In this document: positions 1 through 64,000 of the stretch, piece after piece
Position numbering within the stretch: the first letter of the stretch is position 1
How the letters are laid out: the number at the start of each line of letters is the position of its first letter
Source of the DNA: Cytophagales bacterium
GTDB lineage: Bacteria > Bacteroidota > Bacteroidia > Cytophagales > Thermoflexibacteraceae
Reading direction: 5' to 3'
Assembly: GCA_013299115.1 (NCBI GenBank)
Contig: JAAFKA010000003.1
Location: 185,394-249,393 of the forward strand
Length of the DNA: 64,000 nucleotides
Position numbers and translations under genes: made by a program
The notes under the pieces: model-generated
What the model was told of the DNA's origin: nothing
The model's input: only the letters and a program-made list of their open reading frames with translations
The model's database searches: none

Positions 1-35
1 TCTAACCTTACCGTAGATAACTTATCGTACCAAGA

Positions 36-278
36 ATGAAGAAAATAGCCAAGTACAAACCCAAAGACAGGCAAGATTATGAGGACAGCCTAAAACACTA
101 CCGAGATATGGAAAACTCATTGGAGGTGCAGCACAAGGCAGGGCGGAAAGAAAGAGAAAACGAAATTGCGTTGAAACTGATAAGTTTAGGCGTTGCGAAT
201 GACCTTATAATGAATGCGACAGGCTTAGAAATAGAACAAATAGAGAAACTGAGAAACAAAGAAAAGAAAAATAAATAA
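36..278 (+). pseudogene. C-terminal remnant of an Rpn/PDDEXK-family nuclease
   Basis: Only about 80 residues are open, and an in-frame stop lies at 18-20, so the nuclease domain is absent from this frame. The text reads like the tail of Rpn (recombination-promoting nuclease, PDDEXK transposase-like) proteins: a YxxSLKHYRDMEN-type helix, a charged linker, then a small helical tail (ISLGVANDLIM...LEIEQIEKLRN). The same tail closes the two full-length Rpn proteins at 60056-62168, where it reads IALGLANDTIA...LEQIEKLRN. I infer a decayed or frameshifted copy whose 5' part lies before the window. The alternative, a short independent protein, seems less likely because the match is confined to the tail. 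Confidence 0.6.
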
Positions 279-450
279 TAATTTGGGTATAAACCCTGTT
301 ACAGGTACAAATCTTGGTTGCTCCGATAGTGGCTACAAGATTAGAATTGCAATACTTGTTGTGGTGTATAAAAAGGTGGCAAAATGGTAGATAGAAAGTA
401 AACTTAACAATTTCTTATTACTTTACGCAACTTATTTGTTTTCTTTTAGT

Positions 451-458
451 TACTTTTG
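451..458 (+). promoter_or_regulatory. possible -7 box upstream of ppk
   Basis: TACTTTTG matches the Bacteroidota -7 consensus TAnnTTTG and lies 30 bases before the ppk start. A TTTG at 435-438 is only 12 bases upstream, so the -33 element is not at the usual 19-base spacing. The rest of 279-487 shows nothing recognisable. Confidence 0.4.
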
Positions 459-487
459 TAGCTGCAAAAAACTAAGTCTGTCAAATT

Positions 488-2635
488 ATGGAAATTGCTA
501 ATCAAGACCTTACTACAAATACCACCAATGGCGTTGCGACACCAATACTCAACGCCAATCCATCGGATAATGCCCCTAAATACAACTTTTTTAACCGAGA
601 AATGAGTTGGCTGGCTTTCAATCACCGCGTGTTGCAGGAGGCTATGGATACTTCTGTGCCTATTTATGAAAGAATTAAGTTTTTGGCTATCTATTCCAGC
701 AATTTGGGTGAGTTTTTTCGTGTGCGGGTAGCCTCTGTGCGAGGTTTGTCGGTCTTGAAAAAGAAAATGAAAAAAAGATTGGATTTTAAACCCAAACAAA
801 TCTTAAAGAAAATTCACAAAAAAATACAACAACACCGCACCGAATATAACCTCACTTTTCAGAAATTAGTCGAGGAATTGAAAAGTAACAACATCTTTTT
901 GGTAAATGAAACCGAATTGAACCATTTGCAGAAAGAAATTTTGTACGATTATTTTCAAAAAGAAGTCATGCCCTTGCTCAACCCTACGTTTTTGCAAGAT
1001 GATGTAGGTCCTGTTTTTTTGCAAAATGACACCATTTATTTAGTAACAAGGTTCAAAGACAACGAAGGCGACTTTGTTTATTCGTTGATAGAAGTTCCCA
1101 GTGGCAGCTTGAGCAGATTTTTCTTGTTTCCCAAACAAGACGACAAGCACCATATCATTATGCTTGACGATATTATTCGATTGTATATAGAGGAGTTATT
1201 TCCAAAAACACACATAGAAGAAGTTTATTCGGTCAAAATTACCAGAGATGGCGAGTTGCATATTTATGACGAATATGTAGGCAATTTGGTGGACAAAATC
1301 AAAAAAAGTTTGGCAAAACGCAACATGGGAGTGCCTTCGCGTTTCTTGTACGACTCACGTATGCCCGAAGACTTTTTGCGTTACCTCAAAAAAGTTTTGG
1401 CTTTGTCCGAAGACGACTTGGTGCAGGGTGGCAGGTATCAAAACTTCAAGGATTTTATGAGTTTCCCCAATCCAATTAGCCCAAAATTGGAATACAAGCC
1501 ACAATATCCTCAAAAAATAGACGAGTTAGAGAAGTATCAATCGATGTTTGCAGCTTTGCAAGCCAAAGATTGGCTGTTTCACTATCCTTACCAAGATTAC
1601 GAATATTTTGACAGGTTTTTATGGGAGGCAGCTTATGACCCTCATGTTTCCAAAATCAGGATAACCATTTACAGGGTAGCTTCCAATTCACGCACAGTCA
1701 ATGCCCTCATTGCTGCTGCCCGCAATGGCAAGGAGGTCAATGTTTTTATGGAGGTAAAAGCACGTTTTGACGAAGAAAACAACCTTTATTGGTCTAACGA
1801 ACTCCTAAAAGCAGGGGCAAAAGTGCTTTACAGCTTACCAGGGATAAAAGTTCACTCCAAAATTTGTATGGTAAGCCGCAGAGAAGGCGAAAATCAAGTC
1901 CGTTATGGTTTTTTCAGTACAGGCAATTTTAATGAAAAAACGTCAAAAATTTACGGAGATGTGGCTTTGCTTACCAAAGACCAAAGCCTAACTACGGATT
2001 TGGTAAACTTGTTTGAGTTTTTACGCAGAAAAACAGACAAAATAGAAACCAAACAATTATTGGTAGCCCCCGATAACATGAGGCAACGATTCTTAGACCT
2101 CATTCAATTTGAGATAGACCAAGCCAAACAAGGCAGACCTGCCCAAATTATGCTGAAAATGAACAGTTTGGAAGACAAAGAAATGATAACCAAACTCTAC
2201 GAGGCAAGCAACGCTGGTGTGCAGATTAAAATTATTATCAGAGGAATTTGTTGCGTAGAAACAGGGGTAGAAGGGCAGAGTGAAAATATACAGGCTATTA
2301 GCATCGTCGATAGATTTTTAGAACACGCCAGAGTGTTTTGGTTTCACCACGCAGGACAGGAATTGATTTATGCTTCTTCGGCAGATTGGATGATGCGAAA
2401 CCTAAGTTTCAGGGTAGAAGTAGCTTTTCCAATCAAAGACCCCACGCTGAAACAAGAGGTGATAGACATCCTCATGATTCAGTGGAATGACAACCAAAAA
2501 GCACGAGTGATAAACAAAGCCCAAAGCAACAAATATGTGGTGCTGAAACGTGGCACGCAAAAAATCCGTTCACAATACAAAATTTATGAGTATTGCAAAC
2601 GCAAAAATGCAAGCACAAAAGAGGAGGAAGTTTAG
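488..2635 (+). CDS. ppk: polyphosphate kinase 1
   Basis: Transfers the terminal phosphate of ATP onto inorganic polyphosphate, and can run in reverse. The 715-residue length is normal for PPK1. The N-terminal domain opens with FFNREMSWLAFNHRVLQEA, the family hallmark. The catalytic domains carry the HxK histidine in KVHSKICM (about H456, the residue autophosphorylated in E. coli PPK) and the second conserved histidine in LEHAR (about H613), followed by SSADWMMRNL. No exopolyphosphatase lies beside it. The start at 488 leaves a roughly 40-residue leader before the conserved block, and no closer ATG fits better. The identification is firm. Confidence 0.96.
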   Translation: MEIANQDLTTNTTNGVATPILNANPSDNAPKYNFFNREMSWLAFNHRVLQEAMDTSVPIYERIKFLAIYSSNLGEFFRVRVASVRGLSVLKKKMKKRLDFKPKQILKKIHKKIQQHRTEYNLTFQKLVEELKSNNIFLVNETELNHLQKEILYDYFQKEVMPLLNPTFLQDDVGPVFLQNDTIYLVTRFKDNEGDFVYSLIEVPSGSLSRFFLFPKQDDKHHIIMLDDIIRLYIEELFPKTHIEEVYSVKITRDGELHIYDEYVGNLVDKIKKSLAKRNMGVPSRFLYDSRMPEDFLRYLKKVLALSEDDLVQGGRYQNFKDFMSFPNPISPKLEYKPQYPQKIDELEKYQSMFAALQAKDWLFHYPYQDYEYFDRFLWEAAYDPHVSKIRITIYRVASNSRTVNALIAAARNGKEVNVFMEVKARFDEENNLYWSNELLKAGAKVLYSLPGIKVHSKICMVSRREGENQVRYGFFSTGNFNEKTSKIYGDVALLTKDQSLTTDLVNLFEFLRRKTDKIETKQLLVAPDNMRQRFLDLIQFEIDQAKQGRPAQIMLKMNSLEDKEMITKLYEASNAGVQIKIIIRGICCVETGVEGQSENIQAISIVDRFLEHARVFWFHHAGQELIYASSADWMMRNLSFRVEVAFPIKDPTLKQEVIDILMIQWNDNQKARVINKAQSNKYVVLKRGTQKIRSQYKIYEYCKRKNASTKEEEV

Positions 2636-2734
2636 TGGTCAGCATATTTTTTCCATTTTTGCAATTTTTAACACCGCAAAGTTGTCTTTTAGTGTAATAT
2701 TTGCGTATTATGAATGTAACATACTATACAAAAT

Positions 2735-2795
2735 CACACGCTAAAGCGTATGTTACATGCCATACAAAATCACACCTAAAGCGTATGTTACATGC
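2735..2795. repeat. two tandem copies of the ACGCTAAAGCGT repeat
   Basis: CACACGCTAAAGCGTATGTT occurs at 2735 and, lacking one base, at 2771. The core ACGCTAAAGCGT is a perfect palindrome. Other copies lie at 43164-43185 (inverted), 43215, 43243 and 54185. All are intergenic. This pair sits between ppk and the next gene, directly before the latter's likely start. Confidence 0.85.
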
Positions 2796-2811
2796 TATTA
2801 CTACTTGCCAG

Positions 2812-5800
2812 ATGAAAACAAAACTACTACTTACAACCTATTTTTTGCTCACCACGCTGCACTTATTGGCTCAGGGCAGTTTGCCTATCAAAAAGTTTTC
2901 CTATCGTGAAATGGGGACACAACGAGCTATTTGGTCTTTTTGGCAAGACCGAAACGGCTTTATGTATGTAGGCAGCAGTGGCGTTTTGAGCCAATATGAT
3001 GGCAAACAATGGCGAAAAGTAAAGCACGAAACCGACTCTATCAATCCGACGATATTTGTCCGTAAGTTTTACGAAGACAGCACAGGCAGACTCTACTGCT
3101 TTGGCGATAATACGATTGGCTATCTTTCTACCAACGCCAAAAGTGAACTCATTTTTAAATCACTCAAAGATAAATTGCCAAAAAAGTACCAAAATTTTAC
3201 CATTGGCACAACTATTCTTCCTCTCAAAGATGGTTTGTATTTTTGCAGTGTAGAAGGCATTTTTCGTTGGAATGGCAGAGAATTTGCCGTTTTTCCCCCG
3301 CCGCACACCTCTTTTACCAGAGCCTACGAAGCCTACGGCAAAATCTATGCAAGGGAAAATGGTTGGGGAATTTTGACCCTTACCAACGACAAATTTGAAT
3401 ATATAAAAGGTAGCAATTTTTTTGCAGGCGAAAGAATAAGTATGGTAAGAGCCTCCACCAACGGCAAAATTTTGATTGCCTCGCGTGGGCAAGGTTTGTA
3501 TAGCTATAATCCTGCCGAAACAGACAGCACCAAAGCCTTTGCACGCCTACCCACGCCCATAGATGAGGTGATGATAAAAAACGGAGTTTACGACTCTGAA
3601 CTGTTGCCTGATGGTACTATTTTGCTTAGCTTGTTTACCAATGGCGGCGTTTTCCAAATAGACAAAGAAGGGAAATTTTTGCGGTGGGTCTATAAAACGA
3701 CTGATTTTGTTACGACTACCTATCTCGACCGAACAGGGCAGCTTTGGTTAGGCACAGGACAAAATCAAGTCTTGCGACTGAACTACTACGCACCTTATAC
3801 GCAGTTTACACCCGAAGACTTGGATAATCAACCCCTGAGTTGGTTTACCAGATTTGAGGGCAAAATCTATGCAGGTGGTTTTGCAAAATTGGCTGTTTAT
3901 AAAAACGGAAGTTTTCGTAGCCTTGCCAATTCGTCTATTCAATCCTTGAGTTTTGTGCAACCCACTATCAATGGCAGAGAAATGCTATTGGTTGGGGCTT
4001 TTGACGGCGTGGTACAGATAGAAAACGAACAAGTGAAACCTATCTATAAAGGACAACCTGTAAGTAATATGCTCTTGCACCCAAAATTTCCAAACTTAAT
4101 TTTTGTTTGGGACAGGGAGGGCTGGCAAACCATACGCTATGAAAACGGAATTTGGAAATTCGACCAAAAATTGACTGCTTTTAAAGAACAGCTATCGAGC
4201 CTTTTACCGCCACTCACCAATGGAAGTATTTTTAATTATGAAAAAGCTACCAATATTGTTTGGGCAAGACGTAGAGATGGAAATATTGTTGCAATCACTT
4301 GGAAAGACTACACCAAACCCAACGAACCCACTTTTGAAACTATTGAAATGCCTCAAAAAGAAAGCAATGCTGGCGTGCAGGTTATTTACAAAGGTCAGGC
4401 TATTTTTGCAACCAATACAAACTATTTTACTTACAATCTTAAAAAGAAACAATTTGAAGTATTTGAATTGTTTAAACACTATCTGTTGAAGTCCACAGAC
4501 TTGCAGTCCGTAGGCGGAATTACAAACGTAGGCGACAGTCTTTTTTACTTTCCAATTAATGAAAATAATACTGATTTTCAGGATTTTAAGAGGTTAGATA
4601 TTGCCAAAGTACAAGCTAATGGCACTTTGGCAATAGACTCCACTACACATACTTATTTTCCACAAATGCCTGCCAATGGGGGATATTTTGAAGGGGACAC
4701 CATACTCTGGTTAGCAATGAATGAAGTCTTGTTGCGTTATGATTTGCGAAAAAAATTGCCCCAGCCCAAAAGTTTTAACGTCTATGTTCGGCAGTTGAAA
4801 ACACCAAAAGAAATGGTTTGTGGCGGTGTATTTTGTACCAATGACTCCATTGCCAACTACCGCCAACATTCAAACGAAGTGCTTACGCTAAACTACAAAG
4901 ACAATGACCTCGAATTTAGTTTTGCTGCACCTTATTTTTTAGACGAACACAACACGCAATACAGCTATTTTTTGCAAGGTTTTGACCATGCAGAATGGTC
5001 GGCTTGGACTACCGAAAACAAAAAAGAATATACCAACTTGCGCGAGGGTAACTATGTTTTTCAGGTAAAAGCCAAAAATATTTTTGGGCAAGAAACCGAA
5101 ATTGCCACCTACCAATTCACTATTTTGCCACCCATTTATCGTACTTGGTGGGCATACTGTTTGTATGTGTTGGCTGCAATTTTGCTGATTGTGGGTTTGG
5201 TTTACGCCAATTCACGCCGTTTGTTGGCTGCCAAAAAGCATTTGGAGGAAATGGTAAGGCAACGAACAGCCGAAATAGAAAAACAAAAAGCCGAAATAGA
5301 AGCCCAACGTGATAATTTGGTGGAGTTAAACGAAGAAATCAACCAACAAAGAGAGGAAATTTTATTGACAGCCGAAAACCTAAAACTTGCAAACAATGAA
5401 GTTTCTAAGAAAAACGAGGACATTGTGGCAAGTATCAATTACGCCCAACGGATTCAGGCAGCTATGTTGCCTTTTGAGGGTCGGGTGACAGAAAGCATAG
5501 GCAAAGACAACTTTTTTGTTCTCTACAAGCCCAAAGATATTGTTTCGGGAGATTTTTATGTGTTTGAGCAAATAGACCACAAACTTTTTGTGGCAGTGGC
5601 AGACTGCACAGGGCATGGCGTGCCTGGTGCTTTTATGAGTATGATTGGCAACCAACTGCTGCACGAAATTGTGGTAAGAGATGAAATTCACCGCCCCGAC
5701 CTTGTGCTGAACAAACTGCACATAGAAATCCGCAGGGTGTTGCAACAGGAGCAAACAGGCACGCAAGACGGTATGGACATAGCCTTAGTGGTGATTGATT

Positions 5801-6216
5801 GCAAGGAAGGTTATTTTGAGTATGCAGGGGCAATGAACCCCATGTATTACGTGCAAGGCGAAACACAACCTACTTTGCAAGAGCTAAAAGCTACCAAAAA
5901 ACCAATAGGAGGCAGGGCTTTTGACCACGAAACTGAAAGGATTTTTGCTTACCACACCGTATATTTTAACCAACAGCCTACTACTTTGTACTTGTTTTCT
6001 GATGGCTATTGTGACCAGTTTGGTGGCACAGAAAAACGCAAATTTATGGCAAAAAGGTTTAAAGAAACTCTACTTTCGGTTTATGCCCAACCGCTGGAAA
6101 CACAAAAACAGCACCTCGACCAGACTATTAAGGCTTGGATACAAGAAGGAAAAGAAAAGCAAATTGACGATATTTTGGTAATGGGCGTAAAAATGGATTA
6201 CTTGTTAAGTAAGTAG
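2812..6216 (+). CDS. propeller-sensor SpoIIE/PP2C-type phosphatase
   Basis: A 1134-residue signalling protein. From the N-terminus it has a signal peptide (KTKLLLTTYFLLTTLHLLAQ), a long beta-rich region with two-component-regulator propeller character, a Y_Y_Y-like domain near residues 690-765, one membrane segment near 778-800 (WWAYCLYVLAAILLIVGLV), a charged coiled coil, and a C-terminal SpoIIE/PP2C serine phosphatase. The phosphatase shows ADCTGHGVPGAFMSMIG, with metal-binding Asp near 931, and a final DDILVMG. The layout parallels hybrid propeller sensor kinases with the kinase replaced by a phosphatase. The start at 2812 is preferred because the 37 preceding codons only translate the repeat at 2735-2795. 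The last codons (AGT AAG TAG) coincide with the left end of a palindromic element. Confidence 0.88.
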   Translation: MKTKLLLTTYFLLTTLHLLAQGSLPIKKFSYREMGTQRAIWSFWQDRNGFMYVGSSGVLSQYDGKQWRKVKHETDSINPTIFVRKFYEDSTGRLYCFGDNTIGYLSTNAKSELIFKSLKDKLPKKYQNFTIGTTILPLKDGLYFCSVEGIFRWNGREFAVFPPPHTSFTRAYEAYGKIYARENGWGILTLTNDKFEYIKGSNFFAGERISMVRASTNGKILIASRGQGLYSYNPAETDSTKAFARLPTPIDEVMIKNGVYDSELLPDGTILLSLFTNGGVFQIDKEGKFLRWVYKTTDFVTTTYLDRTGQLWLGTGQNQVLRLNYYAPYTQFTPEDLDNQPLSWFTRFEGKIYAGGFAKLAVYKNGSFRSLANSSIQSLSFVQPTINGREMLLVGAFDGVVQIENEQVKPIYKGQPVSNMLLHPKFPNLIFVWDREGWQTIRYENGIWKFDQKLTAFKEQLSSLLPPLTNGSIFNYEKATNIVWARRRDGNIVAITWKDYTKPNEPTFETIEMPQKESNAGVQVIYKGQAIFATNTNYFTYNLKKKQFEVFELFKHYLLKSTDLQSVGGITNVGDSLFYFPINENNTDFQDFKRLDIAKVQANGTLAIDSTTHTYFPQMPANGGYFEGDTILWLAMNEVLLRYDLRKKLPQPKSFNVYVRQLKTPKEMVCGGVFCTNDSIANYRQHSNEVLTLNYKDNDLEFSFAAPYFLDEHNTQYSYFLQGFDHAEWSAWTTENKKEYTNLREGNYVFQVKAKNIFGQETEIATYQFTILPPIYRTWWAYCLYVLAAILLIVGLVYANSRRLLAAKKHLEEMVRQRTAEIEKQKAEIEAQRDNLVELNEEINQQREEILLTAENLKLANNEVSKKNEDIVASINYAQRIQAAMLPFEGRVTESIGKDNFFVLYKPKDIVSGDFYVFEQIDHKLFVAVADCTGHGVPGAFMSMIGNQLLHEIVVRDEIHRPDLVLNKLHIEIRRVLQQEQTGTQDGMDIALVVIDCKEGYFEYAGAMNPMYYVQGETQPTLQELKATKKPIGGRAFDHETERIFAYHTVYFNQQPTTLYLFSDGYCDQFGGTEKRKFMAKRFKETLLSVYAQPLETQKQHLDQTIKAWIQEGKEKQIDDILVMGVKMDYLLSK

Positions 6217-6280
6217 ACAAATTTATCGGACACTTTAAAAGTGTCCGATAAATTAGCCCAATGTTCCAAAAGTTTACTTA
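6207..6280. repeat. diverged copy of the 83-bp palindromic element; shared terminator
   Basis: AAGTAAGT at the left is followed by the perfect palindrome TTATCGGACACTTTAAAAGTGTCCGATAA split as TTATCGGACACTTT / AAAAGTGTCCGATAA at 6223-6251, and the right end reads AGTTTACTTAG. It matches the left half of the elements at 30929-31011 and 49379-49461. The stop codons of both convergent genes lie in its outer ends, and the hairpin probably terminates both transcripts. Confidence 0.75.
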
Positions 6281-7225
6281 GTCCTTCATGGTCAGTTTCA
6301 TGTCCACGCAGTTTTCCACGTAGAGGTGCTTGCCCAAAATTACTCGTACCACATCTTTCCTATCTGCTGCATCGCCTAACTTCGTTTCGTTTTGCTCTAC
6401 ACCTGCCGAGTCGTAATTTTTAAGCCAAATTTCACCAGCTTTACTCCAACGGTAAAAATATTTGTTTGCTTTGATGATTTTATCCCCTGTTTTATCATCA
6501 GTAAATTTAAAATCAGTCATGTTTGTAACATAGCTTCTGCCCGTAGGAATAGCCATTTTTGTAACATACTGTTCTCCACTTTTGCCTTTAAAAGCCTCGC
6601 ACACACAAGATCCTCTTAATTTTTCATCTTCTATGGACACGAAAGTATAGTGAACAATTTTCCATTCACCTTGCGTCTTGATATAGGTCAACGTAACAGT
6701 TTCGTTGCCCTTAGACCATAAATTGCCGTTTTTATGAATCTCAAAGCCTACTACATAGGAAATTACAGCAAATTTGGTTTGGATATATTCACGCAAAATT
6801 TCGTTTACATGATATTTTAACTCTATTTCATCAGACTTAATCAAGTCATCGAGGTGCGACTCAAAACTTTTGATATTTGTATATTTGATATTGGAATTGT
6901 TGGCAATATCAAACAAAATAAAAGTAGCCTTCACATCTTTCGATATAAAATTGAGTACACTCTGTTTATCCTTTGTTCTTTGAATGGAAGAATAAGATTT
7001 GATAAAGTTTTCGTAGACGCTGTGCAGGTCTTTGTAATCAGTTTCCTCTTCTTTGGGGTAGCCTGCCAACATTGCAGGTACTTTTGCTACTTCTATGGGT
7101 GGAGGAGTGGGTGGCTCTTTGGGTTTATTCTTTTTGGTATTTTTTGGAGTTTGTGCAAAAGTAACAGCCGCCAAAAGTAGCAAAACGCAAGAACCAACGT
7201 AACGAATAATTGTGTGCATACGCAT
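6278..7225 (-). CDS. secreted protein, possible NTF2/SnoaL-like fold
   Basis: A 315-residue protein with a clear signal peptide (RYVGSCVLLLLAAVTFAQ), a Lys/Pro-rich linker (KNTKKNKPKEPPTPPP), and a globular part. The segment with FAVISYVVGFEIHKNGNLWSKG followed by VTLTYIKTQGEWKIVHYTFV has the strand pattern of SnoaL/DUF4440-type NTF2-like domains, which use GxWKIVHxH near the end. That assignment is an inference from pattern only. Two Cys (GSCVCEAF) could form a disulphide. A start two codons later (MHTII) is equally possible. No operon partner is evident; the next gene on the strand is 46 bases away and also encodes a secreted protein. Confidence 0.75.
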   Translation of the reverse strand: MRMHTIIRYVGSCVLLLLAAVTFAQTPKNTKKNKPKEPPTPPPIEVAKVPAMLAGYPKEEETDYKDLHSVYENFIKSYSSIQRTKDKQSVLNFISKDVKATFILFDIANNSNIKYTNIKSFESHLDDLIKSDEIELKYHVNEILREYIQTKFAVISYVVGFEIHKNGNLWSKGNETVTLTYIKTQGEWKIVHYTFVSIEDEKLRGSCVCEAFKGKSGEQYVTKMAIPTGRSYVTNMTDFKFTDDKTGDKIIKANKYFYRWSKAGEIWLKNYDSAGVEQNETKLGDAADRKDVVRVILGKHLYVENCVDMKLTMKD

Positions 7226-7271
7226 AATGTAATTAGTTTGATGTTAGACCATTAGATTATATTGAGTAAAA

Positions 7272-7745
7272 TTACTTCTTTTTTTGTGCTTTTATTTCTA
7301 TTCTACCACATTTAGAAAATTTTGCTCCAGCTTTTATTTTAAACTCAAATTTTGTTGCATATTCCTCAAAATACACAACGAATTGTTTGGAAAAATCTGT
7401 ATCTTTTCTAAAAGCATAACCAAAATAATTGATTTTGCCTTGCTCATCAAAGTGCAAACAAACTTCTAAAATATGCTTTTTATACGGATACAAACCCTTG
7501 CTGTGGTAGTAGTCTATAAAACCTCCCCAAAGTCTGTGCCATTCCTCTTCAAGGAGTTTATGTTTCTCCGTTTCATTGGGCATATTTGGAAAAGTTATTT
7601 CGTCAAAATGTGGATAACGAGCATACAAATCTGCTTTGTCCACATCTTTTATTTTGTGGAAGTGAACCACCTCCATTGTTTGGGCTGTGCCTTGCGAGGT
7701 TGCCCACACGAGCAACAACGCCACAAAAAAAATAAATTTTTTCAT
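7272..7745 (-). CDS. small secreted protein of unknown function
   Basis: 157 residues from the ATG at 7745, chosen because MKKFIFFVALLLVWATSQGTAQ is a complete signal peptide right at that start; an ATG ten codons earlier would add residues before the basic n-region. The mature part has alternating charged and aromatic residues, with LEVCLHFDEQGKINYFGYAF near residue 105 that looks like paired beta strands. The last residues are Lys-rich. I do not recognise the family. It lies upstream of the 6278-7225 gene on the same strand and may share its transcript. Confidence 0.7.
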   Translation of the reverse strand: MKKFIFFVALLLVWATSQGTAQTMEVVHFHKIKDVDKADLYARYPHFDEITFPNMPNETEKHKLLEEEWHRLWGGFIDYYHSKGLYPYKKHILEVCLHFDEQGKINYFGYAFRKDTDFSKQFVVYFEEYATKFEFKIKAGAKFSKCGRIEIKAQKKK

Positions 7746-7820
7746 AAAATTGTAGAATGTTGGGTAAACATACATTTTGTTTTGTATTTAGACAAAAAAA
7801 TAGTAAAATTTATATTTCTA

Positions 7821-8519
7821 CTACCCCAAATCTCCAGCCTGTGGTCTGATACAAATTTCTTCGGTAACACTCCTTGCCGACTGTTCGTAAGCTACCAAAA
7901 CAGCATAAGCTATGTCTTTGGCATCGACCAACCTTTCTATATTCACTTCGCTGCCCTCCCAACTTGCCGAAAACGTGGAGCCTGGCAATACGGCTGTAAC
8001 CTTAATTGGCGTTGGTTTCAGTTCCTCACGCAGCAATTTGGTCAATCCATACAAACCAAACTTAGACACGCCATAACCGCCAAAAGCTGCCTTCGGTTGC
8101 TTCACTATGGTAGAGCAAATATTAAAAATATGCCCTTTGTGTTGCTCTTTCATTAGAGGCAAAACGGTTTGAATAAGTTTAAAAGGTGCAAACAAATTGG
8201 TGTGGAGCATAGTCGTAAACAGTAATTCGTCTGTTTCGGTCAGGCTACCAAACTCAAACAAAGCTGCATTGTTTATCAAACAATGAATAGGTTGCGTTTG
8301 GGCTTGCAAAAACTCCACAAAGTCATCTAAACCTTGTGGTTGCGAAAGGTCGGCACTGCACACCGCACACCGCACACCATAGTTGGAGGTTATTTCTTGT
8401 TGGAAAACTTGCAAATCTGTTTGGTTTCTTGCACACCCCGCCAAGTCGTAGCCTTTGGTAGCAAACACTTCGGCTATAGCCCTGCCAATGCCTTTTGTAA
8501 TCCCTGTAATGACAACCAT
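7821..8519 (-). CDS. short-chain dehydrogenase/reductase
   Basis: A 232-residue classical SDR that would reduce or oxidise a carbonyl/alcohol with NAD(P)H. The glycine motif TGITKGIG is at residues 5-12, NNA at 83-85, catalytic Ser near 136 (NICST), and YGVSK gives Tyr149 and Lys153. The start at 8519 puts MVVITG directly before the Rossmann strand; the 23 codons upstream in frame have no family character. It most resembles FabG- or sepiapterin-reductase-like members, but the substrate cannot be told. The ATG is about 110 bases from the divergent nuoD start. Confidence 0.88.
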   Translation of the reverse strand: MVVITGITKGIGRAIAEVFATKGYDLAGCARNQTDLQVFQQEITSNYGVRCAVCSADLSQPQGLDDFVEFLQAQTQPIHCLINNAALFEFGSLTETDELLFTTMLHTNLFAPFKLIQTVLPLMKEQHKGHIFNICSTIVKQPKAAFGGYGVSKFGLYGLTKLLREELKPTPIKVTAVLPGSTFSASWEGSEVNIERLVDAKDIAYAVLVAYEQSARSVTEEICIRPQAGDLG

Positions 8520-8631
8520 AAAATAATTTTTTGTAAAAAAAACAAACCAAATTGTAAATACAAAAGGTTTATTGTGTAGATTTAGCAAAAATTTTTAAAA
8601 CCTACGGCATTTACCCCAATTATTTAAGCTA

Positions 8632-9855
8632 ATGGTAAGCAATTCTATCCTCAATACTGCACAGCCCGACCAGCAAATGGTGGAGTACGTCAATGAATTG
8701 ACCACCCTCAATTTAGGACCTACGCACCCTGCTACGCATGGCATTTTCCAAAATATTTTGCAGATGGACGGCGAAAAAATTATTTCGGCTGTTCCCACAG
8801 TAGGTTATATTCATCGTGCTTTCGAAAAATTAGCCGAAAGACGACCTTTTTACCAAATCACGACCCTCACAGACCGAATGAACTACTGCTCCTCGCCTAT
8901 CAACAACATGGGCTGGCACATGAGCGTAGAAAAATTGTTGGGCATTACTGTTCCCAAACAAGCCCAATACATTCGGGTCATTATGATGGAATTGGCACGC
9001 ATAGCCGACCACTTAATCTGCAACAGCATTTTGGGTGTGGATACAGGGGCTTTTACAGGCTTTTTGTATGTTTTCCAAGAAAGAGAAAAAATTTATGATA
9101 TTTACGAGGAGGTTTGTGGCACAAGGCTCACGACCAACATGGGGCGGATTGGCGGTATGGAAAGAGGTTTTTCAGAAAGAGCAATGGCAAAACTGAAAAA
9201 GTTTCTCAAAGAATTTCCTCCTGTTTTGAGAGAATTTGAAAGCCTATTTGACCGCAACCGAATTTTTATGGACAGAACCGTAGATGTTGGTGGCATTACA
9301 GCCGAAAGAGCCTTGAACTATGGTTTTACAGGACCTAACTTGCGGGCAGCAGGCGTAGATTATGATGTGCGAGTGAATGAGCCTTACAGTTCTTACGAAG
9401 ACTTTGAATTTGAAGTTCCTATTGGTACAAATGGCGACACGTATGACCGTTATTTAGTCCGCAATTATGAAATGTGGCAAAGTTTGCGAATCATAGAACA
9501 AGCCTTAGCCAAAATGCCTAACGATGGCTATTTTGCAGACGACCAACGCTATTATTTGCCTCCAAAGAAAAAAGTTTACGAAAGTATGGAAGCCTTGATT
9601 TATCACTTCAAGATAATCATGGGCGAAATAGACGCACCCGAAGGCGAAATCTATCATGCAGTAGAAGGTGGCAATGGCGAATTGGGCTTTTACCTCGTCA
9701 GCGATGGCGGTAGAACACCTTATCGTTTGCACTTCCGCAGACCTTGCTTTATCTACTACCAAGCCTTCCCCGAAATGATTGTAGGCACGCAACTTTCTGA
9801 TGCCATTGCTATTTTGAGTAGCTTAAATGTAATTGCGGGTGAGTTAGATGCGTAA
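8632..9855 (+). CDS. nuoD: NADH-quinone oxidoreductase subunit D
   Basis: The 49-kDa peripheral-arm subunit of respiratory complex I, located on the cytoplasmic face next to the quinone site. At 407 residues it has normal length. Characteristic text is LNLGPTHPATHG near the start (His residues of the quinone cavity), GYIHRAFEKLAE, RMNYCSSPINN, and ADHLICNSI. The C-terminus ends IVAGELDA-like (NVIAGELDA), close to the family's usual D-x-D-R ending but with A in place of R. No other nuo genes lie within the window on either side, so the complex I genes are split in this genome. Confidence 0.96.
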   Translation: MVSNSILNTAQPDQQMVEYVNELTTLNLGPTHPATHGIFQNILQMDGEKIISAVPTVGYIHRAFEKLAERRPFYQITTLTDRMNYCSSPINNMGWHMSVEKLLGITVPKQAQYIRVIMMELARIADHLICNSILGVDTGAFTGFLYVFQEREKIYDIYEEVCGTRLTTNMGRIGGMERGFSERAMAKLKKFLKEFPPVLREFESLFDRNRIFMDRTVDVGGITAERALNYGFTGPNLRAAGVDYDVRVNEPYSSYEDFEFEVPIGTNGDTYDRYLVRNYEMWQSLRIIEQALAKMPNDGYFADDQRYYLPPKKKVYESMEALIYHFKIIMGEIDAPEGEIYHAVEGGNGELGFYLVSDGGRTPYRLHFRRPCFIYYQAFPEMIVGTQLSDAIAILSSLNVIAGELDA

Positions 9856-9863
9856 AAATTTCC

Positions 9864-9900
9864 AAAACCTTACAAGGTTTTTAAAACCTTGTAAGGTTTA
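9864..9900 (+). terminator. hairpin after nuoD
   Basis: AAACCTTACAAGGTTTT and AAAACCTTGTAAGGTTT form a long stem starting nine bases after the nuoD stop. There is no strong T run on the + side (TTTAAAAAGG), so it could act as a transcript end or simply be one of the dispersed palindromes of this genome. Confidence 0.6.
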
Positions 9901-9925
9901 AAAAGGAATTGCTTTTTATTTTTTG

Positions 9926-9933
9926 TATCTTTG
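9926..9933 (+). promoter_or_regulatory. -7 box for the toxin-antitoxin pair
   Basis: TATCTTTG is an exact Bacteroidota -7 box, 25 bases before the antitoxin start at 9958. No clear TTTG lies 19 bases upstream. Confidence 0.55.
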
Positions 9934-9957
9934 CTATATAACTTACCATCAAAATCT

Positions 9958-10173
9958 ATGACACTTCAATATATTACCAATCTACAAGGTATAAAACAAG
10001 CTGTTATTATACCTTTTGACGAATGGCAAGCCTTGCACAACGAATTAGTTAAGCTAAGAACTTACTTGCAATTTTATGATAATCTTGCAATTTCCTTGCA
10101 GGAGGCTTTGCAAATGGATAAAAGCACACAAAAGCAACAAACTCTTTCAGATTTCTTAGATGAAAACGACTAA
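9958..10173 (+). CDS. putative antitoxin of a RelE/ParE-type pair
   Basis: 71 residues from the ATG at 9958, which follows the promoter box; a start at 9931 would fall inside that box. The N-terminal half (LQYITNLQGIKQAVIIPFDEWQALHNEL) is like Phd/YefM-style or DUF2281-like antitoxins, in which two strands and a helix dimerise and bind DNA. The acidic C-terminus (LSDFLDEND) is typical of the toxin-wrapping segment. Its 3' end overlaps the next gene by 14 bases, the usual sign of translational coupling in toxin-antitoxin operons. The pair probably represses its own promoter; this is inferred from the family. Confidence 0.7.
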   Translation: MTLQYITNLQGIKQAVIIPFDEWQALHNELVKLRTYLQFYDNLAISLQEALQMDKSTQKQQTLSDFLDEND

Positions 10174-10531
10174 TGTAATTCCTACTCCTCAATTTAAAAG
10201 GGACGCAAAGCCCTTATTAAAAAAGTATCTTTCTTTAAGTTCGGAATTACGAGAATTAGAGCAACAACTCAAAGAAAATGCACATTTGGGAGACAAAATT
10301 ACCGAAAATACGTATAAAATTCGTGTAGCTGTGAAAAGTAAAGGTAAAGGCAAAAGTGGCGGCTTGCGTGTAATTTCGTACATTATTCTGAAAATAGTGG
10401 CAGATGATGAAATAGAAAATATCTATTTGTTAGCTATTTATGACAAATCTGAATTTGAAAATATTAGTGATAAACTAATTGCAGAAAGAATAGAAACAGT
10501 TTTAGAAGAATTTGAAAATGGGATAAAGTAA
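10160..10531 (+). CDS. putative RelE/ParE-superfamily toxin
   Basis: A basic 123-residue protein with VIPTPQFKRDAKPLLKKY at the start, then a helical stretch (SELRELEQQLKEN), then NTYKIRVAVKSKGKGKSGGLRVISYI and IYLLAIYDKSEFENI. This is the order of RelE/ParE-like toxins: helix hairpin, then strands carrying basic residues, then a YDKSE-type end, which in HigB/RelE members cleaves mRNA at the ribosome. Which activity applies cannot be read from sequence. It starts inside the antitoxin gene. Confidence 0.75.
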   Translation: MKTTNVIPTPQFKRDAKPLLKKYLSLSSELRELEQQLKENAHLGDKITENTYKIRVAVKSKGKGKSGGLRVISYIILKIVADDEIENIYLLAIYDKSEFENISDKLIAERIETVLEEFENGIK

Positions 10532-10609
10532 GTTTTTCTCTTATTAAACTACAAAAAAAGACTTACCAACAATTCCATTGCGGGTTCAAAAACTTTGTAA
10601 GTTTTTTTA

Positions 10610-10617
10610 TATCTTTG
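10610..10617 (+). promoter_or_regulatory. -7 box for the Rpn-family gene
   Basis: TATCTTTG lies 20 bases before the ATG at 10637. The nearest TTTG (10594-10597) is 12 bases upstream, the same odd spacing as before ppk. Confidence 0.5.
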
Positions 10618-10636
10618 TCCTATAAACAAGAAAACT

Positions 10637-11473
10637 ATGCTCGGAAACTTAGCAAATGAAGTCATCTTCAAAAAGGCTTTTACAGATAAATTTGTCTTGC
10701 AATGTTTGGTAAGGGATTTATTTAACGTGGATTTTGTGCCTGAAACAGTGGAAACTGAGAAGAGATTCGAACCCAAGATAGCCCATATTGACTTCAACAG
10801 TAACGACTGCCGATATGATATATTTGCTCAAAGCCACGACCAGCGAATTATTGTAGAAATTCAGAAAGTCGACTACGATTACAACTTTGATAGGTTTTTG
10901 CTCTACCACAACATGGCAATAGCCGAAATGCAACGCAGTTCAAAAGAATATAAAACAGACAAAGTAGTTTATACCATTGCAGTTTTTACAGGCAAGTACA
11001 TAGGCACAGAAAGAGATGGCAAGTTAGTGGAAAGAGATATTCTATTTCATCATAGCAATTTGTTTGGTTTGGATGGCAAAGAGTTTGACGTGTTTGGACA
11101 CAAACTCATTTTCTTAAACCACCATTACATTAAAGACACCACACCCGAAGGGTATAGAGATTGGTTGAGTTTGGTAAAAGAGTCAATCAAAAACCCAGAA
11201 AACCCAAGCATTAACCTCAAAAATCATGGTGTAAAAAAGGTTGCCGAACTAATTGATTATAAAAAACTTAGCCCCGAAGAACTGACAGAAAATAAGAATA
11301 GCAATGCAGCCGAAAGTGCAAAAGAAGCCTATAAGTGGGCAGCAGAAAGAGAAGCAAAAATTGAAGTTGCTAAAGCTATGTTAGGTGATAACGAGTCGGT
11401 TGAAAAAATAGTCAAATACACAGGTTTAACTTCTGAACAAATCCAAGCATTAGGGAACGAAGTGAATGAATAA
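10637..11473 (+). CDS. Rpn-family PD-(D/E)XK nuclease
   Basis: 278 residues. The N-terminal text (FKKAFTDKFVLQCLVRDLF) and the core NDCRYDIFAQSHDQRIIVEIQKVDYDY match the Rpn/PDDEXK_2 family, with catalytic Asp in YDIF and the E-x-Q/K pair in VEIQK. These proteins were once called transposases; RpnA-like members are DNA endonucleases that raise recombination. A charged, Ala-rich linker leads to the small helical tail (SVEKIVKYTGLTSEQIQAL) shared with the other Rpn copies in this window. Its stop overlaps the first possible start of the next gene by 8 bases, though that gene probably starts later. Confidence 0.85.
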   Translation: MLGNLANEVIFKKAFTDKFVLQCLVRDLFNVDFVPETVETEKRFEPKIAHIDFNSNDCRYDIFAQSHDQRIIVEIQKVDYDYNFDRFLLYHNMAIAEMQRSSKEYKTDKVVYTIAVFTGKYIGTERDGKLVERDILFHHSNLFGLDGKEFDVFGHKLIFLNHHYIKDTTPEGYRDWLSLVKESIKNPENPSINLKNHGVKKVAELIDYKKLSPEELTENKNSNAAESAKEAYKWAAEREAKIEVAKAMLGDNESVEKIVKYTGLTSEQIQALGNEVNE

Positions 11474-11498
11474 AATTTGCATAAACAAAAATAATTTT

Positions 11499-12734
11499 AT
11501 GAAAACAGTCCAAACAATTATAATCTTTTTTCTCCTTTTTATAGTTTCTACTGCTTATGCTCAGAAAAACTATAAAAAAGGCTATGTGGTTCTAAATTCA
11601 GGAGATACCTTGCAAGGTACAATAGACTACAGAAACTGGGATAGCCGTTTTGACCAAATTACCTTCTATGCCAACAAGAAAGAGCAAAAATACGAAGTAA
11701 AAACTATCAAATGCTTTTTTATAGAGGAAGTGAATGAAACTTATCGTAGTTATATAGGTAAAATAGATAATAGTAGAGGACAAAGACAAACTTATACTAC
11801 CTTAAAAGGTTTTTTGAATTCAGAAGGCATAACAACCTATGATACTTTATTTGTTAGAGAGTTGATTGCTACCAAAAAATTAGCATTTTTTATTGCAAAA
11901 GATAAAATAGGTAAAGTTTCTTTCTTTGTGAGTAAAGATAATTCAATAATTAGCCCCGTCTTATACCACGAGTTTATTCTTAATAATGAGAAAGGCGACT
12001 TGTTATATCCTGTCAAATTATATAAACAACAACTGCTTAGTTATATAGGAGATTGCGAAACTATTAATAAAGAATTAGATAGACTGGAATATACAGAAGA
12101 GGCAATGAGAAAAATATTTTTATACTATACAAAGTGTAAAAATGAGTTAGCGGAAATAAGGGAACGAAAAGAAACAGTAGCAGAAAAAGAAAGAAAAAAA
12201 TCATCTTTTGGAGTAGTTGGCGGTTTGGCATTAAATTTTTTTACTTTTAGTGGTATTTCAGAAGATTATACATACAGTGTAAACCCAACGCCTACCTTTG
12301 GCTTATTTATTGACGCACCAATTGGTAGAAATCTACAAAGATTAAGTTTTAACAACCAATTAATGTTTTATAGTTTTAATGTAAAAAAGGAAAATTCATC
12401 TATTTATTATTCTATTACAGATAGAAAAGGGAGTTATATTAAAAATAATTTTTTGTTTAAATATAAATTTGCCCCACTAAAAAAAGTTAATCCTTTCGTC
12501 AAAGGAGGACTTACATTAGGTTATCAATTTCTACCATTAGAGTCTGCTACAGAAAGAAATAGAACAGTTAGTTTTGGTTATCTTTTTGGATTTGGATTAA
12601 ATGTAAAACGTACTGCATTATTTTTAACTTATGATCGTAATATAGTTACAGAGAATTATGTCTATTTTTCAGAAGCTTTACACATCTTATCTTTCAGCAT
12701 GAGCTATAGCTTATTTTCTCCTAAGAATAAGTAG
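11499..12734 (+). CDS. predicted outer-membrane beta-barrel protein
   Basis: 411 residues from 11499, where MKTVQTIIIFFLLFIVSTAYAQ forms a standard signal peptide; an ATG at 11466 would extend the n-region implausibly. The N-terminal half contains KKGYVVLNSGDTLQGTIDYRNW, a motif frequent in secreted Bacteroidota proteins of unknown role. After a Lys/Glu-rich helix (ELAEIRERKETVAEKERKK) the C-terminal half alternates polar and hydrophobic residues with GGLALNFFTFSG, FVKGGLTLGYQF and FGYLFGFGLNVK, like an 8- to 10-strand porin-type barrel. It ends in an aromatic-rich strand (SFSMSYSLF). No function can be assigned. Confidence 0.75.
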   Translation: MKTVQTIIIFFLLFIVSTAYAQKNYKKGYVVLNSGDTLQGTIDYRNWDSRFDQITFYANKKEQKYEVKTIKCFFIEEVNETYRSYIGKIDNSRGQRQTYTTLKGFLNSEGITTYDTLFVRELIATKKLAFFIAKDKIGKVSFFVSKDNSIISPVLYHEFILNNEKGDLLYPVKLYKQQLLSYIGDCETINKELDRLEYTEEAMRKIFLYYTKCKNELAEIRERKETVAEKERKKSSFGVVGGLALNFFTFSGISEDYTYSVNPTPTFGLFIDAPIGRNLQRLSFNNQLMFYSFNVKKENSSIYYSITDRKGSYIKNNFLFKYKFAPLKKVNPFVKGGLTLGYQFLPLESATERNRTVSFGYLFGFGLNVKRTALFLTYDRNIVTENYVYFSEALHILSFSMSYSLFSPKNK

Positions 12735-12748
12735 CAAAAAACAGTATT

Positions 12749-12834
12749 AGTTATAAAAGGTGTTTATAAAGATGACATCTTGCGAGTTGTCGCACCATTA
12801 AAAGATGTCATCTTTATAAACACCTTTTATAACT
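12749..12834. repeat. 33-bp perfect inverted repeat (hairpin H1)
   Basis: Arms 12749-12781 and 12802-12834 are perfectly complementary. The inner part GATGACATCTT/AAGATGTCATC also forms the centre of the hairpin at 30833-30903, while the outer stems differ. It lies between the barrel gene and the DUF4290 gene. Confidence 0.85.
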
Positions 12835-12863
12835 GTACAAAAATCTATATACAAAAATTTTTT

Positions 12864-13634
12864 ATGGAAACATACACCGAAAAAGAGCCGTTGATTTTGA
12901 GAGAATACGGCAGAAATGTGCAAAAATTGGTGCAATACATCACCACCTTGCCCACTGTGGAGGAAAGAACACAAGCCTCGCACACCCTCATCAACCTGAT
13001 GAAACAACTCAACCCCTCTGTGCGTGAGCATAACGACAATATGCAACGGATTTGGGACCACCTGCACCATATGGCTAACTTCGACTTAGACATTAACAGC
13101 CCTTTCCCAAAACCTACGCCAGAAACTATTTTTGCGAAACCGCAAAAGCTGGGCTACACCTTGTCGCAGCCCAAGTTTAGGCATTATGGTCGCAATATAG
13201 AATTGCTGATAGCCAAAGCTATACCTGTGGAAGATGCAGAGGAAAGACTCAATGCTATTCAACAAATCATGCGACTGATGCGTGGTTTTTATGCAGCAGC
13301 TAATAACGACACCGTAGAAGACGAATTGTTGCTCGAACACATCAACATTTTATCTAATGGCAAGTTGCGTGTAAATCCAGATGAAGTTTTGGATTCTACC
13401 ATAGCACAGCCAAATAAAATGAACAACCAACGCCAACAAAACAACCGCACACAAGGACAAGGCGGCAACAACAACAATTCAAGGTCGCAGGGCAATGGCA
13501 TGAACAACCGCAACCGCAACCAAACACAAGTTCAAAATAACGAACAACGGAGAAACAACAATAGCAACAGAGAGAATACTGGCGAAAAACGTAATACGTA
13601 CTCCAAAGACAACAAAAATTTTAAGAAAAAGTAG
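12864..13634 (+). CDS. DUF4290 family protein
   Basis: 256 residues from 12864 (METYTEKEPL). The ordered N-terminal 175 residues are helical, with LREYGRNVQKLVQYITTLP and a second, related half starting at FRHYGRNIELLIAKAIPV; the two YGRN blocks suggest an internal duplication. This pattern is that of DUF4290, a Bacteroidota-specific family with no known role. The last ~80 residues are Asn/Gln/Arg-rich and surely disordered, ending in KNFKKK. The in-frame extension to 12780 was rejected because it only translates the hairpin at 12749-12834. Confidence 0.85.
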   Translation: METYTEKEPLILREYGRNVQKLVQYITTLPTVEERTQASHTLINLMKQLNPSVREHNDNMQRIWDHLHHMANFDLDINSPFPKPTPETIFAKPQKLGYTLSQPKFRHYGRNIELLIAKAIPVEDAEERLNAIQQIMRLMRGFYAAANNDTVEDELLLEHINILSNGKLRVNPDEVLDSTIAQPNKMNNQRQQNNRTQGQGGNNNNSRSQGNGMNNRNRNQTQVQNNEQRRNNNSNRENTGEKRNTYSKDNKNFKKK

Positions 13635-13690
13635 GGGGTAACTTGTAAGATTAACTATTAGGTGGCTTAAAATCAACTAATAGTTATCTT

Positions 13691-15340
13691 TCAAATCCCT
13701 TTCTTAAAAATAGTGTAAAGCAACCAAAGCCCCAGTGTGCCTGTGGCTGCAAAGGTGCTGACTGCCAAAATAGGTACGCCATTCCAATAGGGTGGCACGT
13801 TGGAGTGGACTAACAAAGCCGAACTCAAAATCATAGAACTGAGCAAGATAGAAAAAGAAATACGACTTGTATAACGGTCTATCCGCATCGAAAATTGCTT
13901 CCAATGTTCATGCTCTAACCTTACCTTAAATTCGCCTTCTTTTGCCTGTGCCAGCAGATGACGCATATCGAGTAGCACGTCTAAGGAAGACTGTTTGGTG
14001 GCATCAAAAATGTTGCCCAAGGTATATTTTTCCTCTACCAATCGTTGGCTGTATGGGCTGGCGTTTTCCAAGACATTGAGGTCGGGATTTAGCTTTTGCC
14101 CTGTGCCTTCGAGCATGATTAAGGCACGAATGAGGAGCATATAGTCCGTAGGAATAGGGATACGGTAGTCTGCAATGAGGCGAAAAAGTCGGTTGCCAAA
14201 ATCTCCCATGCCTATGTCGGTCATGGGTCGTGAGCTAAATTCGTCTATCATTTCTTGCAAGTCGTTTTCAAGTTCAGAGGTATTTTGCATAGTCCGTTGT
14301 TTGGAAATAGCCAAAATAGCCTTGATAATCATACTTGCATTGTGTTTGCTTGCCCCAATCAAAATATCAGCAATGTAACGTCTATCTCTTTCGGGGATTC
14401 TGCCCACCATACCAAAATCGAGGAAACAAACCTTGCCGTTGGGCAAAATCATAATGTTTCCAGGGTGAGGGTCGGCATGAAAAAATCCATTGTCAAAGAT
14501 TTGCTTAAAATACAAATCTATTACTTTCAACGCAATATCGGAGGTGTTCAATCCCCATTCTTTGAGTTTTTCTATATTGGTTATCTTCGTTCCCCGCACC
14601 AACTCCATGACCAACAGCTTTTCGGTGCAGAATTGCTTGTATAGTTTGTGTACGTGAATATTGGGTTCGAGGGCAAAATCTTTTCTAAATCTTTCTTGGT
14701 TGGCTGCTTCGGTCAAAAAATTGGTTTCTTTGTGTACGGCTTTCTCAAAGGTTTTTACCAATTCCGTAGGTTGAAAATGGCGAATTTCGGCTACCCACTG
14801 CTCGGCTAATTTGGCTATGTCATACATCACTTCTATGTCCGACTCTATGGCTTGTTTCAGGTTGGGGCGTTGCACTTTTATCACCACCTCCGTATCGTCA
14901 TACAACAAAGCATAATGCACCTGCCCAATGGAGGCTGCTGCCAACGCCTGCTCGTTTACCCTTGCAAAAACCTGTTCTAAGGGCTTTTTTAGCTCACTTT
15001 CTATTATATCTCTTACAGTTGCAAAATCTAAGGGCTGCACATTGTCCTGCAAACACACCAACTCATCTATCAAATCTTGGGGCAGCACGTCTTGGCGGTT
15101 GCTCAATACCTGCCCAAATTTGATAAAAGAAGGCCCCAACTCTTGCAACACCATGCGGATACGCGTGGCTCTTGACCCCGCAAAAATGGCTGCATTTTCA
15201 CGTTTTTCTTCCGACACCAATTTTGCTAACGGAGAACTCACCACCAAATCGCCGAAACCATATTTGATTAATGTCCCTACAAATTCTCGCAGCCTTCTGA
15301 AATGTTTGTAACTCTTGTCTATGTTGGAAAGTGAAGCCAT
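13691..15340 (-). CDS. AarF/ABC1/UbiB-family atypical kinase
   Basis: 549 residues, the usual length. Visible family signatures are the KxGQ motif (FIKFGQVLSNRQDVLP), the Ala-rich loop (AAASIGQVHYA), the ATP lysine (VVIKVQRP), the catalytic HADPHPGN and the metal-binding DFG. Two hydrophobic segments close the protein (ISFSILLSSMILSSALLVH and VPILAVSTFAATGTLGLWLLY), as in UbiB, which places it at the inner membrane. UbiB-like proteins support isoprenoid quinone synthesis or lipid handling, probably here menaquinone, but the substrate is unproven. No quinone genes are adjacent. Confidence 0.92.
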   Translation of the reverse strand: MASLSNIDKSYKHFRRLREFVGTLIKYGFGDLVVSSPLAKLVSEEKRENAAIFAGSRATRIRMVLQELGPSFIKFGQVLSNRQDVLPQDLIDELVCLQDNVQPLDFATVRDIIESELKKPLEQVFARVNEQALAAASIGQVHYALLYDDTEVVIKVQRPNLKQAIESDIEVMYDIAKLAEQWVAEIRHFQPTELVKTFEKAVHKETNFLTEAANQERFRKDFALEPNIHVHKLYKQFCTEKLLVMELVRGTKITNIEKLKEWGLNTSDIALKVIDLYFKQIFDNGFFHADPHPGNIMILPNGKVCFLDFGMVGRIPERDRRYIADILIGASKHNASMIIKAILAISKQRTMQNTSELENDLQEMIDEFSSRPMTDIGMGDFGNRLFRLIADYRIPIPTDYMLLIRALIMLEGTGQKLNPDLNVLENASPYSQRLVEEKYTLGNIFDATKQSSLDVLLDMRHLLAQAKEGEFKVRLEHEHWKQFSMRIDRYTSRISFSILLSSMILSSALLVHSNVPPYWNGVPILAVSTFAATGTLGLWLLYTIFKKGI

Positions 15341-15448
15341 TGGGAATTTTTAATTTTAACTTTGTAAGTTTGTTTTGCACGTTGAACTAAATTACAATTC
15401 TACGCAAAATAGATAAAAATTTTGTAATTGTTTAGCAAGGCTCCATTT

Positions 15449-15520
15449 TTAGTAAAATAATTCCCACACTTTTTCATTCAGTTCTTGTTCTAAATGGCTA
15501 ATGTTAAGCAAGTCTTCATC
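15449..15520 (-). other. possible C-terminal coding remnant
   Basis: Downstream of the restriction gene, a 23-codon stretch after a stop reads DEDLLNISHLEQELNEKVWELFY and then a stop. This resembles the last helix of type IIG restriction-methylases, where a similar text (ENQIDKLVYELYNLTEEEIEVV) already ends the gene at 15540. It may be the tail of an earlier gene copy. The stretch is short, so chance is possible. Confidence 0.25.
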
Positions 15521-15539
15521 TTACCAAGTCGTTGAATTT

Positions 15540-18500
15540 CTATTTCACACTTTTTCCCACCACTTCGATTTCCTCTTCTGTCAAATTGTATAATTCATAA
15601 ACCAATTTATCTATTTGATTTTCAAGGCTTTGCGTATCTTTTTCTTGGGTTTTTGCCAATAAAATTTTATCAACTAATTTGATAAAAGGTTTTTGGGCAT
15701 CAGCAGAAATCTCTGGAATTGGAAAACTTTTAATGTCATTTACCAAAATCTTAGGAAAAGCACCTTTTGTAGCTTTTGGCGAAGAATTAAAATGCAAAAA
15801 TGTTGCTAATTTTGAGTTTAAAATAGCTAATAAAGCCTTAATATGCAATAAACCATTGGGATTTTTCAAAATAACAATAATCGCAGGGTCATAATAACTT
15901 TCTTCTTTAGTGTAGCCCACAAAAATTCTTGGATTTGTAATTTCACGAATTAGTAGCCTTTCACCCTTAAAATATTTAGGTTTTCGAGGATTTGCAAGTC
16001 CGTCACAATAGTTTATATATTCTTTTTCATTCCATTTTACCGCATAATGTGTTACATCACGTCCCCAAAGAAATTTTTTCCAACCAACTTTTGACTCTAA
16101 ACTGTGAAAAATCCTATTTTCGATAGTAGCTTCATCTTGACCTTGATATTTATCATAAGCAATTAAACCTTGACTTATATCAGGAAAATAGTCTTTCAAA
16201 AGCCCTTTATCCCGTCTTATTTTTCTGGTTAATTCAATAGTTTTTGCACTCAATTTGAAAACCAAAGCCCAATTTTGGTTATTTTCCAATAAAACTTCCT
16301 GCGTTGTAGTGCAAAAATCTCTATCAATTAAATCGTCAAAAGATTCTATTTTTGCAGTCGGTTTATACAAAATTTCATTTTTAGAAACTTCATTTGTCAA
16401 AAAAGTTAGCACATTTCGCACTGTTGCCTTGCCTTTAAAAACATCAACAGCAGTGCAGTCTAATAATTCGTGAATATTCCAATTTTCAAAAAGCTGTTCT
16501 CTATATTCTTTTGCAAAAACATTGAATAAAATTGTGTTCGGAATAATAAAAGCATTTAATCCTTTTGGTTTCAAAAGTTGCTTACTCCGATTGATAAAGA
16601 AGTAATAAATTTCAAAATCTGGCACTTTTCCCAAGTTTTCCAACAATTTTATCCGCAAATTTCCTTGTTGCGAAACACCATAAGGCGGATTCCCAATTAC
16701 CACATCAAAGCCCAAAAACTCCCCATCATCACTCAAAACTTCGGGAAATTCAAACCGCCATTCAAAAGCCCATTCGTAAGCAATGTTATTTTTTACTGCC
16801 TCCAATGCTTCACTCAATTCTTGCTTTTCAGCTTGCAATTTCTTAATTTTATCTCTTTCTACGCCATTTCCTTCGCCGTTTCCCTCTTTTTTGTCTGTAC
16901 CTGTATTAAAAAGGTCGTCTGTTTCTCTCAAAAACAACTCTGCCTCAATCCGTTGCAAACGCAAAATGCGAGGGTCAGAAAATTTGGCAATTTCAGTCCT
17001 AAAACCATTTTTAATTTCTGCAATAGCTTGTTCAATTTTGTACTTTTCTTCGATATTTCTTACATTCTTGTAATTGTTTACCAACTTGCGATAATCCTCC
17101 ACTTTGTACTTTATTTTTTTCAAAACTTGTTTCAAATCTACATCAGTTGCAAAACGACTTATCAAGCTATTGCCAACTTTTATATTAATGTCAATGTTGG
17201 GTAGAGTTTGCAGCCCCCCAGCCCCCGAAGGGGGAGTTAGCCCCACCCCAACCCTCCCCAAAGGGGAGGGAGTTTTAAATCCTGCACGTAAAACTCCCCC
17301 TTCGGGGGTTGGGGGGCTTGGCATTATGTAATACGCATTTTTCAATAACTCTATCCACAACCGCAAACGACAAATTTTTACAGAATTTGGGTTAATATCA
17401 ACCCCAAATAAGCAATTTTCTATGATAGTTTGCTTCTCGTGAAACAAAGTTTCTTGCAATAGCTGAATTTCATTCACAATTTTCGTCTTCCGATACACAA
17501 AAAAACTATCGTTGTAAATATCTTTTATTTCCAATTCGTCATTGACAACCGTAATTTTGTAATCTGTTATTCTCCTGTTATTCCTATCAAATAAAGCACC
17601 TAATTCACTCTTGATTGCAATAATTTCATTGAGAGCAGACACCAAAAAATGCCCTGAACCAACAGCAGGGTCGCAGATTTTTAGCGTATTGATAATGGCG
17701 TTTGCTTCTCTTTTATCCTCAATTTTTTCTTTTAATTCCTCAAAACTTACACAGTTCCATTGCTTAATCTCGTTAAATTTTTGCACCACCGCCAGCCGAA
17801 TACTTCGCCTACACATATACATTGTGATACTTGCAGGCGTAAAAACGGCACCATCTTTATAACCATTGATTTTTTCAAAGATTTTGCCCAAAATAGCAGC
17901 ATTAATAACAGGTTCGTTGTCTTGTGAAACCTCTTGTTTTTTGCCTTCACTACTAAAATTATAAGAATTAAGGAAACGTAAGAAATAATCCAAAGTTGTC
18001 AATCTTTTGGCGTGGTTTTGCAAAACAGTCGAAGAAATAACTGTAATTATATTTCCATTTCCAAGTGCATTGATGTTGATAAATTGTTGTTCCAATTCAG
18101 AAATTTCAAACAAAGAACTGTTGAGATAAGGCACAAATTGGTATTTTTCTTGCAAACCAGTTTCTCTTTCGTGTTCTTTGATAGCCAAAACTTTGTGAAA
18201 TAAGATAAAAACTTCGCTAAAATTTGGCAAAATTTGGAGATTGAGAAAGGCAAATTCAGCCCCCCTACCCCCCGAAGGGGGATTTTTTGCTCCCCCTTCG
18301 GGGGGTAGGGGGGCTGAATTAAAATTAATCAGTTGGCTTTCTAATAATTTGAGAAACAACATCCGATTTACCCAAGTGATAGCTAATTCTAAGGCTGCGT
18401 GAAAAATTTGCTCCTCTTGTGTGTGTCCATAAACCGTTTTATCGAGATTTAAAGTCTTTTTTTGCGAAGCTATTTCGTGCATAGTCAATTCCAAAAAAGA

Positions 18501-19466
18501 ACCTATGTCTCTGTTATTTGCTTTGCGTTGAATAATAGTTTTGCCACTTTTTGTAATTTCCTCCACACCCAAAATGTGCAATAATTCCAAATAAAAAGGC
18601 TCATTGAGTTCATTGCTATCGATGACATCTGTACTTTTCAACAAATACTGTGGCGAAAAAACCTTATACAGAAACTTCAATTCTTTGAAATTGTCTTTTT
18701 CTGCAAAAGTTTCAAAATCTGTTTCAGAAGTAAAAATTTCTTGTGTTTTGATTTCTTGTGTTTTGGGGTTCTCAAACCCCAAAGTCCGTTGTGGGTTTGA
18801 GAACCCACAAGCACTTAACTCATTGAGATTAAAATGCACACAAGTCAAACTTACCAAGTCTTTAAGACTTGGTAAGTTTATAAAGTTGCTAACTTGTGTA
18901 TAAAAATCATTAGTAGAAGTGCCAACTTGCTGTTTTGCGTGCCAATTTTCAAAGGCTTTTTTGAGTTCAGATTGGTAAAAAATGCGGTGAAATTCGGTGG
19001 CATCAAAAATAAAAAAATCTTCGGTATTGGTTATCACAATACGTTTGAGGTCGAAATTCTTTTTTTCTACAATTTCCGTAAAAAAGTAAGTAACAGCCTG
19101 TTGCAAACATTTCTTGTTAAAATCTGCTTGCGAAATCATTGCAACCTTGTCCAATGGACTTTTTACCTCGCACAAAACAGCAGTATTTGTCTGAATATCA
19201 ACGCCTTGCGAAATTACTAAATCTGCTTCTCCTTTTTTATACGGTTTGTTGCCCACATAATTTTTTGCATAAAAACTACTTTGCAAAAACTTTTTGAGGG
19301 CAGCCTCAAAAGCCTTTTCATTCTTATTTTCCTGTGCTTTTAGCTGCGTGGTGGTTGCCAAAAATTCTTGCAAAGCAGGAAAAAACACTTGTGTAAACTG
19401 TGGGAACAGAATAACAAGGGGCTGGGCATTGAAAATGTCTTTGGTTTCGGTAAATTGGAGTTGCAT
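15540..19466 (-). CDS. Eco57I-like single-chain restriction enzyme and adenine methyltransferase
   Basis: A 1308-residue type IIG-like protein. The N-terminal nuclease module has the PD-(D/E)XK pattern: Asp82 in GEADLVI, then Glu100 and Lys102 in LCEVKSP. The methylase core has motif I (DPAVGSGHFL) and motif IV (NPPYG), the N6-adenine type. The C-terminal third is the TaqI/Eco57I-type specificity region and ends in LVYELYNLTEEEIEVV. It would cut and methylate one DNA site. It is longer than usual partly because at least four palindromic blocks are translated in frame (see 17210, 18253, 18770 and 18849). No frameshift is seen, so it may still be functional. No separate partner gene is present. 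Confidence 0.9.
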   Translation of the reverse strand: MQLQFTETKDIFNAQPLVILFPQFTQVFFPALQEFLATTTQLKAQENKNEKAFEAALKKFLQSSFYAKNYVGNKPYKKGEADLVISQGVDIQTNTAVLCEVKSPLDKVAMISQADFNKKCLQQAVTYFFTEIVEKKNFDLKRIVITNTEDFFIFDATEFHRIFYQSELKKAFENWHAKQQVGTSTNDFYTQVSNFINLPSLKDLVSLTCVHFNLNELSACGFSNPQRTLGFENPKTQEIKTQEIFTSETDFETFAEKDNFKELKFLYKVFSPQYLLKSTDVIDSNELNEPFYLELLHILGVEEITKSGKTIIQRKANNRDIGSFLELTMHEIASQKKTLNLDKTVYGHTQEEQIFHAALELAITWVNRMLFLKLLESQLINFNSAPLPPEGGAKNPPSGGRGAEFAFLNLQILPNFSEVFILFHKVLAIKEHERETGLQEKYQFVPYLNSSLFEISELEQQFININALGNGNIITVISSTVLQNHAKRLTTLDYFLRFLNSYNFSSEGKKQEVSQDNEPVINAAILGKIFEKINGYKDGAVFTPASITMYMCRRSIRLAVVQKFNEIKQWNCVSFEELKEKIEDKREANAIINTLKICDPAVGSGHFLVSALNEIIAIKSELGALFDRNNRRITDYKITVVNDELEIKDIYNDSFFVYRKTKIVNEIQLLQETLFHEKQTIIENCLFGVDINPNSVKICRLRLWIELLKNAYYIMPSPPTPEGGVLRAGFKTPSPLGRVGVGLTPPSGAGGLQTLPNIDINIKVGNSLISRFATDVDLKQVLKKIKYKVEDYRKLVNNYKNVRNIEEKYKIEQAIAEIKNGFRTEIAKFSDPRILRLQRIEAELFLRETDDLFNTGTDKKEGNGEGNGVERDKIKKLQAEKQELSEALEAVKNNIAYEWAFEWRFEFPEVLSDDGEFLGFDVVIGNPPYGVSQQGNLRIKLLENLGKVPDFEIYYFFINRSKQLLKPKGLNAFIIPNTILFNVFAKEYREQLFENWNIHELLDCTAVDVFKGKATVRNVLTFLTNEVSKNEILYKPTAKIESFDDLIDRDFCTTTQEVLLENNQNWALVFKLSAKTIELTRKIRRDKGLLKDYFPDISQGLIAYDKYQGQDEATIENRIFHSLESKVGWKKFLWGRDVTHYAVKWNEKEYINYCDGLANPRKPKYFKGERLLIREITNPRIFVGYTKEESYYDPAIIVILKNPNGLLHIKALLAILNSKLATFLHFNSSPKATKGAFPKILVNDIKSFPIPEISADAQKPFIKLVDKILLAKTQEKDTQSLENQIDKLVYELYNLTEEEIEVVGKSVK
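17210..17322. repeat. G/C-rich nested palindrome inside the restriction gene
   Basis: Outer arms (CAGCCCCCGAAGGGGGAGTT and, inverted, AACTCCCCCTTCGGGGG) enclose an inner CCTCCCC/GGGGAGG palindrome. It is translated in frame on the minus strand as a Pro/Gly-rich insert (PSPPTPEGG...PPSGAGG). The base composition contrasts sharply with the AT-rich gene. It lies just after the methylase motif I region. Confidence 0.85.
18253..18320. repeat. 30-bp perfect inverted repeat inside the restriction gene
   Basis: Arms 18253-18282 and 18291-18320 are perfect complements built on CCCCCCGAAGGGGGA. The block is read in frame as SAPLPPEGGAKNPPSGGRGAEF-like text (APLPPEGG, PPSGGRG). It shares the CCCCGAAGGGGG core with the block at 17210-17322. 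Confidence 0.9.
18770..18810. repeat. TTCTCAAACCC palindrome pair inside the restriction gene
   Basis: GGGGTTCTCAAACCCC is followed 17 bases later by GTGGGTTTGAGAACCCAC, its partial inverse. The same GGGTTCTCAAACC text forms the 50-bp tandem repeat at 32706-32805. It is translated in frame as FSNPQRTLGFENPK. Confidence 0.75.
18849..18879. repeat. ACCAAGTCTTTAAGACTTGGT palindrome inside the restriction gene
   Basis: AACTTACCAAGTCTT and its inverse form a perfect palindrome read in frame as LPSLKDLVSL. A related CCAAGTCTTTAAGACTTG sits inside the element at 20402-20543. Confidence 0.75.
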
Positions 19467-19496
19467 TGATTTTGATAATATCTAAATATCTTGGAA

Positions 19497-20198
19497 TCAT
19501 ATTTCAAACGAAAATCCCTTTGCCTCTAACTGTTGGTAGTTTTCTTTGTCAAATTTATACAACTTGGCTGCTCGGTGCGAAACTCCTTGTTGCATTTCTG
19601 CTAACTCGACTAACAAGTTCATTTTCAGAATTTTCTTTCTAAAATTGCGTTTATCTAAGGTTCTTCCCAAAATCATTTCGTACAGATTTTGCAGTTGGCT
19701 CAATGCAAATTTTTCGGGCAACAACTCAAAACCAATGGGTTGGTAACGAACTTTGTTTTTCAGTCTTTTTACGGCTATTTCCATCACTTTTTCGTGGTCG
19801 AAAGCCAACAGAGGCAAGTCTGCCACTGCAAACCAACGGGCTTGGCTGGCATCAGAAGCAGCCACCACTTGGTGTTGGTAAGCCGTTAGATTGACTAAGG
19901 CGTAGTAAGCCACACTAATTACTCTGCCGCGTGGGTCGCGGTGAACATCTCCGAAGGTATAAAGTTGCTCCATATACATACCCGAAATACCTGTTTCCTC
20001 TTCGAGTTCTCTTTGGGCTGCTTGGTCTATGGGTTCGTCCATATCTACAAAACCGCCGGGCAAAGCCCACTTGCCCGCAAAAGGGTCGTGTTTGCGTTGG
20101 ATAAGCAACACTTTTAGGCTTTCTTGGTCTAAACCAAAAATAACGCAGTCCACTGTTACCGAAGGACGAGGATATTCGTAGGTGTACATAGTTTTCAA
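19497..20198 (-). CDS. Nudix hydrolase with C-terminal winged helix (NrtR-like)
   Basis: 233 residues. An N-terminal Nudix domain has an intact box: Gly49, Glu55, then REL at 63-65 and Glu67/Glu68 with Gly70. The region from about residue 155 onwards ([35 protein letters not shown]) matches the winged helix of NrtR-type regulators, which bind ADP-ribose-like ligands and control NAD or sugar genes. With an intact box it may still hydrolyse a nucleotide diphosphate. A start at the fourth codon (MYTYEY) is also possible. No NAD genes are adjacent, so the regulon cannot be inferred. Confidence 0.88.
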
Positions 20199-20240
20199 AA
20201 TAAAAGTTCGACAAGGTGCAAAATGTTATTGGTTTTTCCA

Positions 20241-20552
20241 AATTAAATTTTAGAGGGGAAGACGTATGAGAGGAGATAGGAAATACTTAGGTGAGAAATA
20301 TGAAATGAAAGATGAGATATGATGTATAAATATGAAACGAAATTATTGATTATGAGTTAGTTAATTTCATACCGTATTTCATGTTTATTACCAATGATTG
20401 AGGCTGTCCGAAAAGTCAAAATTTGTAGCACAATAAACTCCTTGTGAAAATCTAATAAAGCACACTTTCCAAGTCTTTAAGACTTGTAACGTATTTTTCA
20501 AAATAACTTTCGCAAGCACTCTGCTCTTACTTTTTGGACAGCCACAAAATTT
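20241..20552. other. intergenic stretch with one IS-like element
   Basis: Before 20400 the sequence is AT-rich with purine-rich runs and no gene. From 20402 to 20543 it holds the element described separately. No coding frame of note. Confidence 0.6.
20402..20543. mobile_element. 142-bp MITE-like element with IS-type ends
   Basis: GGCTGTCCGAAAAGT at the left and ACTTTTTGGACAGCC at the right are 15-bp terminal inverted repeats with one mismatch. There is no transposase inside, only the palindrome CCAAGTCTTTAAGACTTG. The ends have the GGCTGTCC form common to several insertion-sequence families, and related ends occur near 32437 and 38314. Confidence 0.7.
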
Positions 20553-21617
20553 TTAAAACTTCCGTTTGCTCATGGAGTCGTGCATTTCCACTAAGGTTTG
20601 CTCTAAATCGTATTTAAAATCCCAAGTAGGATAGTGTTTTTTGAACTTCGATACATCACTAATCCACCAAATATGGTCGCCAATTCGGTTAGTATCTTTG
20701 TAGCTATAACTCATTTTGTTTCCGCTAATTTTTTCGCACCAACTAATAGCTTCCATCATCGAGCAGTTGGCATGACGGCTACCTCCTGCATTGTAAGCCT
20801 CGCCTTGACGTGGATTTTGGTAATAATGCCAAAACATATTGACCAAATCATAGCTGTGTATATTGTCCCTGACTTGTTTACCTTTGTAGCCAAAAATGGT
20901 GTAGTGCGTACCTGTAATGGCACATTTCATCAGGTAAGCCAAAAAGCCATGTAGTTGAGCTCCTGAATGGTTGGGTCCTGTGAGGCAACCACCTCTGAAC
21001 ACACCTGTTTTCATACCAAAATATTTGCCATATTCCTGCACCATGATATCAGCAGCCACTTTTGAAGCCCCAAAAACTGAGTGAGTCGTGTGGTCTAAGG
21101 AATGGTGTTCGTCTATACCATTGGCATAATAAGGGTGATGCTCATTGATTTCCCAACGAGTTTCATATTCAAACAAAGGCAGAAAATTGGGATTGTCGCC
21201 ATAGACTTTGTTAGTAGAAGTAAAAATGAATACGGCTTGTGGGCAGTGCAAACGAGTTGCCTCCAACATATTCAAAGTGCCTGTGGCGTTGATAGAAAAA
21301 TCGGTAAAAGGTTCTTTGGCAGCCCAGTCATGGCTGGGTTGTGCTGCCGTATGTACCACCAATTTAATATCGTTGCCATACTCTTTGAATATTTTTTGAA
21401 TTTCCTCAAAGTTGCGAATATCTGTAGGGTAGTGCTTATAGTTGCCTGTTTTAGCAGCTATTCTATCTCTGTTCCAATCGGTAGAGGCTTCATCGCCAAA
21501 AAAATAGGCTCTTTGGTTGTTGTCAATTCCAACGATGAGGTCGAATTTGTTGGCAAAGAATTCAACAGATTCTCCTCCAATCAGACCTGATGCTCCTGTT
21601 ATGAGGGCTATGTTCAT
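20553..21617 (-). CDS. extended SDR, NDP-sugar epimerase/dehydratase-like
   Basis: 354 residues with the Rossmann motif TGASGLIGG (residues 7-15), a TDIRN acidic loop, [10 protein letters not shown] near 134-143, and sugar-binding text ([18 protein letters not shown]). Overall it resembles CDP-tyvelose/paratose 2-epimerases. The usual Tyr of YxxxK is Phe182 here (VFGASK, with Lys186 kept), so an epimerase or dehydratase reaction through Tyr may not work, or another residue substitutes. The product is presumably a nucleotide sugar for surface glycans, but no glycan genes are nearby. Confidence 0.85.
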
Positions 21618-21735
21618 GATTTATAAAAATATGGTAAATGCTAATAAACCCCAAAGCTATAAAAAAACTAACAACTCTCAAAGAATTGTTAGCTCTACTT
21701 TATTAGACCTTGATTATCAAGGATTCAGAATTGGC

Positions 21736-22605
21736 TTACAAAGTAATTGTAACCGTTTGTCCCCTGTATGAAATGGTGTAGCTTTTATCACAAGTTCCGT
21801 TGCCATAATCTACTACCACTTTGTCTGCTAAACCTACTACATTCACGTCAAAATTGCCCTGAATAGGGAACATTGCATTGTTGCAAGATACTTTGGCTAC
21901 CAAAGGTGTTACAATGGAGGCTATGTAGTTCATATTTTGGCGGTTTTTGCCCGTAGTGCCACCTGTGGCAGTCCATTGTCCGTTGCTTACTTGCAAAGTT
22001 TGTAGATTGATAGTTGCCGTAATCACAAAATCATAAGTACCATTTTCTGTAATGGTTGTGTTGTCGGTAAAAGTCAATTTGCGGTTGCTAATGGTAACTT
22101 TGCGGTTGCTGCTTATAGCACCATTTGACAAATTGATTTGACTCTGTACTACATCTGTGCGTGTGCCTTCTACTCTGATGTCGTTTACAAAATAATTTTC
22201 TTGTGTAATTTGTACAGTATGTTGCAAACTGCGAGGCTCACCTGCTGTAAACCGAACAAAAACTTTCCCTCTGCGTTTTCTGCCATCTGTACACATTGCA
22301 TTAGTCGTACCAAAGTCAATGGTCAGAGTTTTGGCAGCCACGTCGTATGAGGTATTGCCAGCCCCCAAAACAGTGCCTTCTGTTCTACCACCAGCAGAAC
22401 GAGGGTCTATATTGCTCGCATAGTCTGCCAAGACACTGCTCTCATCGTCTATGTTGGAGGTTTGTCCTTTGTCTTCGGCTGCTTTTTGGGCTTGTGCGTC
22501 TATTTGTGCCTGTGTAGGGTTGTTTGTTTCGTCTTTTTTGCAACTTGTCAAGCCCAATGAAAGAGCCAAACCAAGTACAACCAAATTTTTTATTTGCATT
22601 TTCAT
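21736..22605 (-). CDS. predicted lipoprotein of unknown function
   Basis: 289 residues with a lipoprotein signal peptide and lipobox LTSC followed by KKDE. A Gln/Ala/Asp-rich linker leads to a beta-rich domain with many Thr/Asn repeats (ITENGTYDFVITATINLQTLQVSNG). Four further Cys lie in the mature part (TNAMCTDG, KVSCNNAMF, GNGTCDKS) and could pair. Likely surface-exposed. No family recognised. A start two codons later (MQIKN) is equally good. Confidence 0.75.
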   Translation of the reverse strand: MKMQIKNLVVLGLALSLGLTSCKKDETNNPTQAQIDAQAQKAAEDKGQTSNIDDESSVLADYASNIDPRSAGGRTEGTVLGAGNTSYDVAAKTLTIDFGTTNAMCTDGRKRRGKVFVRFTAGEPRSLQHTVQITQENYFVNDIRVEGTRTDVVQSQINLSNGAISSNRKVTISNRKLTFTDNTTITENGTYDFVITATINLQTLQVSNGQWTATGGTTGKNRQNMNYIASIVTPLVAKVSCNNAMFPIQGNFDVNVVGLADKVVVDYGNGTCDKSYTISYRGQTVTITL

Positions 22606-22715
22606 TTGTTTAAAACAGGTTTAGTTTGAAAATTGTGTTAAATTTATTACTTTGACGATAATTAGAAGCAAAGGTTTAAAACTTAACAAAAAAATAACAG
22701 TTAAAAATTAATTTG

Positions 22716-22790
22716 TTGATTTTCAGTTAATTGACCTTGTAGTTGGAGGCAACCCCGCAAAGGGTGCGGTACAAATCGTAATAACCTCTA
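22716..22790. repeat. 75-bp dispersed repeat, copy 1
   Basis: Runs from TTGATTTTCAGTTAATTGAC through AGTTGGAGGCAACCCC and GGTACAAATCGTAATAACC to CTCTA. A second copy lies at 39476-39552 with only a few differences. Both are in the same orientation and lie 100-200 bases before a gene for the translation machinery (tRNA-Asp here, THX there). Confidence 0.8.
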
Positions 22791-22827
22791 TTTTTTCTTA
22801 AAAAAATTAAAAAAAATATCCAAAAAA

Positions 22828-22859
22828 TTTGCACAAATCAAAATAATGTACTTACTTTG
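22828..22859 (+). promoter_or_regulatory. promoter of tRNA-Asp
   Basis: TTTG at 22828-22831 and TTACTTTG at 22852-22859 are 20 bases apart, close to the Bacteroidota TTTG-N19-TAnnTTTG form, and lie about 55 bases before the tRNA. Confidence 0.55.
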
Positions 22860-22914
22860 CACCACTTAAAACAAATAAAGGAAGTTTTAGGAAATAAAAA
22901 AGTAAGAACAAAAA

Positions 22915-22988
22915 GGTTTGGTAGTTCAGCTGGTTAGAATGCTGCCCTGTCACGGCAGAGGTCGCGGGTTCGAGTCCCGTCCAGACCG
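22915..22988 (+). tRNA. tRNA-Asp (GTC)
   Basis: The acceptor stem GGTTTGG pairs with CCAGACC, allowing one G-T. The anticodon stem CTGCC/GGCAG holds the loop CTGTCAC with anticodon GTC. The T arm is GCGGG-TTCGAGT-CCCGT, and the discriminator G73 is the aspartate identity base. CCA is not encoded. Confidence 0.97.
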
Positions 22989-22990
22989 CA

Positions 22991-23026
22991 AAGTCTATAC
23001 AAGAAATTGTATAGACTTTTTGTTTT
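22991..23026 (+). terminator. rho-independent terminator of tRNA-Asp
   Basis: AAGTCTATACAA and TTGTATAGACTT form a 12-bp stem with a GAAA loop, followed by TTTGTTTTT. It starts two bases after the tRNA. Confidence 0.9.
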
Positions 23027-23078
23027 TAGCCCATCAATCAACTGAAACTTGCTTGTGATGTGCAAGTAAAGGAATTTT

Positions 23079-24023
23079 TTATTGTTGATTTAGTTGATTA
23101 CCTGTTAAGACTATAAACAAATCATCGAGGGTTTTTTTGCGAGCCTGTAGCTGCAATAAATGTAGGTTTTGGTTTTGCAACAACTCAAAAAATGAAGGCA
23201 AAAATTGACTAATTTGCTTCACCGTAATACGCAAGCCAAATCCTTGTGTAGTATTAAGTAGACTATGGGGCAAGGTTTCAATAGCCAATATGCCTGTTAA
23301 TGTTTGCAAAAGAACATCTGAAATAGGATTGTCCAAAACACATTCTATCACCTCTCCTGTAGCAAAAGTAGCCAACAAATTTTGTAGACTTCCATCAGCT
23401 ATAATGCTACCTTTGTTCATCATTATTATTCTATCGCAGAGATATTCCGCCTCCTCCATGTAGTGTGTAGTAAGGATTAAAGTAATTTTTTGTAACTTCT
23501 TGATTTCCAATAGAATAGTCCATAGTTCTCGTCTGGAATTAGGGTCTAAACCTGTGGTGGGTTCATCTAACAAAAGTAATTTTGGCTCGTTGAGCAAGGC
23601 TATGCCTAATGCCAGCCGTTGGTGTTGCCCACCCGATAAATTGACTACATAGGTGTTTGCTTTTTCCTCCAGTTTTGTCCATTCCAGCAATTCCGTTACT
23701 CTTTTTTTAGGTAATTGATAAAAACCCGCAAAAAGTTGTAAAGTTTCTAAGGTAGTCAGCTTATCTATAAACTTGGTTTCTTGCAACGACAAGCCAATAA
23801 GTTGCCTTAACTGCTTGCTGTGTTGCTGCCAATTTAAGCCCTGTATGGTAATATTGCCCAAATCTGGGCGTTGTAACCCTTCTATCATCTCTACTAAGGT
23901 CGTCTTGCCTGCTCCATTGGGTCCGAGCAAAGCCACATATTGCCCTTCGGCAATAGACAAATTGAGTTGATTAACCGCAGTCAGTTGTTTAAACTGCTTA
24001 GTAACATTGGTAAGCTGGAGCAT
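23079..24023 (-). CDS. ABC transporter ATP-binding protein
   Basis: 314 residues. Walker A is GPNGAGKTT, the signature is NLSGGQHQR, Walker B is LLLLDEPTTGLD, and the switch is TTHYMEEAEYLCDR. The C-terminal ~90 residues form a DUF4162-like extension found in ABC-2 type drug, lipid or polysaccharide exporters. No permease gene is next to it, so its partner must be elsewhere. On its 5' side begins the restriction cassette boundary repeat at 24037. Confidence 0.93.
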   Translation of the reverse strand: MLQLTNVTKQFKQLTAVNQLNLSIAEGQYVALLGPNGAGKTTLVEMIEGLQRPDLGNITIQGLNWQQHSKQLRQLIGLSLQETKFIDKLTTLETLQLFAGFYQLPKKRVTELLEWTKLEEKANTYVVNLSGGQHQRLALGIALLNEPKLLLLDEPTTGLDPNSRRELWTILLEIKKLQKITLILTTHYMEEAEYLCDRIIMMNKGSIIADGSLQNLLATFATGEVIECVLDNPISDVLLQTLTGILAIETLPHSLLNTTQGFGLRITVKQISQFLPSFFELLQNQNLHLLQLQARKKTLDDLFIVLTGNQLNQQ

Positions 24024-24036
24024 AATTTAGTTAAGA

Positions 24037-24090
24037 TTCAACTATTGGCAGGGCTTGCAAATACAACCCATCATGTTTTGTTGAAGTTAT
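24037..24090. repeat. left boundary repeat of the restriction cassette
   Basis: TTCAACTATTGGCAGGG (24037-24053) and TTTTGTTGAAGTTAT (24076-24090) recur in the same order and orientation at 27945-27961 and 28013-28027, just beyond the cassette. The two segments together enclose everything from the methylase to the kinase-like gene. Confidence 0.75.
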
Positions 24091-24173
24091 CGCAACAAAG
24101 TTAAAGATTTTGGGCAAAATTTGCAGCAAATTGCAATTTATTTTGGTAGTTTTACAGTGAGAATACTCAAGCA

Positions 24174-26123
24174 ATGGCAAACGAAAAGAAAACCGATATT
24201 TTTATCAGCAAATTGCTGGATAATGCAAAAATTGACTATACGCCCAATGGGAGTGAGATAAAGGAAATTCAAGATGCTTTGAAAACTGCCTCTAAAAAAG
24301 GCACAGGCAATGCGGGTTTTCCTGAATTTGTGGCAAAAGTCAAGGATTTTATTATTGTCATTGAAAACAAAGCCGAATTAGACAAACAGGCTTTGTATGA
24401 AGATGCGGATAATCAAAAATTAGCAATAGATACAAAAGCAATTACCAATTATGCAGAAAATGGGGCTTTGCACTATGCCAATGAAATTATTGCTAAAACT
24501 AATTTCAAAAAAGTATTTGCCTTTGGTTGTTCGGGCAATGAAAAACACCATATCATCAGACCTTTTTTTGTAGATGAAAAAGGTTATAAACTCCTCGAAA
24601 AAGTAGAAAATTTTGAAAATTTTTCGGAGGCAAACATAGAAAAATATTACAAAGAACAAGTTTTGGGCGAAAAACCACAAGAGGAAAAAGAAAAAGAGGA
24701 AATACTGAAAAAAGCCGCAGACCTACACGAAATGTTGCGTAACTACGGGCAACTCCGAGATACAGAAAAGCCCTTGGTTGTTTCGGCTATCTTGCTGGCG
24801 TTGAGTGAAAAGTCTTTTGCTATTGAGCAACTTACAGGAGATACAGAAAGAAAAGATGGCGAAATTATTTTTGATGCTATCAAAACCTATATGAAAAGGG
24901 TAAAAGTTGAACCCGAAGTAAAAAAAGAGCAACTACTCAATCAATTTAACATCATTAAAGATAGAACTTTGTTGAGCCAAAAAGATGAAAGATTGAAAAG
25001 TGAAGTAGATAAAAATAATTACTTAGAAAAAACGCCGCTGCGATATTTTACAGAGTTTATAGACAAAAATATTATCAAAGCTATTCAAACCAACTTGGCT
25101 GACGATATTTTGGGCAAGTTTTATGGCGAATTTATTAGTTATGGCGGTGGCGATGGGCAAACTTTGGGCGTAATTCTTACGCCAAAACACATTACCGAAT
25201 TGTTTTGCGATTTGGTAGATTTGCAAGCAACAGACAAGGTTTTTGACCCTTGCTGTGGCACAGGTGGTTTTTTGATTTCGGCAATGTCTAAGATGCTCGA
25301 AAAAGCAAGTTCCAATAAAGAAAAAGAGTACATTAAAAAAGAATTGCTGCATGGCATAGAAATACGAGAAGATATGTTTGCCATTGCCACTACGAATATG
25401 ATTTTGAGGGAAGATGGCAAAAGTAAGCTGATAAAAGATGACTTTTTGAGAAAAAGTAGCGAGGAATTGCGAAAACAAAAATATACCGTAGGTTTTGTCA
25501 ATCCGCCTTATTCGCAAGCAAAAGGAAAAGATACTGCCCATTTGTCTGAAATCAATTTTATCAAACATCTTTTAGACTGTTTGGCAGATGGGGCAAGGTG
25601 TGTAGCCATTGTGCCACAGTCGACAATGGTGGGCAAAACCAAAGAGGACAAGGCTATAAAAAAGCAAATTTTAGAAAGCCATACCTTAGAAGGTGTCATT
25701 ACGCTGAACAAAAATACTTTTTATGGCGTAGGTACAAATACTTGTTTGGCTATTTTTACGGCACACAAAGCCCATTCGCCTAAAAAATATTGCAAATTTG
25801 TCAATTTTGACAATGACGGTTATGTAGTAAGCAAACATTTGGGATTGAAACCCACAGAAATTGCAAAATCACAAAAAACATATTTGTTGGATTGTTGGCT
25901 GCATGATGCACCCACAGAAAGCAAATTTATGGTACGAACTACCGTAGAACCCGAAGACGAATGGCTACATTCTTTCTATTATTTTAATGACGAAATACCC
26001 ACAGCACAGGATTTTGAGAAAACCATTGCAGATTACCTCACTTTTGAGTTTTCTATGATTATGCAGGGCAGAGAATATTTGTTTGAAACCAAGCAAACAG
26101 ACGAAAAAAAAAGCCCGAAATGA
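24174..26123 (+). CDS. BcgI-like type IIB restriction enzyme/methyltransferase subunit
   Basis: 649 residues combining a nuclease and a DNA adenine methylase. The N-terminal part resembles the HsdR_N nuclease: PEFVAKVKDFIIVIENK, with Pro50-Glu51 and Glu64/Lys66 as the PD-(D/E)XK core. The methylase has motif I FDPCCGTGGFL and motif IV NPPYSQ. This order and size match RM.BcgI (about 637 residues), whose partner is a separate specificity subunit of about 340 residues, and such a gene follows here with an ATGA overlap. BcgI-type enzymes methylate or cut on both sides of a bipartite site. A type I-like methylase with an inactive nuclease remnant is the alternative. Confidence 0.85.
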   Translation: MANEKKTDIFISKLLDNAKIDYTPNGSEIKEIQDALKTASKKGTGNAGFPEFVAKVKDFIIVIENKAELDKQALYEDADNQKLAIDTKAITNYAENGALHYANEIIAKTNFKKVFAFGCSGNEKHHIIRPFFVDEKGYKLLEKVENFENFSEANIEKYYKEQVLGEKPQEEKEKEEILKKAADLHEMLRNYGQLRDTEKPLVVSAILLALSEKSFAIEQLTGDTERKDGEIIFDAIKTYMKRVKVEPEVKKEQLLNQFNIIKDRTLLSQKDERLKSEVDKNNYLEKTPLRYFTEFIDKNIIKAIQTNLADDILGKFYGEFISYGGGDGQTLGVILTPKHITELFCDLVDLQATDKVFDPCCGTGGFLISAMSKMLEKASSNKEKEYIKKELLHGIEIREDMFAIATTNMILREDGKSKLIKDDFLRKSSEELRKQKYTVGFVNPPYSQAKGKDTAHLSEINFIKHLLDCLADGARCVAIVPQSTMVGKTKEDKAIKKQILESHTLEGVITLNKNTFYGVGTNTCLAIFTAHKAHSPKKYCKFVNFDNDGYVVSKHLGLKPTEIAKSQKTYLLDCWLHDAPTESKFMVRTTVEPEDEWLHSFYYFNDEIPTAQDFEKTIADYLTFEFSMIMQGREYLFETKQTDEKKSPK

Positions 26124-27223
26124 ATTGTGATTTAAAAAGTGTAAAGTGGGGGGAGTTTTTAAAAAGTGTAAAGTGGGGGGAGTTTGTTTTTGAGGAAATA
26201 TTCGAAATTTTTGCTACTCATAGCGGAATTGATAAAAATAAATTAATTCTCAAAAAAGGTAATATTCCCTATATTACCCGAACAGACAAAAATAATGGAG
26301 TAGATTTATTTTTGGGAGAACAAAATAAGACCTATCAATTAGAAAAAAGTAATGTTATTACTATTGGTTTAGATACCCAAACTATTTTTTATCAACCTTG
26401 TCAATTCTACACGGGGCAAAATATTCAAATTTTAAGAAATGAAAATTTAAATTATTTTATTGCCCAATTTTTAATTCCCTTGATAAAAAAACAAATGGTA
26501 AAATTTAATTGGGGTGGAAATGGTGCAACCTTAACAAGACTCAGAAGAAGTAAAATTATATTGCCTACAAATGATGAAGGCACTCCCGATTATGCTTTTA
26601 TGGAGGCGTATATACGTGAGCAAGAACAAGCAAAAAATGATAATTTTTTGAACTATTTGCACAAACGAATAAACGAAGTAAAAGATTTTCAGGAAACTGT
26701 GCCAATGAATGAAAAGGAATGGGGAGAGTTTTACTTAAAAAATATTTTTGCTGATATTCAAAGAGGTAAGAGGTTAAAGAAAGACGACCACCAAAAGGGC
26801 AGATTACCTTATGTGTCTGCTACTGCTATGAATAATGGCGTTGATAGTTTTGTAGGTAATGAAAGCAAGGTAAGAGTTTTTAATAATTGCTTGACGATTG
26901 CCAATAGCGGAAGTGTTGGGGCTACTTTTTATCAACCTTTTTCTTTTGTAGCAAGTGACCATGTTACTAAACTTGAAAATAAAGACTTTGATAGTTTCAT
27001 TTACCTTTTTATTTCGACAATAACCCAAAGATTAGGCGAAAAATATAGTTTTAATCGTGAAATTAACGATAACAGAATACAAAAAGAAAAAATTCTACTT
27101 CCCATCACCTCCACAGGCACCCCCGACTATGTGTATATGGAAAACTATATGAAACAAATAGAATTTGAGAAATTGAGTAGGTATTTGGAGATTAAAAAAG
27201 GTTTTTCTTTGTTGAAAAAATAA
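26120..27223 (+). CDS. specificity subunit with two target-recognition domains
   Basis: 367 residues, overlapping the previous gene by ATGA. Two related halves each run from a WGEF...IF start through a KGNIPYITRTDKNNGVD or KGRLPYVSATAMNNGVD loop to TPDYAFMEAYI or TPDYVYMENYM. These are two TRDs of the BcgI-B/HsdS type, each reading one half of a bipartite site. The N-terminus contains a perfect 27-bp tandem duplication giving LKSVKWGEF twice. The 3' end (27124-27199) is duplicated at 27865-27940 with a different tail beyond it. Confidence 0.87.
   Translation: MNCDLKSVKWGEFLKSVKWGEFVFEEIFEIFATHSGIDKNKLILKKGNIPYITRTDKNNGVDLFLGEQNKTYQLEKSNVITIGLDTQTIFYQPCQFYTGQNIQILRNENLNYFIAQFLIPLIKKQMVKFNWGGNGATLTRLRRSKIILPTNDEGTPDYAFMEAYIREQEQAKNDNFLNYLHKRINEVKDFQETVPMNEKEWGEFYLKNIFADIQRGKRLKKDDHQKGRLPYVSATAMNNGVDSFVGNESKVRVFNNCLTIANSGSVGATFYQPFSFVASDHVTKLENKDFDSFIYLFISTITQRLGEKYSFNREINDNRIQKEKILLPITSTGTPDYVYMENYMKQIEFEKLSRYLEIKKGFSLLKK
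26131..26184 (+). repeat. 27-bp perfect tandem duplication with G6 tracts
   Basis: Two identical units (26131-26157 and 26158-26184), each containing GTGTAAAGTGGGGGGAG, encode LKSVKWGEF twice. Unit gain or loss keeps frame; slippage in either G6 run would not. Confidence 0.95.
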
Positions 27224-27233
27224 CTAAATTTGT

Positions 27234-27893
27234 ATGGACTTTAACGCAATAAAATATGAACTACAAAATATCCTTTGCGGAGAGGGCGAAGTTAGCTATG
27301 GAAAACCTATCCAAGCAGCAGCCTATTTCCTACGAAAAAGCACTGAAACAGGTGCAGTGGCTCAAAGAAATGAGCCAAACAAAGCAGAAGAAACAAAGAG
27401 ATTGATAGAATACATCAACGTAAATCATCTTTGGAACTGTGACATCAACTTTAATCTGTTTTTATCCGAAGGGGCAGAGCAAAGAGTGTATATTAAGGAT
27501 AAAAGCAAAGTTTTGAAACTGAATGATGCTATTTATTATGCGTCTTGGTTAGACTATTTCCATAATTTGCTACTGAATAATTATTTTTTCCCTGACACAG
27601 CTTATAACTTATTAGGTTTTTATAAATCTGATAATGACACATTATATGCATTAGTTGAGCAAAATTATATAGAAGCTACACAGCCTACGGATTTGAGCCA
27701 AGTAAAAGAATTTTTGGTAAGCAACGGGTTTGTAAATAACCGCAACCATGATTATTTTCATTCCGATTTAGGAATTATTTTGGAAGACCTCCATGATGAA
27801 AACGTGCTTACAGCCAATGATGTACTTTATTTTATTGACACTGTTTTCTATATTAAACCTGAAACGACTATGTGTATATGGAAAACTATATGA
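27234..27893 (+). CDS. putative polyvalent-protein-type kinase
   Basis: 219 residues resembling the small Ser/Thr/Tyr kinase-like domain family found in phage polyvalent proteins and in mobile islands. Supporting text is GKPIQAAAYFLRKSTETG at the start, SEGAEQRVYIKDKSKVLKLND (ATP-binding lysine region), LYALVEQ (hinge), LGIILEDLHDENVL (catalytic-loop-like) and FIDTVFYIKPE (DFG-like position, here FID). I recall the family ending at about FYIKPE; the last eight residues here come from the duplicated 3' end of the specificity gene read in another frame. It follows the specificity gene by 10 bases. A regulatory or defence role with the restriction system is inference only. Confidence 0.7.
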   Translation: MDFNAIKYELQNILCGEGEVSYGKPIQAAAYFLRKSTETGAVAQRNEPNKAEETKRLIEYINVNHLWNCDINFNLFLSEGAEQRVYIKDKSKVLKLNDAIYYASWLDYFHNLLLNNYFFPDTAYNLLGFYKSDNDTLYALVEQNYIEATQPTDLSQVKEFLVSNGFVNNRNHDYFHSDLGIILEDLHDENVLTANDVLYFIDTVFYIKPETTMCIWKTI

Positions 27894-27940
27894 AAAAGAT
27901 AGAATTTGAGAAATTGAGTAGGTATTTGGAGATTAAAAAA
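27865..27940 (+). repeat. duplicated 3' end of the specificity gene
   Basis: 76 bp match 27124-27199 with two differences. In the specificity frame it continues past the copy as KRLQLLAGSIDHCQS and a stop, an alternative tail to the GFSLLKK of the intact gene. Confidence 0.92.
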
Positions 27941-27944
27941 CGAC

Positions 27945-28027
27945 TTCAACTATTGGCAGGGTCTATCGACCACTGCCAAAGTTGAAGTCATTTTTACAAA
28001 GTTGAAGTTATTTTTTGTTGAAGTTAT
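27945..28027. repeat. right boundary repeat of the restriction cassette
   Basis: Contains the same TTCAACTATTGGCAGGG and TTTTGTTGAAGTTAT as the left boundary. Between them are an inverse copy (CTGCCAAAGTTGAAGTC) and a further GTTGAAGTTATTTTTT unit, so the segment also folds as a hairpin. It lies between the kinase-like gene and pnp and may terminate both. Confidence 0.75.
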
Positions 28028-28052
28028 TTTTTACTATCTACAAAACGAATAA

Positions 28053-30281
28053 CTATCTACGAAACTTTGATTGTCCGCCGCCACTACCGCCGCTGTGATT
28101 GCCTCCACTTCTTTCTCTTTCTACCATTCCTTCGGGTCTTGGCAACAATGCTTTGCGAGATAGACGATATTTGCCTGTTTTCTTATCTACTTCCACCAAT
28201 TTTACTTGGATTTCCTCTCCTTCTTCCAGCACGCCGTCCATGTTTTCTAATCTTTCCCACTTGATTTCAGAGATGTGTAGCAAACCTTCTTTGCCTTTGA
28301 TAAACTCTACAAAAGCACCAAAAGGCATGATAGAGGTAACTTTGCCGTCAAAAACCATACCTACTTCTGGCTCTACCACTATGTTGTTCACTCGTTGAAT
28401 AGCTTTGTCCATCGACTCTTTGCTGGTAGCAAAAATACGGATAATGCCGTTGTCTTTGTCTTCTTCTATCGAAATCGTAGCCCCAGTGTCGCGTTGCATT
28501 TCTTGTATCACTTTGCCACCAGGTCCAATCACTGCACCAATCAAGGATTTAGGAATCAGCATCATGTGTGCGCGAGGTGCGTGAGGTTTCAAATCAGGTT
28601 TCGGTGCTGCAATTACTTCGGTCATCTTGCCTAAGATGTGGAGTCTGCCTTTGCGGGCTTGTTCCATTGCATTTTCGAGGAGTTCGTAAGATAACCCATC
28701 AATTTTAATGTCCATTTGGCAAGCCGTAATTCCTTTGGCAGTGCCTGTAACTTTAAAGTCCATGTCGCCCAAGTGGTCTTCATCGCCCAAGATGTCCGAC
28801 AAAATAGCATATTTGCCTGTTTCGCTATCAGAAATCAAGCCCATGGCAATACCAGAAACGGGTGCTTTTACTTTCACACCTGCGTCCATTAGAGCCAATG
28901 TGCCTGCACAAACCGTAGCCATAGACGAAGAACCGTTAGATTCCAAAATATCTGAAACTACTCTTATCGTATAAGGATTGTCCACGTCTGCGGGCAATAC
29001 TTTTTTCAAGGCTCTATTTGCCAAGTTGCCATGCCCTACTTCGCGTCTGCCAGGTCCTCTGTTTGGTTTTACTTCGCCAGTCGAAAATCCAGGGAAGTTG
29101 TAATGCAAAATGAATTTGTTGTAGCCAAAAAGCATAGCCCCGTCTATCATTTGTTCGTCTAACTTTGTTCCCAACGTAACAGTAGTCAAAGATTGGGTTT
29201 CGCCGCGTGTGAAAACAGCCGAGCCATGTGTAGAGGGCAAATAGTCAATTTCGCACCAAATTGGGCGTATTTCGTCTAATTTTCTACCATCGAGGCGTAC
29301 TTTTTCGTCGAGTACGAGTTTGCGAGCAGCTTTTTTGTAAAGGTCTTCGAGATACATCGAAGCCAATTTTTTGTTTACTGTGGTGTCTGCGGGCAAAGAG
29401 TCTAAGTAGCTCTTTTTCAAGTCTTTAACAGCCGAATTGCGAGAGTCTTTGTCTGCATTAAGAGAAGCTGCCAACGCATAGAATTTTGCATAGTAGTTGT
29501 CGTGCAACTCTTTTTGCAAGTTTTCATCGTGGGCTATGTGGTTGGCTGCACGTTTTGTTTTGATATGCGGTTTAACGGCTGCTACTTTTTCGGCAAATTC
29601 CATTTGGGCTTTGCACTGTATTTTGATAGCCTCATGTGCTATTTTCAAGGCGTGCAACATATCTGCTTCGGATACTTCATTACATTCGCCTTCCACCATG
29701 AGGATATTGTCGTAAGTTGCTGCTACTACCAAATCAATGTCGGCGTCTTTCAAGAAACTGTGTGGAGGATTGACTATGTAATTTCCTTGATGTTTTATCA
29801 CTCTTACCTCTGAAATAGGACCTTGGAAAGGTATATCAGAGATAGAAAGTGCAGAGGAGGCAGCCAAAGCCACCAACGCATCGGGCAAAGAATCTTTATC
29901 TCCTGAAATCAACCACAAGTTGATTTGCACCTCAGCCAAAAAATCATCTGGAAACAAAGGACGAATTGCCCTATCCACCAAACGGCTAATTAACACTTCA
30001 TAATCAGACAATTTGCTTTCTCTTTTCATAAAGCCGCCCGGAATACGCCCAACGCCAGCAAATTTTTCTTGGTAATCTACCGACAAGGGGAAAAAGTCTT
30101 GTCCTTCTTTGGCATCTCTGGCAGCACATACGGTAGCCAAAATCATGGTGTTGCCCATGCGGACAACTACTGACCCATCGGCTTGTTTGGCTAATTTGCC
30201 TGTTTCGATGGTAATGGTACGGTCTTCTATGCCGTAGCCTCCTTGCAAGGTAATTGCTTGCGTAATTGGTTGTGGAATCAT
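28053..30281 (-). CDS. pnp: polyribonucleotide nucleotidyltransferase (PNPase)
   Basis: 742 residues. Degrades RNA 3' to 5' using phosphate, and is a core RNA-decay enzyme. It shows two RNase PH-like halves, the second with GRRE-type text ([17 protein letters not shown]) and [13 protein letters not shown], then a KH domain with GxxG loop ([14 protein letters not shown]), then an S1 domain ([20 protein letters not shown]). The C-terminus is a Gly/Ser-rich tail ending SKFRR. In many bacteria rpsO precedes pnp; here the upstream region is a repeat-filled intergenic stretch with no rpsO. Confidence 0.97.
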
Positions 30282-30340
30282 AATAATATTTTGTACTGTT
30301 ATTTTTTTAAATTAAGCCAATTAGAGTTTATGAATTACTT

Positions 30341-30516
30341 TTTGTCCCGTTAGGGACTTCATATTGGTAGAAAAACCTACCTCACCCCAACCTCTTGTCC
30401 CGTAGGGACTACACAAGACAGAGGTAACTTGTCAGGGCTACCAATATACAGTCCCTACGGGACAAAAAGCCGTTGTTGGCATATTTTCTACCAATATGTA
30501 GTGCCTAAAGGCACAA
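30341..30516. repeat. cluster of GTCCCTACGGGAC palindromes
   Basis: Four palindromic units (TTGTCCCGTTAGGGACTT, TTGTCCCGTAGGGACTAC, CAGTCCCTACGGGACAA and TAGTGCCTAAAGGCACAA) lie within 180 bases, three of them next to CCAATAT or its inverse ATATTGG. They alternate in orientation. Confidence 0.75.
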
Positions 30517-30832
30517 AATTTACTTTCTTAGCTTAATAGCACAGACTAAAGTCTATGCTACAAAACAAAATTGCTTTGGTAGCTTGATTTTGGGTAAGTT
30601 TTCGCAAGGTTGTTCGGCTTTGGTTTGGTCTGTGGCGAACAAGCAAATTTGGGTGTGTTGGCGTGTAAGAAGTGTGATAAAAACACGCAAATTACTTTTG
30701 TTGCTTTCAATATTCCGCTTATGACGGTTCTCCGCTTTGTAACCGTTTGTTATTAACTTACAATTTCGGTGGCAAGCTACAAAAAAATATTGGAAGTTCA
30801 AAATAAAACTTCAATTTAGTTTTGGATTTGGC

Positions 30833-30903
30833 AGTTGCAAAAACTTATGGTAGAGATGACATCTTTCAAAAAGATGTCATCTCTACCATAAGTTTTTGCA
30901 ACT
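30833..30903. repeat. 34-bp perfect inverted repeat (hairpin H2)
   Basis: Arms 30833-30866 and 30870-30903 pair perfectly around a three-base loop. The inner GATGACATCTT/AAGATGTCATC is shared with hairpin H1 at 12749-12834; the outer stems are unrelated. Confidence 0.9.
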
Positions 30904-30928
30904 ATATTAAATTTAGGTTTGTGTATTA

Positions 30929-31011
30929 AGTAAGTGGACACATTTATCGGACACTTTAAAAGTGTCCGATAATTGATTTTCAAGGAGTTACAAAAATAGA
31001 AACTTACTTTT
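30929..31011 (+). mobile_element. 83-bp MITE-like element, copy with flanking duplication
   Basis: Begins AGTAAGTGGAC and ends GAAACTTACTTTT, giving a short terminal inverted repeat (AGTAAG/CTTACT). Inside is the palindrome TTATCGGACACTTT/AAAAGTGTCCGATAA. It is flanked on both sides by the same 18 bp (ATTTAGGTTTGTGTATTA at 30911-30928 and 31012-31029). An inverted copy of identical length lies at 49379-49461, with four base differences by my count. Confidence 0.8.
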
Positions 31012-31018
31012 ATTTAGG

Positions 31019-31050
31019 TTTGTGTATTACTTACAAAATCTTTATCTTTG
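31019..31050 (+). promoter_or_regulatory. promoter of the PD-(D/E)XK gene
   Basis: TTTG at 31019-31022 and TATCTTTG at 31043-31050 are 20 bases apart, nearly ideal for Bacteroidota. The TTTG lies in the 18-bp duplication flanking the 83-bp element. The gene starts 22 bases after the -7 box. Confidence 0.8.
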
Positions 31051-31072
31051 CAAGTAAAATTTAGATAAACCA

Positions 31073-31696
31073 ATGAAATTTAGCGAATTTAAAAATAACT
31101 CCGAAATGTTGGCATATTTTGGCTTGCAGGTTCAAAGTAATATTTTTTTTGATTTTGAAAAAATCAAACCCATTCCGCTGCCAAAATTTGTAAAAGAAGA
31201 TATAAACTTTGCTCTCTCCAATCGTGGTGATACAGATATGGAAGCCTACGCCTGCGAAGCCTTAATTTTTCCTATTTTAAAAGAGGCGTGGAAACGAAAT
31301 ACCAAAATCAAATTGTTTAGCCACCCCCGAATAGTTTACGAAGACTTGGTTTTAATTCCCGATTATGTGGTTACGCCAAAAGATAAAACAGGGATTAACA
31401 CTTTTCAAAAACCTCTTTTAATCACTGTGGAAGCAAAACATGATGATTATGATTTGGGCTGGATTGATGCTTACAAGCAACTAATTGTAGCACGTTTTCT
31501 GAATGAGAATCAAGATATTCCTATTTATGCTATCGTGAGCATGGGCAAAGGCTGGGAATTTGGCAAATTAGATGGCAAAATTATTCACAAACACCCCTTG
31601 GGGCTTGGTTTAGACAATCCAAATAAACTATTAGGAGTTTTAGATTTTATCTTTGCAGATTGCGTGAAAACTGCCGAAAAATTTAATATGTACTGA
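31073..31696 (+). CDS. PD-(D/E)XK nuclease-like protein of unknown function
   Basis: 207 residues. The central part has the arrangement of a PD-(D/E)XK nuclease: a helix with E (EALIFPILKEAW), then LVLIPDYVVTPKD with the Asp, then LLITVEAKHDDYD with E-x-K. A helix with DAYKQLIVARFL and strand IYAIVSMGKGWEF follow, as in restriction-like folds. It may be a stand-alone nuclease or a remnant-like relative of type I HsdR N-termini. It is monocistronic with its own promoter. No adjacent methylase. A defence role is a guess. Confidence 0.75.
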   Translation: MKFSEFKNNSEMLAYFGLQVQSNIFFDFEKIKPIPLPKFVKEDINFALSNRGDTDMEAYACEALIFPILKEAWKRNTKIKLFSHPRIVYEDLVLIPDYVVTPKDKTGINTFQKPLLITVEAKHDDYDLGWIDAYKQLIVARFLNENQDIPIYAIVSMGKGWEFGKLDGKIIHKHPLGLGLDNPNKLLGVLDFIFADCVKTAEKFNMY

Positions 31697-31747
31697 GTTA
31701 GAATTCAAACTTACTTATCAATTTGCGTAAGTCCTAGTTAGCAATAA

Positions 31748-32413
31748 TTATCCTCGCCAAAGATAAGGGAAAAGCAGATAAGCCACCACCCAAACAATGG
31801 CAGTAATAGACAAAATAGTGGCAATATCACTGGAATTAACAGACCACGCCAAACCGTCTAAGGCATTTTTCGATACCCTCATCAGCAAGAGTAGCAAAGG
31901 TAGCACAACAGGAAAACTCAAAACAGCCATCAGCGTTGTGCGGTTGGTTGCTTTGGCTGCTATGGCTGCGACCATTGTCAGTGTAGAAGAAAACCCAATA
32001 CTTCCCAAGAGCATATTGCAAAAAAACAGCGTAGTATTTTCGACAGGATTTCCCAAAACTAAGGCGTAGAAAAAATAAGAAATAGCCGAAATGAGCAACA
32101 TTAACAAGGTGTTGTAAATCATTTTGGAAATAATAATAGCCTCTGCACTTGTTAAGGTATAATAATATTGTTGCCTTCCTTCCGATTCTTGCAAAAAACT
32201 TTTGCCTATTGCGTTTACTGCTGTAAAAAGCAAGATTATCCAAAACAAAACATTCCAAACAATAGGGTGTAGTTGTTTGCTTTTGAGGTGAAAACCCAAA
32301 TAACAAATAAAAATGGTGCTTACTACATAGAGCAAAATACCATTTAGGGCATAGCGTTGTCGCCACTCCAAAATAATTTCTTTGTGCAGTAAAATTTTGA
32401 TTTCTTTGAGCAT
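31748..32413 (-). CDS. ccmB: heme exporter protein CcmB
   Basis: 221 residues, the normal CcmB length, with six hydrophobic segments. The N-terminal LLHKEIILEWRQRYALNGILLY is the family start (KD-x-x-EWR). CcmB is the membrane subunit of the CcmAB ATPase that acts with CcmC and CcmD in delivering heme for cytochrome c maturation at the inner membrane. No other ccm gene is adjacent in the window. The ATPase at 23079 is not CcmA, being too long and of another subfamily. Confidence 0.88.
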   Translation of the reverse strand: MLKEIKILLHKEIILEWRQRYALNGILLYVVSTIFICYLGFHLKSKQLHPIVWNVLFWIILLFTAVNAIGKSFLQESEGRQQYYYTLTSAEAIIISKMIYNTLLMLLISAISYFFYALVLGNPVENTTLFFCNMLLGSIGFSSTLTMVAAIAAKATNRTTLMAVLSFPVVLPLLLLLMRVSKNALDGLAWSVNSSDIATILSITAIVWVVAYLLFPYLWRG

Positions 32414-32436
32414 AAACTAATAAAACCTATGAGGTA

Positions 32437-32700
32437 GGCTGTTCAGAATCATAAAAAAATTCCCCTATTTTTGTGTTCTCAAAGCACCAAAAACAAGAGG
32501 AATTACGCCTGTACAGGCAAGTAAAAGTAAGGTAAATAACTGGAAAGTCAAAGCTATTGAACAAAATAAATTAATTTGTCAGTATTTGAAACGTATTTCG
32601 GAATTACGAAGAGAGTAGAACTTTCTGGAAATTTCGTTACCAAGAGTTACAAAAACATAAGGAAGGCAAAAAACCGCAGATTCAATATTTAATTTTGTGC
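32437..32700 (+). pseudogene. decayed insertion-sequence fragment
   Basis: GAGGTAGGCTGTTCAGAATC at the left resembles the ends at 20402 and 38314. Within it, a frame reads NNWKVKAIEQNKLICQYL then KRISELRRE before a stop. This is like the N-terminal coiled coil of some Bacteroidota transposases (WKxKAxxxxxxIxxLxKRIxEL). No downstream transposase domain remains. Confidence 0.4.
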
Positions 32701-32705
32701 TTGTG

Positions 32706-32805
32706 GGTTCTCAAACCCGCAAGTTTTTCGGTTGTAGCAACCGAAAACACTAATGGGTTCTCAAACCTGCAAGTTTTTCGGTTGTAGCAACCAAAAACAC
32801 TAAAA
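32706..32805. repeat. two tandem copies of a 50-bp unit
   Basis: Each unit starts GGGTTCTCAAACC and continues GCAAGTTTTTCGGTTGTAGC AACC-AAAACACTAA. Within it GGTTGTAGCAACC is palindromic. The units differ at two or three bases. The TTCTCAAACCC block recurs inside the restriction gene at 18770-18810. Confidence 0.85.
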
Positions 32806-32891
32806 AAATCCTTACAAAAGCCGTAACTTTTGTAAGGATTGGTGTTTTAAAACTACTTCGAATTTTCTAAGGACTATATCTATCAACTCCA

Positions 32892-32964
32892 GTAGAACGA
32901 CTACTATACGCAATTTAAACGCATGGCGTTTACAGCGTAAATTGCGTATAGTAGTCAGTTCTAC
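32892..32964. repeat. large imperfect hairpin (H3)
   Basis: Left arm GTAGAAC-GACTACTATACGC plus AATTTAAACGC pairs with the right arm 32935-32964, with two small bulges. About 30 bp of stem enclose 12 bases of loop (ATGGCGTTTACA). Placed about 280 bases before nrdA. Confidence 0.8.
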
Positions 32965-33242
32965 ATCATAAAGATAGTATGTAGTGAAGTATGTCAAAGA
33001 TGACTGCACGAATGACGAAACATCATTCCTCCTTTTCAGGAAGCAAGGAATTTTAAAACATTGTAAAGATAGGGTTTTTAGGTAAAACTTGCAAAGTATT
33101 TGCAAAGTATTTTGTTAAAAAATTATAGAATTGATTATCAGGTTGTTAGTAAATATTCCAAAAAACAGTAACAATTCTTTGAATTTTTTGTATTATTTTG
33201 CAGTTCTCAAACAATAAAAAGAAGAGGAAAAAACACACTTTT

Positions 33243-35780
33243 ATGATAGTAATCAAACGTGACGGCAGAAAAGAAACGGTGAAGTTGGAAAAAATCACCG
33301 CCAGAATAGAAAAACTGTGCTATGGGCTTGACATGAGCTTTATAGACCCTTTCGAAATCTGCCAAAAAGTGGTGTCGGGCATCTATGATGGCATCTCCAC
33401 CGTAGAGTTAGACAATTTGGCAGCCGAAATTTCGGCTTCGATGACCACCCGCCACCCCGACTATGCTATTTTGGCTGCAAGGATTGCGGTGTCGAACCTT
33501 CATAAACAAACCAGCAAGTCGTTTTCGAACACGATGAAGTTGCTCTACGAATATGAAGACCCCAAGACCAGCGAAAATGCCAGCCTACTCTCCAAAGAAG
33601 TTTATGAGGTCATTCGCAAAAATGCTTCCCTGCTCGACTCTACCATTATTTACGATAGAGATTTTGGCTACGACTATTTCGGCTTTAAAACCCTCGAAAA
33701 GTCCTACTTGCTGAAAATAAACGGCAAAATTGCCGAAAGACCTCAACACATGCTCATGCGTGTTGCCGTTGGTATTCACCAGCAAGACGTGGAGGCAGCC
33801 ATAGAAACCTATCATTTGTTGTCTGAAAAATGGTTTACTCACGCCACGCCTACCTTGTTTAATGCAGGTACGCCCAAACCGCAGTTGAGTAGTTGCTTTT
33901 TGCTCACCATGCAAGACGACAGCGTAGAAGGAATTTACGATACGCTGAAACAATGTGCCAAAATATCGCAATCGGCAGGCGGAATTGGCTTGTCAGTCCA
34001 TAACATCAGGGCGACGGGGTCGTATATCAAAGGCACAAACGGCACTTCAAACGGCATTGTGCCTATGCTGCGGGTTTTTAACGATACGGCTCGGTATATA
34101 GACCAAGGCGGTGGGAAACGCAAAGGTGCTTTTGCTATTTATCTCGAACCTTGGCACGCAGATATTTTTGATTTCTTGCAACTCCGCAAAAATCATGGCA
34201 AAGAAGAATTGCGGGCAAGAGATTTGTTTTATGCCATGTGGGTGCCAGATTTGTTTATGCGGCGAGTGGAGGAAAACGGCAGTTGGTCGTTGTTTTGCCC
34301 CAACGAAGCCACCAACCTGCACGAAGTGTATGGCGAGGACTTCGAAAAACTCTATGAAAGATACGAAAAAGAAGGCAGAGCAAGAAAAACAGTAAAGGCA
34401 CAAGAATTGTGGTTTGAGATTTTGGAGGCACAAGTGGAAACAGGCACGCCGTATATGCTTTTTAAAGACCACGCCAACCGCAAGTCTAATCAAAAGAACT
34501 TAGGCACTATCAAGTCGTCTAATCTCTGCACCGAAATTATGGAATATACCTCCAAAGACGAGGTAGCTGTTTGCAATTTGGCTTCCATTGCCTTGCCAAA
34601 ATTTGTGAGCAACGGCAAATTTGACCACCAAAAGTTGTTTGAAGTTACCAAAGTAGTAACACGCAACTTAAATAAAATCATAGAAGTCAATTATTATCCT
34701 GTGGAGGAGGCTGAAAGGTCAAACAAAAGACACCGCCCTATCGGAATAGGCGTGCAAGGTTTGGCAGATGCTTTTATCCTCTTGCGACTACCTTTTGAGT
34801 CGGAAGCAGCCAAAGAACTGAACAAAGAGATTTTTGAAACCATTTATTTTGCAGCCCTTACTTCCTCGATGGAGTTGGCAAAAGAGCATGGGGCTTACGA
34901 AACTTTTGTAGGTTCTCCTATTTCCAAAGGTATTTTCCAATTTGATATGTGGAATGTTACGCCTACTTCGGGTCGTTGGAACTGGGACAGTTTACGCCAA
35001 GAAGTGGTGCAGCACGGTGTTCGCAACTCTTTGTTGCTTGCCCCTATGCCTACAGCTTCGACTTCCCAAATTCTGGGCAACAACGAATGTTTTGAGCCTT
35101 ATACTTCCAATATTTACACGCGAAGAGTCTTGTCTGGTGAGTTTGTGGTGGTAAACAAGCACTTGATGCGAGATTTGGTAAAATTAGGTTTGTGGAACGA
35201 CAGCATCAAAAATCAATTGATACAAGCCAACGGGTCGGTGCAACAGTTGCCACTTCCCCAAGCCACCAAAGAACTCTACAAAACAGTTTGGGAAATCAGC
35301 CAAAAAACCATTATGGACATGGCTGCCGACAGAGGGGCGTATATTTGCCAAAGCCAAAGCCTGAATATTCACATTCAAGACCCCAATTTTGGTAAACTAA
35401 CCTCTATGCACTTCTACGCTTGGAAAAAAGGTTTGAAAACAGGTATGTATTACCTCCGCACCAAAGCTGCTGCCGATGCCATTAAGTTTACTGTGGACAA
35501 ATCGCAGCTGCAACAGCCTACTTTGCAACCTGTGGAGCAAGAAATTGTTGCAACCAACACCAGCAAAAACTCTACTGCTGCCTATGAACGTAAAAGTGTT
35601 TCGTCTATTTTTGATACCAAAACGCAAAATGGGGCAAATGGCAAAAGTAATGGTAGCAATGGTAGCAATAATGGCAACGGACAAACTCATTTTGTAGTCG
35701 AGCAAACTCCCGAAGAAAAATTGGCTGCTATGGCTTGTTCCTTAGATAATCCAGAGGATTGCGAGGCTTGTAGTTCGTAA
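33243..35780 (+). CDS. nrdA: ribonucleoside-diphosphate reductase, alpha subunit
   Basis: 845 residues from ATG 33243 ([18 protein letters not shown]); a start 15 codons earlier adds only a Lys-rich stretch. The N-terminal ATP-cone senses dATP/ATP. Class Ia cysteines are present: Cys218 (LSSCFL), Cys429 (SNLCTEI) and Cys444 (AVCNLASI), plus the terminal redox pair in CEAC. Reduces NDPs to dNDPs using the tyrosyl radical of a beta subunit. No nrdB lies beside it, unusual but known in Bacteroidota. A Gly/Asn/Ser-rich linker (about 795-815) precedes the C-terminal cysteines, giving the swinging arm. Transcription probably starts near TATTATTTTG at 33191-33200. Confidence 0.95.
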
Positions 35781-35801
35781 AAATAGGTTTTTAAGTAATT
35801 G

Positions 35802-35848
35802 TTTTGGTACGATTGTCAAGGTCTGCGACCATTGCCAACGTACCAAAA
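35802..35848. repeat. ACGTTGGCAATGG repeat, copy 1
   Basis: TTTTGGTACGATTGTCAAGG followed by TCTGCGACCATTGCCAACGTACCAAAA. Its inverse, and inverted pairs of it, occur at 39984-40066 and 40488-40591. Outer bases pair (TTTTGGTAC/GTACCAAAA). Confidence 0.85.
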
Positions 35849-35930
35849 CTTTTTTTGATAAGAGCAAAAATATCCAAACAAAGTTTCTTATTCTAAGTTT
35901 TAGATTAGTGCAAAAAGTTTTGTGCTACTG

Positions 35931-36041
35931 TAGAACGGACTTTAGTCCGTTTTTTTGGTATTGCTGATGCCCAATATATGTTTTTTGAATCTAAATTTAG
36001 ATTTTCATTTATAAGCAACGGACTAAAGTCCGTTTTACAAC
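35931..36041. repeat. pair of ACGGACTTTAGTCCGT palindromes
   Basis: GAACGGACTTTAGTCCGTTTTTTT at 35934 and AACGGACTAAAGTCCGTTTT at 36019 are inverse versions of one palindrome. Weaker relatives are ACAGACTAAAGTCT near 30541 and TGGACTAAAGTCCA near 57772. The first, with its T run, could end nrdA transcripts. Confidence 0.65.
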
Positions 36042-36059
36042 TGCTAACTGTTCACTATT

Positions 36060-36716
36060 TTGCGATTTGCTGCTTATTTAGTGCTTGCTATGCACTTTTT
36101 TGGTTTGGTGTTTATGTGCTGGCAACCTACCAAAGATTTCTTTTTGGGGCTTACGCCGCTTAATTTGTTGTTGTCGGGGGCTTTTTTGTTTTATTATCAC
36201 CCAACGAAAGACAAAAATTTTTGGTTGTATGTCCTCCTGTTTTGTGGCGTAGGTTTTGGGGTAGAAGTTTTGGGTGTGCATACAGGACTTATTTTTGGCA
36301 ATTATTGGTATGGCAAGTCGTTGGGTTTCAAGTGTTTAGAAGTTCCTTTGCTGATAGGTTTGAACTGGGGTGTATTGGTGGTGATGACTGCCTCGCTGAC
36401 CGAAACATTTTTTTATATGTTTCCTCTCCGCACTTCGACTTGGATAGAAAAAACGGCAAAAGCCACCTTAGCTGCTGCCCAAATGACCCTGCTCGATGTG
36501 ATTATAGAACCCATAGCCATGCACTTAGATTTTTGGCAGTGGCAAAACAGCATAGTACCTTTTCAAAATTATGTGGCGTGGTTTGTAGTTGGTTTTCTGC
36601 TTCATTTGGTTTACCAGCAAAGCCCTATTCGCAAACGAAATCCATTGGCTTTGTACCTCGTAGTGGCTCAAATTATTTTCTTTTCGGGGTTTTCGTTGGT
36701 TTTGCTGAGGACTTAA
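36060..36716 (+). CDS. carotenoid biosynthesis protein, CruF-like
   Basis: 218 residues with six or seven hydrophobic segments. The block GVHTGLIFGNYWYGKSLGFK followed by VPLLIGLNWG is the hallmark of the DUF422/carotenoid 1',2'-hydratase-like (CruF) family, and LLDVIIEPIAMHLDFWQW follows as expected. CruF-type enzymes hydrate the end of acyclic or monocyclic carotenoids in the membrane. No other carotenoid genes lie nearby. The regulator at 48183 (CarH-like) is of a type that often controls carotenoid genes, but it is 12 kb away. Confidence 0.85.
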   Translation: MRFAAYLVLAMHFFGLVFMCWQPTKDFFLGLTPLNLLLSGAFLFYYHPTKDKNFWLYVLLFCGVGFGVEVLGVHTGLIFGNYWYGKSLGFKCLEVPLLIGLNWGVLVVMTASLTETFFYMFPLRTSTWIEKTAKATLAAAQMTLLDVIIEPIAMHLDFWQWQNSIVPFQNYVAWFVVGFLLHLVYQQSPIRKRNPLALYLVVAQIIFFSGFSLVLLRT

Positions 36717-36717
36717 C

Positions 36718-37452
36718 CTATTTCCCATGTTTTTTCAACCATTCGGGATTAACTTCTCCAAAATGATAACACTCCGCATCTAAATATTCGGGAATACCGT
36801 CTTCGTCATAGTTAATGCCTACCTTTGTGTTTTGCTTTGGTTGGTTTTCAATCTTTCTATGTGTGGTTGTTTTTTGCAAAACTTTTTCGTGTTTTTTTAC
36901 CCATTCAGGGTTTTGTATGCCGTTGTACTGGTCGTCTGCGGTCAGGTATTCAGGCACGCCGTCTTGGTCATAGTTGATACCTTCTTTGGTGTTAGATTTC
37001 GTTTCCACTTGTTGTAAAAATAATTTTTCTTGCAAATTGGCTTTCAGTTTTGCTTGGTATTCATCATAGCCTTTGGGTTTTGTCGGTTCTTCAATCACGT
37101 GCCTTTCATAAGCCTCTTTTGCCTCATTAAAACACTTCAAATGATAATCGTAATAAGTAAATTTTTCTATTTGTTGGGCTTCTTGCAAAGCTATATGCTC
37201 GTCATAACCATCAGGTTTTATAGGCAGACCTGCTTCGTGTTTTGCGTGTGCCTCACCACCTCGCAAGAATGCGTCATTATACATTTGCAAATGCAATTCA
37301 TAGTCTGCTATTTCCTTTGCCTGTTGTAACTTAAAATCGTCATAGCCTTCGGGCTTTTTGGGTTCGTGGCTTTGTTGCAAAGCAATAGCTGCTATGCTTC
37401 GTGTGAAGTAAGCAATTAGCAATTTTTCGTATTCCCTAAATGCTGGTTTCAT
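36718..37452 (-). CDS. repeat-containing protein of unknown function
   Basis: 244 residues made of two kinds of repeats. Three units in the first 135 residues end in KPEGYDDF, KPDGYDEH and KPKGYDEY, each followed by a Gln/Glu-rich helix with a YHL/YNDAF-type middle. Two units in the rest read GINYDQDGVPEYL...NPEWVKKHEK and GINYDEDGIPEYL...NPEWLKKHGK. The YDxDGxPEYL loop has the DxDG look of a calcium-binding or dockerin-like loop, but this is only a resemblance. No signal peptide is seen, so it is probably cytoplasmic. It is last of three genes on this strand and may be co-transcribed with them. Confidence 0.75.
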   Translation of the reverse strand: MKPAFREYEKLLIAYFTRSIAAIALQQSHEPKKPEGYDDFKLQQAKEIADYELHLQMYNDAFLRGGEAHAKHEAGLPIKPDGYDEHIALQEAQQIEKFTYYDYHLKCFNEAKEAYERHVIEEPTKPKGYDEYQAKLKANLQEKLFLQQVETKSNTKEGINYDQDGVPEYLTADDQYNGIQNPEWVKKHEKVLQKTTTHRKIENQPKQNTKVGINYDEDGIPEYLDAECYHFGEVNPEWLKKHGK

Positions 37453-37463
37453 AATTTTAGAGT

Positions 37464-37721
37464 TTAATAATCAATTTTTCGCAATTTTTCTATCACTTCC
37501 GTTTCTGTTAGTTGAAAAGAAACCACACTATTAAAACCAACGCCAACATCTTCGGTATCGTCCCACCGATAAGTGCCTGTTTCGGGATTGTAAGTGATTT
37601 CATAGCCCCAAGCCATGCTGCCACCCCAAACATCAGCCGAACTATTGGTAGCCTCGCCATATTGGTGTGAAGGATATTTTTTGGTAAGTTCCAAAATCCA
37701 TTGTATTCTGTCGTCTGTCAT
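37464..37721 (-). CDS. small hypothetical protein
   Basis: 85 residues, rich in Asp, Glu, Trp and Tyr, with GGSMAWGYEITYNPETGTYRWDD in the middle, which looks like a beta hairpin. The C-terminus (TETEVIEKLRKIDY) is helical. No membrane or export signal. It sits 11 bases from the next gene on the strand and 13 from the previous one, so the three are likely one operon. Family not recognised. Confidence 0.65.
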   Translation of the reverse strand: MTDDRIQWILELTKKYPSHQYGEATNSSADVWGGSMAWGYEITYNPETGTYRWDDTEDVGVGFNSVVSFQLTETEVIEKLRKIDY

Positions 37722-37734
37722 GTTTTTAGTTATT

Positions 37735-38277
37735 TTATATTACTTTAAACATACTGCTATATCTCGGCGTATAGAAAACAGTTAGCGTATCGCCGACATT
37801 TCTGCGTGCATATTCATCTGATAAAACATTGTATTTTAGTTCTCTTTGTTGTGGTTTTTCTTGGGTTTTCAGAAGCAAAATATAAGAATGTCCTTTATTT
37901 TGCAACTCATATTTTCTGCTAATCACCGCCTTTGCCTTGATACCAAAAGTGTCATATTCGTATTTTTCGTGATACCAGCCCATCTGTAAATTTAGCCAAA
38001 AACCACCCAGCAAAACAAGTATAGCACACAATTTAGTAGCATTACTTTCGTGATTTCCTTGCTCAATGCTTTCCATATTGCTTAATTTTTTGCTTTTGTT
38101 TTTTAGCAAAGGAAAAAATTGCATAACTATTCCAACAGCAACAAAAAACCATAAAACAAAACCACCCATTGCCCAAGCATACCCATAAAACCAACCTATT
38201 TTTATCAACCACATTGATAAAAAATACTGTAAAGCCAATGTAAAGGCAGCACTCAATAACGAAATTAAATAAATCAT
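37735..38277 (-). CDS. predicted membrane protein, DUF3592-like
   Basis: 180 residues. Two or three hydrophobic segments at the N-terminus (FTLALQYFLSMWLIKIGWFYGY, FVLWFFVAVGIVMQFF) and one at LCAILVLLGGFWLNL. The C-terminal part AKAVISRKYELQNKGHSYILLLKT then NVGDTLTVFYTPRYSSMFKV has the strand-rich pattern of DUF3592 domains (NxGDTVxVxYxPxxPs). First gene of the apparent three-gene unit. Confidence 0.75.
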   Translation of the reverse strand: MIYLISLLSAAFTLALQYFLSMWLIKIGWFYGYAWAMGGFVLWFFVAVGIVMQFFPLLKNKSKKLSNMESIEQGNHESNATKLCAILVLLGGFWLNLQMGWYHEKYEYDTFGIKAKAVISRKYELQNKGHSYILLLKTQEKPQQRELKYNVLSDEYARRNVGDTLTVFYTPRYSSMFKVI

Positions 38278-38313
38278 TTGCGTTGGTTTTTATTTATCTT
38301 TCCTCTCATTATA

Positions 38314-38394
38314 GAGGCTGTTCAGAAAGTAAGATTGTATCACATACTAAATTCTGTGGTACTTATTTTAATTTTTTGGATACCCTCTTATAAC
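38314..38394. mobile_element. IS-end-like 80-bp remnant
   Basis: GAGGCTGTTCAGAAAG at the left and TTTTTTGGATACCCTC at the right are imperfect inverted ends (about 11 of 15 match) like those at 20402-20543. Nothing coding lies between them. The rest of 38278-38530 is AT-rich and plain. Confidence 0.45.
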
Positions 38395-38530
38395 ACTACC
38401 TCATATTTTTATTTTTTGTAACATGAATCTATATTTTTTCGTTTAACTTGCAAGTAGCTTATTTTTTTGGTAAGTTGCAAAATTAAGAATACAAAACTTC
38501 AAATCTTTAAGACATAAACACACATTTCTT

Positions 38531-39418
38531 ATGTTCAAAAAAATTAGTGCCGTAGTAGCCCTTATGTGGTTGCTTACAGCTTGCGGAAATAGTCAAAAAT
38601 TCGAAAAAACACCATTAGACAAATTGGTTACGCAGTTAGACCAAGAAAAAACATACAGCGTGGTGCTGTACGACATGGATATAGAGGAACATACCTTTTC
38701 GGATACTTACCGCCACAAGTACAAAATTGTTACCGAAAAAGATAGCACACCCAAAGAGCAAATCACAGATTGGTATGCGGTAAGTGAGCCGTTTTTTGCT
38801 CGTTACCAAAATGATTTGGGTATGGAAGTCTTGTCAAAAGCCAACGGCAAAGTTTCAAAAGTTTCTGCACCGCCTGGTTACTCTACCTATGTGGGCAATG
38901 CCCAATATGGGCAGTGGCGTACAGGCAGTGACGGGTCTTCGTTTTGGGAATTTTACGGCAAATACGCCATGATGAGCAGCATGTTAGGCTTGGCAAGCTC
39001 TATGATTCACCGCAACTCTTACTACGACTACCGAGATAACTACTACGGCAGACAACCTTATTATGGGGCAGTAAACAATGGCATACCAGCTTACGGTACC
39101 ATGTCTTCACATTCGCAGACTTCCAATCCATCTTTTCACCAAAGAGTTTCGCAAAATAACAGTTTTAAAGACAAAATTAGCAACAGAGTAAGTCGCAGCA
39201 ACAGTTCTTGGGGCAGTGGCAGCAAGTCCAGCAGTTCGTCAAGTTCTTCATCAGGTAGCTCTTGGTTTGGTCGAAAGTCGAGTGGGTCGAGCAGTTCATC
39301 AGGGTCTTCGTCATCGGGAAGTTCTTGGTTTGGTCGCAAGTCGAGTGGGTCGAGTTCGTCTGGGTCGTCAAGCCGAAGCAGTGGCTCCCGTTCAAGTGGC
39401 AGGTCGAGAAGGAGATAA
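38531..39418 (+). CDS. Ser-rich lipoprotein
   Basis: 295 residues with a lipoprotein signal (ISAVVALMWLLTACGNS; lipobox LTAC). An ordered N-terminal domain to about residue 150 contains strands around TYSVVLYDMDIEEHTF and a WRTGSDGSSFWEFYGKYA block. Then comes a Tyr/Asn-rich stretch (NSYYDYRDNYYGRQPYYG), and the last 90 residues are almost only Ser, Gly and Arg with SSWFGRKSSGSSSS repeated. The tail is low complexity, probably disordered and surface exposed. The repeated DNA (near 39255 and 39325) could change copy number. Function unknown. Confidence 0.8.
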   Translation: MFKKISAVVALMWLLTACGNSQKFEKTPLDKLVTQLDQEKTYSVVLYDMDIEEHTFSDTYRHKYKIVTEKDSTPKEQITDWYAVSEPFFARYQNDLGMEVLSKANGKVSKVSAPPGYSTYVGNAQYGQWRTGSDGSSFWEFYGKYAMMSSMLGLASSMIHRNSYYDYRDNYYGRQPYYGAVNNGIPAYGTMSSHSQTSNPSFHQRVSQNNSFKDKISNRVSRSNSSWGSGSKSSSSSSSSSGSSWFGRKSSGSSSSSGSSSSGSSWFGRKSSGSSSSGSSSRSSGSRSSGRSRRR

Positions 39419-39737
39419 ATTAAATTCTTAGTAATAGAGATTATTACGATAATTTTTGTACAGAAAAATAACTTCTTGATTTTCAACTAATTGACCCTGC
39501 AGTTGGAGGCAACCCCCGCCAAAGGGTACGGTACAAATCGTAATAACCTCTAATACTTGAATATTGAAGTATCCAAATGACTTGCGAATGATAGCTCGGA
39601 TAGTTACGTTCACATATTTGTGCAGTAGTATTGAAAAAAGCTAAAAAAGTTAATTTTTTTTTGCAAAGTCTAAAAGAATTAAATAGGTTTGTAAAAACTT
39701 CTTAAAATAATTTTCACACAAAAAATACACATTTATC
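39419..39737. other. intergenic region before the THX gene
   Basis: Contains the terminal-inverted-repeat element at 39431-39556. After that there is an AT-rich stretch with a T-run and no recognisable -7 box. Confidence 0.6.
39431..39556. mobile_element. 126-bp element with 24-bp inverted ends, containing the 75-bp repeat copy 2
   Basis: Left end GTAATAGAGATTATTACGAT with AATTTTTGTAC, right end GTACAAATCGTAATAACCTC followed by TAATAC. The ends are inverse with two mismatches and a 4-base gap. The inside includes TTGATTTTCAACTAATTGAC and AGTTGGAGGCAACCCCC, shared with 22716-22790, where the left end is not evident. Confidence 0.6.
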
Positions 39738-39908
39738 ATGGGAAAAGGCGATGTAAGGTCTAAAAAAGGTAAAATTAGCAACGGCACTTATGGCAACAAA
39801 CGCAAACGTGCCTCTTTGCTACGAGCAGAAGCCAAAGCAGCAACAGCTACTTCGGCTGCACCAGCAAAAGCACCTGCAAAAGAAAAAGTAGCGGCAGCTA
39901 AAAAATAA
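39738..39908 (+). CDS. 30S ribosomal protein THX
   Basis: 56 residues: MGKGDVRSKKGKISNGTYGN then KRKRASLLRAEAKAATATSAAPAKAPAKEKVAAAKK read in parts. The GKGDxRSKKGKIxxGTYGxxRxRK block is the THX family signature; THX is a small basic protein bound in the 30S head. The Ala/Lys-rich tail is typical of Bacteroidota members. It is shorter than common gene-finding cut-offs. A hairpin at 39934 follows the stop. Confidence 0.9.
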   Translation: MGKGDVRSKKGKISNGTYGNKRKRASLLRAEAKAATATSAAPAKAPAKEKVAAAKK

Positions 39909-39933
39909 ACTACCTTCACTGGCTTAGTCATAC

Positions 39934-39973
39934 ACAAACCTTACAAATTTTTGATAAAATTTGCAAGGTTTGT
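39934..39973 (+). terminator. hairpin after the THX gene
   Basis: ACAAACCTTACAAATTTT pairs with AAAATTTGCAAGGTTTGT with one mismatch, followed by TGTCTTTTA. Lies 26 bases after the THX stop. Confidence 0.7.
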
Positions 39974-39983
39974 TGTCTTTTAC

Positions 39984-40066
39984 GTACGTTGGCAATGGTC
40001 GCAGACCTTGACAATCGTACCACGTTTTATACGATTGTCAAGGTCTGCGACCATTGCCAACGTATA
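39984..40066. repeat. ACGTTGGCAATGG repeat, inverted pair
   Basis: Two 36-bp copies in opposite orientation (39986-40020 and 40029-40066) separated by CACGTTTT. Their inner ends share the CAATCGTA/TACGATTG core. The second copy supplies the last codons and stop of the truncated hydrolase on the minus strand. Confidence 0.9.
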
Positions 40067-40379
40067 AAAAATTTCGTAGAAACAGGGCAACTGTCCCCAC
40101 AGCTTTTGGTTTGGGCAAATGCCAAACTTCTATCTTTTTGTTGCTCTGCAAATTCAAAGTTTTGTAAAGTTGTTGTGGAGTTGCCGTATTTTTGGGCTTA
40201 GGATTATTGACTCCAAACAAAAGCACTTTGATTTTTTGCTCCCAACTTAAATAGTGAGGCGAAGAAGTACGAGGCAAATCATTGGCAGAAAAATGCGTAA
40301 AATGATAGGCGTGGAAAATCAACACTGTATTGAGCAATACAAAAAGTAGAGATAAAATATAGGAAAGTCGTTTGAGCAA
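40067..40379 (-). pseudogene. 5' fragment of an alpha/beta hydrolase
   Basis: The minus-strand frame starts with a signal/membrane anchor (KRLSYILSLLFVLLNTVLIFHAYHF) and runs THFS...PHYLSWEQKIKVLLFGVNNPKPKN to VWHLPKPKAVGTVALF. This is the N-terminal part of secreted alpha/beta hydrolases, where the next residues would be the HGYGG oxyanion block. At about 40080 the family match stops, and the frame runs into the repeat at 40029-40066 and ends. The catalytic part is missing from the window. I infer a deletion or insertion associated with the repeat. Confidence 0.6.
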
Positions 40380-40487
40380 AACAGTGAGGAATAAATATAA
40401 AATAGTATATATGAAATATAAAATTAATTAATTGATTATCAAATACTTATAATATTAGAAATTTTAGTAATTATTTCTGTATTCACC

Positions 40488-40591
40488 TTTATACGTTGGC
40501 AATGGTGCTTTTTCGCACCTTGACAATCGTATAAAGGTGAAGTGGAGATAGTACGATTGGCAAGGTGTGAAAAACACCATTGCCAACGTAC
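40488..40591. repeat. ACGTTGGCAATGG repeat, second inverted pair
   Basis: Copy a (40488-40535) and copy b (40551-40591) are in opposite orientation. Each has a modified centre (GGTGCTTTTTCGCACC and GGTGTGAAAAACACC) that is itself a small hairpin. TTCACCTTTATACG pairs with CGTATAAAGGTGAA around copy a. Confidence 0.85.
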
Positions 40592-40611
40592 CAGCTACTC
40601 AATATGAAATT

Positions 40612-43062
40612 TTACCCTTTTTTCAACCTTTTGGCTTCGTCTTCTGCTCCTGTACTTCTGCTTCGTGCAGCTTTCATTTGCGTATTGCCAAAATTATAGG
40701 TAAAATTAACTTTGATAAGTCTGCTTTCCCAACTTCCTCTTGCGTCCATATACAGCCCACCAAAACGGTTGATACCCACCCAAGGACTTGTAAAAAGTAT
40801 GTCGGTTGCCGAAACTCTGATAGTTCCTTTTTCTTTCATTACAGTTTTTTGCACGCCCAAATCTAAGCTACCCATTGCATTGGTTTGGAAAACGCCACCC
40901 CAAACCGAAGGAGAATTATACCAACCTGAAACTTCCAGAGTCCAGCCTTTGGGCAAGGTAAAGGTATTTTGACCATAAAAATTTAGGGCATAAATATTTT
41001 GCGATACTACTTTTTTAACAGTGCTTCCTGTTTCGGTAAAATCTGCATCATAACGACTGTTATACATATTGACGTTGGCATAAAACATCCACCAATTTTT
41101 TATAGGCATCGGCACACTCAAATTCAAGTTGATAGTCCTCTCTGATGCCAAATTGCGAGGCTCTAAATACGTAGCTTTGCTGTTGTTGTTGTCGATGTCG
41201 GTCAGTTGAGCAAAAAAATCAGTAGTGTGGCTATAACTCAATGCAGTGGTCATGGCGTAGGCGTAAGTATGCGAAATGGCAACACTATTGGTGTATTGTG
41301 GTCGCAAAAACGGATTTCCACGCTGAAAAGTCAGCTCATCTAATTTATTTTCAAACGGATTGAGGTCTTGGTAGTTTGGTCTATCTATCCTTCGACTGTA
41401 TGTCAATCCAAAGGCATTTTTAGGATTGAGGTTATAGGTGATGCCTGCACTTGGGAAAAAGTCCAAATAATTTCGGCTCACTTTGTTCAGAGGATTGTTT
41501 TGGGTGCTGGTTAGATTTCCTTCCGAATTAGTTTGTTCGGCACGCAAGCCTGCTTGCAAATCCCACTTGCCTGCTTTGCGTTTGTAGCTAAAATAGGCAG
41601 CATTTACGTTTTCGGTGTAGGCAAACAAATTACTTTTTTCTGCAATCAGCTTGCGAATAGCACTATTATCTTTATCTATGCTATAAAAAGCAAAGTCATT
41701 GTCTGTTTTTACCAAACTAAATTTTGCACCTGTCGACAATTTGCCACCCCAAAGTTTTTGCTCATAATCCAATTTTGCGTTATACAAACCAATCGTTGTT
41801 TTGGTATCCATTGCAAAGTTGTTAATAGATTTTGTTGTAACTCCATCTGCAAAGGTGTATCTATTGGGCTGGTCAGAAATAGAACTGTTGTCATAACGCA
41901 TCACATTGGCATCAAAATTTAGTTCTCTGCCACTTGTATCTGCAAAACGGTAGTTGATATTGCCCGAAATATTGCCTAATTTGGGTTTTGTAATAGTTCT
42001 TGAGAACAGTACTTCGCGGGCTTGGTTGGTAGCTTGGTCTGAAATATTATTGCGACCATCTCCTGCAAAAGTATTGTCCGAACCTACATAATTGAAAATT
42101 ACGCCCAATGTATTTTTAGAATTTATGGTATAATCTGCACCTATTCGGGCATTATGCGACAACTCATCGCTGATGGTTTCGGCTGCTTGGTTAAATATCT
42201 GCCCACTTTGGATGCGATAAATTCGCATTTCTTGATAGTTTTTTGCGGTGCTGTTGGTATAGTTTGCAAACAAATTCAATTTTTTTGTTCGGTGGTTGAG
42301 TGCCAATGAACCATTGAATTTTGCAAAATGTGAGCCTTGTGCCAAACCCAAATTGACACTTCCATTAGTGCCGAGATTGGTATTTTTCTTTAACCTGATG
42401 TTAATAATCCCTGCATTTCCTGCTGCATCATACTTGGCAGAGGGCTGCGTAATAATTTCAATAGCCTCAATATCAGCAGCTTGCATTGTTTTCAGATACT
42501 CAGCCAACTGTGCAGTAGTAAAAATAGTTTGGCGACCATCGATGTAAACAGTAACTGTATTTTTGCCTTGTACCGAAATCCTGTTGTTGTTATCTATGCT
42601 TACGCCCGGTGCCTTCCGCAAGACTTCGAGGGCATTTTGCCCTGCTGCATTGATATTGCTGCTGACGTTGAACACTGTTTTGTCGGACTGCACCTCTACC
42701 AACGGCTTGCGAGTAGTAACAACCACTTCGTCGAGTTTAGTCGTAGCTTTTGGTAGTTGCAAAGTTCCTAAATCCACGTCTTGATTGGCAATATTGACAG
42801 GCACAAATAGTTTTTCGTAGCCTATGGAGAAAATGCTTATCAAGTAATTGCCATTTTCTATGCTATTAAAAGCAAAAGTGCCATTGTCATTAGAATAACC
42901 AGCTTTGACTAAGGTAGAGTCTTTTGCCAAATGCAACGCCACCGTAGCAAAAGGCACAGGGGCTGCCCCATCTTGTACGATACCTTTAATATTTTGGCTG
43001 TTTTGTGCAAAAAGAAATTGCCCTGTTCCTATAAAAAGAGCAATAAGAAAAAGTTTTTTCAT
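40612..43062 (-). CDS. outer-membrane receptor, TonB-dependent type
   Basis: 816 residues. Signal peptide (KKLFLIALFIGTGQFLFAQ), CarboxypepD-regulatory-like beta domain (IKGIVQDGAAPVPFATVALH, residues about 24-105), plug domain (KTVFNVSSNI...ALEVLRKAPGVSI...VYIDGRQTIF), and a long barrel rich in alternating aromatic strands ending VNFTYNFGNTQ. It belongs to the family with the plug motif IQVxGK/VTVYIDGR and an OMP_b-brl_3-type barrel. The C-terminus has an unusual basic extension (KAARSRSTGAEDEAKRLKKG). The substrate is unknown. No SusD-like partner is present, so it is not a classic glycan pair. Confidence 0.92.
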   Translation of the reverse strand: MKKLFLIALFIGTGQFLFAQNSQNIKGIVQDGAAPVPFATVALHLAKDSTLVKAGYSNDNGTFAFNSIENGNYLISIFSIGYEKLFVPVNIANQDVDLGTLQLPKATTKLDEVVVTTRKPLVEVQSDKTVFNVSSNINAAGQNALEVLRKAPGVSIDNNNRISVQGKNTVTVYIDGRQTIFTTAQLAEYLKTMQAADIEAIEIITQPSAKYDAAGNAGIINIRLKKNTNLGTNGSVNLGLAQGSHFAKFNGSLALNHRTKKLNLFANYTNSTAKNYQEMRIYRIQSGQIFNQAAETISDELSHNARIGADYTINSKNTLGVIFNYVGSDNTFAGDGRNNISDQATNQAREVLFSRTITKPKLGNISGNINYRFADTSGRELNFDANVMRYDNSSISDQPNRYTFADGVTTKSINNFAMDTKTTIGLYNAKLDYEQKLWGGKLSTGAKFSLVKTDNDFAFYSIDKDNSAIRKLIAEKSNLFAYTENVNAAYFSYKRKAGKWDLQAGLRAEQTNSEGNLTSTQNNPLNKVSRNYLDFFPSAGITYNLNPKNAFGLTYSRRIDRPNYQDLNPFENKLDELTFQRGNPFLRPQYTNSVAISHTYAYAMTTALSYSHTTDFFAQLTDIDNNNSKATYLEPRNLASERTINLNLSVPMPIKNWWMFYANVNMYNSRYDADFTETGSTVKKVVSQNIYALNFYGQNTFTLPKGWTLEVSGWYNSPSVWGGVFQTNAMGSLDLGVQKTVMKEKGTIRVSATDILFTSPWVGINRFGGLYMDARGSWESRLIKVNFTYNFGNTQMKAARSRSTGAEDEAKRLKKG

Positions 43063-43416
43063 GTTGTAGTTTTATTAAAAATAGTAATGCTTAGAACAAA
43101 GGTAAAAATATAATTTTAAAAATAAATTTTATTTAAAAATTAATTTAAAAAATAAAGGTAAATGTAACATACGCTTTAGCGTGTGATTTTTCCTGTATAT
43201 TTTTATCAAAACTTCACACGCTAAAGCGTATGTTGCATTTCGCACACGCTAAAGCGTATGTTGCATTTGCAATGCAAATGTGCAGTTGTGTTTGGAACAA
43301 ATACTATTCCTTTTTTATAAAAAATTGATTATCAAGACTTTGCAAAAAAATTACAAAAAAATATGTTCGCAAATGAACAATGAGGGGTTTAAAAAGGAAC
43401 AACAAGCTAAGGCAAT
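43063..43416. other. intergenic region with three ACGCTAAAGCGT repeats
   Basis: The receptor's upstream AT-rich leader, then the repeats at 43164-43266, then a plain AT-rich stretch before the convergent end of the sensor gene. An open frame of 71 codons at 43280 has no family character. Confidence 0.6.
43164..43266. repeat. three copies of the ACGCTAAAGCGT repeat
   Basis: One inverted copy (43164-43185) and two direct copies (43215-43238 and 43243-43266) of CACACGCTAAAGCGTATGTT. The direct pair differ from the 2735 copies by GCAT for ACAT. Confidence 0.88.
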
Positions 43417-45297
43417 TTATTGCTGCTCTTTCACAAAATGCAGTGAAAACGAATGTTCTTTATTACCCGCAATTTTGGTAATGGTGGTTTGGTAAGGCGT
43501 AATTCGTCCTCTGCCACTACTGATGTTTTGATAGACTATTTTCTCTGCCAATTCGTTTGCTTCTATGTATTCCAATTCTTCTTGGATAGTGGGCAACAAC
43601 CTAAAAATGCTGCGGTTCAAAAGTAAATTTGGCTCTATATCAAAAATTCCTGCTGCTAACGGGTTGATAAACAGCACAGTACCTTTTGCGTCTATGTTGA
43701 TAATAGCCAAATTGATATAGTTCAGAGTTTGTCGCATCATACTTGCCTCTACTTGGAGTTCGGTATAATTTTTTTGCAATTCTTCGCGTGTAGCCTCCAA
43801 CTGTTCGGTTTTTTCTCTTACCAATTCCTCTTGTTCTTGCAGTCTTTGGGCGTTGTCTTGGGCTTGGGTCAGCAAAAGTTTTGTCCGTTGATTAGTCAAA
43901 ATATTGGTAATAGTCGAGGCAAAAATTCCTGCTAAGGTTTCCAAAAACTCTACGTGATGTGGTTGCAGTTGCTCAAAAGATGCAATTTCCATAATGCCTA
44001 ACATTTCATTTTGCGACTTGATAGGCACTAAAACTACACACTTAGGGGCAGCTTTGCCCAAACCCGATGAAATTTCTAAGTAGTCTTTTGGCACTTCGGT
44101 TATCATTTGCGTAATGCCATCTTGGTAGGCAGTGCCTAAAATTCCCTCGCCAATTTCTATTTGTTTTGCCACAAATTTCCTTCGATTGTAAGCATAACAA
44201 GCCCGCAATTCCAATATTTTTTTTTCGTTGATAATAAAAATAGCCCCTTGGCTGCTGTTCATGTAAGAAGTCAAATTTGCCAATAGTTCGTCTGCCAAAT
44301 TGTTAATGTCATCAGGATATTTACGCATAATATCTGCCATTTGCGAAATACCTACATTGACCCAGTTGCGGTTTTTTTCTTGGGTCGAAATATCTTTCAA
44401 ACTTTTTCGCATTTCGGCAAGGGCAAATCCCAATTCGCCTGCATTGTTGAATACAATAATATCGGTATCAAAATTTCCTCTGCCCACTTCATTGGCAAAA
44501 GCCTTTACTTTGCCCAAATTTTCGGTAAGAAAAGCTATGTCATCTAAAATATCTTGCAATTCGTCTTGGGTAACTTTCACTTTATTGGGCAAATTGCCAT
44601 GTTTTAGCACCTCCGTATAACTATCGAGGAGGTCGAGGTTTCGCATGACGGTTTGTATAATTCTGTTGCTCACAAAATAACTTGTGATAAGCACCACCAC
44701 CAAAAAAGTTACAATCACAAAGGTAAAAGTTGTTCTTTCATTGCCTTGCAACTGCCTGAGTGTATGCTCTTTTTTGATTTGGGTAGTTGTGAGCATATCT
44801 ATTTCTTTGTTCATTTTATTCATCAGTGGCGTGATTTTACTTTTGGTAAAAACCTCAATCTCGTCGGGGTGAATAAGTGCTAAGGCGTTGTAATGTTCCC
44901 TGAGTTTGGTAAACAGTTCCTCGATTTCAAAAATAGAATTGCGGGTATAAATATCTTCCGATTGTTGCCCTACGTGCTGCAAAGTATCGAAAGCAGGCGT
45001 AATTTCATCTCTAAGGGTGTTCATCACCTCATTGCGGTAGTGAGGTTGCCTGTTGTTGGCATAGGACAAGGCATCGTTGTACGACTTGTTGATGGCATTG
45101 CTAAACTTGATACTAAAATACTTGATAGCCCCGATGTTGTTGTTTAGGTAGGCTTCTCTTTTCAATAAGTGCTGATACACAGCCACCAAAAGAAAAAGCA
45201 ACAACAGAAACAAGGAAACCGTCATAATGAAACTGATGCGGAGTTTGCCCTGTATGCTGGCAGGCGACATGGTAAAACTATTGATTTTGCTATTCAT
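43417..45297 (-). CDS. membrane sensor with HAMP, GAF and PAS domains, no kinase domain
   Basis: 626 residues from the ATG at 45297 (MNSKINSFTM). Membrane segment near 25-48 (FIMTVSLFLLLLFLLVAVYQH), a helical periplasmic region of about 135 residues, a second membrane segment (TFTFVIVTFLVVVLITSYFV), a HAMP-like linker, a GAF domain (about 325-480), a coiled coil (RLQEQEELVREKTEQLEATREEL) and a PAS domain with NIDAKGTVLFINPLAAGIFDIEP. It ends soon after PAS: no HisKA, ATPase or cyclase domain. The text after PAS (YQTTITKIAGNKEHSFSLHFV) suggests a complete PAS end rather than a break. It may signal through a partner kinase. Confidence 0.82.
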   Translation of the reverse strand: MNSKINSFTMSPASIQGKLRISFIMTVSLFLLLLFLLVAVYQHLLKREAYLNNNIGAIKYFSIKFSNAINKSYNDALSYANNRQPHYRNEVMNTLRDEITPAFDTLQHVGQQSEDIYTRNSIFEIEELFTKLREHYNALALIHPDEIEVFTKSKITPLMNKMNKEIDMLTTTQIKKEHTLRQLQGNERTTFTFVIVTFLVVVLITSYFVSNRIIQTVMRNLDLLDSYTEVLKHGNLPNKVKVTQDELQDILDDIAFLTENLGKVKAFANEVGRGNFDTDIIVFNNAGELGFALAEMRKSLKDISTQEKNRNWVNVGISQMADIMRKYPDDINNLADELLANLTSYMNSSQGAIFIINEKKILELRACYAYNRRKFVAKQIEIGEGILGTAYQDGITQMITEVPKDYLEISSGLGKAAPKCVVLVPIKSQNEMLGIMEIASFEQLQPHHVEFLETLAGIFASTITNILTNQRTKLLLTQAQDNAQRLQEQEELVREKTEQLEATREELQKNYTELQVEASMMRQTLNYINLAIINIDAKGTVLFINPLAAGIFDIEPNLLLNRSIFRLLPTIQEELEYIEANELAEKIVYQNISSGRGRITPYQTTITKIAGNKEHSFSLHFVKEQQ

Positions 45298-45480
45298 ACC
45301 TAAATAAACAAAGGCTTTTCCAAAACTCAAAAGAGTTTATAAATAATTTTGAAAAGGAAGTTTAATAATTTTCTATTTGGCAAAAATAAGATAAAATTTA
45401 TTCATACACTCTATTTGATTTTATTATTACTTTTACTTACTTGTCGTTTTAAAATTGTCTAAATAGACTTCTAAACTACT

Positions 45481-48090
45481 ATGGCATTGCAAACGAAATA
45501 TAAATTCAAAGACCTTAAAATATATGCCTCTACGGAGTGGTTGGCAGATGGCAAAAAGAAGTACCGCACTGTTTTTGAGAACACAGAAACTACTTATTTG
45601 TATGCTGAACTTTCTTTTTATAACAAACTCTTTGACGAAGAAGATTGGGACACCAAAATTAAACTCAAAGCATTTAGGGTAAAAGAAAAAAGCAACCGCG
45701 AAGAACTTTGCTCGATAGACCTCGACTATCACGTATCAAAAGACGACAACATTGTGCAGATACGCGAAGGCTGGGGCAACAAAGAGGCAGGGGCTTTTTG
45801 GGTGCGTGGCGACTATGTGTGGGAGGCTTACATAGGGGCAGATTTGGTGGGTACAAAATCTATCTACGTAGAAGCAGGTGGGGCTGTAAAACCAGACGAC
45901 AATCCTTATTTTGACATAGAAAGCATCAAACTCTACGAAGGACCCAACAAAGGTGTGCCACATTCCGAAAGAAAATATTGCACGCATTTCAACGCCAAAG
46001 ATACCCGTTATGTGTGGGCAGAACTGAATGTAAACAATTTGCAAGGCAATTCTTGGTATTGTGAGTTGTTTTTCAGTTTTTACAATGACGCAGGACAACT
46101 AAAAGGCAGAACTACCGAAGTCAAAAAAATTAGTCCCGAAGACGACTCTGTAACCATTACCACAGGTTGGGGGTCGGACAGCAAAGGCACTTGGTATGAG
46201 GACAAATATACCTTGCAAGTTGTGTTTATGGACCAACTCATTGCCGTTGTAACTTTTGAGGCGGGGACAGAATACATAGAGGGGGTCAATCCAATTTTGA
46301 CAGGTACGGCTGTTTTGCCCCAGACTTCCCAAAAAGTAGATGACAGCAGCGAAACTTTGGAAACAGTTATGGAAAGACTAAACACCATGATTGGTTTGGA
46401 AACTGTAAAGGCAAGGGTAAAAGATTATGTGCATTACCTCAAATTTTTGCAACTCCGCAAAGAGCAAGGTTTTGACGAAACGCAAAAAATTAGCTTGCAC
46501 TCCGTATTTAAAGGCAACCCTGGCACAGGCAAGACCAGCGTAGCCAAAATGGTGGGCAAAATTTACCACAAAATGGGCTTATTGAGCAACGGCAAGGTAC
46601 ACGAAGTAGGCAGAGCCGAATTGGTGGGGCAATACATAGGGCAGACAGCACCCAAAGTGAAGGAGGCAATAGACAAAGCAAGGGGTGGCGTATTGTTTAT
46701 AGACGAAGCCTATTCTCTCATCAGGAGCAAAGAGGACAGCAAAGATTATGGGCAGGAAGTGGTGGAAACTTTGATAAAAGAAATGTCTGATGGCATTGGC
46801 GATATTGCAATTATTGTGGCAGGTTATCCCAAAGAAATGGACGTTTTTTTGAACTCCAACCCTGGTTTTAAATCGAGATTTAACTTATATTTCGATTTTC
46901 CCGATTATTTGCCACAAGAGTTATCGCAAATCACCGAGTTGTGTGCAAAACAACGCAACGTGGAGTTTACGCCTGATGCTTTTGCGTTTTTGGGCAAAAA
47001 AATAACCGAAGCCTATCGGGGCAGAGATACAAGTTTTGGCAATGCAAGGTTGGTCAATTCCTTAGTAGATGAGGCAAAGATGAACATGGGCTTGCGGGTG
47101 ATGAAAAATGCAGATTTGACAACCAAATTATCAGACGAAACTCTGCGGACAATTACCTTAGAAGACGTAGAAAAAGTGTTTAGAAGTAGAGAAAAACGTC
47201 TGCCCGATTTGCCCGTAGATGATGCCATGTTGCAAGAAGCAATGACCGAATTAAACAGTTTGATAGGCTTGCGAGAAGTGAAAAATCAGGTGCATGACCT
47301 TATCAAATTGGTGCAGTTTTATAAAGATACAGGCAAAGATGTATTGGGTGGTTTTTCGCTGCATACCATTTTCAAAGGCAACCCAGGTACAGGCAAAACT
47401 TCGGTGGCTCGTATTATTGCACGTATTTACAAGGCGTTGGGTATTTTGGAGAGGGGACACATTGTAGAGGTGGACAGGCAAGGCTTGGTGGCGGGCTACA
47501 TAGGGCAAACCGCCATTAAAACCAAAGAAAAAATAGACGAAGCCATTGGTGGTGTGCTATTCATAGACGAGGCTTATGCTTTGGCTACAGAAACAGGCAA
47601 TGACTTTGGCAAAGAGGCTTTGGAGGTGATACTCAAAGAGATGGAAGACCGCAGAGGGGAGTTTATTGTCATTGCAGCAGGCTACCCCGACAATATGGAC
47701 AGGTTTGTGGAGATGAATCCAGGTATCAAATCGAGGTTTGATAGAACATTGATTTTTGTGGACTATTCACCAGATGACCTCTACCAAATAGCCTCATCTA
47801 TGCTCATGGCAGAAAGATTAGTACCCGATGCCGATGCCGAAGACCATTTGCGAAAATATCTGAACTACCTCTATGACCGCAGAGATAAATACTTCGGCAA
47901 TGCAAGGTCTGTTCGCAAAATTATTTCGCAAGCCATTAAGTCGCAGCACCTCCGTATGTCTATGACCGACAAGAAATTGCGGACTGCCGAACTTTTGGCA
48001 ACTATCAGCATAGACGACCTCAAAGATTTTAATTATGACGAGGAGGCGGGCAACAGCAAACGGATTGGTTTTACGACCAGAAGTGCGTAG
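45481..48090 (+). CDS. tandem CbbX/CfxQ-like AAA+ ATPase with two N-terminal beta domains
   Basis: 869 residues. Two similar beta-rich modules come first (about 5-130 and 140-265), each with an AELSFYN or AELNVNN strand, a KVSKDD/KKISPEDDSVTI turn and an (I/T)xxGWG block. Two AAA+ modules follow, each starting with a LNxxIGLxxVK helix. Walker A is GNPGTGKTS near residues 345 and 634, and Walker B is VLFIDEAY near 405 and 693, with GYP sensor regions. The AAA part matches CbbX/CfxQ/EccA-like ATPases, which remodel protein complexes. The beta modules are probably substrate or partner binding; I do not know this combination as a characterised protein. No signal peptide. A terminator follows. Confidence 0.88.
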   Translation: MALQTKYKFKDLKIYASTEWLADGKKKYRTVFENTETTYLYAELSFYNKLFDEEDWDTKIKLKAFRVKEKSNREELCSIDLDYHVSKDDNIVQIREGWGNKEAGAFWVRGDYVWEAYIGADLVGTKSIYVEAGGAVKPDDNPYFDIESIKLYEGPNKGVPHSERKYCTHFNAKDTRYVWAELNVNNLQGNSWYCELFFSFYNDAGQLKGRTTEVKKISPEDDSVTITTGWGSDSKGTWYEDKYTLQVVFMDQLIAVVTFEAGTEYIEGVNPILTGTAVLPQTSQKVDDSSETLETVMERLNTMIGLETVKARVKDYVHYLKFLQLRKEQGFDETQKISLHSVFKGNPGTGKTSVAKMVGKIYHKMGLLSNGKVHEVGRAELVGQYIGQTAPKVKEAIDKARGGVLFIDEAYSLIRSKEDSKDYGQEVVETLIKEMSDGIGDIAIIVAGYPKEMDVFLNSNPGFKSRFNLYFDFPDYLPQELSQITELCAKQRNVEFTPDAFAFLGKKITEAYRGRDTSFGNARLVNSLVDEAKMNMGLRVMKNADLTTKLSDETLRTITLEDVEKVFRSREKRLPDLPVDDAMLQEAMTELNSLIGLREVKNQVHDLIKLVQFYKDTGKDVLGGFSLHTIFKGNPGTGKTSVARIIARIYKALGILERGHIVEVDRQGLVAGYIGQTAIKTKEKIDEAIGGVLFIDEAYALATETGNDFGKEALEVILKEMEDRRGEFIVIAAGYPDNMDRFVEMNPGIKSRFDRTLIFVDYSPDDLYQIASSMLMAERLVPDADAEDHLRKYLNYLYDRRDKYFGNARSVRKIISQAIKSQHLRMSMTDKKLRTAELLATISIDDLKDFNYDEEAGNSKRIGFTTRSA

Positions 48091-48114
48091 AAGTTGGAGG
48101 TTTACTGAAAATAT

Positions 48115-48151
48115 AAAACGTCATACAACTTGTGGTTGTATGACGTTTTTT
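48115..48151 (+). terminator. rho-independent terminator of the AAA+ gene
   Basis: AAAACGTCATACAAC and GTTGTATGACGTTTT form a 15-bp stem with a TTGTG loop, followed by T's. It starts 25 bases after the stop. Confidence 0.9.
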
Positions 48152-48182
48152 GTCTTTCTTCCTTTTGGCACTATGTATTTAT

Positions 48183-49082
48183 CTATCTTTTTTTGTCTTT
48201 TTTCAGTTCATCTACAAAATCTACCATTTGGTTGATATGTGTGAGAATGGTTGTGTTAGGTTGAGTTTCTATATCTTGCCCTACTACTTGGTAGCCTGAA
48301 AGCAAAACCTGTGAATTAGGGAAACTTTTACCCAATGTAGTTACATAATTTTGCACTTGGTCTGGTGGTGGAGCCGAGGTAATAATGACAAACATATATT
48401 CAGGTTTATGGAGCTCATAGACCGAAAAAACATCTTTTAATGGCAAACTTTGACCCAAATAAATAACTTTATTACCCCTTGATTTTGCTAAATAATAAGT
48501 AAACAACAAGCTAATTTCATGTAATTCGCCTTCGGGTAAGAAGAGCATAAATTTTTTCGGGTTAATTCTATTTGGCTCAAAATAGCCATCAATGGCTACA
48601 ATAATTTTTTGACGAATTAAATTGGTTATAAAGTGTTCTTGTGCGGGGTTAATGCTGTTGGCACTCCACAACGTGCCAATTCTGTTGAGAAATGGATAAA
48701 TAACATTGACCATTGTTTTTTCAAAACCATACTGCAAAATATTAGCAGACATGATTTGTTCAAACTGGTCTTCTGCCATGTCTATCATCGAAACCGTCAA
48801 AGCATTAATTTGGTCTTCGTAGTTCGAATTTTTTTTGATAGTTTCCAGCACTCTTTCATTTACCTCAGCAGAAGTCATTTGAGCAATTTTAGAAATTTTA
48901 TAGCCATTATTGTTGAGCAACGCAATGTTAAGCATAAACTTCAATTCGTCTGCTCCGTAGAGTCTTATATTAGAGTCCGTCCGATTGGGCTTTATCAGCT
49001 CATAGCGTTGCTCCCACATCCGTATTGTATGTGCCTTGATACCCGTCAGGTTCTCTAAGTCTTTGATAGAATAGTAACTCAC
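48183..49082 (-). CDS. MerR-family regulator with a B12-binding domain (CarH/LitR-like)
   Basis: 299 residues if translation starts at the GTG at 49082, giving (V/M)SYYSIKDLENLTGIKAHTIRMWEQRY, the standard MerR start; the ATG 36 codons further up would add unrelated residues. After the winged helix comes a four-helix bundle with Trp139 nine residues before Glu149-His150 (the Wx9EH motif that caps adenosylcobalamin in CarH) and a Rossmann B12 domain with GELH (Glu186, His188) as the likely cobalt-ligand region. CarH homologues are light-responsive repressors of carotenoid or photoprotection genes. The usual ExHxxG has Ser in place of Gly, so light sensing is unproven. Confidence 0.85.
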   Translation of the reverse strand: MSYYSIKDLENLTGIKAHTIRMWEQRYELIKPNRTDSNIRLYGADELKFMLNIALLNNNGYKISKIAQMTSAEVNERVLETIKKNSNYEDQINALTVSMIDMAEDQFEQIMSANILQYGFEKTMVNVIYPFLNRIGTLWSANSINPAQEHFITNLIRQKIIVAIDGYFEPNRINPKKFMLFLPEGELHEISLLFTYYLAKSRGNKVIYLGQSLPLKDVFSVYELHKPEYMFVIITSAPPPDQVQNYVTTLGKSFPNSQVLLSGYQVVGQDIETQPNTTILTHINQMVDFVDELKKDKKR

Positions 49083-49260
49083 AGTTTTAAATATTAGCTG
49101 TAAAAAACAATAGGAATTATTGTAGTTTGTTAATTTTGTAGCTATAACTTTGTGTAGTATAAAAGGTTTTGAAAAAAATAAAAAAATCACTTTATAACTT
49201 GGTGTAGGTGTGATTAAAACACAACAAAAAAATGGAAAAATTGTTACTTAAAGAATAGAA

Positions 49261-49351
49261 GGTAGTGCCACAGATGTAATGCTCAGAACTAACATTTCTT
49301 TGAGAAATGTTAGTTCTAACGTACTTGTAGCATTACTTGTGTGGCACTACC
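49261..49351. repeat. nested hairpin with GGTAGTGCCACA ends
   Basis: Outer arms GGTAGTGCCACA/TGTGGCACTACC and inner arms AGAACTAACATTTCT/AGAAATGTTAGTTCT, with GTAATGCT/AGCATTAC between them. A shorter relative lies at 51999-52055. Confidence 0.9.
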
Positions 49352-49378
49352 AAATGGACTTAAGTCATAAGACAAAAT

Positions 49379-49461
49379 AAAAGTAAGTTTCTATTTTTGT
49401 AACCCCTTGAAAGTCAATTATCGGACACTTTTAAAGTGTCCGATAAATTTGCCCACTTACT
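49379..49461 (-). mobile_element. 83-bp MITE-like element, inverted copy
   Basis: Reverse complement of 30929-31011 with the same length and four differences by my count. Its ends are AAAAGTAAG and CTTACT. Unlike the other copy, I see no flanking direct repeat. Confidence 0.85.
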
Positions 49462-49562
49462 TAGTATTGGATAGTGAGCTTAAAAATTTTGAAAAGTAAG
49501 TTTTTGTTAGCTATTTGTTGTTACAAATAAAAAGATTCCTTATTTAAACCGTTGCTACAATC

Positions 49563-50291
49563 ATGACCAAATTAAGTGTAAATATCAACAAATTTGCCAC
49601 GCTACGTAACTCACGTGGGGGCAATAATCCTAACCTCATTCGTGTAGCTATGGACTGCGAAAGATTTGGGGCAGAAGGCATTACCGTACACCCACGCCCA
49701 GACGAAAGACACATCCGTTATCAAGATGTGTTTGACTTGGCTGAGATTGTGAAAACGGAGTTTAACATAGAAGGTAATCCCAAAAAAGGTCGTTATTTGG
49801 AAATTGTTTTGCAAGTACAACCCACACAAGCCACCTTAGTTCCCGATGCAGACAATGCCCTCACTTCTAATACAGGCTGGGACACCATTGCACACGAAAG
49901 CTACCTAAAAGAAGTAATTGCAAGCCTTAAAGCAAAAGGAATTCGCACCTCTATTTTTGTCGACCCCATAGAAAAAATGATAGAAGGAGCAGCCAAAGTA
50001 GGGGCAGACCGAATAGAGCTTTATACAGAAAGTTATGCTCATCACTACAACACACCTGTCCACACAACAACCTTTGAGGCTTATCGCAGGTGTGCTACCC
50101 TTGCCCATAAACTAAATTTGGGTATTAATGCTGGACATGATTTGAGTTTAGAAAACTTAGCTTTTTTGCACCAAAACTTACCCTACTTAGCTGAAGTTTC
50201 CATAGGGCATGCCTTAGTGTGCGATGCCTTGTATTTAGGCTTGGAAAATACGATTAGATTGTATAAAAAACAGTTGCTTGCTACTTATTGA
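49563..50291 (+). CDS. pdxJ: pyridoxine 5'-phosphate synthase
   Basis: 242 residues, typical length. Condenses 1-deoxyxylulose 5-phosphate with 3-amino-2-oxopropyl phosphate to make the B6 vitamer. Family text is SVNINKFATLRNSRGG at the start (VNxxxxATLRxARG), GITVHPRPDERHI, SIFVDP, RIELYTESYA, GINAGHDLS and EVSIGHAL. The 3' end overlaps the convergent inositol-phosphatase gene by 11 bases. No other B6 genes are near. Confidence 0.96.
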   Translation: MTKLSVNINKFATLRNSRGGNNPNLIRVAMDCERFGAEGITVHPRPDERHIRYQDVFDLAEIVKTEFNIEGNPKKGRYLEIVLQVQPTQATLVPDADNALTSNTGWDTIAHESYLKEVIASLKAKGIRTSIFVDPIEKMIEGAAKVGADRIELYTESYAHHYNTPVHTTTFEAYRRCATLAHKLNLGINAGHDLSLENLAFLHQNLPYLAEVSIGHALVCDALYLGLENTIRLYKKQLLATY

Positions 50292-51084
50292 AATACTTGC
50301 CTAAAATATCCAACATTTCTTGGTGAATTTTGCCACTTGCCAAGATTTGTCCTGAAAAAAGGTAATCTTTTTCGTTTTTGAAGTTTGATACTTCTCCGCC
50401 TGCTTCTGTTACTAACAAAGCACCCGCAGCCACGTCCCATGCGTTGAGGTTATGCTCATAAAACGACTCAAATCTACCTGCTGCCACATAAGCCAAGTCT
50501 ATGGCTGCCGAGCCTATGCGTCTAAAACCATGTGATTTGTAGATAAATTCGGTAAGCAACCTCATGTATTCAGGCATACGGTCTAAGTGAGAATAAGGAA
50601 AACCTGTGGCTATCAGGCTATCAGCAAGAGCAGAAACAGCAGAAACGGCAATAGCTTTATCATTCAGGTAAGCACCGCCGCCCAACGTGGCGTGAAAACA
50701 CTCTTGCAAATTTGGGTCATAGATAACACCAACTAAGGGATTTTCGTCTTCTACTAAGGCTACACTGCTGCAATACAAAGGCAAACCGTGAATAAAATTA
50801 GTCGTGCCGTCCAAGGGGTCTATTATCCAGTTCAATCCGCCAACTTTGCGTTTGCCTGTGCCTTCTTCGGCTATAAAACCAGCTTGCGGCACTATTTTGT
50901 GTAATTTTTCGACAAACATTCGTTCTGCTTCCTTGTCCACATACGAAACCATGTTGCTTACACCTTTGTATTCGGTCTTGGCTCTGTCGAAAGTATTATA
51001 TTCAGTGCGGATAAAAGCACCCACTTCTTTAGAAATGTTGATAACTTCTTGTTTAATGGCGGCTAAGTCTAAGGCTGTGTTCAC
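50281..51084 (-). CDS. inositol monophosphatase family protein
   Basis: 267 residues. The metal site is shown by IAEEGTG (Glu), IIDPLDGTTNFIHGLP (both Asp) and NAWDVAAGALLVTEAGG near the C-terminus. These Mg-dependent phosphatases act on inositol phosphates, PAP or related sugars (SuhB group). The exact substrate cannot be read from sequence. Convergent with pdxJ. Confidence 0.93.
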   Translation of the reverse strand: MNTALDLAAIKQEVINISKEVGAFIRTEYNTFDRAKTEYKGVSNMVSYVDKEAERMFVEKLHKIVPQAGFIAEEGTGKRKVGGLNWIIDPLDGTTNFIHGLPLYCSSVALVEDENPLVGVIYDPNLQECFHATLGGGAYLNDKAIAVSAVSALADSLIATGFPYSHLDRMPEYMRLLTEFIYKSHGFRRIGSAAIDLAYVAAGRFESFYEHNLNAWDVAAGALLVTEAGGEVSNFKNEKDYLFSGQILASGKIHQEMLDILGKYFNK

Positions 51085-51206
51085 TTGTCTGAGTTTTGGC
51101 TAAAAGTAAAATAGTTCAGTGTTGTTTTCAAAGTTATGTTTTTCGTTTGGAAACTACAAAGTTTTTGCTAAATTTCCTCTTTCATAATTCATAATTTCTT
51201 TACCCC

Positions 51207-51944
51207 ATGAAAGATATAAAAAATTTATTGGCAACAGGTGCAACACTATGTTGTTTTGCAGCCTTGCCTTCTTGCGACTACGCCCACGCCAACGTAACTA
51301 CGTTGATAACGCAAAACTGTGGTGTAAATTGGCAGGTTATCAAGGCAGGGGAAAGTATCCCTAAAAGCATGGCAAATCCTTGTTTTTACAAGATAACCAT
51401 TCCCGACTACCCGATGCAGGGGGAAAGTCGTTTTAAAATCATGTTCAAAGGCAATGTTTTGGCAGATATTGATATCAGTTACAACTACACCATTATAGAC
51501 CCTGTTGCTTTTATTCATGAGGCAAAATATTTGGGCAAGTCAAATGTTAATTCGGAGGACAACTCCAATAAATCGGCGGGCTTTGAGATGGCAGAAAACA
51601 CAGTGATAGACAAAAGGATAAAAGATGTAGCCCGCAGCCTACTTACAAATGAAGACGTAGTGGATTTCAGTCCATCGGATTTTGAGGACAAATTAGTGCC
51701 TAAAGTAAATGAAATGTTGAAAAAATTGGGCGTACAGATAGATTATTTGAGTTTTGTACCTGTTTTTGAGGAGCAAACTCATCAAGCCATAGACGTGGCT
51801 ACGGCTATCAAAATCTACGAAAGTAAAGGTATGCGTGCAGAAGGCATCAGCATCATTACGGCAAAGGCAGGGGCAGCCAAAATAATTTTGCAAAATCCTA
51901 CGGAAAATACTAATACTGCCAATAAAGATGAAGAGGCAGATTAA
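51207..51944 (+). CDS. predicted lipoprotein, faintly SPFH/prohibitin-like
   Basis: 245 residues with an export signal (LLATGATLCCFAALPSC) in which LPSC fits a lipobox. The part from GESRFKIMFKGNVLADIDISYNYTIIDPVAFIHE through VARSLLTNEDVVDFSPSDFEDKLVPKVNEMLKKLGVQIDYLSF matches the order of a Band 7/SPFH domain (strands, then a helix and a late strand with GV-xI). The Ala-rich C-terminal helix (AEGISIITAKAGAAKIIL) also fits. SPFH proteins scaffold membranes or proteases, but as a lipoprotein it would lie outside the cytoplasm, which is unusual. The assignment is moderate. Confidence 0.65.
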   Translation: MKDIKNLLATGATLCCFAALPSCDYAHANVTTLITQNCGVNWQVIKAGESIPKSMANPCFYKITIPDYPMQGESRFKIMFKGNVLADIDISYNYTIIDPVAFIHEAKYLGKSNVNSEDNSNKSAGFEMAENTVIDKRIKDVARSLLTNEDVVDFSPSDFEDKLVPKVNEMLKKLGVQIDYLSFVPVFEEQTHQAIDVATAIKIYESKGMRAEGISIITAKAGAAKIILQNPTENTNTANKDEEAD

Positions 51945-51998
51945 GGGTTAGATAGGAAATATGAAATTAAATTATTCATTATCAACGAATTGATGCTT

Positions 51999-52055
51999 AG
52001 AACTAATATTTCTTAAAGAAATGTTAGTTCTGAGCATTATAGTTGTGGCACTACC
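51999..52055. repeat. relative of the 49261 hairpin
   Basis: AGAACTAATATTTCTT/AAGAAATGTTAGTTCT, followed by GAGCATTATAGTTGTGGCAC and TACC. It has the inner hairpin and right arm of the 49261-49351 element but lacks the left outer arm. Lies just before the convergent phosphatase stop. Confidence 0.8.
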
Positions 52056-52061
52056 AACAAT

Positions 52062-54152
52062 TTATAACCTTACACCCACTACCATAATATCGTCTAATTG
52101 GCTCTCGTCTGCCATCCATTCTTTCAGGGACAGTTCCAAACTTTCGCGTTGAATTTCGGTGTGCAGGTCGTGGACAGAAAATAACAATTCTCTAAATTTA
52201 CGCCCCATAAATTTCTTTTTGCTCTTGCCCCCAATCTGGTCGCCATAGCCGTCAGAATATAAGTAGAGCATAGTAGGTTGGGTAATATCTATGGTGTGTT
52301 TTTCAAAAGTTAGATTTTGTCTGATGTGCGTACCGCCAATACCCATACGCGTGGCTTTTAGTTCTATCAATTCTTTGTTCTGCACATAACAAATAGAATT
52401 CATAGCCCCTGCATACTCCACTACCTTATTTTTTTGGTCTATGTTTATAATGGCAATGTCCATTCCATCACGATTGTCTGTAATAGACTGTTGCAAAACC
52501 CTGTTAATTTCTACATTCATTGTTTCCAAAATCTGTTCAGGCGAATGAATGTCTAACAAGTGGACAATTTCATTCAATAGATTGACACCAATCATAGACA
52601 TTAAAGCCCCTGGCACGCCATGCCCTGTGCAGTCGGCTGCCACCATCACACAACGCCCATCTTTCAGGGCTGCAAACCAATAAAAATCTCCCGAAACTAT
52701 ATCACGTGGCTTGTAGAAAATAAAAAAGTCTTTAAGAGTTTTTGCAATTTCCTCGTGCAAAGGCAAAATAGCTGCCTGTATCCTGCGGGCGTAGGTAATA
52801 CTTGCCGTAATATTTGCATTTTTATTTATCAATTCTTTTTTCTGCTGCTCGACAAAATCCACCGTAGAGTGCAATTCCTCGTTGGTTTGGCTCATTTCCT
52901 CTATCAAGGTGTTGAGTTCTTCGGTTCTTTCCTGCACTTTTTTCTCTAAGGTATTGTTGGCATCTAAAATTTCTTTTTGATAAGCTGCTACTTTGGTTGT
53001 CATGTCGTCAAAGGAATGTGCCAACTCACCAATTTCGTTTTTGAGATTCATCTCTGCACGTTGGCTGAAATCTCCTGCTGCTATTCGTTTCGTAACTTCG
53101 TTTAGCTTGCGAATGGGCTTGGTAAAGAGGGCAGCAATGTTGAAAGCTGCAAAAACAAATAAAAATAGCGTGCAAACGACAATAATGAGGAGTAAATTTC
53201 GCAATTCTTTGATAGGAGCAAAAGCCTCTGCGGTTTCCTCTTTTATCACAATGCCACTGCGGAGGGCAGGTACATAATGCCAATGAGCAAAAACTTCATT
53301 GCCTTTGTAGTCTAACACCACGCCATAGCCTGTTTCTGCACTTACTGCCCTTCTTACCCCTTCTCCTTTGTTGTTTTTGAAGTCATCTACCATTAATTTT
53401 TTTATAGGCTCGTCTGCTCGTTGGTATCTCGTGGGGGTCAGAAAAATAACTTCGTCTTTAATTTTGGTAGCCAAAATAATTTCGCCTGTATTGCCCATAC
53501 CTGTATAATTTTGCACGGCTTTGTTCATTTTCTCCAAATTAATGCCAACCACCAAAACCGCCACTGCCCTGCCATTTTCTGTACGAACAGGCGTAGAGAT
53601 AAAAGTTGATAGTTCTCCCTGATTGGGCAAATAGCCAAAATCTGCAAAATCTGGTTGCAAAATAGTATTGGCACGCAAAAAACTTTGGGTAAGCAAAGAA
53701 TTTTTATAGTCTGCACCCAATAAATTAGTGCCAACGGGGACAACAGTGTGTGTAGAAAGCAATACCTCGCCTTTTGGTGCTACCAACAAAATATTTTTGA
53801 AACCAAAAATAGCTCGATATTTTTCAAATAGTTTGCCGTAATTGGTCGTAGCAATAGGCAAATTGACTGCTTTATTTGGTAAAGTAGGAGTAGCTGCCAA
53901 CTGCTCGGCTGCTAAAATCAGTTCAGGTACTTGCGAAATGGTGAAAGCATTAGCCATTTGCTCCTCCACAAATTGGTTAATTTCCGCAATTTGGTAAGTG
54001 GCAATAGCTTTCAATTTGTCTGTAAGTTCTGTTCGCAAGGTATTTTCTGCATTGCGATAACTCACATACACCAACAAACTCTCGACAGGAAATTCTATCA
54101 ACAAGAGTAAGAGTAGTAATTGCCAACCTATTTTTGATTTTAATAATTTCAT
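52062..54152 (-). CDS. Cache-HAMP-SpoIIE/PP2C phosphatase
   Basis: 696 residues. Membrane segment near 10-28, a periplasmic dCache-like sensor to about 300 with NTGEIILATKIKDEVIFLTPTRY, a second membrane segment (LLLIIVVCTLFLFVFAAFNIAALF), a HAMP domain (KPIRKLNEVTKRIAAGDFSQRA), a coiled coil and a PP2C phosphatase with AADCTGHGVPGALMSMIG and LDDIMVVGVRL. It would sense a small extracellular molecule and dephosphorylate a cytoplasmic serine, as in partner-switching systems. Its phosphatase half closely resembles that of 2812-6216. The urea/amide-binding protein gene begins 63 bases upstream on the same strand. Confidence 0.9.
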   Translation of the reverse strand: MKLLKSKIGWQLLLLLLLIEFPVESLLVYVSYRNAENTLRTELTDKLKAIATYQIAEINQFVEEQMANAFTISQVPELILAAEQLAATPTLPNKAVNLPIATTNYGKLFEKYRAIFGFKNILLVAPKGEVLLSTHTVVPVGTNLLGADYKNSLLTQSFLRANTILQPDFADFGYLPNQGELSTFISTPVRTENGRAVAVLVVGINLEKMNKAVQNYTGMGNTGEIILATKIKDEVIFLTPTRYQRADEPIKKLMVDDFKNNKGEGVRRAVSAETGYGVVLDYKGNEVFAHWHYVPALRSGIVIKEETAEAFAPIKELRNLLLIIVVCTLFLFVFAAFNIAALFTKPIRKLNEVTKRIAAGDFSQRAEMNLKNEIGELAHSFDDMTTKVAAYQKEILDANNTLEKKVQERTEELNTLIEEMSQTNEELHSTVDFVEQQKKELINKNANITASITYARRIQAAILPLHEEIAKTLKDFFIFYKPRDIVSGDFYWFAALKDGRCVMVAADCTGHGVPGALMSMIGVNLLNEIVHLLDIHSPEQILETMNVEINRVLQQSITDNRDGMDIAIINIDQKNKVVEYAGAMNSICYVQNKELIELKATRMGIGGTHIRQNLTFEKHTIDITQPTMLYLYSDGYGDQIGGKSKKKFMGRKFRELLFSVHDLHTEIQRESLELSLKEWMADESQLDDIMVVGVRL

Positions 54153-54184
54153 TTTGCAGAGTTAGAAAATAACAATTTGCTGTT

Positions 54185-54208
54185 CACACGCTAAAGCGTA
54201 TGCTACAT
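54185..54208. repeat. ACGCTAAAGCGT repeat, single copy
   Basis: CACACGCTAAAGCGTATGCT lies in the 62-base gap between the two minus-strand genes. If they are co-transcribed, it lies in the mRNA between them as a hairpin. Confidence 0.85.
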
Positions 54209-54214
54209 TCACAA

Positions 54215-55456
54215 CTAATTTACCTTTGCCCAGTTTTTCCCCCAACCTTCATACAAGTTGGTCAAAAAAGTTTCCCATTCCTCCCTTTTTCTATGTTTGG
54301 GGAAGGGAACAGGCTCTACTGGTTTTTCAGACGACCAAACAGTTTCTACATCACCGTAACCTCTGAACCTACCTATACGCACAGTCTTCCAAGTATGTTG
54401 CGTCTTGCCGTCTATGTAAACCAGTCCTTCGGGGGCATTGAAACTTTGGTTTGCCAAGTGTTTTCGCACCTCGTTTACTTCTGACGTGCCTGCCTCCGCC
54501 ACTGCCTTTGCCCACAAATGCACACTGATATAACCAGCCTCTATGGGGTCGTCTGTTACCAAATCTTCGCCATATTTCTTTTTGTAGTTCGCAACAAACT
54601 CTTGATTTTCAGGGCTTTGTATAGATTGAAAGTAGTTCCAAGCTGTATAATCACCTTTCATTGTTTCTATGTCCATACTCCGCAATTCGTCTTCGGCTAT
54701 GCTAAACGAAAAAGTTGGTATTTTTTCGGGTGTGATTCCTGCTGCTCTTAGGTATTTAAAAAACTCCAAATTCGAGTCGCCATTGATGTTATTGAAAATT
54801 ACATCGGGTTTGGCTGCAATAATTTTGTCAATCATTGGTTTTACGTCTTTGCTACCCAAAGGCACAAATTCATCGCCTACGACTTCTCCGCCTAATTGGG
54901 CTACCAAATCTTTGATAATGGCAGAGGCGGTGCGAGGAAATACATAATCTGACCCAACAATAAAAAATCTTTTGCCTACATTGTCAAAAGCCCATTTGGT
55001 GGCGGGTTGCAGCTGTTGGTTGGGGGCTGCCCCTGTGTACACAATGTTTGGAGATTGTTCCAACCCTTCGTATTGAATAGGGTAAAATAACAAATGATTA
55101 TGTTTCTCAAAAATAGGCTTTACGGTCTTTCGGCTGGCAGAAGTCCAGCAGCCAAAAATCACATCGACTTTTTCCTCTGTTATCAATCTTTCGGCTTCGG
55201 TAGCAAAATGTCCCCAATTAGATTTGCCATCTACTGTGATAGGTACTATTTTTTTGCCCAAAAGCCCACCTTTTGCATTCAGTTCGTCTATTGCCATCAA
55301 GGTTGCATTGACTACTGCCTTTTCGCTAATAGCCATAGTCCCCGATAAGGAGTGCAAAACACCTACCTTAATTTCTCCGCCTATTTGCTGCTGCGATTGG
55401 CAACCTAACCAAGAACACAAAAGTAAAAAAAATATGCACTGTTTTGTTAGTTTCAT
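54215..55456 (-). CDS. urea/short-chain-amide-binding lipoprotein (UrtA/FmdD-like)
   Basis: 413 residues from ATG 55456, chosen because MKLTKQCIFFLLLCSWLGC is a full lipoprotein signal (lipobox LGC); the 62 codons before it have no such character. The mature part is a type I periplasmic binding fold: KVGVLHSLSGTMAISEKAVVNATLMAIDELNAKGG, IFGCWTSASRKTVKPIFEK, LLFYPIQYEGLEQSPN, NTYxG-type and FNNINGDSNLEFFKYL blocks. These fit UrtA/FmdD/AmiC-like proteins that bind urea, formamide or short amides. No UrtBCDE permease or ATPase genes are nearby, so it may serve sensing rather than uptake. Confidence 0.88.
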   Translation of the reverse strand: MKLTKQCIFFLLLCSWLGCQSQQQIGGEIKVGVLHSLSGTMAISEKAVVNATLMAIDELNAKGGLLGKKIVPITVDGKSNWGHFATEAERLITEEKVDVIFGCWTSASRKTVKPIFEKHNHLLFYPIQYEGLEQSPNIVYTGAAPNQQLQPATKWAFDNVGKRFFIVGSDYVFPRTASAIIKDLVAQLGGEVVGDEFVPLGSKDVKPMIDKIIAAKPDVIFNNINGDSNLEFFKYLRAAGITPEKIPTFSFSIAEDELRSMDIETMKGDYTAWNYFQSIQSPENQEFVANYKKKYGEDLVTDDPIEAGYISVHLWAKAVAEAGTSEVNEVRKHLANQSFNAPEGLVYIDGKTQHTWKTVRIGRFRGYGDVETVWSSEKPVEPVPFPKHRKREEWETFLTNLYEGWGKNWAKVN

Positions 55457-55533
55457 ACACAACTTATAAAGTGGGCAAAAATTAGTAATTTTTAGGAGAT
55501 TAACAAAGGAAATTGTGTTTTTTATCTCCATCT

Positions 55534-55564
55534 CTTGAATAACTACTATTTTTTTGTATATTTG
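55534..55564 (+). promoter_or_regulatory. promoter of the CBS protein gene
   Basis: CTTG at 55534-55537 and TATATTTG at 55557-55564, 19 bases apart, match TTTG-N19-TAnnTTTG with one mismatch. The ATG at 55593 follows 28 bases later, which excludes the upstream ATG at 55554 that lies inside this promoter. Confidence 0.75.
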
Positions 55565-55592
55565 CATAGACTTACCAAAATTTTTTGTAGAC

Positions 55593-56258
55593 ATGATAGC
55601 CAGTGATTTGATAAACCCCATGATTCCTCCACTTAAAAGCACCGACTCTGTGCAAAAAGCCTTGAATTGGATGAGTCAGTTTAGGATTCACCAGCTTCCA
55701 TTGGTTGACCACTACATCTATAAAGGCTTGATTTCAGAGGAAGTTTTATATGATATTAACCAACCAACAGCTAAGATTTCAGATATTTTACCCGACCATG
55801 CGGAGGTGTATGTTACTGAAAATCAGCACTTTTATGATGTGATTAAGGCTACGGAAAAAAATCACCTGCCTTTGGTAGCTGTGCTGAACGAAGACAAAAA
55901 ATTTTGCGGAGTCATCACAGTAAGAGATACTATTAATGCCTTTGCTCGAACTTTTGCTACTCAAAGTTCAGGGGCTATTTTGGTAATTTCTATGCGTGAG
56001 TATGACTATTCGATGGCTGAAATTAGCCGTTTGGTAGAGGAAAACCACATCAAAATCCTAAGCAGCTACCTCGAATCTGATGCCTACGACCCTACAATGG
56101 TCAAGCTAACCCTCAAATTGGACAAGGCAGACGTTTCGCGTGCCATAGCCACTCTTGAAAGGTTTGAGTACAACGTCATTGCCAAATTTCAGGACACTGA
56201 AACGCCAAACTTAGACAAAGAAAGATTGGACTTGCTTTTTAAGTACCTAAATCTCTAA
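55593..56258 (+). CDS. CBS-domain protein with ACT-like end
   Basis: 221 residues. Residues 1-125 form a CBS pair: DLINPMIPPLKSTDSVQKALNWMSQFRIHQLPLVD then YVTENQHFYDVIKATEKNHLPLVAVLNEDKKFCGVITVRD. The C-terminal part (GAILVISMREYDYSMAEISRLVEENHIKILSSYL) has the strand-helix order of an ACT domain. CBS pairs bind adenosyl nucleotides. A soluble regulatory protein is likely, with an unknown partner. Related CBS-ACT proteins are common in Bacteroidota as stand-alone genes. Confidence 0.88.
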   Translation: MIASDLINPMIPPLKSTDSVQKALNWMSQFRIHQLPLVDHYIYKGLISEEVLYDINQPTAKISDILPDHAEVYVTENQHFYDVIKATEKNHLPLVAVLNEDKKFCGVITVRDTINAFARTFATQSSGAILVISMREYDYSMAEISRLVEENHIKILSSYLESDAYDPTMVKLTLKLDKADVSRAIATLERFEYNVIAKFQDTETPNLDKERLDLLFKYLNL

Positions 56259-56267
56259 ATGTTATAT

Positions 56268-57590
56268 TTATTTTACTTTCGAGCTTACCGTTGCATACAA
56301 GTCAAATTCGGTGGAATCTGTAACTTCGGCTTGCACAAAATCTCCCAAACGGCAATACGTATTTTTTGCGTCTATCAACACTTCGTTGTCCACTTCGGGG
56401 GAGTCGTGTTCTGTTCTGCCTATCCAATAGCCACTTTCTTTGCGGTCTATCAATACTTTGTAAGTTTTTCCAATTTTTTCTTGGTTTAGAGCAGCCGAAA
56501 TGTCCTCTTGCACCGCCATAACGGTATCTACTCTTTCCTCTTTTACCTCCGCAGGCACGTCATCTGCAAAACTGTGTGAGTGCGTATTTTCCTCGTGAGA
56601 ATAAGCAAAAACTCCCAACCTATCGAAACGCATGGTTTTCACAAAGGTCAGCATTTCCTCAAAGTCTGCTTCGGTTTCTTGGGGGTGACCAGCAATTAAA
56701 GTAGTTCGCAAGGCAATATTTGGCACTTTTGCCCGAATAGTAGCTATCAAATCCTCGGTTTTTTCTCTGGTAATTCCTCTACGCATCAGTTTAAGCTGTT
56801 TGGTAGAGCCATGTTGGAGAGGCATATCGAGATACTTGCAAATATTGGGTCTTTCGGCTATCACGTCAAGCACTTCCAGAGGGAAACCCGCAGGGTAAGC
56901 ATATTGCAAACGTATCCACTCTACACCCTGCACATCAGAAAGTTGTTTTAGTAAATCTGCCAAAGTTCGTTGTTTGACTGTATCTAAACCATAATAGGTA
57001 AGGTCTTGGGCTATCAAAATCAATTCTTTTGTGCCGTTTTTTACCAAGTTTTTTGCTTCTTGCAAAATTTCATCTACTGTTTTCGATACGTGCTTGCCCC
57101 GCATGAGAGGAATGGCACAAAAAGAGCAAGGTCTGTCGCAACCCTCCGATATTTTGAGGTAAGCATAGTGGTTGGCGGTGGTTAGGGTTCTTTCGCCTAC
57201 CAATTCGTGTTTGTAATCTGCCTTAAATTTTTTGAGCAACAAAGGCAAATCTCTGGTGCCAAAATAGGCATCTACCTGTGGAATTTCTTTTTCTAAGTCG
57301 TCTTTGTAGCGTTGCGAAAGGCAACCTGTTACATAGAGTTTTTCTATTTCGCCTTGCTCTTTTGCCTCTGCAAAACGCAAGATGGTTTCTATTGACTCCT
57401 GTTTTGCTCGGTCTATAAACCCGCAAGTATTGATGACGATAATATTGGCATCATCTTTCTTAGATTCATGCACTGCATTCAAACCATTGCCTTTGAGTTG
57501 GGTAAGCAACACTTCGGAGTCCACCAAATTCTTGGAACAACCCAAAGTAATGACGTTGATTTTATCTTTTTTCTGACCTTTCGTTTTCAA
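56268..57590 (-). CDS. rimO: ribosomal protein S12 methylthiotransferase RimO
   Basis: 440 residues if it starts at the TTG at 57590. A radical-SAM enzyme that methylthiolates Asp88 of S12 using two iron-sulphur clusters. N-terminal cluster cysteines are in TLGCSKN, INTCGF and VTGCLSQR, and the radical SAM cluster is in CDRPCSFC. A C-terminal TRAM domain ends the protein. The start is set by the promoter at 57610-57640: an ATG at 57701 lies upstream of it, and the TTG begins LKTKGQKKDKINVITLGCSKN, just like other Bacteroidota RimO N-termini (MKTK...KINVITLGCSKN). E. coli RimO is 441 residues. Confidence 0.95.
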   Translation of the reverse strand: MKTKGQKKDKINVITLGCSKNLVDSEVLLTQLKGNGLNAVHESKKDDANIIVINTCGFIDRAKQESIETILRFAEAKEQGEIEKLYVTGCLSQRYKDDLEKEIPQVDAYFGTRDLPLLLKKFKADYKHELVGERTLTTANHYAYLKISEGCDRPCSFCAIPLMRGKHVSKTVDEILQEAKNLVKNGTKELILIAQDLTYYGLDTVKQRTLADLLKQLSDVQGVEWIRLQYAYPAGFPLEVLDVIAERPNICKYLDMPLQHGSTKQLKLMRRGITREKTEDLIATIRAKVPNIALRTTLIAGHPQETEADFEEMLTFVKTMRFDRLGVFAYSHEENTHSHSFADDVPAEVKEERVDTVMAVQEDISAALNQEKIGKTYKVLIDRKESGYWIGRTEHDSPEVDNEVLIDAKNTYCRLGDFVQAEVTDSTEFDLYATVSSKVK

Positions 57591-57609
57591 AGCTGTGTCT
57601 GTTTTGGTG

Positions 57610-57640
57610 CAAAGGTAGCAAAGAAAACCTTGTTTACAAA
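57610..57640 (-). promoter_or_regulatory. consensus promoter of rimO
   Basis: On the minus strand TTTG (57640-57637) is followed after exactly 19 bases by TACCTTTG (57617-57610), a perfect match to the Bacteroidota primary sigma consensus. The leader to the TTG start is only about a dozen bases. Confidence 0.85.
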
Positions 57641-57830
57641 GAATAAGTGTAGAAAAGCTGTTGAAAGTTACAAGACGATAAACTAAACACACAGCTAACA
57701 CACATTAGGCAGACTTTAATGGATAAAAGCTAAGAAATCTGTGCTTTATTTGTACAATCAGTGTCATCTGGACTAAAGTCCAATGCTATTAAGCTAAGAA
57801 ATGTGTTTTTAGTGGGGCTGCCTAAGTGCA

Positions 57831-59606
57831 TTACCTATATTGAATCTTATACAAAGTCCAATTTTTCACTTTTTTGTCTGTTATCCTAAAAATGAGGTTC
57901 ATTTTTTCGTAAAAGTAAAATTCTGCCCCATTGCAGGCAACAGTGTAGGTAGGTGTGCCGTATTTTGCTACCAAATTTTCCACTTTTTCATTGTAAACCA
58001 CACCTTTTGCCGTTGTGTTTGGCGAGTTGGGCATGGTCATGAGCAAATACAAATCTTTGTCAAAAGTTTTGATACAGATTCTTTCGCAACTTGATTCTTT
58101 GGTAAACAAGATTTTGAAAGATTTGTCATGGTCTTGTACCAATACTTCTTGCCCAAATTGCGGATAACGCAACCACTCCGCCATGTTTTGGTTGCAAACT
58201 TTTTCAGTATTCGGATTGGCATAAGTAGTGGTGTTTTTGTTGGTTTCCACCCAATTTTGTACCCAACTTTGTAAAGAAGACCAATCAGTAGCCCAGTTGA
58301 GCAGTTTGTCCTGCCATGTTTCTTTCATTTTTCTGAACAAGTCGTAATTGTATGATGCCAAATGACCTTTCAACACAACGGCTTGCTCAAAATCTGCTTG
58401 GGCTTTTTCCATTTGTTGGTTTTGGCTGCGGGCTATGGCTCTTACCAAATAGGCATTGCCTGTAAACGGCAAATTATTTTCTCTGCACAAAGTTTCGGCT
58501 TCGTTCATCGTGCCGACTGCCAACTCATAATTGCCTTCTAAGGCATACACGCAAGACAAGTTGATGTAAGCCGTCAAATAAGTGGGGTCTAAAACAATAG
58601 CTTTTTTGAGGTATTGCTTGGCGGTTTTCAAAAACTCTTTTCTTTTTTGGAGGTTGCTGGTCTTTTTGTCGCCGCCGCCCGACCTTTCGTTGCCTGTGCG
58701 GAGTCGGGTCATGGCATCAAACTCAAAAGGATAGACAAAGTAGTTTTCGTCTTTCTCAAAACAGCCCATAGCTTGGGCTAATTGTATGGTTGCCAGATTG
58801 TTATAAATATCTCTACTTGGAAATCTTTGCAACAAATATTCAAAAGCTATGCTTGCTTCGGTGTATTGTTTTTGGAGGTACAAAATTTCGCCCGCATCGA
58901 GAATCAAGGTAATATTTTGCAATTCGCTAACAGATTTTCGGGCAATGGTCATTCTTTCGGTCTTGCTGGGGTATCCTTCTACGGCATCGGGCAGTTTATA
59001 TTCTTGGTAAATCAATTCGAGCATATCGGGCAGCAGTTGGTAGGTTTTGTAACCTGCCAAAAAGCCGTAAAACAAACCGTAATAGTCGGCTTCGGTTTCG
59101 AGTTTTACCTTTTCGTGTTTGCTGATGTTTTTGCTGTTAGAAGGCGTGGTTTCTACCAAACCCAACATTCCTGTCATACCAATAGAAAATGTATGTTTTT
59201 CGAACAAGTGTGCCAACTCATGCCCTATGATACAAGCTAAGGCATCGAGGGAGTCTTTGCCAAATTTTCGGCTGAGGTCATAGAGTTTTTCGTCTATGTA
59301 AATGGTGGGAATGGGCGTGGTTTTAAACTGGGCAATGACTTGTTTGCTATTGTCCACAGTATAAACGACCAAGTGCGGAGTCTTGATTTGCCTGCCATGT
59401 GCCTCTGTAATACGCTGGCATATTTCCTTGATAGTCAAGTATTTATAGTGCGTAGAAGGCAAAGTTTCTGCCTGAATTGAGAGTTTGCTCAATACCAAAA
59501 GCAAGACAACAAACAAGAACCTATATCTATCAGACACCTCGAAGGGGTCTGATAAATATTTTCCAATTTGTGATAGAAGGCTGTTTTTTTTGCTCAATAA
59601 TTTCAT
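57831..59606 (-). CDS. M48-like metalloprotease with TPR region
   Basis: 591 residues from 59606 (MKLLSKKNSLLSQ). The zinc site HELAH lies at 129-133, with the ETEAD third-ligand motif at 170-174, as in M48/Oma1-like peptidases. Helical repeats of TPR character follow (ILYLQKQYTEASIAFEYLLQRFP, AIVLDPTYLTAYINLSCVYALEGNYELAVGTMNEAE). A C-terminal beta domain of about 120 residues ends YKIQYR. A hydrophobic segment (FLFVVLLLVLSKLSIQA, about 30-46) is the export signal, but it is preceded by an in-frame palindrome (KYLSDPFEVSDRYR), unusual for a signal peptide. Probably periplasmic protein quality control. Confidence 0.85.
   Translation of the reverse strand: MKLLSKKNSLLSQIGKYLSDPFEVSDRYRFLFVVLLLVLSKLSIQAETLPSTHYKYLTIKEICQRITEAHGRQIKTPHLVVYTVDNSKQVIAQFKTTPIPTIYIDEKLYDLSRKFGKDSLDALACIIGHELAHLFEKHTFSIGMTGMLGLVETTPSNSKNISKHEKVKLETEADYYGLFYGFLAGYKTYQLLPDMLELIYQEYKLPDAVEGYPSKTERMTIARKSVSELQNITLILDAGEILYLQKQYTEASIAFEYLLQRFPSRDIYNNLATIQLAQAMGCFEKDENYFVYPFEFDAMTRLRTGNERSGGGDKKTSNLQKRKEFLKTAKQYLKKAIVLDPTYLTAYINLSCVYALEGNYELAVGTMNEAETLCRENNLPFTGNAYLVRAIARSQNQQMEKAQADFEQAVVLKGHLASYNYDLFRKMKETWQDKLLNWATDWSSLQSWVQNWVETNKNTTTYANPNTEKVCNQNMAEWLRYPQFGQEVLVQDHDKSFKILFTKESSCERICIKTFDKDLYLLMTMPNSPNTTAKGVVYNEKVENLVAKYGTPTYTVACNGAEFYFYEKMNLIFRITDKKVKNWTLYKIQYR
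59528..59554. repeat. TATCAGACACC palindrome inside the protease gene
   Basis: TATCAGACACC/GGGGTCTGATA, one mismatch, loop TCGAA. Read in frame as LSDPFEVSD. Distantly similar to the TTATCGGACAC palindrome of the 83-bp element. Confidence 0.8.
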
Positions 59607-60055
59607 AGCTGTAAGCAAATTTTTGACAAGCAACCCAAAAAATAACTGCTTGTTTGGTGGTTTATGGCAAAGTTAGCAAAAATTAATTGCAATAGATAAC
59701 AATAGTCCGTACATTTTTCAGTTAATTTTGCCCAATTTGACTAGATTTTCATAGTTTGGGTGCATTTTCATCACTTCTACATCCAAGTCTAAGTTTGTCA
59801 TAATGGTTTCTAAATAGTTTTGATTGGTATATTCATTGTGATAAATCTGTTGCAAAAAGTGCAGCAATTTCATATCTTTGTTTTAAGGTTAAGTCGGTTC
59901 GCCGCTGCGATGCCATTGTTTTTATTTTAGTTTTTTATTTTGCAATTCAAAAATAAACATAAAATATGACATCACTTAACCTATTTTAATTTTTCCTAAA
60001 TTTCGTTTCAAACTTGATTCCAAGTCTTTGTAACAGCAAGCTAAACAGAAATACT
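59607..60055. other. gap before the Rpn pair
   Basis: Holds the protease leader, one possible 51-codon gene on the minus strand (59718-59873), then an AT-rich stretch. CTTTGTAACAGC at 60026 is the start of the duplicated Rpn unit; the TA of the -7 box is AG here. Confidence 0.55.
59718..59873 (-). CDS. possible small protein, 51 residues
   Basis: An ATG-to-stop frame reading MKLLHFLQQIYHNEYTNQNY then LETIMTNLDLDVEVMKMHPN then YENLVKLGKIN. It has balanced composition and a helical look, with two in-frame stops just before the ATG and no strong ribosome site. It might be a short regulator or a remnant. No family recognised. Confidence 0.4.
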   Translation of the reverse strand: MKLLHFLQQIYHNEYTNQNYLETIMTNLDLDVEVMKMHPNYENLVKLGKIN

Positions 60056-61012
60056 ATGAGCAAAAAACTAATCCGTTTTGATTGGGCAATGAAAAAATTG
60101 CTCCACCACAAGGCAAATTTTGACATCTTGGAAGGACTCTTATCGGAGTTACTTCTCTTTGATGTGATGATTGTTGATGTCTTGGAAAGTGAAAGCAATA
60201 AGCAGGACGAATACGACAAGTATAATCGGGTGGATATTTTGGTAAAAAGCCAAACAGGAGAATTAATGTTGATTGAGGTGCAAAATGATTCTGAAGTGGA
60301 TTATTTTCAGCGTATGTTATACGGCGTGTCTAAATTAGTAACCGAATACATCAAAGAAGGAGAAACTTATGGCACAATCAAAAAAATATATTCTATTAAC
60401 ATTGTCTATTTTGGTTTGGGACAAGGCAAAGACTATGTGTATGAGTACAGAGGAAATTTTGTCGGCTTACACGAAAATGATATTCTATTGCCCACTTTTT
60501 CGCAAAAACAGGAGTACAAGGTAGAAAAAATTTCAGATATTTTTCCAAAATACTATCTATTGAAAGTCAATAATTTCAATAAAATTGCCGAAAACACCCT
60601 TGACGAATGGATACATTTCCTAAAAAATAGCGAAGTAAAAGACCATTTTAGGGCGAAAGGCTTAGATAAGGCAAAGAAAAAATTGCGTTACGAAAAATTG
60701 ACTGATGAAGACAAAAAAATGTATAACCGTTTTCAAGAGAACAGGAGGATAGAAATTGCTGTAGAATATACGGCAAGAATAGAAGCTAAACTGGAAGGCA
60801 AATTGGAAGGTAAGATTGAAGGCAAGATTGAAGGTAAGATTGAAGGCAAAATTGAAGGCAAAATTGAAGGCAAAATTGAAGGCAAAATTGAAAGAAACAT
60901 TGAAGTTGCAAAAAATCTTATTGCATTAGGGTTAGCCAATGATACCATAGCACAAGGTACAGGTCTAATCCTCGAACAAATTGAAAAATTACGCAACGAA
61001 ATAAAGCAATAA
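60056..61012 (+). CDS. Rpn-family PD-(D/E)XK nuclease, tandem copy A
   Basis: 318 residues from the ATG at 60056. Nuclease core: YNRVDILVKSQTGELMLIEVQNDSEVDY, with Asp in VDIL and E-x-Q in IEVQ, then helices with YFQRMLYGVSKLV. A charged linker contains eight EGK units (IEGK/LEGK, 12-bp repeats), followed by the tail VAKNLIALGLANDTIA...LEQIEKLRNEIKQ. Apart from His17 (Arg in copy B) the first ~240 residues equal those of copy B. The -7 region has lost TA, so expression may be weak. Rpn proteins are endonucleases linked to recombination and possibly to phage defence. Confidence 0.88.
   Translation: MSKKLIRFDWAMKKLLHHKANFDILEGLLSELLLFDVMIVDVLESESNKQDEYDKYNRVDILVKSQTGELMLIEVQNDSEVDYFQRMLYGVSKLVTEYIKEGETYGTIKKIYSINIVYFGLGQGKDYVYEYRGNFVGLHENDILLPTFSQKQEYKVEKISDIFPKYYLLKVNNFNKIAENTLDEWIHFLKNSEVKDHFRAKGLDKAKKKLRYEKLTDEDKKMYNRFQENRRIEIAVEYTARIEAKLEGKLEGKIEGKIEGKIEGKIEGKIEGKIEGKIERNIEVAKNLIALGLANDTIAQGTGLILEQIEKLRNEIKQ
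60787..60897 (+). repeat. 12-bp tandem repeats (EGK) in copy A
   Basis: Eight units of (C/A)TTGAAGGCAA(A/G) or CTGGAAGGCAAA, encoding LEGK/IEGK. Adjacent units differ by third-position changes only. Confidence 0.9.
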
Positions 61013-61157
61013 AATGGCGTAGTCATTCACTTGCTTCTGCAAAAAATTGTTTCGGTTGAATGATTTATTGTTGCTGTTCTTTGTTTTTTTGAGGAGTATG
61101 TGGCAACTAAATCAACAAAAAAGCAAATCCTCTTTGGGTTTGCTTTTTGTTTTTTTG

Positions 61158-61165
61158 TATCTTTG
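61158..61165 (+). promoter_or_regulatory. -7 box of Rpn copy B
   Basis: TATCTTTG, exact, 25 bases before the ATG at 61191. In copy A the corresponding text is AGTCTTTG; the duplicated unit begins inside this box. Confidence 0.6.
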
Positions 61166-61190
61166 CAACAGCAAGCTAAACAGAAATACT

Positions 61191-62168
61191 ATGAGCAAAA
61201 AACTAATCCGTTTTGATTGGGCAATGAAAAAATTGCTCCGCCACAAGGCAAATTTTGACATCTTGGAAGGACTCTTATCGGAGTTACTTCTCTTTGATGT
61301 GATGATTGTTGATGTCTTGGAAAGTGAAAGCAATAAGCAGGACGAATACGACAAGTATAATCGGGTGGATATTTTGGTAAAAAGCCAAACAGGAGAATTA
61401 ATGTTGATTGAGGTGCAAAATGATTCTGAAGTGGATTATTTTCAGCGTATGTTATACGGCGTGTCTAAATTAGTAACCGAATACATCAAAGAAGGAGAAA
61501 CTTATGGCACAATCAAAAAAATATATTCTATTAACATTGTCTATTTTGGTTTGGGACAAGGCAAAGACTATGTGTATGAGTACAGAGGAAATTTTGTCGG
61601 CTTACACGAAAATGATATTCTATTGCCCACTTTTTCGCAAAAACAGGAGTACAAGGTAGAAAAAATTTCAGATATTTTTCCAAAATACTATCTATTGAAA
61701 GTCAATAATTTCAATAAAATTGCCGAAAACACCCTTGACGAATGGATACATTTCCTAAAAAATAGCGAAGTAAAAGACCATTTTAGGGCGAAAGGCTTAG
61801 ATAAGGCAAAGAAAAAATTGCGTTACGAAAAATTGACTGATGAAGACAAAAAAATGTATAACCGTTTTCAAGAGAACAGGAGGATAGAAATTGCTGTAGA
61901 ATATACGGCAAGAATAGAAGCTAAACTGGAAGGCAAACTGGAAGGTAAGATTGAAGGCAAACTGGAAGGTAAGATTGAAGGCAAAATTGAAGGTAAGATT
62001 GAAGGTAAGATTGAAGGCAAGATTGAAGGCAAGATTGAAGGCAAGCAAGAAAGCAAGGTTGAAATTGCCAAAAATCTTATTGCATTAGGATTAGCCAATG
62101 ACACCATAGCACAAGGTACAGGTTTGGCTCTCGAACAAATTGAAAAATTACGCAACGAAACAAAGTAA
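61191..62168 (+). CDS. Rpn-family PD-(D/E)XK nuclease, tandem copy B
   Basis: 325 residues from the ATG at 61191. The in-frame ATG at 61047 lies before the promoter box and is excluded. The core is identical to copy A except Arg17. The linker has ten EGK units against eight in A and then KQESK, and the C-terminal tail differs from A at several positions (IAKNLIALGLANDTIA...LALEQIEKLRNETK). The tail resembles the remnant at 36-278. The pair is a recent duplication or a product of gene conversion. Confidence 0.88.
   Translation: MSKKLIRFDWAMKKLLRHKANFDILEGLLSELLLFDVMIVDVLESESNKQDEYDKYNRVDILVKSQTGELMLIEVQNDSEVDYFQRMLYGVSKLVTEYIKEGETYGTIKKIYSINIVYFGLGQGKDYVYEYRGNFVGLHENDILLPTFSQKQEYKVEKISDIFPKYYLLKVNNFNKIAENTLDEWIHFLKNSEVKDHFRAKGLDKAKKKLRYEKLTDEDKKMYNRFQENRRIEIAVEYTARIEAKLEGKLEGKIEGKLEGKIEGKIEGKIEGKIEGKIEGKIEGKQESKVEIAKNLIALGLANDTIAQGTGLALEQIEKLRNETK
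61921..62052 (+). repeat. 12-bp tandem repeats (EGK) in copy B
   Basis: Ten LEGK/IEGK units followed by a degenerate QESK unit. The unit order differs from copy A. Confidence 0.9.
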
Positions 62169-62190
62169 CGGAGTTTATGAACAAATTTTT

Positions 62191-62222
62191 CAACCTATAC
62201 GGTTTTAAAACTGTATAGGTTG
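62191..62222. terminator. bidirectional hairpin between copy B and the T9SS cargo gene
   Basis: CAACCTATACGGTTTT pairs with AAAACTGTATAGGTTG with one mismatch, in the gap between convergent genes. The + side is followed by AATAGC, so T-run support is weak. Confidence 0.6.
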
Positions 62223-62240
62223 AATAGCAATTTTACAGTG

Positions 62241-64000
62241 CTACTCCACTACGACCTTCCTCACCACTTGCCTATTGCCTATCGTAAACCGAAGCAAATA
62301 CAGTCCTGATGCTTGGTTTTGCAGCAAAAATTTGTAGCTAAAATCCTTGTTATATTGGCTATCTGTTTGCTCTACCAACTGCCCCACGCTGTTGTAAATA
62401 TGTATCTGCACTGCATTTGCCTTCCGTAGTTCCAAATCTACCGCCACATCTCCCTTTGTTGGATTGGGGAACAAATTGAGTTTGGTAAAAGGCGAAACAT
62501 TGCTGTCGTAAATTACCTGAATTTTTTTGCTACTATTCACTTCACAGTTGGCAGCATTTCGCACCTGCAAGGCAACTTCATATTGTCCATCTTTGGGCAG
62601 TACCAAACGTGCAGTGGGCTGGGTGCTTACCACTTGTCCGTTTAGCAACCATTGGTAGCTGGCTGCAAGGTCTATTTGTTTGGCTTTTAGTTGCAAAGTA
62701 TCTTGTTCGTATCTGTTTAGCGTATCCAAATTGGTTGTAAATTCTGCATTGAGTTGGCTCAACGAAATAACAACTTGCGTTGGCACACTTTCCACTAAGG
62801 AGTCCGCACAGGTAACATACAACGTAAGAGGTCTTAGCACTTGGCGAATGGTAAAAGTTTTGCCTCTTGCCAAAGGTCGACTTTGAGGAGTTGGGTATTC
62901 TGCATAAAAATTAAATTGGCTACCTCCTTGCGGACTTACCACTGCCTCACCTTCATAGCAAGCCGTTAGCGGTTGCACCGCAGGCGAATTGGCTCTGTTT
63001 AGCACTTTGACAACTTGCGAAAGGCTATGTTCGCAACCCCAACGGTCTGTTAATTTGACTTGCAAAGTATAGTTGCCTTGTTTTTGGTAACGATACAAAG
63101 GACTTTCTTCATTGGAACTATTGCCATCGCCAAAATCCCACGCCCATTTTACTAAATCGGGGTGCTGCACCGCCACCCGAAATGTAGGGCTTTCATATTG
63201 CTTGATTTCTTGCGGAATTTGAGGTGTAAAATCCAATTCACTCCTGCGTACATACACAGGCGTAGGCTCACTTTCCACCAACGAATCGTTGCAAACGACA
63301 TAAACAGCTTGGTTATATTGCGGAATAAAAGTGTATTGACTACCCACAGCCACCGCAGAGTCTAAGGTTGGCAGGTGATAAAACAAAAACTTTTTGCCTC
63401 CGCTGGGCTGAATGGTAATGCTTTGTCCTTTGCAAGCTACATATTCGGGGGGCAAAATAGGTTGAGGACTTTTTTTGCCCACTTTAAAGGTGCGTACCAC
63501 CGAAGCACTGCAACCTGTATTGTCTGTAACTTTTAGGCTTACCTTAAAAATACCTTGCCTGTTGTAAAGATAACTCGGATTAGGCGAATTAACTCTGGGA
63601 CTGCCATCGCCAAAATCCCACTCCCATTTCACTATGGCGTTGTCTGACCTGCTGCGGTCTGCAAAATAAATTCTTTCGTACAAAATCGTATCTGCTCTTA
63701 CAGAAGGGGAAAAGGTGGGGTCTAACAAAGTGCGTGTTACAAACAAACGAACAGGCGGACTTTCTACCAAAGAATCCACATTGGTAACAAACAAGGCACT
63801 TACATTGACATCTCTCAACAAAAATTCATTGCCTGTTGCCAATAGTTTTTTGCGAGTTTCGTCTGCATAAAACCTAAATCTTGTACCGTTTTGTGGTTTG
63901 ATTAATACGGCTTCTTTGGCACAAACTTTTACATCTGTTACAATCGGCAGGGGGCTTTTACTCAAACGGACTACTTTTATGGTTTTGCTTGCAGTGGAGA
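62241..64000 (-). CDS. PKD-domain protein with T9SS C-terminal sorting domain, partial
   Basis: The frame is open to the window edge (it reads STASKTIKVVRLSKSPLP before 63965), so the N-terminus is outside. At least two PKD domains are seen (VKWEWDFGDGSPRVNSPNPSY and VKWAWDFGDGNSSNEESPLY), and Ig-like blocks with VACKGQSITI and YVTCADSLVES occur between them. The last 75 residues are a type A sorting domain (LFPNPTKGDVAVDLEL...SVGQLVEQ...GLYLLRFTIGNRQVVRKVVVE), which sends the protein through the type IX system to the surface. Probably a large adhesin-like protein. The role is unknown. Confidence 0.93.
   Translation of the reverse strand, partial: STASKTIKVVRLSKSPLPIVTDVKVCAKEAVLIKPQNGTRFRFYADETRKKLLATGNEFLLRDVNVSALFVTNVDSLVESPPVRLFVTRTLLDPTFSPSVRADTILYERIYFADRSRSDNAIVKWEWDFGDGSPRVNSPNPSYLYNRQGIFKVSLKVTDNTGCSASVVRTFKVGKKSPQPILPPEYVACKGQSITIQPSGGKKFLFYHLPTLDSAVAVGSQYTFIPQYNQAVYVVCNDSLVESEPTPVYVRRSELDFTPQIPQEIKQYESPTFRVAVQHPDLVKWAWDFGDGNSSNEESPLYRYQKQGNYTLQVKLTDRWGCEHSLSQVVKVLNRANSPAVQPLTACYEGEAVVSPQGGSQFNFYAEYPTPQSRPLARGKTFTIRQVLRPLTLYVTCADSLVESVPTQVVISLSQLNAEFTTNLDTLNRYEQDTLQLKAKQIDLAASYQWLLNGQVVSTQPTARLVLPKDGQYEVALQVRNAANCEVNSSKKIQVIYDSNVSPFTKLNLFPNPTKGDVAVDLELRKANAVQIHIYNSVGQLVEQTDSQYNKDFSYKFLLQNQASGLYLLRFTIGNRQVVRKVVVE

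Follow-up and report, generated by a model that had tools for sequence, protein, structure and literature searches.

Organization of the R-M locus and its repeat pair

The window, a stretch of 64,000 nucleotides from a Cytophagales bacterium, contains a pair of restriction-modification (R-M) genes followed by a kinase gene that sits between two direct repeats. The genes are termed RM (restriction-methylation), S (specificity) and K (kinase), and the features of the locus are as follows:

24174-26123, + strand: RM gene, restriction-methylation subunit, BcgI-like type II, 649 aa (Pfam N6_Mtase 2.5e-36; PADLOC REase_MTase_IIG 1.1e-179, residues 1-641)
26120-27223, + strand: S gene, encodes the specificity subunit and its two recognition domains (Pfam Methylase_S 3.9e-40, 2 stretches; PADLOC Specificity_II 1.1e-46)
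27124-27199, + strand: repeat copy 1, 3' end of S, encodes the conserved C-terminal helix DYVYMENYMKQIEFEKLSRYLEIKK
27200-27864, + strand: putative inserted unit of 665 bp, leader plus kinase gene minus its native last codons, bounded by the repeat copies
27225-27232, + strand: TAAATTTG, fits the -7 promoter box TAnnTTTG, immediately 5' of the K start codon
27234-27893, + strand: K, stand-alone Kinase-PolyVal gene, 219 aa (PF18762 5.3e-62)
27865-27940, + strand: repeat copy 2, S tail in a second copy detached from S, 97% identical to copy 1
27941-27990, + strand: dispersed REP-like palindrome with a terminator-like hairpin, ~90 genomic matches

The PADLOC families matched are type IIG for the fused RM gene and type II specificity for the two-domain S, and the pair was therefore assigned to the BcgI-like type II systems. 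The layout of such systems, a fused nuclease-methyltransferase plus a separate two-domain S, is present, with the putative nuclease part identified by the whole-length PADLOC match. The start of S harbors an exact 27-bp tandem duplication (26131-26184) that repeats the residues LKSVKWGEF. In addition, the window carries a second R-M gene (15540-19466), an Eco57I-like type IIG gene of 1308 aa with a TaqI_C domain. In genome G005, locus L054 (1501-3936) encodes RM and a single recognition domain fused into one protein of 811 aa, compared to the separate RM and two-domain S of the window, and a history of splitting or fusion is possible.

The two repeat copies are 76 bp long at a spacing of 741, and both of their differences fall into one codon, which changes from CAA to AAG (Q to K). 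The preliminary description had reported the length, the two mismatches and the coordinates of this pair exactly; its statement that only a polyvalent-kinase-like gene separates the copies was confirmed as well, K being the single ORF in between, with no recombinase gene. A whole-genome search with 27080-28020 revealed no third copy of the repeat. Relative to S, the repeat is located where the second recognition domain ends and beyond, and therefore no recognition domain could be exchanged through it. A phase-variable S locus was rejected on account of this position, with only K between the copies.

Both genes are chimeric at the junctions. The last seven codons of S, GFSLLKK, derive from the leader of K. 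Alignment of homologue C-termini further indicated that the last eight residues of K, TMCIWKTI, are read out of frame from copy 2; the natural ends of K relatives are short tails such as KPQILWN or KSEIFWK.

A dispersed palindrome follows the second repeat copy

Past copy 2, the S frame reads on to end in ...YLEIKKRLQLLAGSIDHCQS. The sequence 3' of copy 2 forms a hairpin (-34.4 kcal/mol, z -8), the palindrome core of which, ~39 bp in length, has ~90 matches in the genome that occur in pairs and arrays of alternating strand (e.g. G000:C18:58950-59792). One palindrome copy adjoins a Y1_Tnp gene (L233), which is one of three Y1_Tnp (REP-associated transposase-like) genes. As this stretch is the hairpin of a dispersed palindrome, the read-through of S is not a designed alternative C-terminus. 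The earlier observation of a different C-terminus past copy 2 thus stands for the reading frame, but not for a designed alternative end. Moreover, K-less S homologues (G005, G124 and G148) stop 3-5 residues past the position of the repeat end, so neither of the present S tails looks functional.

The block of RM, S and K sits between a degraded (24030-24110) and an intact (27932-28014) copy of the palindrome. These two copies align over ~85 bp with a score of 62, against a shuffle maximum of 45.5, and it is possible that the whole block entered between, or inside, palindrome repeats. Another inverted repeat, perfect over 34 bp with a 3-bp loop, lies at 30833-30903 upstream of pnp.

Features of the kinase gene and its distribution

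The box TAnnTTTG is a known -7 promoter motif of Bacteroidota. Among 78 K homologues, 53 have it at most 40 nt from the start, compared to an expectation of 2.4, and the unit of K thus consists of a promoter and one gene. The K protein matches PF18762 with 209 bits, far above the cut-off of 27, and residues K95, E184, D185, H187, D188, N190 and D202 are invariant across 24 homologues. Its structure model (pLDDT 86.8, pTM 0.86) matched protein kinases weakly, with a best E of 1.3e-3, and a sequence search found no solved structure of a relative. Judging from the conserved core residues and the kinase-like model, K is probably an active minimal protein kinase with its own promoter. The model agrees with the account of Kinase-PolyVal, in the relevant passages of PMC5512222, as a truncated kinase without the C-terminal subdomain.

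The closest relative of K, encoded in genome G011, is 86% identical, and homology between the two K loci extends to 27859, just before copy 2. In G011, 17 bp similar to the final part of the S tail are located ~30 bp before the start of K, at about the same distance as in the window. This similarity hints that S and K may have been neighbors before the 97%-identical duplication arose.

The distribution of K is chromosomal. No match was found among 72,556 records of plasmids and 50,697 of phages, and 2.9 million viral contigs yielded seven matches, one at 48% and the others weaker or short; a phage or plasmid vehicle was rejected on these grounds. A transposon or insertion sequence was likewise dismissed, given a 665-bp unit with one kinase ORF and no transposase, and a duplication of 76 bp rather than a short one. 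In-frame stops are present in 16 of the 80 K homologues, which suggests rapid turnover.

Direct repeats around other kinase genes

Relatives of K were gathered from 148 relatives and from a genome contig collection, with 80 of the 480 found there taken in. Direct repeats of at least 40 bp flank 20 of 76 K genes (26%), compared to 9 of 256 control ORFs on the same contigs (p 3e-8) and 8 of 131 lone ORFs (6%; p 8e-5), the latter drawn from the same contigs and chosen for having 40 bp or more of unoccupied sequence to either side; these control sets are small, and the 80 K loci are not phylogenetically independent. The repeat has exactly two copies in the locus for 13 of 76 K genes versus 6 of 131 lone ORFs (p 0.005), where two of the six control cases are genes adjoining K (L106 and L082) and in one of the 13 K cases, L132, a part of K is itself copied in tandem. 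Among the 20 repeat-flanked K genes, seven involve sequences with extra copies nearby. About three quarters of the K homologues have no detectable flanking repeat.

The duplicated sequences lie at unrelated places. They include 64 bp at 95% identity in G021, where a 1209-aa gene ends, as well as 100 bp in G074 and 148 bp in G143, and S tails are found on both sides of K at two further R-M loci, G046/L081 (76%) and L083 (85%). Across K loci, the length of the duplication varies from 42 to 455 bp. Neither a common core nor fixed element ends were seen at the insertion margins, which range from a few bp to >400 bp; this absence of a shared end sequence or a fixed margin disfavors a classical element with defined ends. 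Microhomology is not consistent at the junctions of K insertions, a short repeat occurring at the 3' junction of G407 only. L099 has three copies (4005-4053, 4807-4855 and 6181-6225) of the last part of a type IIG R-M gene, with accessory genes including K in between, which looks like serial insertions with target duplication that are not limited to K.

Empty sites in related genomes

In G021, K is enclosed by the 64-bp duplication in the order tail-K-tail. Its congener G173, in which a neighboring protein is 99% identical, has the 3' end of the upstream gene once and no kinase there; immediately after this gene end comes the sequence found behind the second copy in G021. Similarly, K of G407 is enclosed by a ~168-bp sequence in duplicate (97% identity), which mostly comprises the 5' end of a neighboring gene, whereas in its congeners G437 and G438 one gene leads straight into the next with no K between. 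By sequence comparison, these two empty sites show insertion with target duplication for the K family, with the direction given. Other or dispersed repeats account for part of the repeat excess around K, and the K gene may simply be one that is transferred often; for both reasons, the empty sites provide the strongest support.

The single-copy empty site in a relative applies to K of G021 and of G407, compared to only distant K-less S genes for the window. A close K-less version of its own site was not found. The nearest S genes, those of G005, G124 and G148, are 57-65% identical in the best-matching part and occur in other settings, and the contigs of G001, G004 and G007 that carry the neighboring ABC gene show no pnp beside it.

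The hemC-hemD junction of a Flavobacterium (L106) contains another ORF together with K, and the end of hemC is duplicated. This duplicated end is missing in 20 Flavobacterium congeners. In one congener, G427, K occupies the same junction without the duplication.

Association of the kinase gene with R-M genes

A protein scan detected an R-M match at 6 of the 80 K loci. In L080 (1-390), a remnant of RM that retains only the N-terminal ~30 and the C-terminal ~45 codons directly precedes K. Other RM remnants lie directly before K in G009 (51 plus ~8 codons) and G143 (about the last 24 codons). L104 has a 35-bp RM remnant before K and an S fragment after it, and the remnant in L078 is weak. Judging from the remnants that precede K, the kinase subgroup nearest that of the window has repeatedly settled at the end of this BcgI-like R-M type, the R-M gene often being lost. 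The internally deleted RM genes directly before K in L080 (1-390) and L051 (7724-8092) belong to two distant genomes, and such genes represent repeated loss of R-M genes beside K.

Proposed origin of the repeat and alternative explanations

The locus is best explained by K having inserted at the 3' end of S and left a 76-bp target duplication, a reading to which we give a probability of about 0.78. We propose that a lone kinase gene with its own promoter entered the terminal part of S, the specificity gene of a BcgI-like system, and that 76 bp of the S tail were thereby duplicated directly on the far side of K. S would have lost only its last few codons and come to end in codons of the K leader, whereas K would have lost its own last few codons and come to read into the duplicated S tail. 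The chimeric state of both genes is what would be expected if K had entered S within its end and duplicated the target, and because the S tail is duplicated, S has kept its full recognition and helix region. By analogy with the scars around other K genes, and given the chimeric ends, the repeat of the window would have arisen in the same manner. The preliminary description had proposed that K and its upstream bases came in as a block carrying a copy of the S tail. Entry as a block is upheld by the same scar elsewhere and by the two cases with empty sites, but a carried copy is not needed, as target duplication suffices.

Three routes of insertion are candidates. The DNA may break with a long stagger that is filled in after joining, replication may switch template and resume upstream of the point where it left, or one-sided homologous recombination may be completed by an illegitimate join on the other side. 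In general, a staggered break or a template switch is favored by the targets of G021 and G407, which are unrelated, whereas the 17-bp stretch of G011 favors one-sided homologous recombination at the locus of the window. The last route corresponds to a homology-facilitated exchange, in which a donor S tail with K recombines with the resident S tail and the other side joins illegitimately, so that copy 1 would stem from the donor or be a hybrid, with copy 2 as the resident tail. It is a sub-mechanism that yields the same scar, and we consider it possible though doubtful here. The S-tail-like bases before K in G011 and the S tails on both sides of K at G046/L081 and L083 agree with it, and one-sided homologous integration of this type is documented in passages of PMC3240628. 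Against it, the duplicated targets of G021 and G407 are unrelated genes with no sign that a donor carried them, and the repeat copies are 97% identical, yet the K protein has diverged by 14% from the nearest relative known. An S-gene array, of which copy 2 would be the last piece of a second S gene once located 3' of K, might account for the tail-only S fragments after K in L081, L083, L099 and G031/L040. It is nevertheless improbable, as the start of copy 2 is abrupt and merges with the last part of the K frame, and as a specificity array leaves unexplained why ends of non-S genes are duplicated around K too, namely the 1209-aa gene of G021 and the gene 5' end of G407.

A recombinase encoded elsewhere might also insert K at attachment sites in gene ends, which would fit accessory genes arranged in series with a duplicated upstream-gene end, such as the threefold type IIG end of L099 and the hemC end of L106. 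The range of repeat lengths, the widely varying margins between repeat and K and the lack of a common sequence seen between loci make such a site-specific cassette very improbable. Even less probable is the switch suggested in the preliminary description, in which recombination between the repeats deletes K, changes the C-terminus of S and thereby alters restriction. Two 76-bp direct repeats at 97% identity could in principle recombine at low frequency; however, both recognition domains would stay untouched, the deletion would merely give S the end ...YLEIKKRLQLLAGSIDHCQS encoded by the dispersed palindrome, natural S tails end shortly past the repeat, and no recombinase lies between the copies. 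Neither a deletion form nor any other sign that the event takes place or matters came up in the sequences analyzed. Since the same scar surrounds related lone kinases in many bacteria, K looks like a self-moving gene rather than a restriction switch. By extension, the lone Kinase-PolyVal genes of Bacteroidota might be single-gene mobile units, each a promoter plus an ORF that moves from chromosome to chromosome, duplicates roughly 50-250 bp of target and, with no encoded transposase, is driven by the kinase or by host repair; we regard this generalization as speculative and rather unlikely.

Comparison with known systems

The RM and S genes share the layout and family matches of BcgI-like systems, and K-less homologues exist in G005, G124 and G148. 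K is not known to be part of the described BcgI-like systems.

According to passages of PMC5512222, stand-alone versions of the truncated Kinase-PolyVal occur in Bacteroidetes, and K, a PF18762 match, resembles these; the sections of that source on stand-alone Kinase-PolyVal were not found to report flanking duplications or single-gene mobility. In Arabidopsis, transposed non-transposon genes have direct repeats of the target at their new positions, as compared with the orthologous empty site (PMC2869330). That case differs in being a plant genome, for which excision and insertion by recombination at repeats are discussed (PMC2869330).

The closest parallel is insertion with long target duplication, described for R-M genes, notably in Helicobacter pylori (Nobusato et al. 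2000; Furuta et al. 2010, as related in parts of PMC1643837 and PMC3031569). As far as these parts describe it, the K family shares with it a transposase-less gene between long target duplications of variable length, a single copy at the empty site and a link to R-M; in the window, long direct repeats of the target (76 bp, 97%) directly flank the inserted gene. K differs from the R-M inserts covered there in being a lone kinase gene of Bacteroidota with R-M genes adjacent only sometimes. As only a kinase lies between the repeats, the insertion of K works like long target duplication but falls outside the described R-M cases.

The movement of small genes between chromosomes without a transposase is poorly understood, and long target duplications have mainly been tied to R-M genes. 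The kinases provide a different, easily recognized gene family with the same scar in many genera and with empty sites, which makes possible a statistical study of duplication lengths, junctions and preferred targets, and perhaps a reproduction of the event. The scar around K also means that gene ends found in duplicate beside accessory genes are not to be taken as switches by default.
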